Source of the DNA: an uncultured Ferrovum sp.
GTDB taxonomy: Bacteria > Pseudomonadota > Gammaproteobacteria > Burkholderiales > Ferrovaceae
Direction of reading: 5' to 3'
DNA: 42,771 nucleotides
Assembly (NCBI GenBank): GCA_903863375.1
Contig: CAIPBT010000074.1
Span: 1-42,771, forward strand
The notes under the pieces were generated by a model. That model ran no database searches. It saw only the letters and a list, made by a program, of their open reading frames with translations, and had not been told where the DNA came from. This document shows, one piece after another, positions 1-42,771 of this stretch. Each line of letters opens with the position of its first letter. Within the stretch, counting starts at the first letter, position 1. The translations under genes and the position numbers were made by a program.

Positions 1-938
1 ACCAGAGCCGAGCGGATGCCCGGTTCGAACGCGGCATGGCCGGCATCGGCCACCACCGTGTATTCGGCCTCGGGCCAGGCCAGATGCAGGTCGTGTGCTG
101 ACATCGCCGGACAGACTGCATCGTAGCGACCTTGCACGATGTAACCGGGCAGGTGGCGGATGCGTTCCACGCGATCCAGCAGGCTGTTCGGTGGCAGAAA
201 GATCTGATGGACGAAATAATGCGCCTCGATGCGTGCCAGGCTGAGCGCCACGGCGTCGCTGGCGAAATGGGATACCGTGCCGGGGCTCGGCAGCAGCGTG
301 CTGCAGGCGCCCTCATAGGTTCCCCAGGCTCGCGCAGCCGGCAGATGGATGGCCGGATCGGGATCGATCAGCCGTCGGTGATAGGCGTGCAGCAGGTCGC
401 CGTGCTCGGCGGCCGGAATGTGTCCGCTGAACTGGGCCCAGCGATCCGGAAAGATATGGCGCAGGCCATACAGGAACCAGTCGATTTCAACCGGCCGGCA
501 CAAGAAGATGCCGCGCAGGATCAGGCCCAGGCAGCTGTCCGGATGTTCCTCGGCGTAGGCCAGGGCGAGGGTGCTGCCCCACGAGCCACCAAACACCACC
601 CAACGTTCAATGCCCAGGCTTTCGCGCAGTCGCTCGATGTCTGCCACCAGATGTGGGGTGGTGTTGTCGTGCAACTCCCCAAAGGGCCGTGATCGTCCGG
701 CACCCCGCTGGTCGAAAATCACGATGCGATAGACCGCCGGATCGAAGAAACGCCGGTGCTGCGGGCCGGAACCGGCGCCCGGCCCGCCATGCAGGAACAC
801 CACAGGCAGGCCATCCGGGTTGCCGGACTCTTCCCAATACATCGAATGCAGCGCGTCCAGCGCGAGATGACCGCTGCGGTTGGGGGCGATTTCGGGAAAA
901 AGCGGTAATAGTTCCTGCGAATCAGTCAGGGGGGGCAT
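1..938 (-). CDS. pip: Proline iminopeptidase, 3' end cut by window edge
   Basis: Alpha/beta-hydrolase of the S33 family that removes N-terminal proline from peptides in the cytoplasm. Reading leftwards from an ATG at 936-938, the protein starts MPPLTDSQELLPLFPEIAP and stays open to the window edge, about 312 residues, close to the usual 315-320, so only a few C-terminal residues are missing. Visible signatures are HGGPGAGSGP near residue 50 (oxyanion hole), FDQRGAGRS near 75, the nucleophile elbow GGSWGS with Ser about residue 119, the acid in GRYDAVCP and the catalytic His in AGHAAFEPG. It is divergent from phaZ across a 166-bp gap. The family call is secure; physiological substrates are inferred from the family. 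Confidence 0.93.
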   Translation of the reverse strand, partial: MPPLTDSQELLPLFPEIAPNRSGHLALDALHSMYWEESGNPDGLPVVFLHGGPGAGSGPQHRRFFDPAVYRIVIFDQRGAGRSRPFGELHDNTTPHLVADIERLRESLGIERWVVFGGSWGSTLALAYAEEHPDSCLGLILRGIFLCRPVEIDWFLYGLRHIFPDRWAQFSGHIPAAEHGDLLHAYHRRLIDPDPAIHLPAARAWGTYEGACSTLLPSPGTVSHFASDAVALSLARIEAHYFVHQIFLPPNSLLDRVERIRHLPGYIVQGRYDAVCPAMSAHDLHLAWPEAEYTVVADAGHAAFEPGIRSAL

Positions 939-1104
939 TGGATTGGCTCAATTTCGGGTGAAAAATGCCGTAGCGACAGGTGCCCGTGACGATCGGTATG
1001 GCCCCTGGGACGGCTATGTTATTGTTGTGTCGTTTTGTATTGTTCAGAACTGTCAACGTGCGCGCCAAACCGCGGCGTTCAGGGGATTACCCGGAGACTT
1101 TCGC

Positions 1105-2325
1105 ATGCTATATGAACTTCACGAAATGCAGCACGCCTGTTTCGCGCCATTTCGTCTGATGGCCCATGCAACGGTCGGGTTCTACACCCATCCCAGCAGT
1201 CCGCTGAGCTACTCCCCACTGTCTCGTGCCATTGCTGCCGGTTCCGACCTGCTGTTACGCACCACGCAGCGTTACGAAAAACCACGTTTCAATCTGCCCT
1301 TCACCCGGCACGGCGACCAGTCCGTCGAGGTGCAGGAGGAAGTGGCACTAGACCTGCCATTTTGCCGCCTGCTGCACTTCCACAAACCGACCGTATCAAA
1401 TCCCGGTCCGGTGGTGCTGATTGTGGCGCCGCTGTCCGGTCACTATGCCACCCTGTTGCGTGACACGGTGCGCGCTTTCATCCAGGACCACGATGTCTAT
1501 GTAACGGACTGGGTGGACGCGAAAACAGTTCCGCTCACCCATGGCACATTTCATTTTGACGACTACGTCCGGTATGTCCGGCAGTTCCTCACCCACCTGA
1601 GCGGCCGCGCCCACGTGGTGTCGGTGTGCCAACCCACCGTGCCGGTGCTGGTGGCGGTGGCGCTGATGGCGGCCGAGCAGGACGCTGCCCAGCCCCGGTC
1701 GATGATCATGATGGGTGGGCCGATCGATACCCGCTGCAATCCCACCACCGTCAACGCCTTCGCCACCGAACACACGCTCGACTGGTTCGCCGAGAACGTG
1801 ATCTATCACGTGCCAGCGAAATACCCCGGCTACAGCCGGCGCGTCTACCCGGGCTTCCTGCAGCATGCCGGTTTCATTGCCATGAATCCGGGGCGGCACA
1901 TCGACTCGCATCGCGATTACTTCTATCACCTGATCCAGGGCGATGGCGAAAGCGTCAATTCACATCGCGCGTTTTACGATGAGTACAACGCCGTGATGGA
2001 TCTGCCGGCCGAGTATTACCTCGAGACGATTGAACGGGTGTTCCAGCAACACGCGCTGCCGGCAGGCACTTTGATGTCCTGTGGGCAGCTGGTGCGTCCG
2101 CAGCTGATCCGCTCGCCGGCGCTAATGACGGTGGAGGGCGAACTCGACGACATCTCCGGCAACGGCCAGACCGAGTCCGCGCATGGGTTGTGCACCGGCA
2201 TTCCAGCCGACCGTCATGCCCATCTGACCGCGCGTGAAGTTGGCCATTACGGTATTTTCAGCGGCCGCCGTTTTCGCGAAATCATTTATCCGCAGCTGCG
2301 CGCCTTCATCGGGCGTTTCGACTGA
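1105..2325 (+). CDS. phaZ: Intracellular polyhydroxybutyrate depolymerase
   Basis: Mobilises stored PHB from native granules, releasing 3-hydroxybutyrate units. The 406-residue protein has the length and features of the Ralstonia PhaZ1 type: N-terminal MLYELHEMQHACFAP, and the motif SVCQPTVP with a cysteine (residue 175) where serine hydrolases have serine, which is the known nucleophile of this class. A C-terminal EVGHYGIFSG supplies the catalytic His. There is no signal peptide, as expected for an enzyme acting on cytoplasmic granules. I chose the ATG at 1105 because homologous sequence begins there; the open frame extends further upstream to 880 without recognisable sequence. It lies 52 bp before regB, with phaM downstream and a 3-hydroxybutyrate dehydrogenase at 14.8 kb completing the breakdown route. 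Confidence 0.92.
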   Translation: MLYELHEMQHACFAPFRLMAHATVGFYTHPSSPLSYSPLSRAIAAGSDLLLRTTQRYEKPRFNLPFTRHGDQSVEVQEEVALDLPFCRLLHFHKPTVSNPGPVVLIVAPLSGHYATLLRDTVRAFIQDHDVYVTDWVDAKTVPLTHGTFHFDDYVRYVRQFLTHLSGRAHVVSVCQPTVPVLVAVALMAAEQDAAQPRSMIMMGGPIDTRCNPTTVNAFATEHTLDWFAENVIYHVPAKYPGYSRRVYPGFLQHAGFIAMNPGRHIDSHRDYFYHLIQGDGESVNSHRAFYDEYNAVMDLPAEYYLETIERVFQQHALPAGTLMSCGQLVRPQLIRSPALMTVEGELDDISGNGQTESAHGLCTGIPADRHAHLTAREVGHYGIFSGRRFREIIYPQLRAFIGRFD

Positions 2326-2377
2326 GCGGCAGTTGATGATGCATCCGCTTAAGGCCTGAACAGGGCTGCCAACGGCT

Positions 2378-3706
2378 GTGACGATTCCGATCGCTGCGGG
2401 GTGGCAGGCGGGAGTGCCATCGGCACCCCAGCCTGGCACCGATGACACCCCCGCCCGCGCCAACCTGCGCCGGCTCGCCGTGCTGCGACTGGTCGCACTG
2501 GTCGGCTTGGGAACGCTGGCGTGGACCTTGCGTGGCGCACTGGGGTTGGCGGTATCCGCGCAAGGTCTGCTGCTGAGCGGTGTGGCGGTGCTGCTGTTGA
2601 GCGTCGCAACGCTGTGGCGCTGCGGGCAGCCCTGGCCGGTGCGCTCGCACGAACTGGCCCTGCACCTCGCGCTGGACATCCTCGCCCTGAGCGCGGTGTT
2701 CCAGGCCAGCAGCGGTGCTGCCAACCCTTTTGTATCGCTCTACCTCGTGCCGGTGGTGGTGGCAGCCACCACCCTGCCGCGCGTGCAGGTGTGGCTGCTC
2801 GCGGCGCTGGCCTGTGCTGGCTACTCGGCGCTGCTGCTGGAGTACGCGCCCTTGCTGAGTCACCATCATCACCCAGGGGCGCCTGCCGAATTTGATCTGC
2901 ATGTGGTGGGCATGTGGGGCAATTTCGTGCTGAGCACGGCCATCATCGGCGTGGCGGTCGTCAATATGGGCGCTGCCTTGCGTGCCCGCGAAGCGCACCT
3001 GGCGCTGGTCCGGGAAAACATGTTGCGCAACGAACAGATCCTCGGCCTAGCCACCCTGGCCGCCGGTGCAGCCCATGAACTGGGTACGCCGCTGTCGACG
3101 CTTGCGGTGCTGAGTCGGGAACTCGAACTGGAATGCGCCGACCGGCCTGACCTGCAGGAGGATTTCCGGCTGGTACGTGCCCAGGTGGCTGCGTGCAAGG
3201 AGATCATCCAGCGCATGCTGGCCCGCAATGCGGCTACTGAGGGTGGCACGCATGAGCCGGTATCGCTGCAGGTCTATCTGGAAAGCGTGCTTGACCAGTG
3301 GCGCCTGATGCGACCGCGCACCGCGCTGGGCTGGCAGCCTGGCAATCTCGGCGCGCAGACCCCGGCGGTGCGTCAGGACGTCAGCCTCGCCCAAGCGGTG
3401 ATCAGCGTGCTGAACAACGCTGCGGATGCGTCGCCGCACGGCATCACGGTTGAGGCGCAGCTTGATCAGGCCGTGCTGCGCCTGCGAGTGCTCGATGAAG
3501 GCAAGGGGGTGGATTCGCTGGTCGCCCGCCAACTGGGACGAGCCTGGGTAACCAGCAAGGATGGGCAGGGCAGGGGCCTGGGCCTGTTTCTCACGAACGC
3601 CACCCTGGAGCGCCTGGGGGGGACGGTCCGGTTGTCGAACCGGCCGGAAGGCGGCGCGTGCACGCTCATTGAATTGCCCCTGCGATCGATCGAGGCACGG
3701 CCATGA
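2378..3706 (+). CDS. regB: Redox sensor histidine kinase RegB/PrrB
   Basis: Membrane sensor kinase of the RegB/PrrB/ActS family, which senses respiratory quinone and redox state and phosphorylates RegA. The 442-residue protein has about six hydrophobic N-terminal segments (residues 30-200), including the quinone-site motif GAANPFVSLYLVPV (113-126). The H-box AAGAAHELGTPLSTLA places the phosphoacceptor at His233. Cys273 in QVAACKEII sits where the redox-active Cys of RegB lies. An N-box (NNAADASP) and G-boxes (DEGKGVD, GRGLGLFL) follow. The start is GTG at 2378; no ATG lies nearby. It overlaps regA by 4 bp (ATGA), so the two are translationally coupled. A histidine run (SHHHH, near residue 161) in an extramembrane loop is unusual. 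Confidence 0.93.
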   Translation: MTIPIAAGWQAGVPSAPQPGTDDTPARANLRRLAVLRLVALVGLGTLAWTLRGALGLAVSAQGLLLSGVAVLLLSVATLWRCGQPWPVRSHELALHLALDILALSAVFQASSGAANPFVSLYLVPVVVAATTLPRVQVWLLAALACAGYSALLLEYAPLLSHHHHPGAPAEFDLHVVGMWGNFVLSTAIIGVAVVNMGAALRAREAHLALVRENMLRNEQILGLATLAAGAAHELGTPLSTLAVLSRELELECADRPDLQEDFRLVRAQVAACKEIIQRMLARNAATEGGTHEPVSLQVYLESVLDQWRLMRPRTALGWQPGNLGAQTPAVRQDVSLAQAVISVLNNAADASPHGITVEAQLDQAVLRLRVLDEGKGVDSLVARQLGRAWVTSKDGQGRGLGLFLTNATLERLGGTVRLSNRPEGGACTLIELPLRSIEARP

Positions 3707-4257
3707 CGACAGCGCCGGGGTCGCTGTTGCTGGTGGACGATGACGCCACCCTGGCGGATGTGCTCGCCCGCGCCCTCACCCGTCGCGGCTTTGTCGTGCG
3801 CGTTGCCCTGTCTGTGCAGAGCGCCCTCGACGCGGTGGTTGACTGGCAGCCGGATGCGGCGGTGCTTGACCTGAAATTGGGGGATGGCTCCGGACTCCAT
3901 CTGGTCAGTACCCTGCGCGCGCGGTTTCCGGCGATCCGCCTGCTGATGCTGACGGGATACGCCAGTCTGGCAACCGCGGTGGAAGCCATCAAGCTTGGCG
4001 CCGACGATTACCTGGCCAAACCGGTGGATGCCGATCAGGTGTTCACGGCATTGCGGGGACAGCGTCTGCTGCAGCATGACCTGCCGCCCGAGCTGCCGGA
4101 GGATGCCATGAGCATGCATCGCCTGGAATGGGAGCATATCCAGCGCGTGCTGCTGGAGGCCAATGGCAATATCTCGGAGGCTGCGCGGGTGCTTGGCATG
4201 CACCGCCGAACCCTGCAACGCAAGCTGCTCAAACGCCCGAGTCCAGCGCAAGGCTGA
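3703..4257 (+). CDS. regA: Redox response regulator RegA/PrrA
   Basis: DNA-binding partner of RegB that globally adjusts respiration and related redox pathways. The 184-residue protein has a receiver with acidic pocket VDDD (11-14), phosphoacceptor Asp56 in AVLDLKLGDG, Thr in MLTGYAS and Lys in LAKPVDADQ. A short linker leads to a Fis-type helix-turn-helix (GNISEAARVLGMHRRTLQRK) that is nearly diagnostic of RegA/PrrA. The start ATG overlaps the regB stop. The last codons and stop fall inside the first copy of a degenerate repeat that continues downstream (4245-4330). Targets cannot be read from this window; location between phaZ and phaM suggests but does not prove a link to PHB metabolism. 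Confidence 0.94.
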   Translation: MTTAPGSLLLVDDDATLADVLARALTRRGFVVRVALSVQSALDAVVDWQPDAAVLDLKLGDGSGLHLVSTLRARFPAIRLLMLTGYASLATAVEAIKLGADDYLAKPVDADQVFTALRGQRLLQHDLPPELPEDAMSMHRLEWEHIQRVLLEANGNISEAARVLGMHRRTLQRKLLKRPSPAQG

Positions 4258-4330
4258 CGGCGGCCCCAGCGCAAGGCTGACGGCAGCAGTGCAAGGCTGA
4301 CAGTGGGAGCAGCGCAGGGCTGACGGCAGC
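4245..4330 (+). repeat. Degenerate ~20-bp repeat overlapping the end of regA
   Basis: Four imperfect copies of a unit resembling AGCGCAAGGCTGACGGC begin near 4245, 4268, 4287 and 4311. The first copy contains the regA stop codon (TGA at 4255-4257), and each copy carries the same TGA. Spacing is irregular, about 20-24 bp. No terminator is evident here, and phaM begins 66 bp further on. The array probably arose by local duplication of the regA 3' end. Confidence 0.75.
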
Positions 4331-4395
4331 AGCCGGGTGTCGCATACTGCGGGTGGCGTGGGAGCTGGCACGCCGTTGCCCCAGGGGAGAACACC

Positions 4396-4812
4396 ATGAG
4401 CAAGGATACGCCCACGCAGGAGATGTTCGAAGCCTTTCAGAAGATGATCAATCCGATGGCCTTTCCTATGCAGCATCTGCTGATGGGCGGGATGAAACTG
4501 GAAGACGTCGAACGCAAGATTTCGGAGCTGCAGACAGTACACCACTGGCTTGCCACCAATCTTGGCATGCTCGACCTGAGCATCAAGACCCTGGAATATC
4601 AACGCGCCCTGCTGCAGCCTGGCCAGGCGGGCAATGCCTCCGGTCCGGAAACCCGGGCCGAGAATCCGTTTCTCAACCCGGCGCTCTGGCCTTGGCCCTA
4701 CGGGCAGGCCGGTGCACCGGCGGGGTCGGCGACCGGGGCGGATGGCAACCCCAAAACCGCCGGGACCGACGCCGCTGCCGGCAAGGCCGCTGCAACGCGC
4801 AAGCCTCGCTGA
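4396..4812 (+). CDS. phaM: PhaM-like PHB granule protein
   Basis: The 138-residue protein matches the PhaM type known from Ralstonia, which binds and activates PHA synthase and tethers granules to the nucleoid. The N-terminal half contains the conserved core LEDVERKISELQTVHHWL followed by NLGMLDLSIKTLEYQRALL (about residues 34-75). The second half is low-complexity with an Ala/Lys/Arg-rich tail (GKAAATRKPR) like the DNA-binding C-terminus of PhaM, though shorter and less repetitive. A strong ribosome site (AGGGGAGA) lies 7 bp before the ATG. Context with phaZ supports the call. Synthase activation is inferred from the family. Confidence 0.82.
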   Translation: MSKDTPTQEMFEAFQKMINPMAFPMQHLLMGGMKLEDVERKISELQTVHHWLATNLGMLDLSIKTLEYQRALLQPGQAGNASGPETRAENPFLNPALWPWPYGQAGAPAGSATGADGNPKTAGTDAAAGKAAATRKPR

Positions 4813-4851
4813 TGCACTGAACGGTCTATGGCCTCCGGAAATTCCGCGTCC

Positions 4852-5601
4852 ATGCTGCAACGCTTCCTACCCTGCCTGTTCCCGTTGCTGGCCGGCCTGG
4901 CCTGTGGGTGTCCTGCCACCGCGAGTGCCGCAGCAACCGGAGGGGGGGCCGAACACCTGCCCATCAGCACGGCGCCAGTTCCGCATCGGGTATCCGACGG
5001 CCAGCTGTTGCGCGAGGTCACACTGCATGGCCTCAACGGTCCATCGCGCCGTCTGTCGAGCTATCGCGGCAAGCCATTGATCATCAATGTGTGGGCGAGC
5101 TGGTGCGGACCCTGTCGGGAAGAATCGGCGTCACTCGAACGGCTGGCGTGGAGTCCCTTGGGGGCTTCGTTCGCTGTGATTGGCATCTCTACGGACGATT
5201 ACGCCGAGAACGCCCAGGGTTGGTTGCGCCAGTCAAACGCCACCTTGAATCACTACCTCGATCATCAACTCGAGATGGAAACCATGCTCGGGGCAGACCA
5301 TTTGCCACTCACCGTGCTGGTGGATGCCGACGGCCGCGTGCTGCGGCGGGTTACCGGAGCACAGGAATGGGATGGCGCCGAGGCGGTCCGCATGATCCGA
5401 TCCACGTTCCACCTGCCGCCGTCAGTCCGGCTCAATGCGCTCCAGGGTAACGAAGTCGAGGTCGTACGCGTTGCGATCGTCGGCCGCACGATGGACGCGC
5501 GCCGCTTCCTGCCAGCGGCCTTCGGCAAGCGGCGGGAAATGCGCGTCGCCCGCCAGGGTGGCAGCGATTTCGGTGACGTGCAGGCGTCTGGCCAGCGGTA
5601 G
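4852..5601 (+). CDS. TlpA/ResA-type thioredoxin with unusual C-terminal extension
   Basis: Periplasmic membrane-anchored thioredoxin-like protein. The ATG at 4852 gives a signal sequence ending LLAGLACGC, which looks like a lipobox; an ATG at 4828 would add eight residues. The redoxin fold follows, with active site WASWCGPCREE (CxxC), then GISTDD and the cis-Pro region HLPLTVLVDADG. Family members usually end shortly after the helix seen here as EAVRMIRSTF. This frame instead runs on for about 60 residues that are exactly antisense to the end of folA, giving a 180-bp convergent overlap. The tail has no recognisable domain and probably reflects loss of the original stop. The thiol partner is unknown; cytochrome c maturation or general disulfide reduction is possible. 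Confidence 0.85.
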   Translation: MLQRFLPCLFPLLAGLACGCPATASAAATGGGAEHLPISTAPVPHRVSDGQLLREVTLHGLNGPSRRLSSYRGKPLIINVWASWCGPCREESASLERLAWSPLGASFAVIGISTDDYAENAQGWLRQSNATLNHYLDHQLEMETMLGADHLPLTVLVDADGRVLRRVTGAQEWDGAEAVRMIRSTFHLPPSVRLNALQGNEVEVVRVAIVGRTMDARRFLPAAFGKRREMRVARQGGSDFGDVQASGQR

Positions 5602-5937
5602 CAGCTGCCGGTAAACCTCGGCACCGCCAATCACAAACAGCACAGGGGCAGGGCCGACCAAGGCCAGGGCGGCATCGATGCTGCCCACCAGTTCCACCCC
5701 GTCGAGGGATGCCGTCTGGCTGGCTGGATGCTGTCGGGTCAACACCAGATTGCGCCGCCCAGGCAGGGGCCGGCCGATCGCCAGATGCGTCTTGCGCCCC
5801 ATCAGAATCGGATGGCCGGTGGTCAGTTCGCGAAAAAAAGCCAGATCGGCCGGCAGATGCCACGGCATGCCGTTGTCGCGGCCAATCACCCGATTGCGGG
5901 TATGGGCAACCACCAAGGCAAGCAGGGTAGTGTCCAT
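5422..5937 (-). CDS. folA: Dihydrofolate reductase
   Basis: NADPH-dependent reduction of dihydrofolate to tetrahydrofolate in the cytoplasm. The 171-residue protein starts MDTTLLALVVAHTRNRVIG and shows the family hallmarks in order: NGMPWHLPADLAFF with the substrate-binding acid, TTGHPILMGRKTH, LPGRRNLVLTR, and FVIGGAEVYRQLLP near residue 110. The ATG at 5935-5937 gives the normal family length. An in-frame ATG further upstream would run into the pqqU stop region and adds no homologous residues. The gene is convergent with and overlaps the thioredoxin gene by 180 bp, and lies 88 bp downstream of pqqU on the same strand. Confidence 0.95.
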   Translation of the reverse strand: MDTTLLALVVAHTRNRVIGRDNGMPWHLPADLAFFRELTTGHPILMGRKTHLAIGRPLPGRRNLVLTRQHPASQTASLDGVELVGSIDAALALVGPAPVLFVIGGAEVYRQLLPLARRLHVTEIAATLAGDAHFPPLAEGRWQEAARVHRAADDRNAYDLDFVTLERIEPD

Positions 5938-6025
5938 CCCTGCGGCGCCGGGTGGGCTGCTGGTGTCTGGTCGGGACAGCTGCAGCCCTTGCGCGTCCGA
6001 CCCGCTCGGGGCGTCGCGGGATGGA

Positions 6026-8314
6026 TCAGAGGAAGTCATACCGCGCGCGCAGGCCCAGGGTGCCGGTGCGCACCGGCGAGGGCTCGAAATAGCGGCCATT
6101 CGCTTCATTCACGATCACCGAACCGGAGTAGGTCCGGTTGAGGGCATTGTCGATGCGCGCGAACTCCTCAAACCGCCAGTTGCCGGCCCCCTGGTGCAGT
6201 GCCAATCGCAGGTTGACGGTGGTGAAGGTGCCGGCAGCTGCGGTGTTGGTGTCGTTGGCAAACACCTTGTCGCTGTAGCGCAACTCGATCCCAGCAGACG
6301 CCGGGGTGGTGTGCCAGGCCAATTCGCCGAAGGCAATCCGGCGACCCACGCCGGGCAGATGGTTGCCGGCCAGCACCTGGGTGATGCCGGAGGCGGTGCT
6401 GCTGCTGAAGGCACTGCTGTAAGTGGCGTTCAGCCACGTGTAGGCGCCATAGGCGGTCAGGCTCGGGGCCAGGTCGCGCTCCACCGACAGCTCGACACCA
6501 TCGCGGGTGGTTCCTGGCACATTCTGGAAGTAGGACTTGCCGCTCACATTCGCCAGCACCGCCAGTTCATCCCGCGTCAGGATGCGGAACGCCGCGAGAT
6601 TGGCCCGGGTGTCTTCGTCCAGCAAGGTTTTGGTACCCACCTCATAGTTGTCGCTGGTCGACGGGCGCAGGCTGTAATTCAGGCTGGTACCGCTGCCGGT
6701 GACGGCCCCGGTCGGGCCAAACACCGGCGTATAGGCCAGTTCGGAGAACGCCGGCGTCTCAAATCCGCGACCGTAATTGGCATACACGCTGACGGTGTCG
6801 ATGGGCTGGTAGCTCACGCCCAGCGCCGGACTGGTATTGGTGTACTGCGCGGCACCCGGGATCGCGCCGAGGTAGGCCTGGGTGGAAAACTGCACCAGGC
6901 TGTGGCGCAACCCGGCAGCGATCAGCACGTCGCTGCGCGGCGACCACTGGCCTTGCACATACGTGTTGGCCGCAGTTACCTGGTCGTCTTCCGAGCGCTT
7001 CAGGGTGCCGCGCTGGGTGTTGCCGTCGCTGCCGATGGCGCTGTCGAAGGATTTGCGGTTTTCGTTTTGCAGCTCGTAACTGCCGCCCAGCGTGAACTCG
7101 GCCTTGCCGCCGAGCAGGGTGGTCCGTCCGGTCACGTGCAGGTCGGTGCCACTGTACTGCCGGTCAAGGTCGACCACGCCGTTGCTGCCGATATTGGGGT
7201 TGTTCGCCACCAGCGTGCTGGGCACCAGAAACTGCAGCACGCGCCGTTGCCCCACGTACGCGGTGGCCTCCAGATCGGCACTGTCGTTCAGGTGGCGCTG
7301 GTAATCAAGCCCGAGCTGTTCATTGTTGATGGTCTTGCGGCTATCCCACTTCAGCACGCCCGGATCGACACCACGCGGATTCGCGGCCACCTGGGCCGCC
7401 GTCAGTCCGGACGGATCCTCGGTGTCCGGCTGCGCCAGCAGGTTGGCAACCAGGGTGAGCCGGCCTTGCGGGTCGGTCGGTATCACCAATTTCGCATTGG
7501 TTTCTTCGCGGATGGCGGCGCTGTGCTCACGGTACCCCTGGGTTTTGAACTGCGAAGCATCCAGCAGGTAATTCACGCCTTCCGGCGTTGTCCCGCCGGC
7601 CTCGAGGCTGCGCTTGCTCATGCCATAACTGCCGGCCAGATAGCCAAATTCAAGCTCCGGCTTTGCGGCGCCATCGCGGGTGGTGGCGCGGATCACGCCA
7701 CCGGAGGCATTGCCATAAATGGTGGCAAACGGGCCACGCAGCACCTCCACGCTCTGGGCCGCATCCAAATTGAAGTTAGCCGCCTGGCCCTGACCATCCG
7801 GCGAACTCGCTGGAATGCCATCCACCAGCAGGCGGATGCCTCGGGTGCCGAAGGTCGAGCGGCTGCCGAAGCCACGGATGGAAACCTGCAGGTCTTGCGC
7901 ATAGTTCTGGCGGTTCTGGATGACCAGTCCGGGAATGCGGTTCAGAGTTTCCGACAGGTTGACGCCCGCTTGGCCGTCCAGCAGCCGGTCGGCATCGACG
8001 GCATCGATCGACAGCGGCAGTACAAAACTGTTCTGACGCGATCGCGTGGCACTCACCACCACCGGATCCAGGCTGCCCTTCACGGCGATGGCGCCCGGCG
8101 GGATGGCCGCCGTTTCCGGCGCGGCCGTACCTCGATCGGCGGTCGTTGCCGTGTCTGCGGCAATCACGATGGTGTCGGCACCCGCGGCCAGGCCGGCCGG
8201 GCTGATCGCCGTCACGCTGCCGGCGACGATGGCACGGATCAGCAGGGGCAGCAGGGCACGTGCCGGCAGGACGGCTGCAGGCAGGGGCAGGGCAGGGTGA
8301 TATTTCAGGGTCAT
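6026..8314 (-). CDS. pqqU: TonB-dependent outer-membrane receptor, PqqU/YncD type
   Basis: Predicted outer-membrane importer of pyrroloquinoline quinone. After a signal sequence (about residues 1-45) comes a plug domain and then a 22-strand barrel; length is 762. The plug segment NLSETLNRIPGLVIQNRQNY and the following SIRGFGSRSTFGTRGIRLLV and LRGPFATIYGNASGGVI closely match my recollection of E. coli YncD (PqqU), as does the C-terminal GSVIVNEANGRYFEPSPVR. YncD has been reported as a TonB-dependent PQQ transporter. Placement directly after the pqq operon on the same strand strongly supports PQQ as substrate. The ATG at 8312-8314 follows a weak GAAAAG site. The gene has its own leader containing a 13-bp tandem repeat, separated from pqqE by a terminator. 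Confidence 0.9.
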   Translation of the reverse strand: MTLKYHPALPLPAAVLPARALLPLLIRAIVAGSVTAISPAGLAAGADTIVIAADTATTADRGTAAPETAAIPPGAIAVKGSLDPVVVSATRSRQNSFVLPLSIDAVDADRLLDGQAGVNLSETLNRIPGLVIQNRQNYAQDLQVSIRGFGSRSTFGTRGIRLLVDGIPASSPDGQGQAANFNLDAAQSVEVLRGPFATIYGNASGGVIRATTRDGAAKPELEFGYLAGSYGMSKRSLEAGGTTPEGVNYLLDASQFKTQGYREHSAAIREETNAKLVIPTDPQGRLTLVANLLAQPDTEDPSGLTAAQVAANPRGVDPGVLKWDSRKTINNEQLGLDYQRHLNDSADLEATAYVGQRRVLQFLVPSTLVANNPNIGSNGVVDLDRQYSGTDLHVTGRTTLLGGKAEFTLGGSYELQNENRKSFDSAIGSDGNTQRGTLKRSEDDQVTAANTYVQGQWSPRSDVLIAAGLRHSLVQFSTQAYLGAIPGAAQYTNTSPALGVSYQPIDTVSVYANYGRGFETPAFSELAYTPVFGPTGAVTGSGTSLNYSLRPSTSDNYEVGTKTLLDEDTRANLAAFRILTRDELAVLANVSGKSYFQNVPGTTRDGVELSVERDLAPSLTAYGAYTWLNATYSSAFSSSTASGITQVLAGNHLPGVGRRIAFGELAWHTTPASAGIELRYSDKVFANDTNTAAAGTFTTVNLRLALHQGAGNWRFEEFARIDNALNRTYSGSVIVNEANGRYFEPSPVRTGTLGLRARYDFL

Positions 8315-8374
8315 GGAAAGCAGCTTTTCAGAGAATGGGCAAAAGTCGGAAAGGGACAGGTGTTCAGAAATCGG

Positions 8375-8439
8375 CGTCAGCCACCGGGGTCGGCAACAGG
8401 CGTCAGCAACAGACGTCAGCAACAGACGTCAGCAACCGC
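8375..8439. repeat. 13-bp tandem repeat in the pqqU leader
   Basis: Five head-to-tail 13-bp units begin at 8375, 8388, 8401, 8414 and 8427. The two units at 8401 and 8414 are identical (CGTCAGCAACAGA) and the outer ones are degenerate. The array lies 61 bp upstream of the pqqU start codon, between that gene and the pqqE terminator, so it is likely part of the pqqU promoter or 5' leader. It lies in no gene I can support. Confidence 0.85.
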
Positions 8440-8523
8440 CGGCTGACAGCCTTGGCCCGCGCCGGTGCCAGAGGGCAGAACCGGAGGATGGTGCCGGAGG
8501 ATGGTGCAAAGTTGGCGCTGACC

Positions 8524-8552
8524 AAAAACAGCACGCCGCCCGAGGGCGGCGT
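8524..8552 (-). terminator. Rho-independent terminator of the pqq operon
   Basis: On the minus strand an 8-9-bp GC stem (ACGCCGCC pairing with GGCGGCGT, tiny loop) is followed after three bases by five T. It lies 32 bp past the pqqE stop, so transcription of pqqABCDE should end before pqqU. Confidence 0.8.
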
Positions 8553-8584
8553 ACGCAGGCTGACATCGGTGTCAGCCCGCGAGG

Positions 8585-9745
8585 TTAACTCTCGATTTTA
8601 CAGAATTCCCGCGAGTTCTGGTCGAGCCGGAACACCAGCGGCCGGGTGATCATGGGCTTGGCCAGTTCCGCGTTGGCGACGGCGGCTTCTACCACATGAT
8701 GGTGCGGCGACAGCTCGCAGACCGGATCGGCCTGTGTCGCGTCACCGGTCAGCAGGAAAGCCTGGCAGCGGCAGCCCCCAAAATCCTTTTCGCGGTCCGG
8801 GCAGGTTTTGCACGGATCCTGCATCCAGCCCTGACCGCGATAGCGGTTGAAGGCATCGCTGTCATTCCAGATCGTACGCAGGCTGTCGTTGCGCACATTC
8901 GGAAAGGTGATGCCCGGCAGCATCTTTGCCTCGTGGCATGGCAGCACCGTGCCATCCGGCGTGACGGTGACGAACACGGTTCCCCAGCCGTTCATGCAGG
9001 CCTTCGGTCGCGCAGCGTGATAGTCCGGCACCACAAAGTAGACCCGCATGCGGTCGCCGATGCGGTCGCGGAAGCGCTGCACGGCGCGCTCGGCGGTATC
9101 GAGCTGCGCGCGGGTAGGGATCAGGTGGTCGCGGTTCAGGTAAGCCCAGCCATAAAACTGCGAATTGGCCAGCTCCAGATATTCCACGCCGAGGTTTTCG
9201 GCCAGCTCGAGTATTTTCTCGATGTGGTCGATGTTCAGCCGATGCAGCACCACATTCAGCACCATCGGATAGTCGTAGGCCTTCACCAGCCGGGATACCT
9301 TCTGTTTCAGCTCGAAGGTCTTGGTGCTGCCCAGGAAGTCGTTCAGTTCCTTGGTCGAGTCCTGGAACGACACCTGGATGTGGTCCAGTCCGGCGTCTTT
9401 CATTGCCTTGATCTTGGCTTCGGTCAGGCCGATGCCGGAGGTGATCAGGTTGCTGTAGTACCCCAGCCGGCGGCCCTCGGCGACCAGGTCGATCAGGTCG
9501 TCGCGCATCAGGGGCTCGCCACCGGAGAAGCCGAGCTGGGCCGACCCCATCGCCCGGCCTTCCTGCAACACGCGCACCCATTCAGCCGTGCTCAGTTCCT
9601 GGCCGGCCGCAGCGTAGTCCAGCGGGTTGGAACAATACACGCAGTGCAGTGGGCACTTATAGGTGAGCTCGGCCAGCAGCCATAGGGGGGGTGGCGGGGC
9701 CGGAGTCGCTGCCGTGTCAGCGGTATTCAATCCAGCCTTGTGCAT
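8585..9745 (-). CDS. pqqE: PqqA peptide cyclase, radical SAM enzyme
   Basis: Forms the carbon-carbon bond between the conserved Glu and Tyr of PqqA, the first chemical step of PQQ synthesis. The 386-residue protein has the radical SAM cluster motif CPLHCVYC near residue 30, GFSGGEPLMR near 70, and a C-terminal SPASM region with auxiliary-cluster cysteines (KACMNGWG, LPCHEAK, DPCKTCPDREKDFGGCRC). The chosen ATG (9743-9745) has a GGAG site 8 bp upstream and overlaps the end of pqqD by 29 bp. It is the last gene of pqqABCDE, followed by a terminator. Confidence 0.96.
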   Translation of the reverse strand: MHKAGLNTADTAATPAPPPPLWLLAELTYKCPLHCVYCSNPLDYAAAGQELSTAEWVRVLQEGRAMGSAQLGFSGGEPLMRDDLIDLVAEGRRLGYYSNLITSGIGLTEAKIKAMKDAGLDHIQVSFQDSTKELNDFLGSTKTFELKQKVSRLVKAYDYPMVLNVVLHRLNIDHIEKILELAENLGVEYLELANSQFYGWAYLNRDHLIPTRAQLDTAERAVQRFRDRIGDRMRVYFVVPDYHAARPKACMNGWGTVFVTVTPDGTVLPCHEAKMLPGITFPNVRNDSLRTIWNDSDAFNRYRGQGWMQDPCKTCPDREKDFGGCRCQAFLLTGDATQADPVCELSPHHHVVEAAVANAELAKPMITRPLVFRLDQNSREFCKIES

Positions 9746-10019
9746 GGGCAATCTCCAGGAATGAGTGGACGTCTGGGGCCAGGCCAGTCTGCTGGAAGGC
9801 CTGCTCGAGGTCGGCAATGATCGCCGCCACACTGGTGGCGCCCGAGCAACGCTTCAGGATCTCGGCGGCAGGCTGGTTCAGTTGCACCATGCCCTCCGGG
9901 TAAAGCAGCACATGCTTTTGCTGCACTTCCTCCCATTGCAGGCGGAACAGCCGACGCAGTGCCGGCAGCCGGTCTGCCGATGCGGTGGTTGGTCCGTTGC
10001 TGGCAGCGGTATCAGTCAT
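9717..10019 (-). CDS. pqqD: PqqA-binding chaperone
   Basis: Small peptide-binding protein that presents PqqA to PqqE (RRE fold). The 100 residues include the typical PqqD segments [30 protein letters not shown] and [11 protein letters not shown]. Its ATG sits in an 8-bp overlap with the pqqC stop (ATGACTGA), and its own end overlaps pqqE by 29 bp, so the genes are translationally coupled. The N-terminal 15 residues are low-complexity and not conserved. Confidence 0.95.
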
Positions 10020-10812
10020 GATGGCGTGGCCGGATCACGAGGTTGGTTTCCATCGCATCGAGCATGGTCCAGAGCACATCCAGCTTGAACTGCAGGATGT
10101 CGAGCGCGCGCTCCTGCAGGGCGCGTGTGTTGAAGTGCGCCAGGGTGATGGCCAGACCGTGTTCCACGTCCCGGTTGGCCTGGCTCACCCGGCTGCGGAA
10201 ATAGGTCAGCCCGGTCTGCTCGATCCAGGGATAGTGTTCCGGCCAGGTGGACAGCCGTTCCTTGTGAATCTTCGGCGCGAACATTTCCGTCAGCGACGAG
10301 CACACCGCTTCCTGCCAGGGCCGCGTCCGTGCAAAGTTGGTATACGCATCGACGGCGAAGCGCACGCCCGGAAACACACCCTTCAGCGAGGTGATGTCCT
10401 CGCGCGACAGGCCGGTGGCCTCACCCAGCCGGATCCACGCTTCGATGCCGCCTTCGCCGCTCTCGTTGCCATCATGATCCACGATGCGCTTGATCCACTC
10501 GCGCCGGATTTCACGGTCATCACAGTTCGACAGGATGGCGGCGTCCTTCCGCGGGATGCTGATCTGGTAATAAAAGCGGTTCTGCACCCAGGCGCGAACC
10601 TGCTCCGGGGTGCAGCCACCCGTATTCAACATCACGTTGAACGGATGGTGGATGTGATAAGCGGCACCCTTTTCGCGCAGCCGTGCCTCGAATTCGGCGG
10701 GCGACCAAGGTTCGCGGATGTCGCGTGCCGGCGCGGCATAGGTGATGCTGACTGGCACCACGGGGTCACCGGCCGTGGTCTGGATGGCGCTATTCTGTTC
10801 CGGGGCGTTCAT
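10012..10812 (-). CDS. pqqC: Pyrroloquinoline-quinone synthase
   Basis: Cofactorless oxidase that catalyses the final ring closure and eight-electron oxidation to PQQ. The 266-residue protein shows the conserved stretches [47 protein letters not shown] and [17 protein letters not shown] of the PqqC family. The first 25 residues are a non-conserved extension compared with many homologues. The start overlaps the pqqB stop by 4 bp and the end overlaps pqqD by 8 bp. Confidence 0.97.
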
Positions 10813-11723
10813 AAGGTGATCTCCATGCCGTCATAGGCCACTTCGATGCCGGCCGCGGTCAGTTCCGCGCGTTCCGGTGAGTCTTCATCAAGGATCGGGT
10901 TGGTATTGTTGATGTGGATCAGCACGCGCCGCTTGTGTGGAAATCGCGCCAGCTGCTCGATCATGCCGCCAGGTCCGGATTGCGGCAGATGGCCCATGTC
11001 GCGGGCGCGTTTGTGCGCGATGCCCCGGCGGGCCATCTCGTCATCTGACCAGCAGGTGCCGTCCACCAGCAGCACATCAGCCGCCTGCCAGGCGGCGTCG
11101 ACACGTTCGTCGATGCCGACCAGTCCCGGGGCATAGAACACGGTCTTGCCGCTGCGTCGGTCGCGAATCGACAGTCCCAGGTTGTCCCCTTCGTGCGGAT
11201 CATTGCGGTGGCTCGAGTAGGGCGGTGCCTTGCCGCTCACCGGAATGGGCTGGAACTCAAGATGTTCCGCCCCGATTGGGCTGAATACGTCTTCCGGCGT
11301 GAAGCCGATCGGATGCCAGCGCGGCTCGCAATAGTGCGTCAGCAGCTGCAGGATCGGGTTGGTCACGCTCAGGTCCTCGTGCACCGGTGCAGTGCAGTAC
11401 AGCTCCAGCACCTTGCCTTCCCGCAGCATCAGCAGGCCGGTGGCATGGTCGATCTGGGCATCCATCAGCACCACCGAGCGGATGCCGGTGTCGCGGATCG
11501 CCCGGCCAGGCTGCAGGGCCGGAAAGGCTTTGATCTGGGTGAGGATGTCCGGGGAGGCATTGAGCAGCACCCAGTCGACGCCATCCTGCGACACCGCGAT
11601 CGACGACTGTGTGCGGGCTTTGGCGTTGATGGTGCCGCGACGCACCCCGTCGCACATCGGGCAGTTGCAGTTCCATTGCGGGAAGCCGCCACCGGCAGCA
11701 GAGCCTAAGACGCGAATTTTCAT
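10809..11723 (-). CDS. pqqB: PQQ biosynthesis protein PqqB, metallo-hydrolase fold
   Basis: Metallo-beta-lactamase-fold protein; in current models it hydroxylates the cross-linked Glu-Tyr intermediate. The 304-residue protein begins [20 protein letters not shown], includes [10 protein letters not shown] (zinc-site cysteines), [28 protein letters not shown] and FIHINNT-like [14 protein letters not shown] (read here as [15 protein letters not shown]). The ATG at 11721-11723 gives the family N-terminus exactly. It is separated from pqqA by about 100 bp containing a terminator-like hairpin, so it may be expressed at a lower level than pqqA. Confidence 0.96.
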
Positions 11724-11773
11724 GAGACAGGCCAGACGGGGGAAGGGAGGGCAAAGCCGCGCCCTACGATACC

Positions 11774-11807
11774 AAAAAAAACGCGGGAGACCCGCAGGCC
11801 TCCCGCG
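11774..11807 (-). terminator. Attenuator-type terminator between pqqA and pqqB
   Basis: Minus-strand hairpin with a perfect 8-bp stem (CGCGGGAG pairing with CTCCCGCG, 10-base loop) immediately followed by eight T. It begins 19 bp after the pqqA stop and 50 bp before the pqqB start. As no other promoter is evident before pqqB, partial readthrough would yield excess pqqA message over pqqBCDE. Confidence 0.85.
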
Positions 11808-11826
11808 CAATGAACATGCGCCGCGA

Positions 11827-11901
11827 TCAGCGGTTGGCGATGTACATCGTGACTTCGAAACCGAAACGCAGGTCGGTCGCAGCAGGGGTGGTCCAGGCCA
11901 T
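11827..11901 (-). CDS. pqqA: PQQ precursor peptide PqqA
   Basis: Ribosomal precursor of PQQ, 24 residues long. The core [12 protein letters not shown] holds the invariant Glu16 and Tyr20 (spacing ExxxY) that are cross-linked by PqqE. A clear AGGAG ribosome site lies 7 bp before the ATG (11899-11901). The open frame extends upstream to 12093, but the extra residues do not resemble PqqA. It is the first gene of the operon and is divergent from a two-component system. Confidence 0.97.
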
Positions 11902-12151
11902 GATGAGTCTCCTAAATGGGATTGTTGTCGTTGGCATTGCCGGGCTATCCGTGCAACACCTGACTTGAACTATGCGCTCGCCTGGGCAGGGGCAACACTC
12001 AGGGATCACCCGATGCACCCTCATGAAATTCATGAGCCATGGCCGGCCCAGCGGCCCGCAGACGTCCGCACAGGGCCTGCTGCGCCGCGGCATTGCTGGC
12101 AGGCGAATCCCCCAGCGCTTTCCGGGAATTCACTGGGGTATGATCGGGCGC
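11902..12151. promoter_or_regulatory. Divergent promoter region between pqqA and a two-component system
   Basis: The 250-bp gap between the pqqA start (minus) and the kinase start (plus) must hold the promoters for both units. I see no strong sigma-70 pair; on the minus strand a weak TTGCCC with TAGTTC at 17-bp spacing lies about 45 bp before pqqA. No convincing operator palindrome was found, so the call rests on gene arrangement. Confidence 0.45.
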
Positions 12152-13531
12152 ATGACGCTGCGCTCCCAGATCAACCTGTTGCTGGCCCTGCTGCTCGGCC
12201 TGTTCCTGGCCGCTGTGGTGGCTCTCGAGATCGATGCAACCCGACGCAGTATCCGCGAAGAAATCGAAGCCTCGACCCGCATCACCCTGCAGTTGCTGGG
12301 CAACGTGATCACCGGCGAAACCAGCGCCCGGGGTGGAGCGGTTTCCCCCCACCGGTTGACGGCTTTCCTCGAGCATCTGGGCCGGGTGCGGGCCAACAAC
12401 CTGCGGCTTGAGGATGCCGCTGGCCGCCAGCTGTACGTCTCGCCACCGTCCCACTACAAGGAAGGCCACAATGCACCGGACTGGTTTGCGCGACTGGTCA
12501 CACCGGCCTTCAAGCCCTATGTGATCACCCTCGGTGGTGGCGTGTTGACCCTGACCCCCGATCCGGGGCGGTCGGTGGTCGATGCCTGGGATGACCTGCG
12601 CAGCCTGATCCGCCTGGCCCTGCTGTTCTTGGTGGCCGTGCAGCTGCTGGTGTTCTGGCTCGCTGGACGCGCGCTTGCGCCGCTCCAGGCGATTGCGCGT
12701 GGCCTGCAGGGCGTCGAACGGGGCGAGTTCCACACCCGGCTGCCCCGCTTTGCCACGGTCGAGCTGGCGGGGCTGGCCGAGAGTTTCAATCGCATGGCCC
12801 AGGCGGTGGAAGAAAGTTTTCAGGTACGGCGCGAATCGGACCGCCGCGCCGAGGAGTTGCGCGAGAACCGGGCGGTGACCGCGCTGGTCCAGCAACATGT
12901 TGAAGCGGAGCGGCGGGCGCTGGCGCGTGAGCTGCACGACGAGATCGGTCAGGGCGTGACGGCGGTGCGCACGATTGCCTCCTCGATTGCGCAGCGGGCC
13001 CGGACACGCGCGCCGGACCTCGAACAGAACGCGCTTGCCATCGTCACGGTTTCGGGCGACCTGTATGATGCGATGCACCGTCTGGTGCGGCAGTTGCGCC
13101 CGATCGCCCTCGACAACCTGGGCCTGTCAGACGCCTTGCGCGAACTGGCGGCCTCCAGCCGGCTGCGCAAGCCGGAACTCTCGGTCGACCTCGATCTGGG
13201 GCCGGATCTGGATGGCCTTGACGAGGTGACCAACATCACAGCCTACCGCATCATCCAGGAAAGCCTGACCAACGTGGCCCGCCATGCAGCGGCCGACACG
13301 GTGCAGGTGCGAGTGCGCCGTCAGGCGGATCGCGGCGGACTGATCGGCGAGATCCAGGACAACGGATGCGGCATGGATCCGACAGCGATCGCCGAGGAGC
13401 GCATGGGGGTTCGCGGCATGCGCGAACGCGTCCATGCCGTGGGCGGTCAGTTTGCCATCGAGAGCGGGCCGGGGACCGGCGTGTGTGTCCGTTTCGAACT
13501 GCCGGCAACGATCGCGGAGCAGCCGGCATGA
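12152..13531 (+). CDS. NarL-family membrane sensor histidine kinase
   Basis: The 459-residue kinase has two membrane segments (about 8-25 and 152-172) flanking a periplasmic sensor of about 125 residues, then a HAMP domain (ALAPLQAIARGLQGVERGEF). A HisKA_3 dimerisation helix follows with phosphoacceptor His262 in ALARELHDEIGQG, then a HATPase domain with ITAYRIIQESLTNVARHA, QDNGCGMD and RMGVRGMRERV. The start is uncertain: ATG at 12152 or ATG at 12140, both weakly placed after ribosome sites. It overlaps its regulator gene by 4 bp. Divergence from pqqA suggests control of PQQ synthesis or of a quinoprotein dehydrogenase, by analogy with pairs such as MoxYX; this is inference. Confidence 0.88.
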   Translation: MTLRSQINLLLALLLGLFLAAVVALEIDATRRSIREEIEASTRITLQLLGNVITGETSARGGAVSPHRLTAFLEHLGRVRANNLRLEDAAGRQLYVSPPSHYKEGHNAPDWFARLVTPAFKPYVITLGGGVLTLTPDPGRSVVDAWDDLRSLIRLALLFLVAVQLLVFWLAGRALAPLQAIARGLQGVERGEFHTRLPRFATVELAGLAESFNRMAQAVEESFQVRRESDRRAEELRENRAVTALVQQHVEAERRALARELHDEIGQGVTAVRTIASSIAQRARTRAPDLEQNALAIVTVSGDLYDAMHRLVRQLRPIALDNLGLSDALRELAASSRLRKPELSVDLDLGPDLDGLDEVTNITAYRIIQESLTNVARHAAADTVQVRVRRQADRGGLIGEIQDNGCGMDPTAIAEERMGVRGMRERVHAVGGQFAIESGPGTGVCVRFELPATIAEQPA

Positions 13532-14163
13532 CGGTGCGTGTGATGCTGGTGGATGATCATGCGGTGGTGCGCATGGGGTTTCGCCTGCTGCTGGAGAGTG
13601 ATCCGCAGGTACAGGTATGTGCCGAGGCGGACAGCGGCGAAATGGCCTTGCGCACCTTTGGCGACGTGCAGCCGGATGTGGTGCTGATGGACGTTTCGAT
13701 GCCCGGGATGGGCGGTATCGAGGCGGTCAGCCGCCTGGTGGCGAAGGACCCCGCGGTGCGAATCCTGGTGCTCTCGGCGCACGAAGACACGGTGCATCCG
13801 AAACGGCTGCTGAAGGCCGGCGCCCTGGGCTATCTCTCCAAGCGCACCGCGGGTGAAGAGTTGCTGAAGGCGCTGCACCAGGTGGCAGAAGGGCGCAACT
13901 ACATCGACCCGGTGCTGGCGCAGCAGCTCGCCGTGCAGCAGTTCAGTGGCGAGCAGAACCCGGTGGAAGTGTTGTCCGAACGCGAGTTCGAGGTGTTCAT
14001 GCACCTGGCGCGTGGCCAGTCCGTCAACAAGATCGCCGAGACGCTGTTTCTGAGCCCGCGCACGGTCGGCACCCACCTCTACAACATCAAGCAGAAACTG
14101 GGAGCCGAGAACGCCGCCGAAATCGCCCTGATTGCCATGCGCAACGGCCTGCTGGCACCCTAA
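13528..14163 (+). CDS. NarL/LuxR-type response regulator
   Basis: The 211-residue regulator pairs with the kinase just upstream. The receiver (1-120) has VDDH, phosphoacceptor Asp55 in [13 protein letters not shown], Ser in LVLSAHED and Lys in YLSKRTAGE. The C-terminal LuxR helix-turn-helix reads [20 protein letters not shown]. The start ATG overlaps the kinase stop (ATGA). ribA follows after only 4 bp, so these genes may be co-transcribed. Target promoters are not visible; the adjacent pqqA promoter is the obvious candidate. Confidence 0.92.
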
Positions 14164-14167
14164 CGCC

Positions 14168-14776
14168 ATGAACGCATCCCCACCACTCATCGCCCAGCGC
14201 TCCGGTCATTCGCGTCTGCCCACCCGCCATGGCCTCTTCCATGCTGGTGCCTATCGCATCGCCGGAGCCCCCATCGAACACCTGGCCCTCAGCATGGGGG
14301 ACATCGCGGACGGCAGCCCCGTGCTGGTGCGCATCCATTCCGAATGTCTGACCGGCGACGTGTTCGGGTCGCGCCGCTGCGACTGTGGGCCGCAGCTCGA
14401 CCTGGCCTTGCAGCGGATTGCCGAGGCAGGTCGGGGCGTGGTGGTCTACCTGCGCGGCCACGAGGGCAGGGGCATCGGACTGTCGCACAAACTGCGCGCC
14501 TACCAGCTGCAGGATGCCGGGCTGGATACGGTGGATGCGAATGTGCAACTCGGCTTTCCCGTCGACATGCGCGACTACGGGCCAGCGCTCGCCATCCTGC
14601 AGGACCTGGGGGTGCTGCGGCTGCGGCTGATGACCAACAATCCCGACAAGGTCAGCCGGTTGGCACAGGCTCCCTTTGAAGTGGTCGAGCGGGTATCCCT
14701 ACAAACCCGGCCCGACGAGGAAAGCCGCCGTTACGTGGAAACCAAGCGGGACCGGCTCGGCCATTACTTCGATTGA
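14168..14776 (+). CDS. ribA: GTP cyclohydrolase II
   Basis: Opens GTP to the pyrimidine that starts riboflavin synthesis. The 202-residue protein shows the zinc-binding triad in [17 protein letters not shown], the GTP-binding [12 protein letters not shown], and the C-terminal LMTNNPDKV and [11 protein letters not shown] of stand-alone RibA. The ATG at 14168 gives a short leader before RLPTRHGLF. It begins 4 bp after the response-regulator stop and ends 19 bp before the dehydrogenase gene, so the block looks like one transcription unit of unrelated functions. Confidence 0.95.
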
Positions 14777-14795
14777 CTTTCAGGAGAAACGCTTC

Positions 14796-15584
14796 ATGAC
14801 CACGCTGCGCGGCAAGAGTGCCATCATCACCGGATCCACCAGCGGCATCGGCCTTGGCATCGCCCGCCAGCTGGCCGCCCAGGGGGCGTCGATCCTGCTG
14901 AACGGGTTTGGCGACGCGGCTGCCATCGACGACCTGAAGCGCGAACTGGCCGAGACCTACGCCGTGCCTGTGGAATACCATCCGGCCGACATGACCCAGC
15001 CCGATCAGATTGCCGCGATGGTGCAGGCCGCGATTGGCCATTTTGGTGCGGTCGATATCCTCGTCAACAATGCTGGCATCCAGCACGTGGCCAGTGTGGA
15101 AACCTTTCCCCGCGAACGATGGGATGCCGTGATCGCCATCAACCTGTCGTCGGCCTTCCACGCCACTCAGGCCGTGCTGCCGGGCATGCGCCAACGCAAC
15201 TGGGGGCGCATCATCAACATCGCCTCGGCACACGGTCTGGTGGCTTCTGCCAACAAGTCGGCCTATGTGGCAGCCAAGCATGGCGTGGTCGGGCTGACCA
15301 AGGTGGTGGCGCTGGAAACCGCCACCACCGGCATCACCTGCAATGCCATCTGCCCGGGTTGGGTGCTCACGCCGCTCGTCCAGAAGCAGATCGACGCGAT
15401 CGCCGTGCGCGATGCCATTCCTGAGGCCGCTGCCCGGTCGGCGCTGTTGGGTGAGAAGCAGCCTTCCGGAGAATTTGTCACGCCAGAGCAGCTCGGCGAA
15501 GTAGCCGTATTCCTGTGCAGCGCCGCAGCCAACCAGATCCGCGGCGTGGCCCTGCCGGTGGACGGGGGCTGGACTGCCCAGTAG
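14796..15584 (+). CDS. bdhA: 3-hydroxybutyrate dehydrogenase (short-chain dehydrogenase)
   Basis: NAD-dependent oxidation of 3-hydroxybutyrate to acetoacetate. The 262-residue SDR protein has TGSTSGIGLGIA at the nucleotide site, NNAGIQHV (family-typical for this enzyme), catalytic Ser in NIASAHGLVAS, the YVAAK motif, and CPGWVLTPLVQKQI, characteristic of the hydroxybutyrate dehydrogenase subgroup. A CAGGAG ribosome site lies 9 bp before the ATG at 14796. Together with phaZ it links stored PHB to central metabolism. Specificity is inferred from subgroup motifs. Confidence 0.9.
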   Translation: MTTLRGKSAIITGSTSGIGLGIARQLAAQGASILLNGFGDAAAIDDLKRELAETYAVPVEYHPADMTQPDQIAAMVQAAIGHFGAVDILVNNAGIQHVASVETFPRERWDAVIAINLSSAFHATQAVLPGMRQRNWGRIINIASAHGLVASANKSAYVAAKHGVVGLTKVVALETATTGITCNAICPGWVLTPLVQKQIDAIAVRDAIPEAAARSALLGEKQPSGEFVTPEQLGEVAVFLCSAAANQIRGVALPVDGGWTAQ

Positions 15585-15603
15585 TTTTCCCGCATCCTCT
15601 GTG

Positions 15604-15702
15604 GTGGCGGGCCTCCCCGCATTGCAGCGTAGGAACCTGGTCAGGTCCGGAAGGAAGCAGCCATAACTACTCCCTGCAAGTGCCGGGGTTCAGGCTCGCC
15701 AC
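15604..15702 (+). ncRNA. ffs: Signal recognition particle RNA (4.5S type)
   Basis: The core AACCTGGTCAGGTCCGGAAG followed by GAAGCAGCCA is the signature tetraloop/asymmetric-loop region of bacterial SRP RNA, which binds Ffh. The ends pair (GTGGCGGGCCT with AGGCTCGCCAC), giving a 99-base hairpin like E. coli 4.5S RNA. It lies 19 bp after bdhA and upstream of pagL and dnaX; the SRP RNA gene near dnaX-ybaB-recR is a known arrangement. Confidence 0.96.
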
Positions 15703-15746
15703 TTTCATGAATACGCCGTCAGCCGGTGTCCGGTAGCCTCATCCTT

Positions 15747-16322
15747 ATGTCCGCTTCCTTCTCGCTGCTTCGAACGTTCCGCAGGCTGAGTCTTCTGGTC
15801 TGCCTGTCTAGTCTTTTTGTCTCGCCCCTGGCCGGGGCTGCCGACCCGCGCGACGGAGTGGCTGTCGAGGGCGGGTATGGCTATCACGTTGATATGGCCA
15901 GGTTCACACTGACGCGCGACTGGCAGGCGCCAATCCTGACCGGTGAGCGCTGGGCCATCAGTCCCTATTGGGACCTCGCCCTGGGGCATTGGAACCCGCA
16001 CAATCCCGCCGGTGGAAACCATGCTGTCACCGATGTTGGCGTCACGCCCGTGTTCCGGGTGACCGAGCGGGAACGCTCCGCCATCGCGCCCTATGCGGAA
16101 TTGGCCGTTGGTCTGCACTACATCAGCGACCACCGCATCTACACCGGCCGCGACATGAGCACCCACTTCCAGTTTGGCGACCATGCCGGCGTTGGCGTGA
16201 GCTTCGGTGAGAAGCAGGCTTTCGATCTTGGGTTGCGCCTGCAGCACCTTTCCAATGCCGGCCTGAAAAACCCCAATCCGGGGATCAACTTCTACCAAGT
16301 CCGGGCGGCCTACCATTTCTGA
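15747..16322 (+). CDS. pagL: Lipid A 3-O-deacylase, PagL family
   Basis: Outer-membrane enzyme that removes the 3-position acyl chain from lipid A. The 191-residue protein has a signal peptide (about 1-30, ending SPLAGAADP), then an eight-strand barrel pattern and the catalytic C-terminal motif LRLQHLSNAGLKNPNPGINF containing the His-Ser pair, ending in an aromatic Phe (AYHF) as barrel proteins do. The ATG at 15747 is preferred over a GTG at 15726 because it starts the signal sequence. It sits between the SRP RNA and dnaX, an unusual insertion, and its 3' end overlaps the likely dnaX start. Confidence 0.9.
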   Translation: MSASFSLLRTFRRLSLLVCLSSLFVSPLAGAADPRDGVAVEGGYGYHVDMARFTLTRDWQAPILTGERWAISPYWDLALGHWNPHNPAGGNHAVTDVGVTPVFRVTERERSAIAPYAELAVGLHYISDHRIYTGRDMSTHFQFGDHAGVGVSFGEKQAFDLGLRLQHLSNAGLKNPNPGINFYQVRAAYHF

Positions 16323-18078
16323 GTCCCTGGCCCTTGCCCGCAAGTGGCGTCCGCGCCGCTTTGAGGATCTGCTCGGGCAGGAACATGTGGTGCGCGCGCT
16401 CACCCATGCGCTCGAAACCGGGCGGCTGCACCACGCCTATCTGTTCACCGGCACCCGGGGCGTTGGCAAGACCACCCTGGCGCGCATCCTTGCCAAGTGC
16501 CTGAATTGCGCGGCCGGCGTATCGGCCACTCCCTGTGGCACCTGTGAACCCTGCCAGGCAATTGATGCTGGCCGCTTCAGCGATCTGCTCGAGGTAGACG
16601 CCGCCACCAACACGCGCGTCGAGGAGATGCGCGAACTGCTTGACAATGCGCATTACGCTCCGGTCAGCGGTCGGTTCAAGGTCTACATCATCGACGAAGT
16701 GCACATGCTCTCGAAGCATGCCTTCAACGCCATGCTGAAGACGCTGGAAGAGCCGCCGGCGCACATGAAATTCATTCTGGCCACTACCGATCCGCACAAA
16801 GTGCCGGTGACGGTGCTGTCGCGTTGCCTGCAGTTCGGGCTGAAGCCGATGACGGTGGACCAGCTCGTCTCGCGCCTCGATCTGGTGCTGACCGCCGAGG
16901 CGGTTCCGTTCGAGCCGGCCGCGCTGCGGTTGGTGGCGCGGGCGGCCAACGGCAGCGTGCGCGACAGCCTGAGCGTGCTCGACCAGGCCATTGCGTTTGG
17001 CAGCGGCCGGATTGAGACGGATGCCGTCGCAAGTCTGCTCGGTGTTGGGTCGGATGAGGCTTTGCTCGGTCTGGCGCAGGGTCTGGCCACCCGCGATCGC
17101 CGTCGCGTGCTGGAAACGGTGGCAGGAATGATCAGCGCTGGCCTGTCGGCCGAGGATGTGCTGCAGGACTTTGCCCGTCTGATGCAACAGGTGGCCCTGC
17201 TGCAGCTGGTGCCCGAAGGGCTGGGCATCGCTGGTGAAGCCCCGGATCCGGCGCACTTGCAACTGGCTGCACAGTTCGATGCGCCAACCGTGCAGCTCTG
17301 TTACCAGATTGCCCTGGCCGGGCGACGCGATCTGGTTCATGCACCGGATGAGGCCGCCGGTCTCACCATGAGTTTTGTGCGCATGCTGGCCTTCCTGCCG
17401 GGGGGCAACGATACGCCGGCAGGCTCGCCGCCGACTGCGGCAGGTGGCATGGGGCAGGGGCCGGCGGCGCTTGGCCGCCAGGCTGGTAGCCCGGCGGCGG
17501 GTTCGCGCGGGGCTGCCGCCGGCGCGGCGGCAGTTTCCGCAGCAACTCCCGCAGCAACTCCCGCAGAAACTCCCGCAGCAACTCATGCAGTCGCTCCCGC
17601 AGCAACGCCTGCGGCAGCTACCGCAGCAACTCCCTCGGTATCCCCCTCGGCAACCCCGGCGGCACACCTGCCAGACTGCGGCGCTGACTGGCTCGCCTTG
17701 GTTGACCAGTTGCCAGCCGCCGGAACGGCGCTGGAACTGGCCCGCCACGCGCTTTGGCAGGGTCGCCACGCCAACCGCCTGCACCTGATCGTGCCGCAGC
17801 ATCACAAGCTGCTGCTGACCGCCCAGGAGCGGCTGACGGGCCTGCTCGCTGCCTTGGTCGGTCCGGTGCAACTGGAAATCCGTCTCGAGCAGTTGGCGGC
17901 CGATGCCGTCCCGGCGGTCACGGAGAGCGTGGCCGCCCGGGATGATGCCCTGCGCGCTGCGCGCCTTGCTGCCGCCGAACGCGCCATTCAGGCCGATCCG
18001 GTCGTGCAACGTCTGACCGGCGATTACGGTGCCCGGCTGCTGGCCGGCTCGGTCCGCCCGCGCGACCACGCGGCCTGA
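16315..18078 (+). CDS. dnaX: DNA polymerase III subunit tau/gamma with non-canonical start
   Basis: Clamp-loader ATPase. The conserved N-terminus LARKWRPRRFEDLLGQEH is encoded from about 16333, but the frame has no ATG, GTG or TTG between its stop at 16264 and a GTG at 16387, which would delete that block. An ATT at 16315, aligned with the usual start and overlapping the pagL stop by 8 bp, or CTG at 16327, is the probable initiator. Features: Walker A GTRGVGKTT, four zinc cysteines (NCAAGVSATPCGTCEPC), DEVHML Walker B, sensor 1 region and domain III. A low-complexity linker (about residues 370-455, Ala/Pro/Thr repeats) leads to a tau-like C-terminal domain. Length from ATT is 587. I saw no clear slippery heptamer for a gamma form. 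Confidence 0.93.
   Translation: MSESLALARKWRPRRFEDLLGQEHVVRALTHALETGRLHHAYLFTGTRGVGKTTLARILAKCLNCAAGVSATPCGTCEPCQAIDAGRFSDLLEVDAATNTRVEEMRELLDNAHYAPVSGRFKVYIIDEVHMLSKHAFNAMLKTLEEPPAHMKFILATTDPHKVPVTVLSRCLQFGLKPMTVDQLVSRLDLVLTAEAVPFEPAALRLVARAANGSVRDSLSVLDQAIAFGSGRIETDAVASLLGVGSDEALLGLAQGLATRDRRRVLETVAGMISAGLSAEDVLQDFARLMQQVALLQLVPEGLGIAGEAPDPAHLQLAAQFDAPTVQLCYQIALAGRRDLVHAPDEAAGLTMSFVRMLAFLPGGNDTPAGSPPTAAGGMGQGPAALGRQAGSPAAGSRGAAAGAAAVSAATPAATPAETPAATHAVAPAATPAAATAATPSVSPSATPAAHLPDCGADWLALVDQLPAAGTALELARHALWQGRHANRLHLIVPQHHKLLLTAQERLTGLLAALVGPVQLEIRLEQLAADAVPAVTESVAARDDALRAARLAAAERAIQADPVVQRLTGDYGARLLAGSVRPRDHAA
17539..17634 (+). repeat. 12-bp repeat array coding the AATP linker of DnaX
   Basis: Eight in-frame 12-bp units of the type GCAGCAACTCCC, the first two identical and the rest drifted, encode repeated AATP-like tetrapeptides in the linker between the clamp-loader and tau-specific domains. 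Being a multiple of three, length changes would keep the frame. Confidence 0.85.
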
Positions 18079-18231
18079 AGGTTGGCGCGACCATGCAGCC
18101 GGAAGGCTGGTGCAGACGTGGTGGCGACCCCTTGACCACCGTCTGACCCGGCCCGCAGGCAAGCAGGTAAACTTGACGTTCGTGAGCCAGCGCCCTGGGC
18201 GCGGCATTCAATCTTCCGGAGCAACACCACC

Positions 18232-18555
18232 ATGATGAAGGGCGGACTGGGTGGCCTGATGAAGCAGGCCCAGCAGATGCAGGAAAACATGAAGAAGGCG
18301 CAGGAGGCGCTCGGTGAGGTCGAGGTGCAGGGCGAGACGGGCGGTGGGCTGGTCAAGGTCACCATGACCTGCCACCACCAGGTGCGTCGCGTCGAGATCG
18401 GCGAGGGGGCCATGGAAGACCGCGAGATGCTGGAAGACCTGATCGTGGCTGCCCTGAACGATGCAGTCCGCAAGGTTGCCACGACAACCCAGGACAAGAT
18501 GTCGGGTTTTACCGCCGGCCTGAATTTGCCGCCCGGCTTCAAGCTGCCGTTCTGA
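18232..18555 (+). CDS. ybaB: Nucleoid-associated protein YbaB/EbfC
   Basis: Small dimeric DNA-binding protein, 107 residues. It begins [20 protein letters not shown] and contains the conserved [23 protein letters not shown] and [19 protein letters not shown], ending in the usual hydrophobic GFKLPF. A second in-frame ATG at 18235 is possible. It lies between dnaX (153 bp away) and recR (6 bp), the standard order for this cluster. Confidence 0.96.
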
Positions 18556-18561
18556 TCACCG

Positions 18562-19173
18562 GTGGCCGCAACGCGCACGCCTTCGGCCCTTGCAGCGCTG
18601 GTTGACGCCCTGCGCTGCCTGCCCGGGGTTGGTCCCAAGTCAGCCCAGCGCATGGCGTTTCACCTGCTGCAGCGTGATCGTGGCGGCGCTGATCGGCTGG
18701 CCCGCGCCCTTGGCGCGGCGCTGGTTGGGGTACGTCACTGCACCGGCTGCAACAATTTCACCGAACAGGAGCGCTGCGACCTGTGTCAGCCCGGCCAGCG
18801 CGATGAAACCCTGCTGTGCGTGGTCGAGAGTCCTGCCGACCTTCTGATGATCGAGCAGACCCAGTCCTGGCGTGGTCAGTACTATGTGTTGATGGGGCGT
18901 CTGTCTCCGCTCGATGGTATCGGCCCCGAACAGTTGTCGCTCGATCGTCTGGTGCGACGGGTGCTCGACGGGGGCGTCAGGGAGGTGGTGCTCGCCACCA
19001 ACTTCACGGTGGAAGGGGAAGCCACCGCGCACTACCTGGCAGACCTGCTGCGCCCACGGGGTCTCAAGGTCTCCCGCATTGCACGCGGACTGCCGGTCGG
19101 TGGTGAACTCGAGTACACCGATGCCGGCACCGTGGCGCAAGCGCTGGTGGAACGGCGTCCTGTGCAGGACTGA
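18562..19173 (+). CDS. recR: Recombination mediator RecR
   Basis: Works with RecF/RecO to load RecA at gaps. The 203-residue protein starts with GTG at 18562 and shows a helix-hairpin-helix ([18 protein letters not shown]), a four-Cys zinc finger ([17 protein letters not shown]), a Toprim domain ([14 protein letters not shown]), and the C-terminal Walker-like [18 protein letters not shown]. It begins 6 bp after ybaB. Confidence 0.96.
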
Positions 19174-19227
19174 CCCGTCGCTTGCCCTGCTGTTGGCTCT
19201 GATTTCCGAATTCGTGGATTTGCGAAG

Positions 19228-19250
19228 TCCCCATCTGTAGGGGTTTTTTT
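19228..19250 (+). terminator. Weak terminator after recR
   Basis: A short 4-5-bp stem (CCCC/GGGG, 7-base loop) directly followed by seven T, 55 bp past the recR stop. The T-run is good but the stem is short, so termination efficiency is uncertain. Confidence 0.55.
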
Positions 19251-19393
19251 GCTCGCCTTTCGATATAACAAAAATTGCCAGACTATTGATTGATTGAGAG
19301 TTTGCAATGCTTAACAATTTGCCGGTGATCCTGGTGCTAGGGTGGCTTCATCCGGGGGGATCGTTCCGGCGCACGTCACGCGCCGTTTGAAGG

Positions 19394-19421
19394 GACGGCA
19401 GACCGACACCGGTCTGCCGTC
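19394..19421 (+). promoter_or_regulatory. Perfect 12-bp hairpin just upstream of the 78-residue gene
   Basis: GACGGCAGACCG and its exact complement flank a 4-base ACAC loop. The hairpin ends 18 bp before the ATG at 19440, next to the ribosome site GAGGGGGA. It also begins 3 bp after the stop of a possible 27-codon leader frame (19307-19390, MLNNLPVILVLGW...). It is followed by TGTTTC rather than a real T-run, so a translational or RNA-stability role is as likely as termination. Confidence 0.7.
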
Positions 19422-19439
19422 TGTTTCGAGGGGGAAGCG

Positions 19440-19676
19440 ATGATGAAGAAGATGCGCGTGGTGGGCCTGTCCGAACGTCTGCAGAATTCGCACGAGGCGT
19501 CTGTCGGACTGGAGCTGGCCCCGGAAACCCGGCAGGTGACCGTGGGCGAAGTGTTTGAAGCCTTGCAACAGTACCTCGATCAGCAACGCGGTGAGCTGGC
19601 CCGGCGCGGTCCCGACAGCGTTCGGGTGTCGCTGGTGCGCACCGCCACCAGGTCCTGGCAGGCTACCTTGCAGTAA
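19440..19676 (+). CDS. Small protein of unknown function (78 residues)
   Basis: I do not recognise this protein. It starts MMKKMRVVGLSERLQNSHEA after a strong GAGGGGGA ribosome site and has predicted helical character in the middle (VGEVFEALQQYLDQQRGELA), with a basic end and no signal peptide or membrane segment. A second ATG at 19443 is equally possible. Codon use looks normal for the window. It stands alone between recR and a two-component system, preceded by the 12-bp hairpin at 19394-19421. The long AT-richer gap (19677-19909) suggests it is its own transcription unit. Confidence 0.6.
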   Translation: MMKKMRVVGLSERLQNSHEASVGLELAPETRQVTVGEVFEALQQYLDQQRGELARRGPDSVRVSLVRTATRSWQATLQ

Positions 19677-19909
19677 GTTGCCCGTCAGCGTGGTTTGATC
19701 GTAAGTCACTGATTCGTTTGATTCGTTATATTTGCTGCGAGCTGTCTTGATTTAAAGAAAAAAATCCCTGGAAACGCCCGCGTGCTGACGGCTGGACGCA
19801 GCACAGACGTCATTTGCATGTAAACTCAATTGATAAATTGTCGATCCTGCGGGCTGTGGCGGGTTGGCGAGTGACATGCAGGCCAAATGATGGCGTCTGG
19901 GGGGAAGTG

Positions 19910-20599
19910 ATGTTAAGTAGTCTCGGCCCGATCCTGGTCGTGGAGGATCATCCCCTGTATCGGGAAGCCGTACTTTCCATGCTGCTTGGCATGGCGTTAC
20001 CCGAGGTGATCACCGCCTGTACTGCCGAAGAGGGTTTGCGTGCCCTGCGCGCGCGATCAGGCTTCCGTCTGATCGTCATGGATCTCAATCTGCCCGGCCT
20101 GTGCGGCGTTGATGCGATCCGGAAATTCCGCAGCATCGCGTCGGGCGTCCCTATTGTGGTGTTGTCGGCGTCTGACGAACGCCGCAATGTCGATGCCGCG
20201 TTGCAGGCGGGGGCCTCGGTCTTCATTTCCAAGGGCGTGGCCCCCGGCCAGTTACGCAGTGCGCTGCACGATGTTCTGGCAGGAACTCAGGCGGTTCCAA
20301 TCGCCATCCTGGCCCGGGCCGGCGTTGCGCAAAGCGTTCGAAATGCCGAGGAGCCCGCAGAACCGCTGGGTACCCTCACGCCGCGACAGCGCGAAACGCT
20401 GACCTATCTGTCACGCGGTTACAGTAACAAGGAAATTGCGCTGCAACTGGGGTTGGCCGAGGTCACCGTCAAACTGCATGTCTCTGCCATCTTCAAGGCC
20501 TTGGGAGTCGTCAACCGAACCCAGGCCGTGGTGGCTGCAAGACAGCTCGATTTGCAGGATGACGAAGGCGGCTTGCAGGCTTCTGCGCGATCCGCATGA
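19910..20599 (+). CDS. LuxR-type response regulator
   Basis: The 229-residue protein has a receiver with VEDHPLYREA (acid pocket), phosphoacceptor Asp58 in IVMDLNLPGLCG, Ser in VVLSASDE and Lys in FISKGVAPG. A LuxR helix-turn-helix follows: LTPRQRETLTYLSRGYSNKE and then EVTVKLHVSAIFKAL. The ATG at 19910 has a GGGGGAAG site and marks the receiver start; the frame is open upstream to 19814 without homologous sequence. It overlaps the hybrid kinase gene by 4 bp (ATGA). Signal and targets are unknown. Confidence 0.9.
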   Translation: MLSSLGPILVVEDHPLYREAVLSMLLGMALPEVITACTAEEGLRALRARSGFRLIVMDLNLPGLCGVDAIRKFRSIASGVPIVVLSASDERRNVDAALQAGASVFISKGVAPGQLRSALHDVLAGTQAVPIAILARAGVAQSVRNAEEPAEPLGTLTPRQRETLTYLSRGYSNKEIALQLGLAEVTVKLHVSAIFKALGVVNRTQAVVAARQLDLQDDEGGLQASARSA

Positions 20600-22860
20600 C
20601 ATTCCGCAGGGTGCTGCACCAGGTTCTCCGCGCCGCTGGCTTCCTGGCACCAACCCGTCTCGCCGGTCAGACCATGCTGATCTGTGTCGGCATGGTGGTG
20701 CTTGGGTCTCTGCTCCGCTCCAACCTGATCGCCCAGTTCATCGGCACCGATCTGCTGGGGACTGCCAACCGGCAACAACAATGGGCCGTCAGCCTGCTGG
20801 CCGAGGATCTGGCGCGCGAGAATGCGGTACGGCTCGGCGCCTTGCTGCAGCTGGCAGACCACAGCAGCCAAGCGGCGTTGGCAAGCACCGCGGGACAACA
20901 AGCCTGGCGGGCACGCTGCCGCAGCCAGCAGTTCCTCTTTCCTCAGGGTTGCGTGCTGCTTGAACAGAACGGTCAGGTACGACTGGCAGAACCCTCCGCG
21001 CCCAACGGGCTGTCCTGGGCAGCCTTGGCCGCGGCTCCGGCCACCAGTTTGCAGCAGGCAGGCGAATTTACCCTGATCGCGACGCGCGTGTGGTTGACCG
21101 ATTCCGACAGTCCATCCCCCGTTGCCCGCATGCTGGTTGGCCTACGCGATACGCAATCCCTGATCCGTTCCGGAGCCGCGCCAGCCCTGAATGCCGATGG
21201 GCCGCCTTTATCGCTCTGGGTGACGGTCAAGGGGCGACCTGGCCTGCTGGACCTGCGCGCCCCCTTCACCCCGGCTGCCCTGAACGAGCGCGCCACGCGA
21301 GACCAGCAGGCCTGGGTGCAGGCCACCGCCGACGTGTCCGGCACCCAGTGGCAGGTGCATGCTGGCACCAGCCGGGATTTGTTGTTGCTACCGATCCAGC
21401 ATGCGCGCGAGGCCATCCTGTGGATGTTGCCGATCAACTTCCTGATCTTCCTGATTCCCGCAGTGGTGGTGCTGTATCTCACCCTGGAAAAGATCTGGCG
21501 TGCAGCCGCCCAGGTCGATCGCATGACCCGCGGGGAGATCGCCATCACGCCCTTGCCTTCGGACAATCAGCACGAGCTGGATGCCCTGGTCGGAGCCTTC
21601 AACCGGCTGATCAATTTCATCGGCCTGCGCACGCGTGAACTTGCCGTGCAGAAGGATATTGCCGAGGCTGCCGTGCGCACCCGGGCGCGCTTCCTGGCAG
21701 CAGCCAGTCATGATCTGAGCCAGCCATTACACGCGCTGACCGTACAGCTCGCGAGTGTTGACCTGCAGCAGGTGCCGCCGCGCGAACAGCGCATCCTGCA
21801 GGATGTGCAGCGTTGTGCCCTGAATCTGCAGCAGATGTTTCGGAGCCTGCTGCAGCATGCCCGGACCACCGGGCACCAGGTGCCAGTACAGCGCGAATCG
21901 GTCTCCATGCAGCAGGTTTTCGAGACCCTGGCGATCGAGTTTCAGGTGCAGGCCGAAGCCAAAGGGCTGCGGCTTCGTCTCTTGCCAGGCTCACACCAGG
22001 TGTTCTGCGACCGTGCGATTCTTGAACGCATCCTGCGCAATTTCATGAGCAACGCGATCCGTCACACGCATCGGGGTGGGGTGCTGGTTGGCTGTCGCCG
22101 CCGCGGCAATCATGTTCTGGTGTCGGTGTACGACACCGGGGTTGGCATCCCGGCGGAGCTGCATGGACTGGTCTTCGACGAGTTTTTCCAGATTCCTGAC
22201 GTCACGCAGGAAGCCTCCTCCTCGTTCGGTCTCGGCCTGTCGATCGTGCGCGATCTGGCCGGTGCGATGCAGGTGGAGCTTCGCCTGTCCTCTGTCCCGG
22301 GGCGCGGGTCCTGTTTTTCAGTGGCATTGCCCCTGCTCTCCAGCAGGGCACTGCAGCAGGAACGGACGGATCCGGCGCAAGCGCTGCATCGGCTTGGTCT
22401 GCCGTCGGCCCCCCGAAAGGCGGGCAACGTGCCCGTCGCAAACGCTGGATTGGCCGTCCTGATCTGGAATGCCCAGGACGGTCACCCTGGCGCCGTGCTC
22501 GCCTGCCTGCAGGCCTCAGGTTATCGGGTGGTGGTGGCGGCATCGGGAGCAGAGGCCCGCGAACACGCCGTCATGTCGGGAGAGCAGCCCACCCTCTTGG
22601 TCAGTGCACTTTGGCTGCGTGGTGGCGAGTCGGGCCTGGATGCTGTCCTGGGCCTGCGCGAGGAATTCAACAATGCGGTGCCGGCCTGGCTGCTGGTACA
22701 GCACACGCATACGCACACGGTTCCTGTCCTGGCCGAGCTTGGCATCGAGCTGCTGCCATTCGACGCTGCAGCGCCCGCAGGCGCCCTGATGCAGGCGCTC
22801 GTGCGTGCCCAGCCAGATGTCGCTGTGGGCACAAACACTGTCGTCCTGCAGGGGACTTGA
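20596..22860 (+). CDS. Hybrid sensor histidine kinase with degenerate receiver
   Basis: The 754-residue kinase has a first membrane segment (about 22-42), a periplasmic sensor of roughly 230 residues with no family I recognise, a second membrane segment (275-298), a HAMP-like region, and a dimerisation helix with phosphoacceptor His372 in FLAAASHDLSQPLHAL. The ATPase domain shows FMSNAIRHTH, DTGVGIP and SFGLGLSIV. The C-terminal 140 residues keep a receiver fold outline (VLIWNAQDGHPGAVLACLQA) but have Ala where the phosphoacceptor Asp should be (LLVSALWLRGGESG), so it is likely a pseudo-receiver. It is translationally coupled to the preceding regulator. The kinase core resembles those of quorum or metabolite-sensing hybrid kinases; the ligand is unknown. 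Confidence 0.88.
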   Translation: MTFRRVLHQVLRAAGFLAPTRLAGQTMLICVGMVVLGSLLRSNLIAQFIGTDLLGTANRQQQWAVSLLAEDLARENAVRLGALLQLADHSSQAALASTAGQQAWRARCRSQQFLFPQGCVLLEQNGQVRLAEPSAPNGLSWAALAAAPATSLQQAGEFTLIATRVWLTDSDSPSPVARMLVGLRDTQSLIRSGAAPALNADGPPLSLWVTVKGRPGLLDLRAPFTPAALNERATRDQQAWVQATADVSGTQWQVHAGTSRDLLLLPIQHAREAILWMLPINFLIFLIPAVVVLYLTLEKIWRAAAQVDRMTRGEIAITPLPSDNQHELDALVGAFNRLINFIGLRTRELAVQKDIAEAAVRTRARFLAAASHDLSQPLHALTVQLASVDLQQVPPREQRILQDVQRCALNLQQMFRSLLQHARTTGHQVPVQRESVSMQQVFETLAIEFQVQAEAKGLRLRLLPGSHQVFCDRAILERILRNFMSNAIRHTHRGGVLVGCRRRGNHVLVSVYDTGVGIPAELHGLVFDEFFQIPDVTQEASSSFGLGLSIVRDLAGAMQVELRLSSVPGRGSCFSVALPLLSSRALQQERTDPAQALHRLGLPSAPRKAGNVPVANAGLAVLIWNAQDGHPGAVLACLQASGYRVVVAASGAEAREHAVMSGEQPTLLVSALWLRGGESGLDAVLGLREEFNNAVPAWLLVQHTHTHTVPVLAELGIELLPFDAAAPAGALMQALVRAQPDVAVGTNTVVLQGT

Positions 22861-22904
22861 CGGGATCGGCGCAGACCGCCGGACGGCCGCCTGCGAGCCT
22901 TCGT

Positions 22905-22933
22905 TTGCTTTTGCAGGTCACCCCGCTGATAAT
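22905..22933 (+). promoter_or_regulatory. Sigma-70 promoter of tRNA-Pro
   Basis: TTGCTT at 22905-22910 and GATAAT at 22928-22933 are separated by exactly 17 bp. The start point would fall about 6 bp before the tRNA at 22946. Confidence 0.7.
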
Positions 22934-22945
22934 CATGGGTCACGT

Positions 22946-23023
<78 letters not shown>

Positions 23024-23060
23024 AAGCATCAGGGTGTATTGCGGTCACATCCGAAGCATC

Positions 23061-23086
23061 AGCCATCGTTCTGGATGGCTTTTTTT
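23061..23086 (+). terminator. Rho-independent terminator after tRNA-Pro
   Basis: A 7-bp stem AGCCATC/GATGGCT with a 6-base loop is followed by a run of T (23080-23086). It ends the tRNA-Pro transcription unit. Confidence 0.85.
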
Positions 23087-23463
23087 ATTTCCAGGGCCGC
23101 AGTCGTGGAATGGTCCCATCCGCCGTCACTCTGCTTGCCAGTCGCACATTCGCGTTCGAGCCTGTTTCGGCATCAACGCCATCAACGCCATCAACGACGT
23201 GGATTTCGGAAACGTCAGCCGCAATCGTTGCTCACGCCTGATGCAACGGTACTGGCCGCTGGAACACCTGCCTGCCTCGCCTGTCAAATCCACTCAAGCA
23301 GATACGCCAAACACGGGTGGAATGCAGCCCTCCGTGCGGACAAGCGCGGAAATATCCAGCATTCACCGCTGTATTTCCGCTTAAGGAAACCCGGTTAATG
23401 CGATAGTTTGGTCCTACGTTGTAGATGGTCCGACAGACAGTGCTGGACGCAGGGAGAACTGCC
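23087..23463. other. Non-coding gap before prkA
   Basis: The 377 bp between the tRNA-Pro terminator and prkA hold no gene I can support. A 9-bp unit CATCAACGC occurs three times in tandem at 23171-23197 (last copy with one change). The prkA promoter must lie in this gap, probably in its AT-richer last 100 bp, but I see no strong sigma-70 or sigma-54 match. Confidence 0.6.
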
Positions 23464-25422
23464 ATGGATACGAATCCGCTCGACCCGACGTCGCTGTTCA
23501 GCGACTTCCAATCGACTTACGCGAACAGCAGCCCGACAAGACTGTCGCTGGCCGCCTACCTCGAACTGTGCCGCGCCGATCCCATGGCGTATGCCTTGCC
23601 GGCCGAACGGATGATCAAGGCGATCGGCGAGCCCGAGATGATCGAGACCAAGTCCGATCCCCGCCTGCTGCGGCTGTTTGGCAACCGCGTGATCCAGCGC
23701 TATGCGCCGTTCGCCGATTTCTACGGCATGGAAGGGGTTATCCAGGACATCGTGTCCTACTTCCGGCACGCCGCCCAGGGTCTGGAAGAACGCAAGCAGG
23801 TGTTGTATCTGCTGGGGCCGGTGGGCAGTGCCAAGAGTTCGCTGGCGGAAAAGCTCAAATCCCTGATGGAGGTTCACCCCATTTATGTTCTGGTCGACGC
23901 CGACGGCCAGCGCAGCCCGCTCAACGAATCTCCGCTGGGCCTGTTCCCACCCAATCGCTGGGCCGAGCGTCTCGGTGCCGAATATGGCATCCATCGCCGG
24001 TACCTGACCGGCCTGCTCAGTCCCTGGGCGCAGAAGCGTCTGCACGCCTACGGCGGGGACATCAGCAAATTCAGCGTGGAGCGCATCTACCCGTCGGTGC
24101 TGCATCAGACCGCCATCTCCAAGACGGAGCCGGGCGACGAAAACAACCAGGATATCAGCGCGTTGGTCGGCAAGATCGATATCCGCAAACTCGACAAGCT
24201 CGCCCAGGATGATCCCGATGCCTACAGCTATTCGGGGGGCCTGTGCCTGGGCAACCAGGGTATGCTGGAATTCGTGGAAATGTTCAAGGCCCCGATCAAG
24301 GTGCTCAACCCGCTGCTGACTGCCACCCAGGAGGGGAATTTCAAGGGTACCGAAGGCTTCGGCGCCATGCCCTTCCAGGGGTTGGTACTTGCCCACTCCA
24401 ACGAAAGCGAGTGGATGACCTTCCGCAACAACAAGAGCAATGAGGCCTTCCTCGATCGCGTGTACATCGTGAAGGTGCCGTATTGCCTGCGCGTCACCGA
24501 AGAAGTGCAGATTTACAACAAGCTGCTGCGCGATTCCACCTTGGCGAGCGCCCCCTGTGCCCCCGGCATGCTGGAAATGCTGGCGCGGTTCATCGTGCTG
24601 ACGCGCCTCAAGCCCTCCGAAAATTCCAGCCTGTACTCCAAGCTGCGCGTGTACGACGGCGAGAACCTGCGCGAGGCAGATCCTCAGGCCAAAAGCGCGG
24701 CGGAATACCGCGAGGTGGCGGGGCACGACGAGGGCATGTCGGGCCTCTCGACGCGGCATGCCTACAAGCTGATTTCCAAGGCCTTCGACCGCGATGCCAC
24801 CGAGACCGCGGCAGATCCCGTCACGCTGCTCAAGGTGATCGAGGAGAGCATCGGCCGGGGCGAGCTCTCGCAGGACATGGAGAAGGCCTATAAGGCCCAT
24901 CTGTCCGAGTTCCTGATTCCGAAGTATCTGGAATTCATTCAGAAGGAGATCCAGACGGCTTACCTCGAGTCCTACTCGGACTACGGCCAGAACCTGTTCG
25001 ACCGCTACGTCACCTTCGCCGATTTCTGGGTGCAGGAAGAGGTGTATGTCGATTCCGCCACCGGCGTGGCTTTCGACAAGCAGACCCTCAACAACGAGCT
25101 TGAGAAGATCGAGAAGCCGGCGGGCATCGCCAACCCGAAGGATTTCCGCAACGAGGTGGTGGGCTTCGTGTTGCGCGCCCGCGCCAAGAACGGCGGCGTC
25201 AACCCATCCTGGACCAGCTATGCCAAGCTGCGCGAAGTGATCGAGAAGCGCATGTTTGCCGCCACCGACGACATCCTGCCGGTGGTCTCCTTTGCCGGCA
25301 AAAGCACCGCCGAAGAGGAGCGCAAGCATCAGGCCTTCGTCGAGCGTATGGTTAGCAAGGGCTACACGGCCAAGCAGGTCCGTCGGCTGGTCGAGTGGTG
25401 GATGATGGCGCGCCGACAGTGA
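23464..25422 (+). CDS. prkA: PrkA-family serine protein kinase / AAA+ protein (YeaG)
   Basis: The 652-residue protein belongs to the PrkA/YeaG family, linked in bacteria to starvation and stress responses. It has an AAA+ core with Walker A GPVGSAKSSLAEKL, the conserved FADFYGMEGVI and ANNLIFA-type segment (here LVLAHSNESEWMTF), and a C-terminal kinase-like region (FADFWVQEEVYVDSATG). A strong AGGGAGAA site lies 8 bp before the ATG at 23464. It heads a cluster with yeaH (88-bp gap) and spoVR; the three genes co-occur widely. Whether it acts as a kinase or as an AAA+ protease/chaperone is debated for the family. Confidence 0.95.
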   Translation: MDTNPLDPTSLFSDFQSTYANSSPTRLSLAAYLELCRADPMAYALPAERMIKAIGEPEMIETKSDPRLLRLFGNRVIQRYAPFADFYGMEGVIQDIVSYFRHAAQGLEERKQVLYLLGPVGSAKSSLAEKLKSLMEVHPIYVLVDADGQRSPLNESPLGLFPPNRWAERLGAEYGIHRRYLTGLLSPWAQKRLHAYGGDISKFSVERIYPSVLHQTAISKTEPGDENNQDISALVGKIDIRKLDKLAQDDPDAYSYSGGLCLGNQGMLEFVEMFKAPIKVLNPLLTATQEGNFKGTEGFGAMPFQGLVLAHSNESEWMTFRNNKSNEAFLDRVYIVKVPYCLRVTEEVQIYNKLLRDSTLASAPCAPGMLEMLARFIVLTRLKPSENSSLYSKLRVYDGENLREADPQAKSAAEYREVAGHDEGMSGLSTRHAYKLISKAFDRDATETAADPVTLLKVIEESIGRGELSQDMEKAYKAHLSEFLIPKYLEFIQKEIQTAYLESYSDYGQNLFDRYVTFADFWVQEEVYVDSATGVAFDKQTLNNELEKIEKPAGIANPKDFRNEVVGFVLRARAKNGGVNPSWTSYAKLREVIEKRMFAATDDILPVVSFAGKSTAEEERKHQAFVERMVSKGYTAKQVRRLVEWWMMARRQ

Positions 25423-25478
25423 TGGCGGCCTGTCGCCAACCATCCAGGAGCGTGAGCGTGTAACGCATCGAAGGAAGC

Positions 25479-25498
25479 GCCGGGTTTCACTACCCGGC
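25479..25498 (+). promoter_or_regulatory. Intercistronic hairpin between prkA and yeaH
   Basis: A 7-bp stem GCCGGGT/ACCCGGC with a 6-base loop ends immediately before the yeaH ribosome site (AGGAGCGGGAA). There is no T-run, so it is not a terminator; it may stabilise the upstream message or tune yeaH translation. Confidence 0.6.
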
Positions 25499-25510
25499 CA
25501 GGAGCGGGAA

Positions 25511-26818
25511 ATGACCAGTGTGATCATCGATCGTCGTCCGCAGCAGGGCAAAAGCTCTGCCAACCGCCAGCGCGTGCTGCGGCGGCTGAACCGGGTGTTG
25601 AAAGCCCAGGTGGACGACCTGGTCAGCAAGCGCCGGCTGACCGACCTCGATCAGGGCGCTGAGGTCACGGTTGGCAAGCTCGATGTGTCCGAACCGAGCT
25701 TCCGCATCGACCAGGGCACCGGCGTGTCCGACCGGGTGTTGCCAGGCAATGACCGCTACCGGGTTGGTGACCGCATTCCCAAGCCCGATCCCAGCGGCAG
25801 TGGCGGCGGACCGGGCAAGGGCAGCGATGCCGGCGATGGCGATGCCGAGGAGGACAATTTCCGCTTCATGCTGTCGCGAGAGGAGTTCCTCAACCTGCTG
25901 TTCGATGACCTCGAGCTGCCCGAGCTGGTGCGTAAGGAACTCACCGAGGTGGTCGACCGCAAGTTTCGCCGTGGCGGCATCGTGCGTCATGGCAATCCGG
26001 GCAACATGTCGGTGCTGCGCACGTTCCGTGCCTCGATCGGCCGGCGGGTTGCGGCAGCCAGTTCGATTCAGGACGATCTGGACCGGGTCGAATACCGGCA
26101 GGGCTACGCCCAGGAAGTTGCCGATGCGACCTTGGCCCAGGCATTGGCGCTGGAAGCAGATGCAGTGCGCCGGCGGGCCACGCAGGTACCGTTCATCGAT
26201 CCCGTCGACCTGCGCCATCGCAGCCTGATTGAGATCGAGGCCCCGCGGACGGCCGCTGCCATGTTCTGCCTGATGGACGTTTCCGGTTCGATGACCGAAT
26301 TGCGCAAGGATCTCGCCAAGCGCTTTTTCACGCTGTTGTACCTATTTTTGCGCCGCAAGTACGAGAACGTCGAGCTGGTGTTTATCCGCCATACCGAGGT
26401 GGCCGAAGAAGTCGACGAGCACACCTTCTTCCATCATCCCCAGTCGGGCGGCACGCGCGTGCTGGCCGCGCTGGAGAAGATGAAGGAAATCATCGAAGCG
26501 CGTTTTCCGGCCAGTCGTTACAACATCTTTGGCGCCCAGGCGAGCGACGGCGATTCGATGGGGGCAGACCCCGTGCAATCGCGCATATTCCTGACCGAGC
26601 AGCTGCTGCCGCTGTCGCGTTACTTCGTGTATGCCGAGACCAATGAGTACGCGCAGGCCAATACCGCGCTCTGGGCTGCCTATGCCAGCATTGATCACGC
26701 CGGCTTCAACATGGCCGGCGTGGCCAATCGTAGCGAGGTGTATCCGGCGCTGGTGAAACTGTTCGAAAAGGAACGGCATGCGGCAACCGGCAGGGCGGGG
26801 CAGGGGAGGACATCATGA
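25511..26818 (+). CDS. yeaH: YeaH/UPF0229 (DUF444) protein
   Basis: The 435-residue protein is the usual partner of PrkA. The N-terminus IIDRRPQQGKSSANRQRVLR and HGNPGNMSVLRTF-type segment are conserved in the family, and the C-terminal half has a von Willebrand A-like fold with a MIDAS-type CLMDVSGSMTE motif. A Gly/Asp-rich linker (about residues 95-118) separates the halves. A good AGGAG site precedes the ATG. It overlaps spoVR by 4 bp (ATGA). Molecular function is not established; association with PrkA in stress physiology is known in E. coli (yeaGH operon). Confidence 0.94.
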   Translation: MTSVIIDRRPQQGKSSANRQRVLRRLNRVLKAQVDDLVSKRRLTDLDQGAEVTVGKLDVSEPSFRIDQGTGVSDRVLPGNDRYRVGDRIPKPDPSGSGGGPGKGSDAGDGDAEEDNFRFMLSREEFLNLLFDDLELPELVRKELTEVVDRKFRRGGIVRHGNPGNMSVLRTFRASIGRRVAAASSIQDDLDRVEYRQGYAQEVADATLAQALALEADAVRRRATQVPFIDPVDLRHRSLIEIEAPRTAAAMFCLMDVSGSMTELRKDLAKRFFTLLYLFLRRKYENVELVFIRHTEVAEEVDEHTFFHHPQSGGTRVLAALEKMKEIIEARFPASRYNIFGAQASDGDSMGADPVQSRIFLTEQLLPLSRYFVYAETNEYAQANTALWAAYASIDHAGFNMAGVANRSEVYPALVKLFEKERHAATGRAGQGRTS

Positions 26819-28299
26819 GAGATCGCAGCGCCATGATTGCCACCGGCAGCGAGTGGACCTTCGACCATCTCGCGGCACTCGACCAGGCCTGTGCGGCCCA
26901 TGCCCGTCGTTATCGGCTGGACACGTTTCCCAACCAGATCGAGCTGATCACCAGCGAACAGATGCTGGACGCCTATTCTGCCGTTGGCCTGCCTGTCAAT
27001 TATCACCACTGGAGCTTTGGCAAGGAGTTCCTGGCCAATCAGAAGGGCTATCAGAGCGGTGAGCAGGGTCTGGCCTACGAAATTGTGATCAATTCGAACC
27101 CCTGCATCAGCTACCTGATGGAGAACAACTCGCTCGCGATGCAGGCCTTGGTGATTGCCCATGCCTGCTACGGGCACAACAGTTTCTTCAAGGGCAATTA
27201 CCTGTTCCGCCAGTGGACCCAGCCCGAGGCCATCCTCGATTACATGGTGTTTGCCCGAAACTATGTGGCCGAGTGTGAAGAGCGGTATGGCTACGACGCG
27301 GTGGAGCGCACCCTGGATGCCTTGCATGCCCTGCGCGAGCACGGGGTTGACCGCTACAAGCGCCCGGGCAAGCTCGATTCCCTGCGCGAGCGCAAGGAAC
27401 AGGCCAAGCGCCTGCAGGCGGCCCAGGAGCGCATGCGCCAGAGCGAGTACTACAGCCTGGTACCGCAGACCCCCGAGGCAGCGGTCGCTGAGCGGATGTT
27501 TCCCGAGCAGCCGGAAGAGAACCTGCTCTACTTCATCGAAAAGCATGCGCCGCGCCTTGCGCCCTGGCAGCGCGAGCTGACCCGCATCGTGCGCAAGATT
27601 GCCCAGTACTTCTACCCGCAGCGCCAGACCAAGGTGATGAACGAGGGCTGGGCCACCTTCTGGCACCACCGCATCCTCAACGACATGTACGACCAGGACC
27701 AGATCGACGAGGGTGTCCTGCTGGAGTGTATGCACTCGCACACCAATGTGATTTCGCAGCGCCAGTTCGGCCAGTTCAATCCCTATGCCCTGGGTTTTGC
27801 GATGTTCACCGACATCCGGCGGGTGTGCGAGCATCCCACGGACGAGGACCGTGAATACCTGCCAGATGTGGCCGGGCGGGACTGGCTGGAAGTGCTGCAC
27901 GACGCCATGCACAACTATCGCGACGAGAGCTTCATACTGCAGTTCCTGTCACCCAAGCTGCTGCGCGAATTCAGGCTGATGCATATCCGTACCGATGCAG
28001 AGGACGACGCCTGGGAAGTCATGCAGACGGCAAGCAGTGAAGGCTTCGAGAAGGTGCGCCGGGAACTGGCCGCCAATCACCGGATGGAACTCTACTTGCC
28101 GGAGATCTCGGTGGTGCGCTACCACCACGACCACGACCGTTCGTTGCTGCTGCGCCACCAACCGTATCAGGGCAAGCTGCTCGACCCGGAACTGGCCGAG
28201 AAGACCCTGACCCATCTGCAATACCTGTGGGGCTACGACGTGACCCTGGAATCGGTGGACCCGTCCGGCAGGGTACTGCACCGGTTCAGCGCGGACTGA
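26815..28299 (+). CDS. spoVR: SpoVR family protein (YcgB)
   Basis: The 494-residue protein matches the SpoVR/YcgB family: NYHHWSFGKEF, YEIVINSNPCISYLMENN, HACYGHNSFFKGNYLF, MNEGWATFWHHRI and NPYALGFAMFTDI are conserved blocks rich in His and Glu suggestive of a metal site. The name comes from a Bacillus cortex mutant, but most family members are in non-sporulating bacteria. The start ATG overlaps the yeaH stop, so it is coupled to the PrkA cluster. The biochemical activity is unknown. Confidence 0.95.
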   Translation: MRDRSAMIATGSEWTFDHLAALDQACAAHARRYRLDTFPNQIELITSEQMLDAYSAVGLPVNYHHWSFGKEFLANQKGYQSGEQGLAYEIVINSNPCISYLMENNSLAMQALVIAHACYGHNSFFKGNYLFRQWTQPEAILDYMVFARNYVAECEERYGYDAVERTLDALHALREHGVDRYKRPGKLDSLRERKEQAKRLQAAQERMRQSEYYSLVPQTPEAAVAERMFPEQPEENLLYFIEKHAPRLAPWQRELTRIVRKIAQYFYPQRQTKVMNEGWATFWHHRILNDMYDQDQIDEGVLLECMHSHTNVISQRQFGQFNPYALGFAMFTDIRRVCEHPTDEDREYLPDVAGRDWLEVLHDAMHNYRDESFILQFLSPKLLREFRLMHIRTDAEDDAWEVMQTASSEGFEKVRRELAANHRMELYLPEISVVRYHHDHDRSLLLRHQPYQGKLLDPELAEKTLTHLQYLWGYDVTLESVDPSGRVLHRFSAD

Positions 28300-28505
28300 C
28301 GCTGCCAGACCTGTCGCCGGCCTGCGCCCGGCCGTTGATCTGTGCTCGGTCGCCGCTCTGCGCTCAATCGCCGCATTGCGTTATTCAGGCTGATGATTGT
28401 CCAGCACAAAACGCTTGCCATTGGCCTCGCTGCCTATACTTCGGTATAGCTGTCCTCCTGACGGGGGCCACCCACACTATTCACTGTGGAATGTGGTGCC
28501 GTTGA

Positions 28506-28688
28506 TGCGATGAGCGCCCCTATTATCGAGTGCACATCGAGGCCTATCCCGAGGATGGCCGCCTGCAGGAAAGCGACATCCGTCCCTGCATGACCGCGGT
28601 GGTCGATACCGTGACCGGTCACCACAGCGTCGCCAATTATCTGCTCAAGCCCCTGCAGCGCGGTCTGGACGATGCCTTGCAACGGTGA
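28506..28688 (+). pseudogene. Remnant of a HlyD-family secretion adaptor (C-terminus only)
   Basis: A 60-codon open stretch without its own proper start follows an in-frame stop at 28503. It reads RPYYRVHIEAYPEDG, then IRPCMTAVVDTVTGHHSVAN and YLLKPLQRGLDDALQR before TGA at 28686. This matches the end of type I secretion membrane-fusion proteins (beta strands, then the conserved TG-x-RSVxxYLLKP and helix). The normal Gly-Met of the family is Cys-Met here. No other part of such a gene is visible upstream, so it looks like a decayed secretion locus. The call rests on a short motif. Confidence 0.6.
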
Positions 28689-29528
28689 ACGGTAAACGGC
28701 GAACGGGGGCTGGCGGCGTCATGTTGGGATGGCGTGCTCACCGTGCCCGAACGCGTGGCAGGGCTCGGAAACCATCTCTGCGGAACTATCATTGAGTTTT
28801 TCTATAAAAACCAGCAGTGATACTCGGGAATGTTGAACATGCTTCGCTTGCGAACATCGACGCTGCAACGCCTCCTGTTTACACTGGCAACCTCGCTGCC
28901 CGTCAGTCGCTGGCGATTGGGTCTGCGGTTTCCGGTGCGGCGCACCCGATCGTGGGGCCTATCCGTTGCGCGCCTCCGCGGCACGACCGGGACAACCCTG
29001 CACCAGACCAAGCATGGGGGTGCAGCAGCCGGGGGAGCCGACCCAGGCGACACCCGCGCGAGCGAAATCTCCGTTGCCAGCGCTTTGGCGACGCGCTTGC
29101 TGGATCTCGGCTGACCGACTCGCCAGTGGTCACCGACACCACGCTGGCCTGATACGCCCGGCCCGCCAGCCCGCCAACCGGCTCTCCCGGATAGCTGGAT
29201 GAATCGCGGGATGGATCGCCGTCCCGCTGGGTTGCTGCTGCGCTCCGGCAGATGCATCCCGCAAGCCTGACAAATAATTAACTTAAGGCGCTGGCTTTTC
29301 TCCCTATATTACCTACCCTTCTGGTATGTGGAAACCATCGATTCTGCAATTGTCTGGCGCTCCAGGCGAATGAAATCGATGCGATGAGTAGATTGCGGCA
29401 GTGCGACATGCCCGTCCGGGAAGCTTGGCCGGTGTCCGCAGTCAACATCGGTGTTTCGCCTGCTGATGGCGCCCGGCACGCCGCGGTGCCATTTCAGCTC
29501 ACCAGACGATCTGCGGGGAAACCAGAAC
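28689..29528. other. Gene-poor 840-bp stretch
   Basis: Between the HlyD-like remnant and the acyltransferase gene I find no convincing gene. Several open frames of 80-150 codons exist on both strands but have Arg/Pro-rich, non-conserved composition typical of chance frames in GC-rich DNA. The segment near 29270-29340 is AT-richer than its surroundings and may contain the acyltransferase promoter (TATATT at 29305). The whole region could be debris of a lost secretion or surface-protein locus. Confidence 0.55.
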
Positions 29529-31574
29529 ATGCGATACAGGAGGGAAATCGACGGACTGCGCGCGCTCGCCGTGCTTTCCGTACTCCTGTTCCACGCCGGA
29601 GTTCCGGTCCTGCGCGGTGGGTTTGTCGGCGTGGACGTGTTCTTCGTGATCAGCGGCTATCTGATTACCGGCATCCTGGATGAAGCCCTGCAACGCGGGT
29701 CGTTTTCGCTTCGCGCGTTCTACGTCCAGCGTGCCCGCCGCATCCTGCCGGCGCTGTTTGCCATGATGCTGGTCACAATGCCCTTTGCCTGGCTGGTGAT
29801 GCTGCCACAAGATCTGAAAGCCTTCGCCAAGAGTCTGGTGGCAACACCGATCCTGGCATCTAACCTTCTGTTTTTCCTGGCCGGCGGATACTTCGACAAA
29901 TCGGCCGAGCTGACGCCGCTGCTGCACACGTGGAGCTTGGCCGTGGAGGGGCAGTACTACTTGCTGTTCCCCCTGCTGCTGCTGGCCGTCCACCGGTTCG
30001 GCGCGCACTGGATAACCGGCATCCTGGCGGCGCTAACCGCACTCAGCCTCGCGTTGGCGCAACTGTCCTTGCAGGGCCATCCGATGTTCTCATTTTATTT
30101 TCTGCCGCCACGGGCCTTCGAAATCCTGGTCGGCGCGCTTGTTCATCGCTGGCTGGCCGGGCGCCACGCAGCGCTGCCGCCCGGCCGCGTCATCCAGGAA
30201 GCAGGCAGTTTCGCGGGTCTCGCCCTGGTAGCCTTTGCCGTGCTCGCGTTTGACGACAACACCCCGTCGCCCGGGTTGTACACGCTGGTGCCGGTGCTTG
30301 GCGCGGCCCTGATCGTGGCATTCGCCAACCCGCCGACCATGGTGGGACGGTTGCTGGCAACGCCAGCACTGGTGGGCATCGGCCTGATCAGTTACAGCGT
30401 TTATTTGTGGCACCAGCCGCTGTTTGCGTTGATCCGGCTGTATACCCTGGCGCCCCTCGGAGCACAGGTTGGCAGCCTTGCCTGCATTGCGGCGATGGTG
30501 CTCGGCTATGCCAGCTGGCGCTGGATCGAGCAGCCCTTCCGGCAGCGCAAGACGGTGGCGGGGCGGCCCTTCACGGCCGCCTACGTGCTGACCGGTTTGC
30601 TGTTGATGGGGGTGGGCGTGGCCGGTTATGCCAGCAATGGGGATGAAGCCCGCTGGCTCAATCAGCGGGCCACGCCGGATCAGGCGATTGCTTATCGCCT
30701 GCTGATGCAGGCGAAAAAATCCAGCCCGGTCTACATCCCGGCAAACCGGGTTGATGACGGCCGTTGTGTCTTTGATGCGCAGGATCTCGCGCCGGCCGTG
30801 GTCTCCCGCATCCTGCAGTGCGCGACAACGCATCCCGACGGGGTAGCCGTACTGGGAGACAGCCATTCGACCAACCTGTTCGACGTGCTGTATTTCAACC
30901 CGTCACGCCGCTTCAACTTCCTGGTGGGCATCACCCGCAACGGTTGCAACCTGCACGGTGCTACACCGGGCTGTCCGTTCGCGGCATTCGTCCGACTGGT
31001 GCATGACCATCCCGGAGTGTTCCGCCAGGTGATTTATGAGAACGCCGGCTGGGTGATGTTGCGTTCCCGCCAGGGCCCGGTCGGAGACGGTATTGCGATG
31101 CTGGCACAACAGCAGCGATTGGAAGGCATCAGCAGTGATCAGCGATTAATTGACGGGAATGTCAGCGATCTTGCGGCACTTTCTGGCGATGTGGATGTCC
31201 TTTGGGTGGGGCCGCACGATGATCCGCAAGTCAGCGATCAGGCTCGCATCCGCAATGGTTGCGCGCGGGGTGTGTCCTGGCGCCCAGGTCAGCGCGAGGT
31301 CTATGCGCAATTGGATCGGCAGCTGGCCGCAGCCGTCCTGGCGGCTGGCAAGCCCCATTTGCGGTACCTGTCGGCAAGACAGCTTTATCAGTTTGCACTG
31401 CCTGCAGATTTTGGAGATTGCGAGCGCGTGCTGTGGTTCGACACGGATCACTTCAGTACGGTGGGAGAACGCTACTTTTCCCGTCGTCTCGATCCAGTCG
31501 TGCAGTTCGTCAATCGCGTTGCAGATTCAACGGCATCCCGTGGGGGGAACGTAGATGAAAAACCGGGACAGTAG
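29529..31574 (+). CDS. OafA/YrhL-type membrane acyltransferase with SGNH domain
   Basis: The 681-residue protein modifies surface polysaccharide or lipopolysaccharide by O-acylation. Residues 1-370 form an acyltransferase-3 domain of about ten membrane segments, beginning YRREIDGLRALAVLSVLLFH with the essential His, then GGFVGVDVFFVISGYLIT and HTWSLAVEGQYYLLFP. The C-terminal 270 residues form a periplasmic SGNH hydrolase-like domain with GDSHSTNLFDVL (Ser of block I) and a terminal DTDHFSTVGE (Asp-x-x-His). The ATG at 29529 starts exactly at the family N-terminus. It overlaps the next gene by 20 bp. The acyl acceptor is unknown, and no polysaccharide cluster is present here. Confidence 0.92.
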   Translation: MRYRREIDGLRALAVLSVLLFHAGVPVLRGGFVGVDVFFVISGYLITGILDEALQRGSFSLRAFYVQRARRILPALFAMMLVTMPFAWLVMLPQDLKAFAKSLVATPILASNLLFFLAGGYFDKSAELTPLLHTWSLAVEGQYYLLFPLLLLAVHRFGAHWITGILAALTALSLALAQLSLQGHPMFSFYFLPPRAFEILVGALVHRWLAGRHAALPPGRVIQEAGSFAGLALVAFAVLAFDDNTPSPGLYTLVPVLGAALIVAFANPPTMVGRLLATPALVGIGLISYSVYLWHQPLFALIRLYTLAPLGAQVGSLACIAAMVLGYASWRWIEQPFRQRKTVAGRPFTAAYVLTGLLLMGVGVAGYASNGDEARWLNQRATPDQAIAYRLLMQAKKSSPVYIPANRVDDGRCVFDAQDLAPAVVSRILQCATTHPDGVAVLGDSHSTNLFDVLYFNPSRRFNFLVGITRNGCNLHGATPGCPFAAFVRLVHDHPGVFRQVIYENAGWVMLRSRQGPVGDGIAMLAQQQRLEGISSDQRLIDGNVSDLAALSGDVDVLWVGPHDDPQVSDQARIRNGCARGVSWRPGQREVYAQLDRQLAAAVLAAGKPHLRYLSARQLYQFALPADFGDCERVLWFDTDHFSTVGERYFSRRLDPVVQFVNRVADSTASRGGNVDEKPGQ

Positions 31575-31959
31575 TGGCCTGCCACTGCGTCAGCGTCAGT
31601 CCGGCGGTACCGCCGGGGGCAGTCCATTTGGGTCGACGCGACGTGAGTCACGGATCGGTCAGGCGGGGCTTGAGTCGCCGGCGGTTCGTGGCTTTGGGGC
31701 GGCACCGGGCGGTCGCGTCTTTGAACGGACTCCCGAGCCGGTTTGGCCGGCGCCCGTCCAGTCGGGGCCTGTCCGGCCGCACCCGCATCTGTCACACCAG
31801 GCCGCGACATCGCGCGACCACGCCGGTGAAGTGCTGGAACCGGATGGGCTGCCATCGCAGCCGTCGCGTAGCAACCCCCTGCAGGATCGTGCAGGGCGGG
31901 ACGCCGCAATCATTGATGCCGAGATCATCGAGGAAGCCAGTTGGCGGCGGGTTGACTGA
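31555..31959 (+). CDS. Hypothetical Pro/Arg/Ser-rich protein (134 residues)
   Basis: I do not recognise this protein. It starts MKNRDSSGLPLRQRQSGGTA after a strong GGGGGGAA ribosome site, overlapping the acyltransferase end by 20 bp. It is low-complexity and probably disordered, ending in an acidic helix-like DAAIIDAEIIEEASWRR. There is no signal peptide or membrane segment. Coupling suggests co-expression with the acyltransferase, but composition like this can also occur by chance in GC-rich DNA, so existence is only moderately supported. Confidence 0.5.
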   Translation: MKNRDSSGLPLRQRQSGGTAGGSPFGSTRRESRIGQAGLESPAVRGFGAAPGGRVFERTPEPVWPAPVQSGPVRPHPHLSHQAATSRDHAGEVLEPDGLPSQPSRSNPLQDRAGRDAAIIDAEIIEEASWRRVD

Positions 31960-32053
31960 AGGGCGGGTTGACGGGATCACGGTGGTCGCGTAGACCAGAG
32001 GAGCGCTGCATGGCTGGCGTTCTTCCCATCCGTTGAAGGCAAGGAGTTGCGCG

Positions 32054-32704
32054 ATGATCCGAAAGCCGTCCTCCCCGCTCGCACTGGCAGTGGCCAGCCT
32101 GATACTGCTGCTCGGCTCCGCTGTTCCTACGGCACAAGCCAACGAGACCGGCACCAACCTGATGATCCGCTCGGCCCCCTCCAATGGCCGCTTTTGTCTT
32201 GACGCCCAGGCAGATCGCAAGGCGGACGGCACCCCCGTCCTGATCTACCAATGCCATGGTCGGGAAAACCAGCGCTGGACTGTCAGCCGCAACACGGACG
32301 GCACCAGCGCGATCGTTGGCACGGGCGGCTTGTGTCTGGATGTTCGCGGCAACGGTCGGGGAGATGGCACGCCGGTCCAGCTATGGCAGTGTCATTTTGG
32401 TGCCAACCAGCGCTTCCGGGTGTTGGATGATGGACGCATCCAGGAAGTGGGCACCGGCAAATGCCTGATGGTGCTGCCCCAGTGGACTGGGGAGCGCGAG
32501 CGGGATCATGCGCGGGAGTTCGACCGTGACCGCGACCGTGATCATGATCGCGAGCATGACGATGCCGGGGAGCGGCGCCGTGCCTGGGAGCGCTGGCACG
32601 CACACGACGACGAGCACTTGCAATTCGTCGAGCGCGATGGTGCCGCTGTGGTGATTGATGACTGTGATGCCAAGGCGCGGCAGTTCTGGCAAACCACCCA
32701 TTGA
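32054..32704 (+). CDS. Secreted ricin-type (beta-trefoil) lectin domain protein
   Basis: The 216-residue protein has a signal peptide (about 1-34, ending PTAQANE) and a ricin-B-like trefoil with QxW-type motifs: CHGRENQRWTVS, CHFGANQRFRVL and DAKARQFW. Paired motifs GTGGLCLDV and GTGKCLMVL mark the repeat starts, and each repeat carries Cys residues. The third repeat is interrupted by about 45 charged residues with Asp-Arg-His dipeptides (DRDRDRDHDREHD, 32516-32556). AAGGAG lies 8 bp before the ATG. Sugar binding is likely from the fold; no catalytic domain is attached. It is convergent with the prolyl oligopeptidase gene. Confidence 0.85.
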   Translation: MIRKPSSPLALAVASLILLLGSAVPTAQANETGTNLMIRSAPSNGRFCLDAQADRKADGTPVLIYQCHGRENQRWTVSRNTDGTSAIVGTGGLCLDVRGNGRGDGTPVQLWQCHFGANQRFRVLDDGRIQEVGTGKCLMVLPQWTGERERDHAREFDRDRDRDHDREHDDAGERRRAWERWHAHDDEHLQFVERDGAAVVIDDCDAKARQFWQTTH

Positions 32705-32751
32705 GCCTGGGGCCTACTGCGCTTGGGCCAGCGGGGCCACCTGCTGCCGGG

Positions 32752-35001
32752 TCAAGGTAGCGCCACCCCAAGCGCTGCGGCAAGAAAGGCAAATTGGTCG
32801 GCCTGTTGATCGATCATCTGGCTGACATTGGCGCCACCGCCGTGACCCGATGCCTGCTCGACATAGAGCAGCACGGGTGCCGCACCCGACTGGGCGGCCT
32901 GCAGGGCGGCGGCGAACTTGAACGAGTGCATCGGCATCACCCGCGTGTCATGGTCACCCGTCACGATCAGCGTGGCCGGGTAGCGGGTGCCGGCGTGCAC
33001 GTTGTGCACCGGTGAATAGGCGCGCAGCACGTTGAAATCTTCCGCCAGGGCCGGGTTGCCATAATCGCCCTCCCAGCCGGCGCCTTGACCGTAAAGCGGG
33101 AAGCGCAACATGTCGAGCACACCCACCTGGGCCACCGCGGCCCCAAACAGGTCCGGTCGCTGCGTTACACACGCGCCGATCAGCAGTCCGCCGTTCGAGC
33201 CCCCTTCAATGGCCAGTCTGGCCGGGCGGGTGTAATGCTGTGCCACCAGCCAGTCACCCGCCGCCATGAAATCATCGAAGCCGGTCTGTTTGCGGGCACG
33301 AATGCCAGCCTGGTGCCAGGCTTCGCCGTATTCACCACCCCCACGGATGTTTGCCACGGCCAGCACGCCGCCAAGTTCCAGCCAGGCCATCCGTGCCGCA
33401 TTGAAGGCGGGCAGCACCGGGATGGCAAAGCCGCCATAGCCATACAGCAGCACCGGGGCATTGCCATCCCGCTTCAGGTCACGGCGGTGCGCCAGCAAGA
33501 GCGGAATCGGGGTGCCGTCCCGGCCAGGGTAAAAGACCTGCTCCGTCACCAGGGCTTGGGCGTCGAAAGGAAGGGTCGGTGCCTCCAGCACGCTCACCTG
33601 GCCCCCGGGCAGGCTGAGGCAGGAGACCGTCGCTGGTGTGATCGCGTCCTGGTAGGTGTAACAGGTGCCTGCATCGACCGGACTACCCGAGAAACCTTCG
33701 GCCGTGCCGGGTCCGGGCAGCGTCAGCTCGCCCAGCAGCGCTCCGGCAATCGACCAGCGCTGCACCCGGCTGTGGGCGTCGTGCAGGGACCGTGCCACCA
33801 GTTGATGGGCAACCAGCGACACACTCCGTGTGGTGAAGTCGAGGGCATCCGGCTGTTCGGCCACGATGGTGCGCGCATGGATCAGATCCGGGTGCAGCGC
33901 ATCGGTAGCCACCACCCGTCCGCGCGGCGCCTCCCGGTTGGTGGCGAAAAACAGCAGGCCACGATCGGCGTCGATGAACTGCCAGGCGTCGCTGAAGCCC
34001 TCGGCCAAGGCCTGCAGGCCGTTCTGCGGCCGTTGCAGGTCGAGCAGATAGATGTTTTCCACGCCGCGGTCGCCGACCTCGCCCTGACCTGCCCGAATCA
34101 CCAGCCAGCGCCCGTCACTGGAAAGATTGGGTTCGTACTGCCAATCCGGCGCTCCGACCGGCAGCGGGATGGGCCGGTCGGTTCCAGGGGCGCTGCCCAG
34201 CGGATGAAAGAACAGGGCGTTGCCCAAATCCGGCGCGCTCAGCTCGGTGCCCGGTGCCGGGGCCGGAAACGCACTGTAGTAAAGGCCATCGCCGGACCGG
34301 TTGAACACCGGTGGATAGTACTTGGTGTGGCGCAACACATCCGGCAGGTCACGACCCAGATCTAGGTCGCGCACGTGCCAGTCCGTCCAGTCCGATCCGC
34401 CCTCCGAGACGCCATAGGCGATCCGGTGGCCGTCGCGGCTGGCGACATACCCGGTCACCACCAAGTGCCCATCGGCCGACAGCAGGTTGGGGTCAAACAC
34501 CAGCTTTGCGTGCGCCGCCCCGTCTGGCATCAGCGCGCCGACCATTTCATACAGAGGGGACTGGTTCTGCAAGCCGCTGTTGCGCGTCAGGAAGACATGG
34601 CCGTCTGCCTGAAACGGCACGCCAAGGCGCTGATAGTCGAGCAGGGTGGTCAGCCGCTCGCGCAGGCGCGTCCGTCCGGGAAAGCCCGCCAGCACCTGCT
34701 GCGTCAGGCGGGACTGCGCGTCCACCCAGGCCCGGGTGGCCGGCGCATCGATCTGCTCAAGGGACCGGTAAGGATCTGCAACAGCCTGACCGAAGCGCTC
34801 GTCCGTAACTCCGCCAGGTGGCGCGGCAGGATAAGTCAGCCGGGTGCTCGCCACAGCGGGCAGGGCGGTGGAACCTGCGGATGAAGGCATCGGCACCTGG
34901 GCGCAGGCAGCGGCGACCAGGCTGGCTCCCAGGGCGAGTGCCCGTGACAGGCGATGCCTCAGCGTCGCGGGGTATCGATGGGGCAGGGGACTCGCGGTCA
35001 T
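32752..35001 (-). CDS. Prolyl oligopeptidase (S9A family), probably exported
   Basis: Serine peptidase that cuts after proline in short peptides. The 749-residue protein has a signal sequence ending LVAAACAQVP, which may be a lipobox, then a beta-propeller domain (about 60-430) and an alpha/beta-hydrolase domain. The family motifs are clear: DPYRSLEQID near the start, GYGGFAIP, NIRGGGEYGEAWHQAG, the nucleophile elbow IEGGSNGGLL, Asp in VTGDHDTRVMP and His in EQASGHGGGAN. Export is inferred from the N-terminus. It is convergent with the lectin gene (47-bp gap) and begins 127 bp from the tRNA-Arg gene. Confidence 0.93.
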   Translation of the reverse strand: MTASPLPHRYPATLRHRLSRALALGASLVAAACAQVPMPSSAGSTALPAVASTRLTYPAAPPGGVTDERFGQAVADPYRSLEQIDAPATRAWVDAQSRLTQQVLAGFPGRTRLRERLTTLLDYQRLGVPFQADGHVFLTRNSGLQNQSPLYEMVGALMPDGAAHAKLVFDPNLLSADGHLVVTGYVASRDGHRIAYGVSEGGSDWTDWHVRDLDLGRDLPDVLRHTKYYPPVFNRSGDGLYYSAFPAPAPGTELSAPDLGNALFFHPLGSAPGTDRPIPLPVGAPDWQYEPNLSSDGRWLVIRAGQGEVGDRGVENIYLLDLQRPQNGLQALAEGFSDAWQFIDADRGLLFFATNREAPRGRVVATDALHPDLIHARTIVAEQPDALDFTTRSVSLVAHQLVARSLHDAHSRVQRWSIAGALLGELTLPGPGTAEGFSGSPVDAGTCYTYQDAITPATVSCLSLPGGQVSVLEAPTLPFDAQALVTEQVFYPGRDGTPIPLLLAHRRDLKRDGNAPVLLYGYGGFAIPVLPAFNAARMAWLELGGVLAVANIRGGGEYGEAWHQAGIRARKQTGFDDFMAAGDWLVAQHYTRPARLAIEGGSNGGLLIGACVTQRPDLFGAAVAQVGVLDMLRFPLYGQGAGWEGDYGNPALAEDFNVLRAYSPVHNVHAGTRYPATLIVTGDHDTRVMPMHSFKFAAALQAAQSGAAPVLLYVEQASGHGGGANVSQMIDQQADQFAFLAAALGVALP

Positions 35002-35056
35002 GATGGTTCGCCGGGGGATGAGGAAAAGGATGACGCTTACAGTAATGGATTTTTAT

Positions 35057-35072
35057 GCCGCTGCGCAGCGGC
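35057..35072. promoter_or_regulatory. Perfect 16-bp palindrome upstream of the oligopeptidase
   Basis: GCCGCTGCGCAGCGGC is an uninterrupted palindrome 56 bp upstream of the prolyl oligopeptidase start (minus) and 57 bp upstream of tRNA-Arg (plus). It lacks a T-run. It might be an operator, but self-complementary words are common in GC-rich DNA. Confidence 0.35.
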
Positions 35073-35128
35073 AGGCGCGGACTGGCCATAGCCTTCTGAT
35101 AGACTTGGAAGCTTGAGGGACATACCGT

Positions 35129-35202
35129 CTGGTGGTAGCTCAACTGGATAGAGCAACGGCCTTCTAAGCCGTAGGTTGTGGGTTCGATTCCCGCCCGCCA
35201 GG
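35129..35202 (+). tRNA. tRNA-Arg (anticodon TCT)
   Basis: Cloverleaf with acceptor CTGGTGG/CCGCCAG (one T-G pair), D-arm GCTC...GAGC, anticodon stem ACGGC/GCCGT, loop CTTCTAA (anticodon TCT) and T-arm GTGGG-TTCGATT-CCCGC. The discriminator is G at 35202 and is followed by CCC, so the CCA end is not encoded, unlike the other two tRNAs in this window. Confidence 0.93.
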
Positions 35203-35316
35203 CCCCCGGCAGCTCACGCTCTGGGACAGGGCAGCCAGGCTGGGCCGTTTCAGGCTGGGCCCTTTAACGAGGGCCCCCCGTCTGTGCTATGGAGTCCCGT
35301 ACTACCCGCTAGCTTC

Positions 35317-35347
35317 TTGCCATCTCCTGCTCACAGTGCGCTATACT
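35317..35347 (+). promoter_or_regulatory. Probable promoter of tRNA-His
   Basis: TTGCCA (35317-35322) and TATACT (35342-35347) match sigma-70 elements with a longish 19-bp spacer. They lie about 53 bp before the tRNA-His gene. Confidence 0.55.
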
Positions 35348-35399
35348 CGCGGACTCGGTGACGGGGTGTGCTTAGCACGACCACGGATCCGGAACCGGT

Positions 35400-35476
35400 G
35401 GTGGCTGTAGCTCAGTTGGTAGAGTCCAGGATTGTGATTCCTGTTGTCGTGGGTTCGAGTCCCATCAGCCACCCCA
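35400..35476 (+). tRNA. tRNA-His (anticodon GTG)
   Basis: A 77-base gene with the extra 5' G (position -1) facing C73, acceptor GTGGCTG/CAGCCAC, anticodon loop TTGTGAT (anticodon GTG), T-arm GTGGGTTCGAGTCCCAT region, and encoded CCA. It is very close to the E. coli tRNA-His sequence. A strong terminator follows 11 bp later. Confidence 0.96.
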
Positions 35477-35487
35477 ACCTCTCTATG

Positions 35488-35520
35488 AAAACGACCACAC
35501 GGCATGGTCGTTTTTTTTTT
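35488..35520 (+). terminator. Rho-independent terminator after tRNA-His
   Basis: Stem ACGACCA/TGGTCGT (7 bp, extendable by A-T pairs) with a 7-base loop, followed by ten T (35511-35520). A long T-run directly after the stem makes it a strong terminator. Confidence 0.92.
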
Positions 35521-35630
35521 GGCGTGCCGGTCACGGCACCGCCGGCCACCGACACCCGAAAGACCCGGTAGCCCACCCACCCAGGCTAGGCCACCCACCC
35601 AGTCAAGCCAGACCACCCACCCAGGCAGGC

Positions 35631-36263
35631 TCAGGCAAACGGGTTCTTCTGACGTGCCGGTCCGCGCCAGCGATTCAGCGCAAAGGCACCAACCAGTGCC
35701 GCCAGCACCAGCCCCAGAATGTTGATCAGCCATCCCACACGATCCCCCGCCGGATCGACAGGGGCCTTGACGTTTTTTGGCCGGGGCCAAGGCACGGCCT
35801 TCTGCACGGCGGGCGACGGCACCGGGGCGGCAACTGGCGTCTCGGCGGCGGAGCTTGCCGCTGCTGGCAGGGTGCTCACGCGGGCGGGGGCGGGCAGGGT
35901 GCCCTCGCTCGTGCCCGAATCCACCACCGACGCGCCGGCATTCCCGGTTCCGACCGGGGCAGGCGGCATCAGCAGGGGAATGCTGTCCGCCGGAATCGGA
36001 TGAGCGGCTTCAAAACGACGGCGCTCCTCGCGCAAGCGTTCGCGCCGCATCAGCAGGGCCGGTGAGATGGCCTCGGCGGCGGGCATCTGGTGCTCCAGCC
36101 GCAGGGGCGGGCCACTCACCGGCAGTGCCGCGACGGCATCGATCGCGCCGGTCAGGCACAGCAGGCTGCCTCCCATCCCGCAAAGCGCTGCAATCGTCAT
36201 GAAAAAAGACCGGCAAGCGATCGGCCGGGCCGGCATGGCCTTGATCCGGTTGAAAAGCGGCAT
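35631..36263 (-). CDS. Hypothetical membrane-anchored protein (210 residues)
   Basis: I do not recognise this protein. Near the N-terminus is a hydrophobic export signal (about residues 18-46), followed by an Arg/Glu-rich helix (LMRRERLREERRRFEAAH), a Pro/Ala/Ser-rich spacer of about 80 residues, and one membrane helix near the end (VGWLINILGLVLAALVGAFA) with a basic cytoplasmic tail. This layout suggests a periplasmic spacer anchored at the C-terminus. ATG at 36263 lacks a clear ribosome site; ATG at 36236 is possible. It is divergent from the minor-pilin operon, so a link to pilus function is conceivable but unsupported. Confidence 0.65.
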   Translation of the reverse strand: MPLFNRIKAMPARPIACRSFFMTIAALCGMGGSLLCLTGAIDAVAALPVSGPPLRLEHQMPAAEAISPALLMRRERLREERRRFEAAHPIPADSIPLLMPPAPVGTGNAGASVVDSGTSEGTLPAPARVSTLPAAASSAAETPVAAPVPSPAVQKAVPWPRPKNVKAPVDPAGDRVGWLINILGLVLAALVGAFALNRWRGPARQKNPFA

Positions 36264-36397
36264 GAGCGGAAGAGCGTTCCAGGTTCAGTTAATCGATTTT
36301 ATGCCGTTAAGACTACAGCTAGACTCTTTGCCAAAGCGGTCGTGTTGGTCGGCAGAGGAGCAGCCAGAACCCTGACAGACTTTTTCGGACGGCAAAC

Positions 36398-36808
36398 ATG
36401 CATCAGCGCGGTTTTACCCTGATTGAACTGATGATCACGATGGCGGTGATGGGCTTGCTCGCCTCGATCGCGCTGCCGTCCTACAACAACTATCTGCGCA
36501 CGGCCCGCCGCGCCGACGGACAGGCGTCGCTGATCCGCATCCAGGGGGAAGAAACCCGCTACCGCACCAACAATCCGACTTATACCGCTGCGCTGGCGAG
36601 CCTGAATATTTCCAGCAACGTATCTGACTCGGGTTACTACAACGTCGGCATCACGCTGAGCACCGACAAGCTGACTTACACCGCATCGGTTACAGCCATT
36701 GGTGATCAAGCCAAAGATACCACCTGCGCGACCATGTCGATCACCTATTCCAGCACCAGCGCCCCGCCGTCCTACAGCTACAGTCCGTCAACATGCTGGG
36801 CACAATAA
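36398..36808 (+). CDS. pilE: Type IV pilin-like minor pilin, PilE type
   Basis: The 136-residue protein has a short prepilin leader MHQRG cleaved before FTLIELMITMAVMGLLASIA (Glu5 present), the usual N-terminal helix ending PSYNNYLRTARRADGQ, and a C-terminal Cys pair (TTCATM and STCWAQ) forming the D-loop. It is first in a pilin operon. The type is that of PilE in the pilVWXY1E minor pilin cluster rather than the major pilin, judged by context. It overlaps the next gene by 16 bp. Confidence 0.88.
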   Translation: MHQRGFTLIELMITMAVMGLLASIALPSYNNYLRTARRADGQASLIRIQGEETRYRTNNPTYTAALASLNISSNVSDSGYYNVGITLSTDKLTYTASVTAIGDQAKDTTCATMSITYSSTSAPPSYSYSPSTCWAQ

Positions 36809-37353
36809 TCTTCCAGGGCCCGCAGCACGCCCATCCCGAGCCGCACCGTAAAGTCTCGCCGGCCAGCGGCTTCGGGCTGGTCGAAACCATGGTGGTGATG
36901 TGCATCCTGATCATGCTGGTCGGACTGGCCCTGCCACGCCTGAACGGCTATCTCGACAATCGCCGCCTGCAGGCGGCCACCACCACGTTCTACAACGACC
37001 TGCGTTTCGGTGAGGCCGAGGCACTGCGCCGCAATGTGCCGGTGTACTACAGCATCACCACGGGCAGCAACTGGTGCTACAGCCTGTCCACCAGCACCGG
37101 ATGCAGCTGTGCCAGTGCGCAAGCCTGCCAGCTGGCTCAGCAGAGCTATGCCTCGTTCCGCAACGTCGTACTGCAATCGGCATCCACCGGCAGCGGGGCC
37201 TTTGTGCCGACCACCAGTCTGGCCGCGCCAACGACCGCCCTGTTCGCGACAACCAGCGGCACCCAGGCCTCGGTGCTGCTTGGCCTGACCGGTAGCGTCA
37301 GCCTGTGTGCGCCCGCGGGCGCCCTGGCATTTTCGGAATATCCGTCATGCTGA
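36793..37353 (+). CDS. fimT: Minor pseudopilin, FimT/GspH type
   Basis: The 186-residue protein has an unusually long N-terminal leader (about 26 residues) before the prepilin motif GFGLVETMVVMCILIMLVGL, which keeps Glu5. Then comes the GspH/FimT-type segment RRLQAATTTFYNDLRFGEAEALRR. Several Cys residues (WCYSLSTSTGCSCASAQAC) suggest disulfides. The start ATG lies inside the end of the preceding gene, and the stop overlaps the pilW start by 7 bp. Confidence 0.86.
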   Translation: MLGTIIFQGPQHAHPEPHRKVSPASGFGLVETMVVMCILIMLVGLALPRLNGYLDNRRLQAATTTFYNDLRFGEAEALRRNVPVYYSITTGSNWCYSLSTSTGCSCASAQACQLAQQSYASFRNVVLQSASTGSGAFVPTTSLAAPTTALFATTSGTQASVLLGLTGSVSLCAPAGALAFSEYPSC

Positions 37354-38111
37354 GCCGGGGCCAGTACCGTCATCCGCGTCCGCGCGGACCAGTGACCCAG
37401 GCTGGCGAGACACTGGTCAGCTTGATGGTGGGCTTGACCGTTGGCCTGGGCGTGCTGGTCGGTGCCGGCAGCATGTTCTTCAGTGATGCGCGGGCCATGC
37501 ACTTCGCTCTCAACGAGAGTCGACTCGATCAGGAGCTGCAGACCGTGATGGCCCTGATGGCGGCAGACATCCGGCGCGCGGGCTACAGCAGCACCGGTTT
37601 TGCCTGTGCCCTCAACAGTTCGTGTGGCAACGCCTTCACCACCGGGGTGGCGGCCTTTGCAGTCAGCACCAACCAGATCACGTACGCGTATGACGCCGCC
37701 GACAACGGCAACCTGTCGGCAGCGGTCACCTATCCGGTCAGTCCAACCAGTCCGGTGGCTGCCTCCTGTTCCGGGTTCCGTTTCAACCAGACCGGCAGCT
37801 TTGGCGCGATCGATCGGGTCACCAGCTGTGCCGCGTCGGTGGGCGCCAATCCAGGATGGACGGCGTTAACCGACCCGCGGGCAATCAACATCACCAACCT
37901 GGCGTTTTCCGTGGCCACCTACTGCTCGGCAGCGCACGTCCAGGTCCGCGATGTGAAGGTTTACCTGTCTGCCAGTGCGGGTGGGGTCAATCGCAGTCTG
38001 TGTCGGCGGGTGCACGTCGATAACGACTCCTACGTCACGGCCTGCACGGCCGGCACCGCCACCGGGTTCTCGACGGCGGCCCCGTTTGATTCGGCCCAAT
38101 GCGCGTCCTGA
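37347..38111 (+). CDS. pilW: Type IV pilus minor pilin PilW
   Basis: The 254-residue protein has a leader of about 23 residues before a prepilin-like helix GETLVSLMVGLTVGLGVLVG and the PilW-typical segment ALNESRLDQELQTVMALMAA followed by DIRRAGYSSTGF. The latter (DIRRAGY) is close to a family signature. Cys-rich loops follow. It overlaps fimT by 7 bp (ATGCTGA) and pilX by 13 bp, so the genes are translationally coupled. Confidence 0.86.
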   Translation: MLSRGQYRHPRPRGPVTQAGETLVSLMVGLTVGLGVLVGAGSMFFSDARAMHFALNESRLDQELQTVMALMAADIRRAGYSSTGFACALNSSCGNAFTTGVAAFAVSTNQITYAYDAADNGNLSAAVTYPVSPTSPVAASCSGFRFNQTGSFGAIDRVTSCAASVGANPGWTALTDPRAINITNLAFSVATYCSAAHVQVRDVKVYLSASAGGVNRSLCRRVHVDNDSYVTACTAGTATGFSTAAPFDSAQCAS

Positions 38112-39514
38112 TGCCGGCAGCCCGCTTGTCGCGCAGCCCTGCCGCCGCTACCCGGACCACCCACGGAGTCGCGCGTCCCGGACGGTGCGCCAGCCGGCCC
38201 CCTGTCGCGATGGCGGCGCAGCGCGGCATGGCCACCCTGCTGATGGTGCTGATCCTGCTGACCTCGCTCGGTCTTGGCATGATCTGGACGGCCCGCTCGG
38301 CCGTCCAGGCACAGCAGTTTGCCCAGAACCATGTGCAGGCCGTGATGGCCCAGGAGGCCGCGCGCGCCGTGCTGGAAGAGGATCTCGCGTGGCTTGATCA
38401 CGTCGCCAAGGCGGGCTACCCCACCACCCAGCCCAGCAGTTGTTCCGCCAGCACCACCGGCCCTTTGTATGCCCCGTGCTGGAGCAAGGAAGCCGACATT
38501 GCCCAGACCCCGTATTTCACCACCACCGGCCTCAAAAGCAGTCCCTTCAACGCCACTGGTTTCCAGCAGTTGCTGTTGCCGGCAATCCCGGCCCAGTACA
38601 CGGGTACCAGCACGGTTACCGGCGTGGCCAGCAACTACACCGTCTACCGGCACATCCGCCACGCCACCGATCTTTCGGCGCTGAACTATCTGGAGGTGCA
38701 GGCCTACGTGGTGTCCATCAGTGATCCCAACATCAACGCCTTCAGCTCGCAGATCGTCTATTACCCCTTCCTGCCAGCCAGTGTGCCCACCCATACGGCC
38801 ACACCGCTCATCGTGAGTGGCACCGGCCTCAACCTGTTCGACACGACCGTGGTCTGTCCGGCGCAGAACAACGGCGGGTCGCCCTGCGGTACCTCGGTGC
38901 CCGGCGGGTCGAAAGTTGCCGTGATGAATGCCACCGGTGGCAACAACCTGACGCTGAACGTGCTGTCGGGCAGCAACTACCACGGCGGCACCGCCGTCAA
39001 CGGCAACTACGCGTCGGCCTTCGCCGCCATGTTTCCCGGCATGTCGATGGCAGCGCTGCAAAACATCTACAACCTGCAGAAGGCCGAGCAGCTCAACGCC
39101 ACCAGCGTGCCGCCGCGCACGGTCTGGTTTCCCACCGATGAAATCATCAACTCTGGCACGTCGACCTATGGTTCGGCCACGTCACCGGTGATCGTGGTGC
39201 AAACCTGCCCGGTCACCTATCTGCTCGGCATCCCGTTGATTTCGACGTGCATCAGCCTGGGGGCCAACGTGACGGTGCACGGTGCCTACTATCTGGCGCC
39301 GGGGTCTGCCCTGATCAACCTCGACCTGTCGTTGTTCGGGTCGACCACGGTCTATGGCGTCGCCGGATTTGAAACCACCGGCATTTCCGGCTTCAACAGC
39401 AACCAGTTCATCTACAGTTCTGCCTACGACACGGCGAGCCAGATCCTGGGCCTGACGCCCAGCACGGGTTCGAACACCATTGCGCGGGTGCCGGGCACCC
39501 TGCGGGACTTCTGA
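38099..39514 (+). CDS. pilX: PilX-like pilus assembly protein, unusually large
   Basis: The protein (471 residues from ATG 38099, 467 from ATG 38111) has the PilX N-terminal layout: a hydrophobic helix GMATLLMVLILLTSLGLGMI lacking Glu5, followed by QFAQNHVQAVMAQEAARAVL. The leader before it is about 43 residues, which is very long; a start at 38210 would shorten it to about 5 but has no ribosome site. PilX is normally 160-200 residues, so the 400-residue Gly/Ser/Thr/Asn-rich tail, which ends in beta-rich repeats such as GANVTVHGAYYLAPGSALI, is an extra domain I do not recognise. It overlaps pilW. Confidence 0.8.
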   Translation: MRVLMPAARLSRSPAAATRTTHGVARPGRCASRPPVAMAAQRGMATLLMVLILLTSLGLGMIWTARSAVQAQQFAQNHVQAVMAQEAARAVLEEDLAWLDHVAKAGYPTTQPSSCSASTTGPLYAPCWSKEADIAQTPYFTTTGLKSSPFNATGFQQLLLPAIPAQYTGTSTVTGVASNYTVYRHIRHATDLSALNYLEVQAYVVSISDPNINAFSSQIVYYPFLPASVPTHTATPLIVSGTGLNLFDTTVVCPAQNNGGSPCGTSVPGGSKVAVMNATGGNNLTLNVLSGSNYHGGTAVNGNYASAFAAMFPGMSMAALQNIYNLQKAEQLNATSVPPRTVWFPTDEIINSGTSTYGSATSPVIVVQTCPVTYLLGIPLISTCISLGANVTVHGAYYLAPGSALINLDLSLFGSTTVYGVAGFETTGISGFNSNQFIYSSAYDTASQILGLTPSTGSNTIARVPGTLRDF

Positions 39515-39516
39515 TC

Positions 39517-40083
39517 ATGCGGCTGCCGACGTTTTCCTTGGCGCCTGTCCGACCCCGCTGGCGGTCCGGTCAGCCAGGACGCCGCCGACCGACAACGCAG
39601 CACGGCTTTACGCTGCTGGAGGCGATGATTGCCTTCCTGATCGCCGCCATCGGCTTCCTGGCTGTGGCCCGGCTGCAGACCGTGACCACCGATTCGGCCG
39701 TGGTCACCGCGCAGGGCAATGAGGCGCTGCAGTACGCCGAGGACAAGCTCAACACCTTCCGCACCACCAGCAGCTATACTGCGGGAACGTATGGGTCGAC
39801 TGCGTCGACTGGCTATGCAAATCTGGTCAGTGGCAGCGATACCGTCACGGGCGTCAATGCCAGCTACACCCGCACGTGGACCGTGCAAAACCTGTCGTTC
39901 AATGCCAGCAACGCGGTTGTCCCGGCCACCGATACGAAAACCTGCACCGTCGAAGGCGGCTGCTTCAAGTATATCACCATGGTTGTCACCTGGACCGACA
40001 TCACTGGCGTGCTGCGCTCGCTGACGCTCAATACCCACGTCTCCAGCGTGGACCCAGCTGCCAGCGGCGGACTTAGCAATTGA
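39517..40083 (+). CDS. pilV: Type IV pilus minor pilin PilV
   Basis: The 188-residue protein has an Arg/Pro-rich leader of about 30 residues ending QHG, then the prepilin helix FTLLEAMIAFLIAAIGFLAV with Glu5 and the PilV-like continuation ARLQTVTTDSAVVTAQGNEA followed by LQYAEDKL. A Cys pair lies near residue 145 (KTCTVEGGCF). It begins 2 bp after pilX. Its stop overlaps a TTG start of the downstream aldolase gene (TTGA). Confidence 0.85.
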   Translation: MRLPTFSLAPVRPRWRSGQPGRRRPTTQHGFTLLEAMIAFLIAAIGFLAVARLQTVTTDSAVVTAQGNEALQYAEDKLNTFRTTSSYTAGTYGSTASTGYANLVSGSDTVTGVNASYTRTWTVQNLSFNASNAVVPATDTKTCTVEGGCFKYITMVVTWTDITGVLRSLTLNTHVSSVDPAASGGLSN

Positions 40084-40877
40084 CCGATGCGCCGGCCCTG
40101 CGCCGGGCTTTGCTCGCCCATGCCCAGGCGCTGGATCGCCAAGGCCTTGGGCACGGCACCTCGGGCAACCTCAGCGTGCGCTGTGGTAGCGGAATGCTGA
40201 TCACGCCGAGTGGCGTGCCCTTTGCCAAGCTTCACCCGGCCGATCTGGTCTGGCTTGATCTGGAAGGCCGACGCGCGCCACGCCAGGGTTTGTCAAATCA
40301 CCAGGATTTGTCGGATCACCAGGGTTTGTCGGATCACCAGGGTTTGTCGGATCACCAGGGTTGGTCCGATCAAAAGCGGCCGGACGACGGTGCTTCGGGC
40401 CAGGACCCTGACCACCAACGTCCATCCAGCGAGTGGCGCATGCACTGTGACATCTATCGGGCGCGGCCCGAACTGGGTGCCATCGTGCATGCCCATCCGC
40501 CAGCAGCCACTGCCCTGGCAATTACCCGCCGCTCCATCCCGCCGCTGCATTACATGATCGTGGCCGCAGGCGGTGACGACATCCCGTGTGCGGATTACGC
40601 GACCTTCGGCACAGCCGAACTGTCGGCGGCGGTGGTGCGCGCGCTGACCGGACGCCAGGCGTGCCTGATGGCCAATCACGGCATGCTGGCGGCGGGTCCG
40701 GACCTGCCGCGGGCGCTGTGGCTGGCGGGCGAGGTCGAAGCGCTGGCGGATTATTACCTGCGCACCCTGACCGTGGGCGGGCCGGTGTTGCTGTCTGCCG
40801 CGGAACTGGCGGCCGTCCGCATACGCTTCCAGGACTATGGATTACGGACCCATGCCTCCTCTGCCGAATCCCGGTGA
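40080..40877 (+). CDS. Class II aldolase/adducin family protein with repeat insertion
   Basis: Zinc-dependent aldolase-fold protein of 265 residues, likely acting on a phosphorylated sugar or related hydroxy-acid. Visible features: GLGHGTSGNLSVR (phosphate/substrate loop), ITPSGVPF, the catalytic acid in RPSSEWRMH (Glu118), zinc ligands in IVHAHPPA (His137, His139) and ANHGML. Start is TTG at 40080; no ATG lies before the GHGTSGN motif. Between VWLDLEGRR and PSSEWRMH, where relatives have about ten residues, there are about 48, of which 30 come from an in-frame 18-bp tandem repeat (GLSDHQ units). It is coupled to pilV upstream and overlaps the HAD gene downstream by 41 bp. Substrate unknown. 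Confidence 0.88.
   Translation: MTDAPALRRALLAHAQALDRQGLGHGTSGNLSVRCGSGMLITPSGVPFAKLHPADLVWLDLEGRRAPRQGLSNHQDLSDHQGLSDHQGLSDHQGWSDQKRPDDGASGQDPDHQRPSSEWRMHCDIYRARPELGAIVHAHPPAATALAITRRSIPPLHYMIVAAGGDDIPCADYATFGTAELSAAVVRALTGRQACLMANHGMLAAGPDLPRALWLAGEVEALADYYLRTLTVGGPVLLSAAELAAVRIRFQDYGLRTHASSAESR
40284..40373 (+). repeat. 18-bp in-frame tandem repeat inside the aldolase gene
   Basis: Five consecutive 18-bp units begin at 40284, 40302, 40320, 40338 and 40356. The third and fourth are identical (CAGGGTTTGTCGGATCAC), the others differ at one to four positions. Each encodes a hexapeptide like QGLSDH. Copy-number change would keep the reading frame. Confidence 0.95.
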
Positions 40878-41748
40878 TCTGCGGCCTGCGCGAACGCTTG
40901 AGCATTTGGCCGATCTCGCGCCGGCGTACGACGGGTTTCTGATTGACCAGTGGGGTGTGCTGCATGACGGGCAGCAGGCCTACCCGGGGGCACTGGATTG
41001 CCTGCGCGCCCTGAAAGCGGCCGGCAAGATAGTGATCATTGCGAGCAATTCCGGCAAACGGGCCGAGGCCAATGCGCGCCGCATGGCACGCCTGGGCTTC
41101 GACGTGGGCGCCTACGACGACCTGGTGACATCGGGTGAAGTCGCCTGGCATGTGCTAACCGAGCCGCGTGCCCCCGCCTACTGGGCACTGGGGCATCGCT
41201 GTCTGGTGCTGGCAGGCGACGAAGGCGCCAGCCTGCTGGACGGCTTGCCGATCGAGGTGGTTACCGAACCCGAGCAGGCCCAGTTCGTCCTGCTCGCCAG
41301 CATCGGCGAGCATGAAGGCATCAGCCGCTACGCCGGTGTACTCAATCGTGCCCTGGCGCGCGGACTGCCCTTGATGTGCACCAATCCCGATCGGGTGCGT
41401 CTATCGCGCGACGGCACCGTGCCGGCGGTCGGTGCGCTGGCCCATGAGTATGAAAAGATGGGTGGCACGGTGCGCTTCATTGGCAAGCCCCATCCGGAAA
41501 TTTATGACTACGCGCGCCTGCGCTTTGCCCGCCACGGCGCGAGCCGGGTGCTGGCGATCGGAGATTCGCTGCAGCACGACGTGCGCGGAGGCCAGGAAGC
41601 CGGACTGGATACCCTGTTCATCCGTGACGGGATTTTTCGCGAACGCTTCGCAGCCTTGCCCACCGAGCAGCACGCCACCCTGCTGGCCAGTCTGGCTCAG
41701 CGCTACGATGCCTCGCCGGATTGGGTGATGCCGCTGCTGCGCTGGTGA
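40837..41748 (+). CDS. HAD-superfamily class IIA hydrolase (TIGR01459-like)
   Basis: Probable sugar or nucleotide phosphatase of 303 residues. Motif I is FLIDQWGVLHDG with nucleophile Asp37; the second acid of the classical DxD is Trp, as is usual in this subgroup. Motif II is IASNSGKRAEAN, the class IIA cap lies between about 85 and 200, Lys is in FIGKPHPEIYDYA, and motif IV is AIGDSLQHDVRGGQEAG. The ATG at 40837 overlaps the aldolase by 41 bp; ATG at 40852 is an alternative. Adjacency suggests both enzymes act on the same phosphorylated metabolite. Confidence 0.9.
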   Translation: MDYGPMPPLPNPGDLRPARTLEHLADLAPAYDGFLIDQWGVLHDGQQAYPGALDCLRALKAAGKIVIIASNSGKRAEANARRMARLGFDVGAYDDLVTSGEVAWHVLTEPRAPAYWALGHRCLVLAGDEGASLLDGLPIEVVTEPEQAQFVLLASIGEHEGISRYAGVLNRALARGLPLMCTNPDRVRLSRDGTVPAVGALAHEYEKMGGTVRFIGKPHPEIYDYARLRFARHGASRVLAIGDSLQHDVRGGQEAGLDTLFIRDGIFRERFAALPTEQHATLLASLAQRYDASPDWVMPLLRW

Positions 41749-41800
41749 AGGTGCTGTCGGACGGACATCGCATGGCTTGCGAGAGTTATCCGTCTGCCGG

Positions 41801-42771
41801 TCAGAACCCTGGGCCACCCTGGCCGGGCCCGTTCGGGCCGCCGCCGCAGTTGTTGGCCCCGGGGTTGCTGCTGGCAGCCAGGGGACCATAGCTTGTCAGC
41901 GCGGCCTGCATCTCGCTGCTGTTCACCAGCAGGCTCAGGTCGTCCGCCGTGCCAACCAGTCCGTCGGGTCCGGCGGAGTAGAGCAGATAGGCATACGGGT
42001 GCGCACTGCTGGTGGCAGGTTCCGTGGCGGAGAAGGTCAGGCTGGCGGCTCCCATCAGCGAAAAGAGGATCGGATTGCCCCAGGGGTCAAAGCTGATCCG
42101 GGTGGCGTCATCTGCCACGCGCGGCACGGCGTTGATGCCTGCGGCGCCGCTGGCGTTCAGATCCAGGCTGAAGGTCCAGGACAGTGCCGTGGCCGCCAGG
42201 GTGCCGGCCGGCAGGTTGGCGGCGGTGAGTGCTACCGGACTCGCCACCGGCCCTTGGCACAGCAGACCCGCCCCGGCGCAGGGGGTGGTGCTGGCCAGGG
42301 TGTAGGCATAGGCGATCTGGCAGGTATTCGGGTCGGTGATGCGACTGCGCTGGCTCACCATGGCACTTAGCACCTGGGCCTTCACCTGGCTGAATTTTTG
42401 CTGCGCGGCCTGCTGCGTGCTGGGCAAGGAACCGGCCTGGATCAGCGGACCTGTCAGGTCGGCACCTGTCTGCCACAGCACGATATCGTCATTGCTGCGC
42501 GAGTAGGGCGCCTGCACAAGAACGCGGTTGGCCATGTCGATGTTGGCGGTTTCAGCCGGGCTGGCAAGGCCGGCATAGGGCCGCACCAATCCCCCAGCTG
42601 GTGCCACCGGTCCGGCGGGCGGGATGAAGGCGCCATAGCCGTTTTCGCCGTGAGAAATCAGCGCCAGCACCGGGCTCAGCACCCCCGGCACCGGTTGCGC
42701 TGAGGCCGGATCGCTGCAGGCTGTCGATCCGGCTATCGCTGGCGCCACCAGAGTGCTGCCTGCCCCAAGAC
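41801..42771 (-). CDS. Pseudopilin-like exported protein, 5' end cut by window edge
   Basis: Open from the window edge to TGA at 41801-41803, about 323 residues. The C-terminal region contains RISFDPWGNPILFS and YLLYSAGPDGLVGTADDLSL, patterns typical of GspG-type pseudopilins and other prepilin-processed proteins (calcium-site type SAGPDG...DD). The rest is Ala/Gly/Ser-rich. The last 20 residues are Gly/Pro/Asn-rich (NCGGGPNGPGQGGPGF). The N-terminal prepilin helix, if any, lies outside the window. It is convergent with the HAD gene, next to the minor pilin operon, which favours a role in the pilus or a secretion system; this is inference. Confidence 0.7.
   Translation of the reverse strand, partial: LGAGSTLVAPAIAGSTACSDPASAQPVPGVLSPVLALISHGENGYGAFIPPAGPVAPAGGLVRPYAGLASPAETANIDMANRVLVQAPYSRSNDDIVLWQTGADLTGPLIQAGSLPSTQQAAQQKFSQVKAQVLSAMVSQRSRITDPNTCQIAYAYTLASTTPCAGAGLLCQGPVASPVALTAANLPAGTLAATALSWTFSLDLNASGAAGINAVPRVADDATRISFDPWGNPILFSLMGAASLTFSATEPATSSAHPYAYLLYSAGPDGLVGTADDLSLLVNSSEMQAALTSYGPLAASSNPGANNCGGGPNGPGQGGPGF

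Follow-up and report, generated by a model that had tools for sequence, protein, structure and literature searches.

Translation of dnaX, the gene for the DNA polymerase III clamp-loader subunit, probably begins at an AUU codon in this uncultured Ferrovum sp. (ATT at position 16315) and throughout its genus, and we put the probability of this reading, which comes from comparison of related genomes, at roughly 0.85. The best reading of the five genus species compared is that the start was gained from the end of the upstream gene pagL when the usual ATG was lost, and re-initiation after pagL is a plausible route by which ribosomes might reach it. AUU starts are already known from other bacterial genes, and dnaX would be a further case.

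The window (the whole stretch of 42,771 nucleotides that was analysed) carries pagL between ffs and dnaX (15606-16322; Table 1). After the in-frame TGA that bounds it upstream (16264-16266, forward strand), the dnaX frame reads aaa-acc-cca-atc-cgg-gga-tca-act-tct-acc-aag-tcc-ggg-cgg-cct-acc-ATT(16315)-tct-gag-tcc-CTG(16327)-gcc-ctt-gcc-cgc-aag-tgg. The sequence-only reading had claimed that ATG, GTG and TTG are absent from this frame after the stop at 16264 until GTG 16387 (codon 25 counting from ATT) is reached, and reading the frame in this genome found none of the three. The conserved DnaX N-terminus LARKWRPRRFEDLLGQEH is encoded in this interval, and the companion claim that it lies in frame ahead of GTG 16387 was likewise upheld, as the product aligns to E. 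coli DnaX (PDB 1jr3) from residue 5, which pairs with query residue 6, where the alignment begins. DnaX domain architecture is present in the product read from ATT (NCBIfam, Pfam and E. coli DnaX alignment), with matches to NCBIfam PRK07994.1 at 634.9 bits (cut-off 613) and to TIGR02397 at 414.9 bits (cut-off 250). It is the one full-length dnaX match in this genome, which is 97% complete; the other four matches are partial and weak. Residues 410-441 in the tau linker of this DnaX (window 17542-17637) form an imperfect series of ATPA-type repeats. Upstream, pagL extends from an ATG at 15747 to a TGA at 16320-16322, and its product matches Pfam PF09411 at 118.8 bits (cut-off 23; query 15750-16319). 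The overlap of ATT 16315 with the pagL stop, also claimed earlier, is real: dnaX read from this codon overlaps pagL by 8 nt, and the overlap is the same in 5/5 species if ATT is the start.

Table 1. Coordinates of features at and around the pagL-dnaX junction.
Feature	Position in window	Strand	Basis or remark
Small SRP RNA (ffs), upstream of pagL	15606..15703	+	Rfam RF00169, 72.7 bits
pagL-like lipid A 3-O-deacylase gene; last codons TAC CAT TTC TGA hold ATT	15747..16322	+	Pfam PF09411
In-frame TGA bounding the dnaX frame upstream	16264..16266	+	Sequence
GGGCGG, Shine-Dalgarno (SD)-like, six bases before ATT	16303..16308	+	-5.8 kcal/mol with the assumed anti-SD
ATT, proposed dnaX start codon	16315..16317	+	Invariant in 5/5 species; 6 codons before L of LARKW
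dnaX, DNA polymerase III tau/gamma clamp-loader subunit, 587 aa from ATT	16315..18078	+	NCBIfam, Pfam, E. coli DnaX alignment
CTG, alternative start proposed earlier	16327..16329	+	Codon varies among genus species
GTG, first canonical in-frame codon; a start here would delete LARKWRPRRFEDLLGQEH	16387..16389	+	Sequence
ybaB/ebfC, downstream of dnaX	18232..18555	+	NCBIfam TIGR00103, 100 bits

The genus sample comprised five species (G000-G004) that are related to one another. ATT is kept at the position of 16315 in all five, within the octamer ATTTCTGA, which is found at the pagL-dnaX junction of every one of them. The surrounding frame differs among the species: G000 and G001 are without a canonical codon upstream in the dnaX frame; G002 has five, all inside pagL, the nearest of them an adjacent ATG and GTG at -26 and -25 relative to the L of LARKW; and G003 and G004 have an in-frame TTG three codons ahead of ATT, directly behind TAAGGG, together with an in-frame TAA five codons ahead of it, so the start in these two species necessarily lies within a few codons of ATT. 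From this bounding TAA to the K of LARKW, ATT is the only one among the ATN and NTG codons that is common to all five species. We caution that genus-wide use of ATT is not forced by these data because of the TTG in G003 and G004 and the far-upstream ATG/GTG of G002. A mixed usage, in which ATT serves in G000-G002 and TTG three codons upstream serves in G003 and G004, would mean that AUU is not the genus-wide start, and the TTG is indeed a canonical codon in frame in both species; we nevertheless consider this unlikely, since the SD-like TAAGGG abuts TTG (spacing 0) but stands nine bases from ATT, and since G003 and G004 still keep ATT and the invariant pagL codons around it. The genus splits by the GC content of the stretches read into a high-GC group (63-67%) and a lower-GC group (48-51%), with genomes of about 3.3-3.4 Mb and 2.2-2.3 Mb, respectively.

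Since CAT-TTC codes for PagL as well, conservation of ATT could by itself be PagL's. Codon choice at the end of pagL was therefore set against that in the rest of the gene. Across the residues shared by all five PagL sequences, Met and Trp excluded, an invariant codon is used at 7/59, and the last three codons, TAC CAT TTC, are all invariant (5/5 species), compared with 4/56 of the other conserved positions. Five of the 22 two-fold codons are invariant, the last three among them; at each of the six further conserved His positions of pagL, the codon varies. If sites are exchangeable, invariance of the last three codons has a P of about 0.001 (0.0065 with two-fold codons only), and these values serve only as guides, given the relatedness of the species and a choice of tests made after seeing the data. 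Usage of CAT (0.39, 0.38, 0.37, 0.62 and 0.62 across the five species) and of TTC (0.70, 0.83, 0.73, 0.20 and 0.32) argues that the invariant choices are not merely the commonest codons. The TAC that precedes CAT is invariant too, for which an ATT start by itself offers no explanation, and conservation of TAC-CAT-TTC could stem from PagL. Substitution patterns on either side of the junction locate the change in constraint: codons 4-24 of the dnaX frame hold 81 synonymous versus 26 non-synonymous pairwise differences among the five species, whereas the 22 codons upstream hold 3 versus 127 in the dnaX frame and 89 versus 51 in the pagL frame. This synonymous excess downstream, absent upstream, argues that selection for DnaX starts at about ATT. 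Taken with the codon choices, these sequence comparisons suggest that ATT is conserved beyond what PagL coding alone requires.

Relatives outside the genus retain a conventional start region. The family set comprised 32 genomes, with a readable dnaX 5′ end in 29 and no N-terminal dnaX match in the remaining family genomes G018, G021 and G030; family loci outside the genus have ATG (19/24) or GTG (5/24) near LARKW. At order level, 100 genomes were searched, of which 97 lie outside the family, and 95 loci were read, G037 and G089 (weak matches only) being left out; a canonical codon occurs no more than 12 codons before LARKW in 95/95 of these, a figure that counts availability and not use, as the codon may be internal. 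A first census of 121 loci, of which 86 were anchored and 35 dropped (the motif missed them or the N-terminus was absent), found a canonical codon within 12 codons in 81/86, the exceptions being L001-L003, L086 and L101; L086 and L101 have an ATG at -19 and -22, respectively. Among the 80 loci listed by a scan for named relatives, which include Nitrosomonas, Tepidiphilus and further Betaproteobacteria, none is close, with best-segment identity up to 59%; the organism is probably a betaproteobacterium.

The spacing of the junction indicates what happened to the ATG. The pagL stop and the L of LARKW are separated by exactly 10 nt in 5/5 genus loci versus 25-41 nt in 23/23 loci outside the genus, so the usual ATG is gone. 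A PagL end is recognised before dnaX in 23/24 non-genus family loci (L123 is the exception) as well as in 5/5 within the genus, which makes the adjacency of dnaX and the lipid A deacylase gene a stable one. The suggestion that insertion of pagL had removed the usual ATG did not survive this comparison and was rejected, since the junction in the genus is shortened and the PagL end is present elsewhere in the family. In the sister genus g8, the junction measures 34 nt in 4/4 loci and ATG stands 16 nt after the pagL stop; the ATT, which precedes the L of LARKW by six codons, occupies the position of this ATG (ISESQAL versus MTASQAL). That equal distance from LARKW, together with conservation in 5/5 species, strongly supports ATT 16315, one of the two starts put forward from the sequence, as the start of dnaX. 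PagL ends in YHF in 5/5 genus loci versus HW[FY] in 23/23 outside; read one base on, TGG-TTC gives GGT and CAT-TTC gives ATT, which argues that the ATT was created by the change in PagL. In the ancestor of the genus, the pagL-dnaX junction would have become shorter by about 24 nt, with loss of the usual ATG; the dnaX frame would then have extended into the end of pagL, and the ATT within the His-Phe codons of PagL would have been taken as the start. We infer this order of events from the junctions compared.

Signals for ribosome binding were calculated against an anti-SD taken from an assumed 16S 3′ end, with a 16S sequence found in 0/5 genus genomes. Pairing before the dnaX ATT amounts to -5.8, -4.4, -5.8, -6.7 and -6.7 kcal/mol in the five species under this assumption, and pairing before the infC ATT to -5.6 to -6.6 kcal/mol. 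Random 20-mers from within ORFs pair as well as the dnaX site in 27% of cases here and in 11-38% over the five species, so the strength of the SD-like run is no evidence for the start. In PagL, the codon for the Arg at the sixth position from the end has the form xGG in 5/5 genus members versus 5/23 outside and is AGG, which makes up 4-7% of Arg codons, in three genus species; this codon choice hints that the purine run before ATT is kept. RNA folds around the junction were not significant (z -1.5 to +0.7), and a sigma-70 promoter scan of 15400-16500 found none. In G003 and G004 (L004 and L005, about 1465-1500), the SD-like AAGGG falls within a hairpin predicted to form with pagL sequence; this hairpin was not significant by shuffling, and pagL translation would be expected to open it.

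Other starts, and other causes for the missing canonical codon, fit the comparison poorly. CTG 16327, the second of the two starts proposed from the sequence, is a near-cognate codon and in frame in this genome, yet codon 5 reads CTG, CTC, CAG, CTA and CTG across the five species and the pairing that precedes it is weak (-2.2 kcal/mol here); with the codon unconserved, initiation at this position is very improbable. Gene finders that accept only ATG, GTG and TTG would instead call GTG 16387, the first canonical in-frame codon here, which has an SD-like run ahead of it (-6.5 kcal/mol) and is followed by a codon, 26, that is GTG in 5/5 species. Against this, the codons that would be removed are rich in synonymous and poor in non-synonymous differences and align to E. 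coli DnaX, a canonical codon precedes them in all 119 loci outside the genus (24 from the family and 95 from the order), and G001 has GTC at codon 25 in place of GTG, its first canonical codon being, as in G002, ATG 19 (numbering from ATT); we regard a start at GTG 16387 as highly improbable.

A PagL-DnaX fusion made by +1 frameshifting at TTC TGA would dispense with a dnaX start altogether. Release factor RF2 employs +1 shifting at UGA, and an RF2-type site has an SD-like element about 3 bases before the slippery codon that precedes UGA. The dnaX gene does lie in the +1 frame of pagL, with TTC TGA at the junction, but inspection of the sequence placed GGGCGG 8 bases before TTC TGA, too far for a site of this type, and showed no SD-like element at about 3 bases. 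Moreover, tRNA-Phe is expected on general grounds to re-pair poorly on UCU, and an exported beta-barrel is hardly a sensible N-terminal partner for DnaX, and we give a fusion hardly any credence. The concern that a sequencing or assembly error had erased a normal start codon, which could be raised for a draft assembly of 226 contigs, found no support on comparison with relatives: the identical junction, with ATTTCTGA, occurs in five separate genomes, which makes such an error very unlikely and in our estimate nearly negligible. A start far upstream inside pagL, at the ATG or GTG of G002, was also considered and set aside, as G003 and G004 have a TAA five codons before ATT, the frame upstream is without selection for DnaX, and pairing before the two codons is weak (-1.8 and -0.1 kcal/mol, respectively).

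The gene for initiation factor IF3, infC, served as a positive control for initiation at AUU. It starts ATT TCT GA[CT] in 5/5 genus species; in 4/5 the frame upstream is free of canonical codons, and in G002 it has a TTG 13 codons ahead of the ATT. The infC start at ATT in all five leads us to expect that these bacteria use AUU as E. coli does. The first eight bases of infC (L135-L139) and of dnaX (16315-16322) are identical in 5/5 species; in dnaX they come from the His, Phe and stop codons of PagL. The sharing of this octamer may be due to chance or to a favoured AUU context.

Comparison with documented rare starts places dnaX among several partial parallels. The infC gene of E. coli starts at AUU, as cited in passages of PMC1780047 and PMC5559785, and that of Xanthomonas does so on the evidence of peptides described in part of PMC5559785. 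The parallel with infC is an AUU start kept across species, with the octamer ATTTCTGA at the beginning of the genus infC also; however, the infC product regulates its own gene, whereas dnaX would be a target and not a regulator, with a start that lies within the end of a preceding gene. The AUU start of E. coli pcnB limits expression (Binns and Masters 2002, as cited in passages of PMC1780047 and PMC13009471), and this gene, although unrelated to dnaX, resembles it, in what those passages describe, as a non-translation gene with an AUU start and low expression. In Streptomyces, sigR has a GTC start that is repressed by IF3 and kept in 32/34 species (PMC5472188, relevant sections); it shares with dnaX a rare start conserved within a genus and a link to IF3, but its codon is GTC (GTT in 2/34), was shown experimentally and has an extensive ribosome-binding site in the account given there, whereas dnaX has ATT and a weak site and is known from sequence only. 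An AUU start for lepA was proposed from sequence in part of PMC1780047 on the ground, as for dnaX, that only AUU restores the full protein, although that proposal concerned two species. For cvfC1 of Staphylococcus aureus, an AUU start was shown by ribosome profiling (PMC13009471, relevant sections) and is similarly conserved in a genus, but the protein there has 61 residues and the extended SD is very strong. No report of a dnaX with an AUU or ATT start was found in the open-licence papers searched, and few genus-conserved AUU starts were found in the same literature.

Because the proposed dnaX start sits inside the end of pagL, and because the overlap of ATT with the pagL stop is real, re-initiation is possible and plausible: a ribosome terminating pagL at the nearby UGA could re-initiate at ATT, perhaps aided by the weak SD-like purine run. 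In E. coli, IF3 counters non-canonical starts, and extra IF3 lowers re-initiation, an effect that the authors attribute to a missing SD (both in sections of PMC2268962). Since IF3 represses AUU starts and extra IF3 cuts SD-less re-initiation in that species, the supply of DnaX here should be modest and IF3-sensitive, a sensitivity that the SD-like run might soften; with an AUU start that overlaps an upstream stop, IF3-sensitive, pagL-linked expression is the natural prediction for dnaX. The clamp loader of the whole genus might be doubly IF3-sensitive, through AUU and through re-initiation from the gene of an outer-membrane lipid A enzyme, with the PagL C-terminus rewritten from Trp to His so as to provide the ATT, but we hold this extended proposal only tentatively and think it rather doubtful.

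A core replication gene is an unexpected site for a genus-conserved AUU start, and software that recognises no starts other than ATG, GTG and TTG would miss the ATT and trim 24 residues from DnaX here. The junction illustrates how an overlapping gene pair may lose a start codon and gain a new one from the frame of its neighbour, and it offers a natural test of IF3 control beyond infC. If the proposed control is true, the supply of DnaX would follow initiation-factor activity and pagL translation, and replication capacity would be tied to the translation state of the cell.
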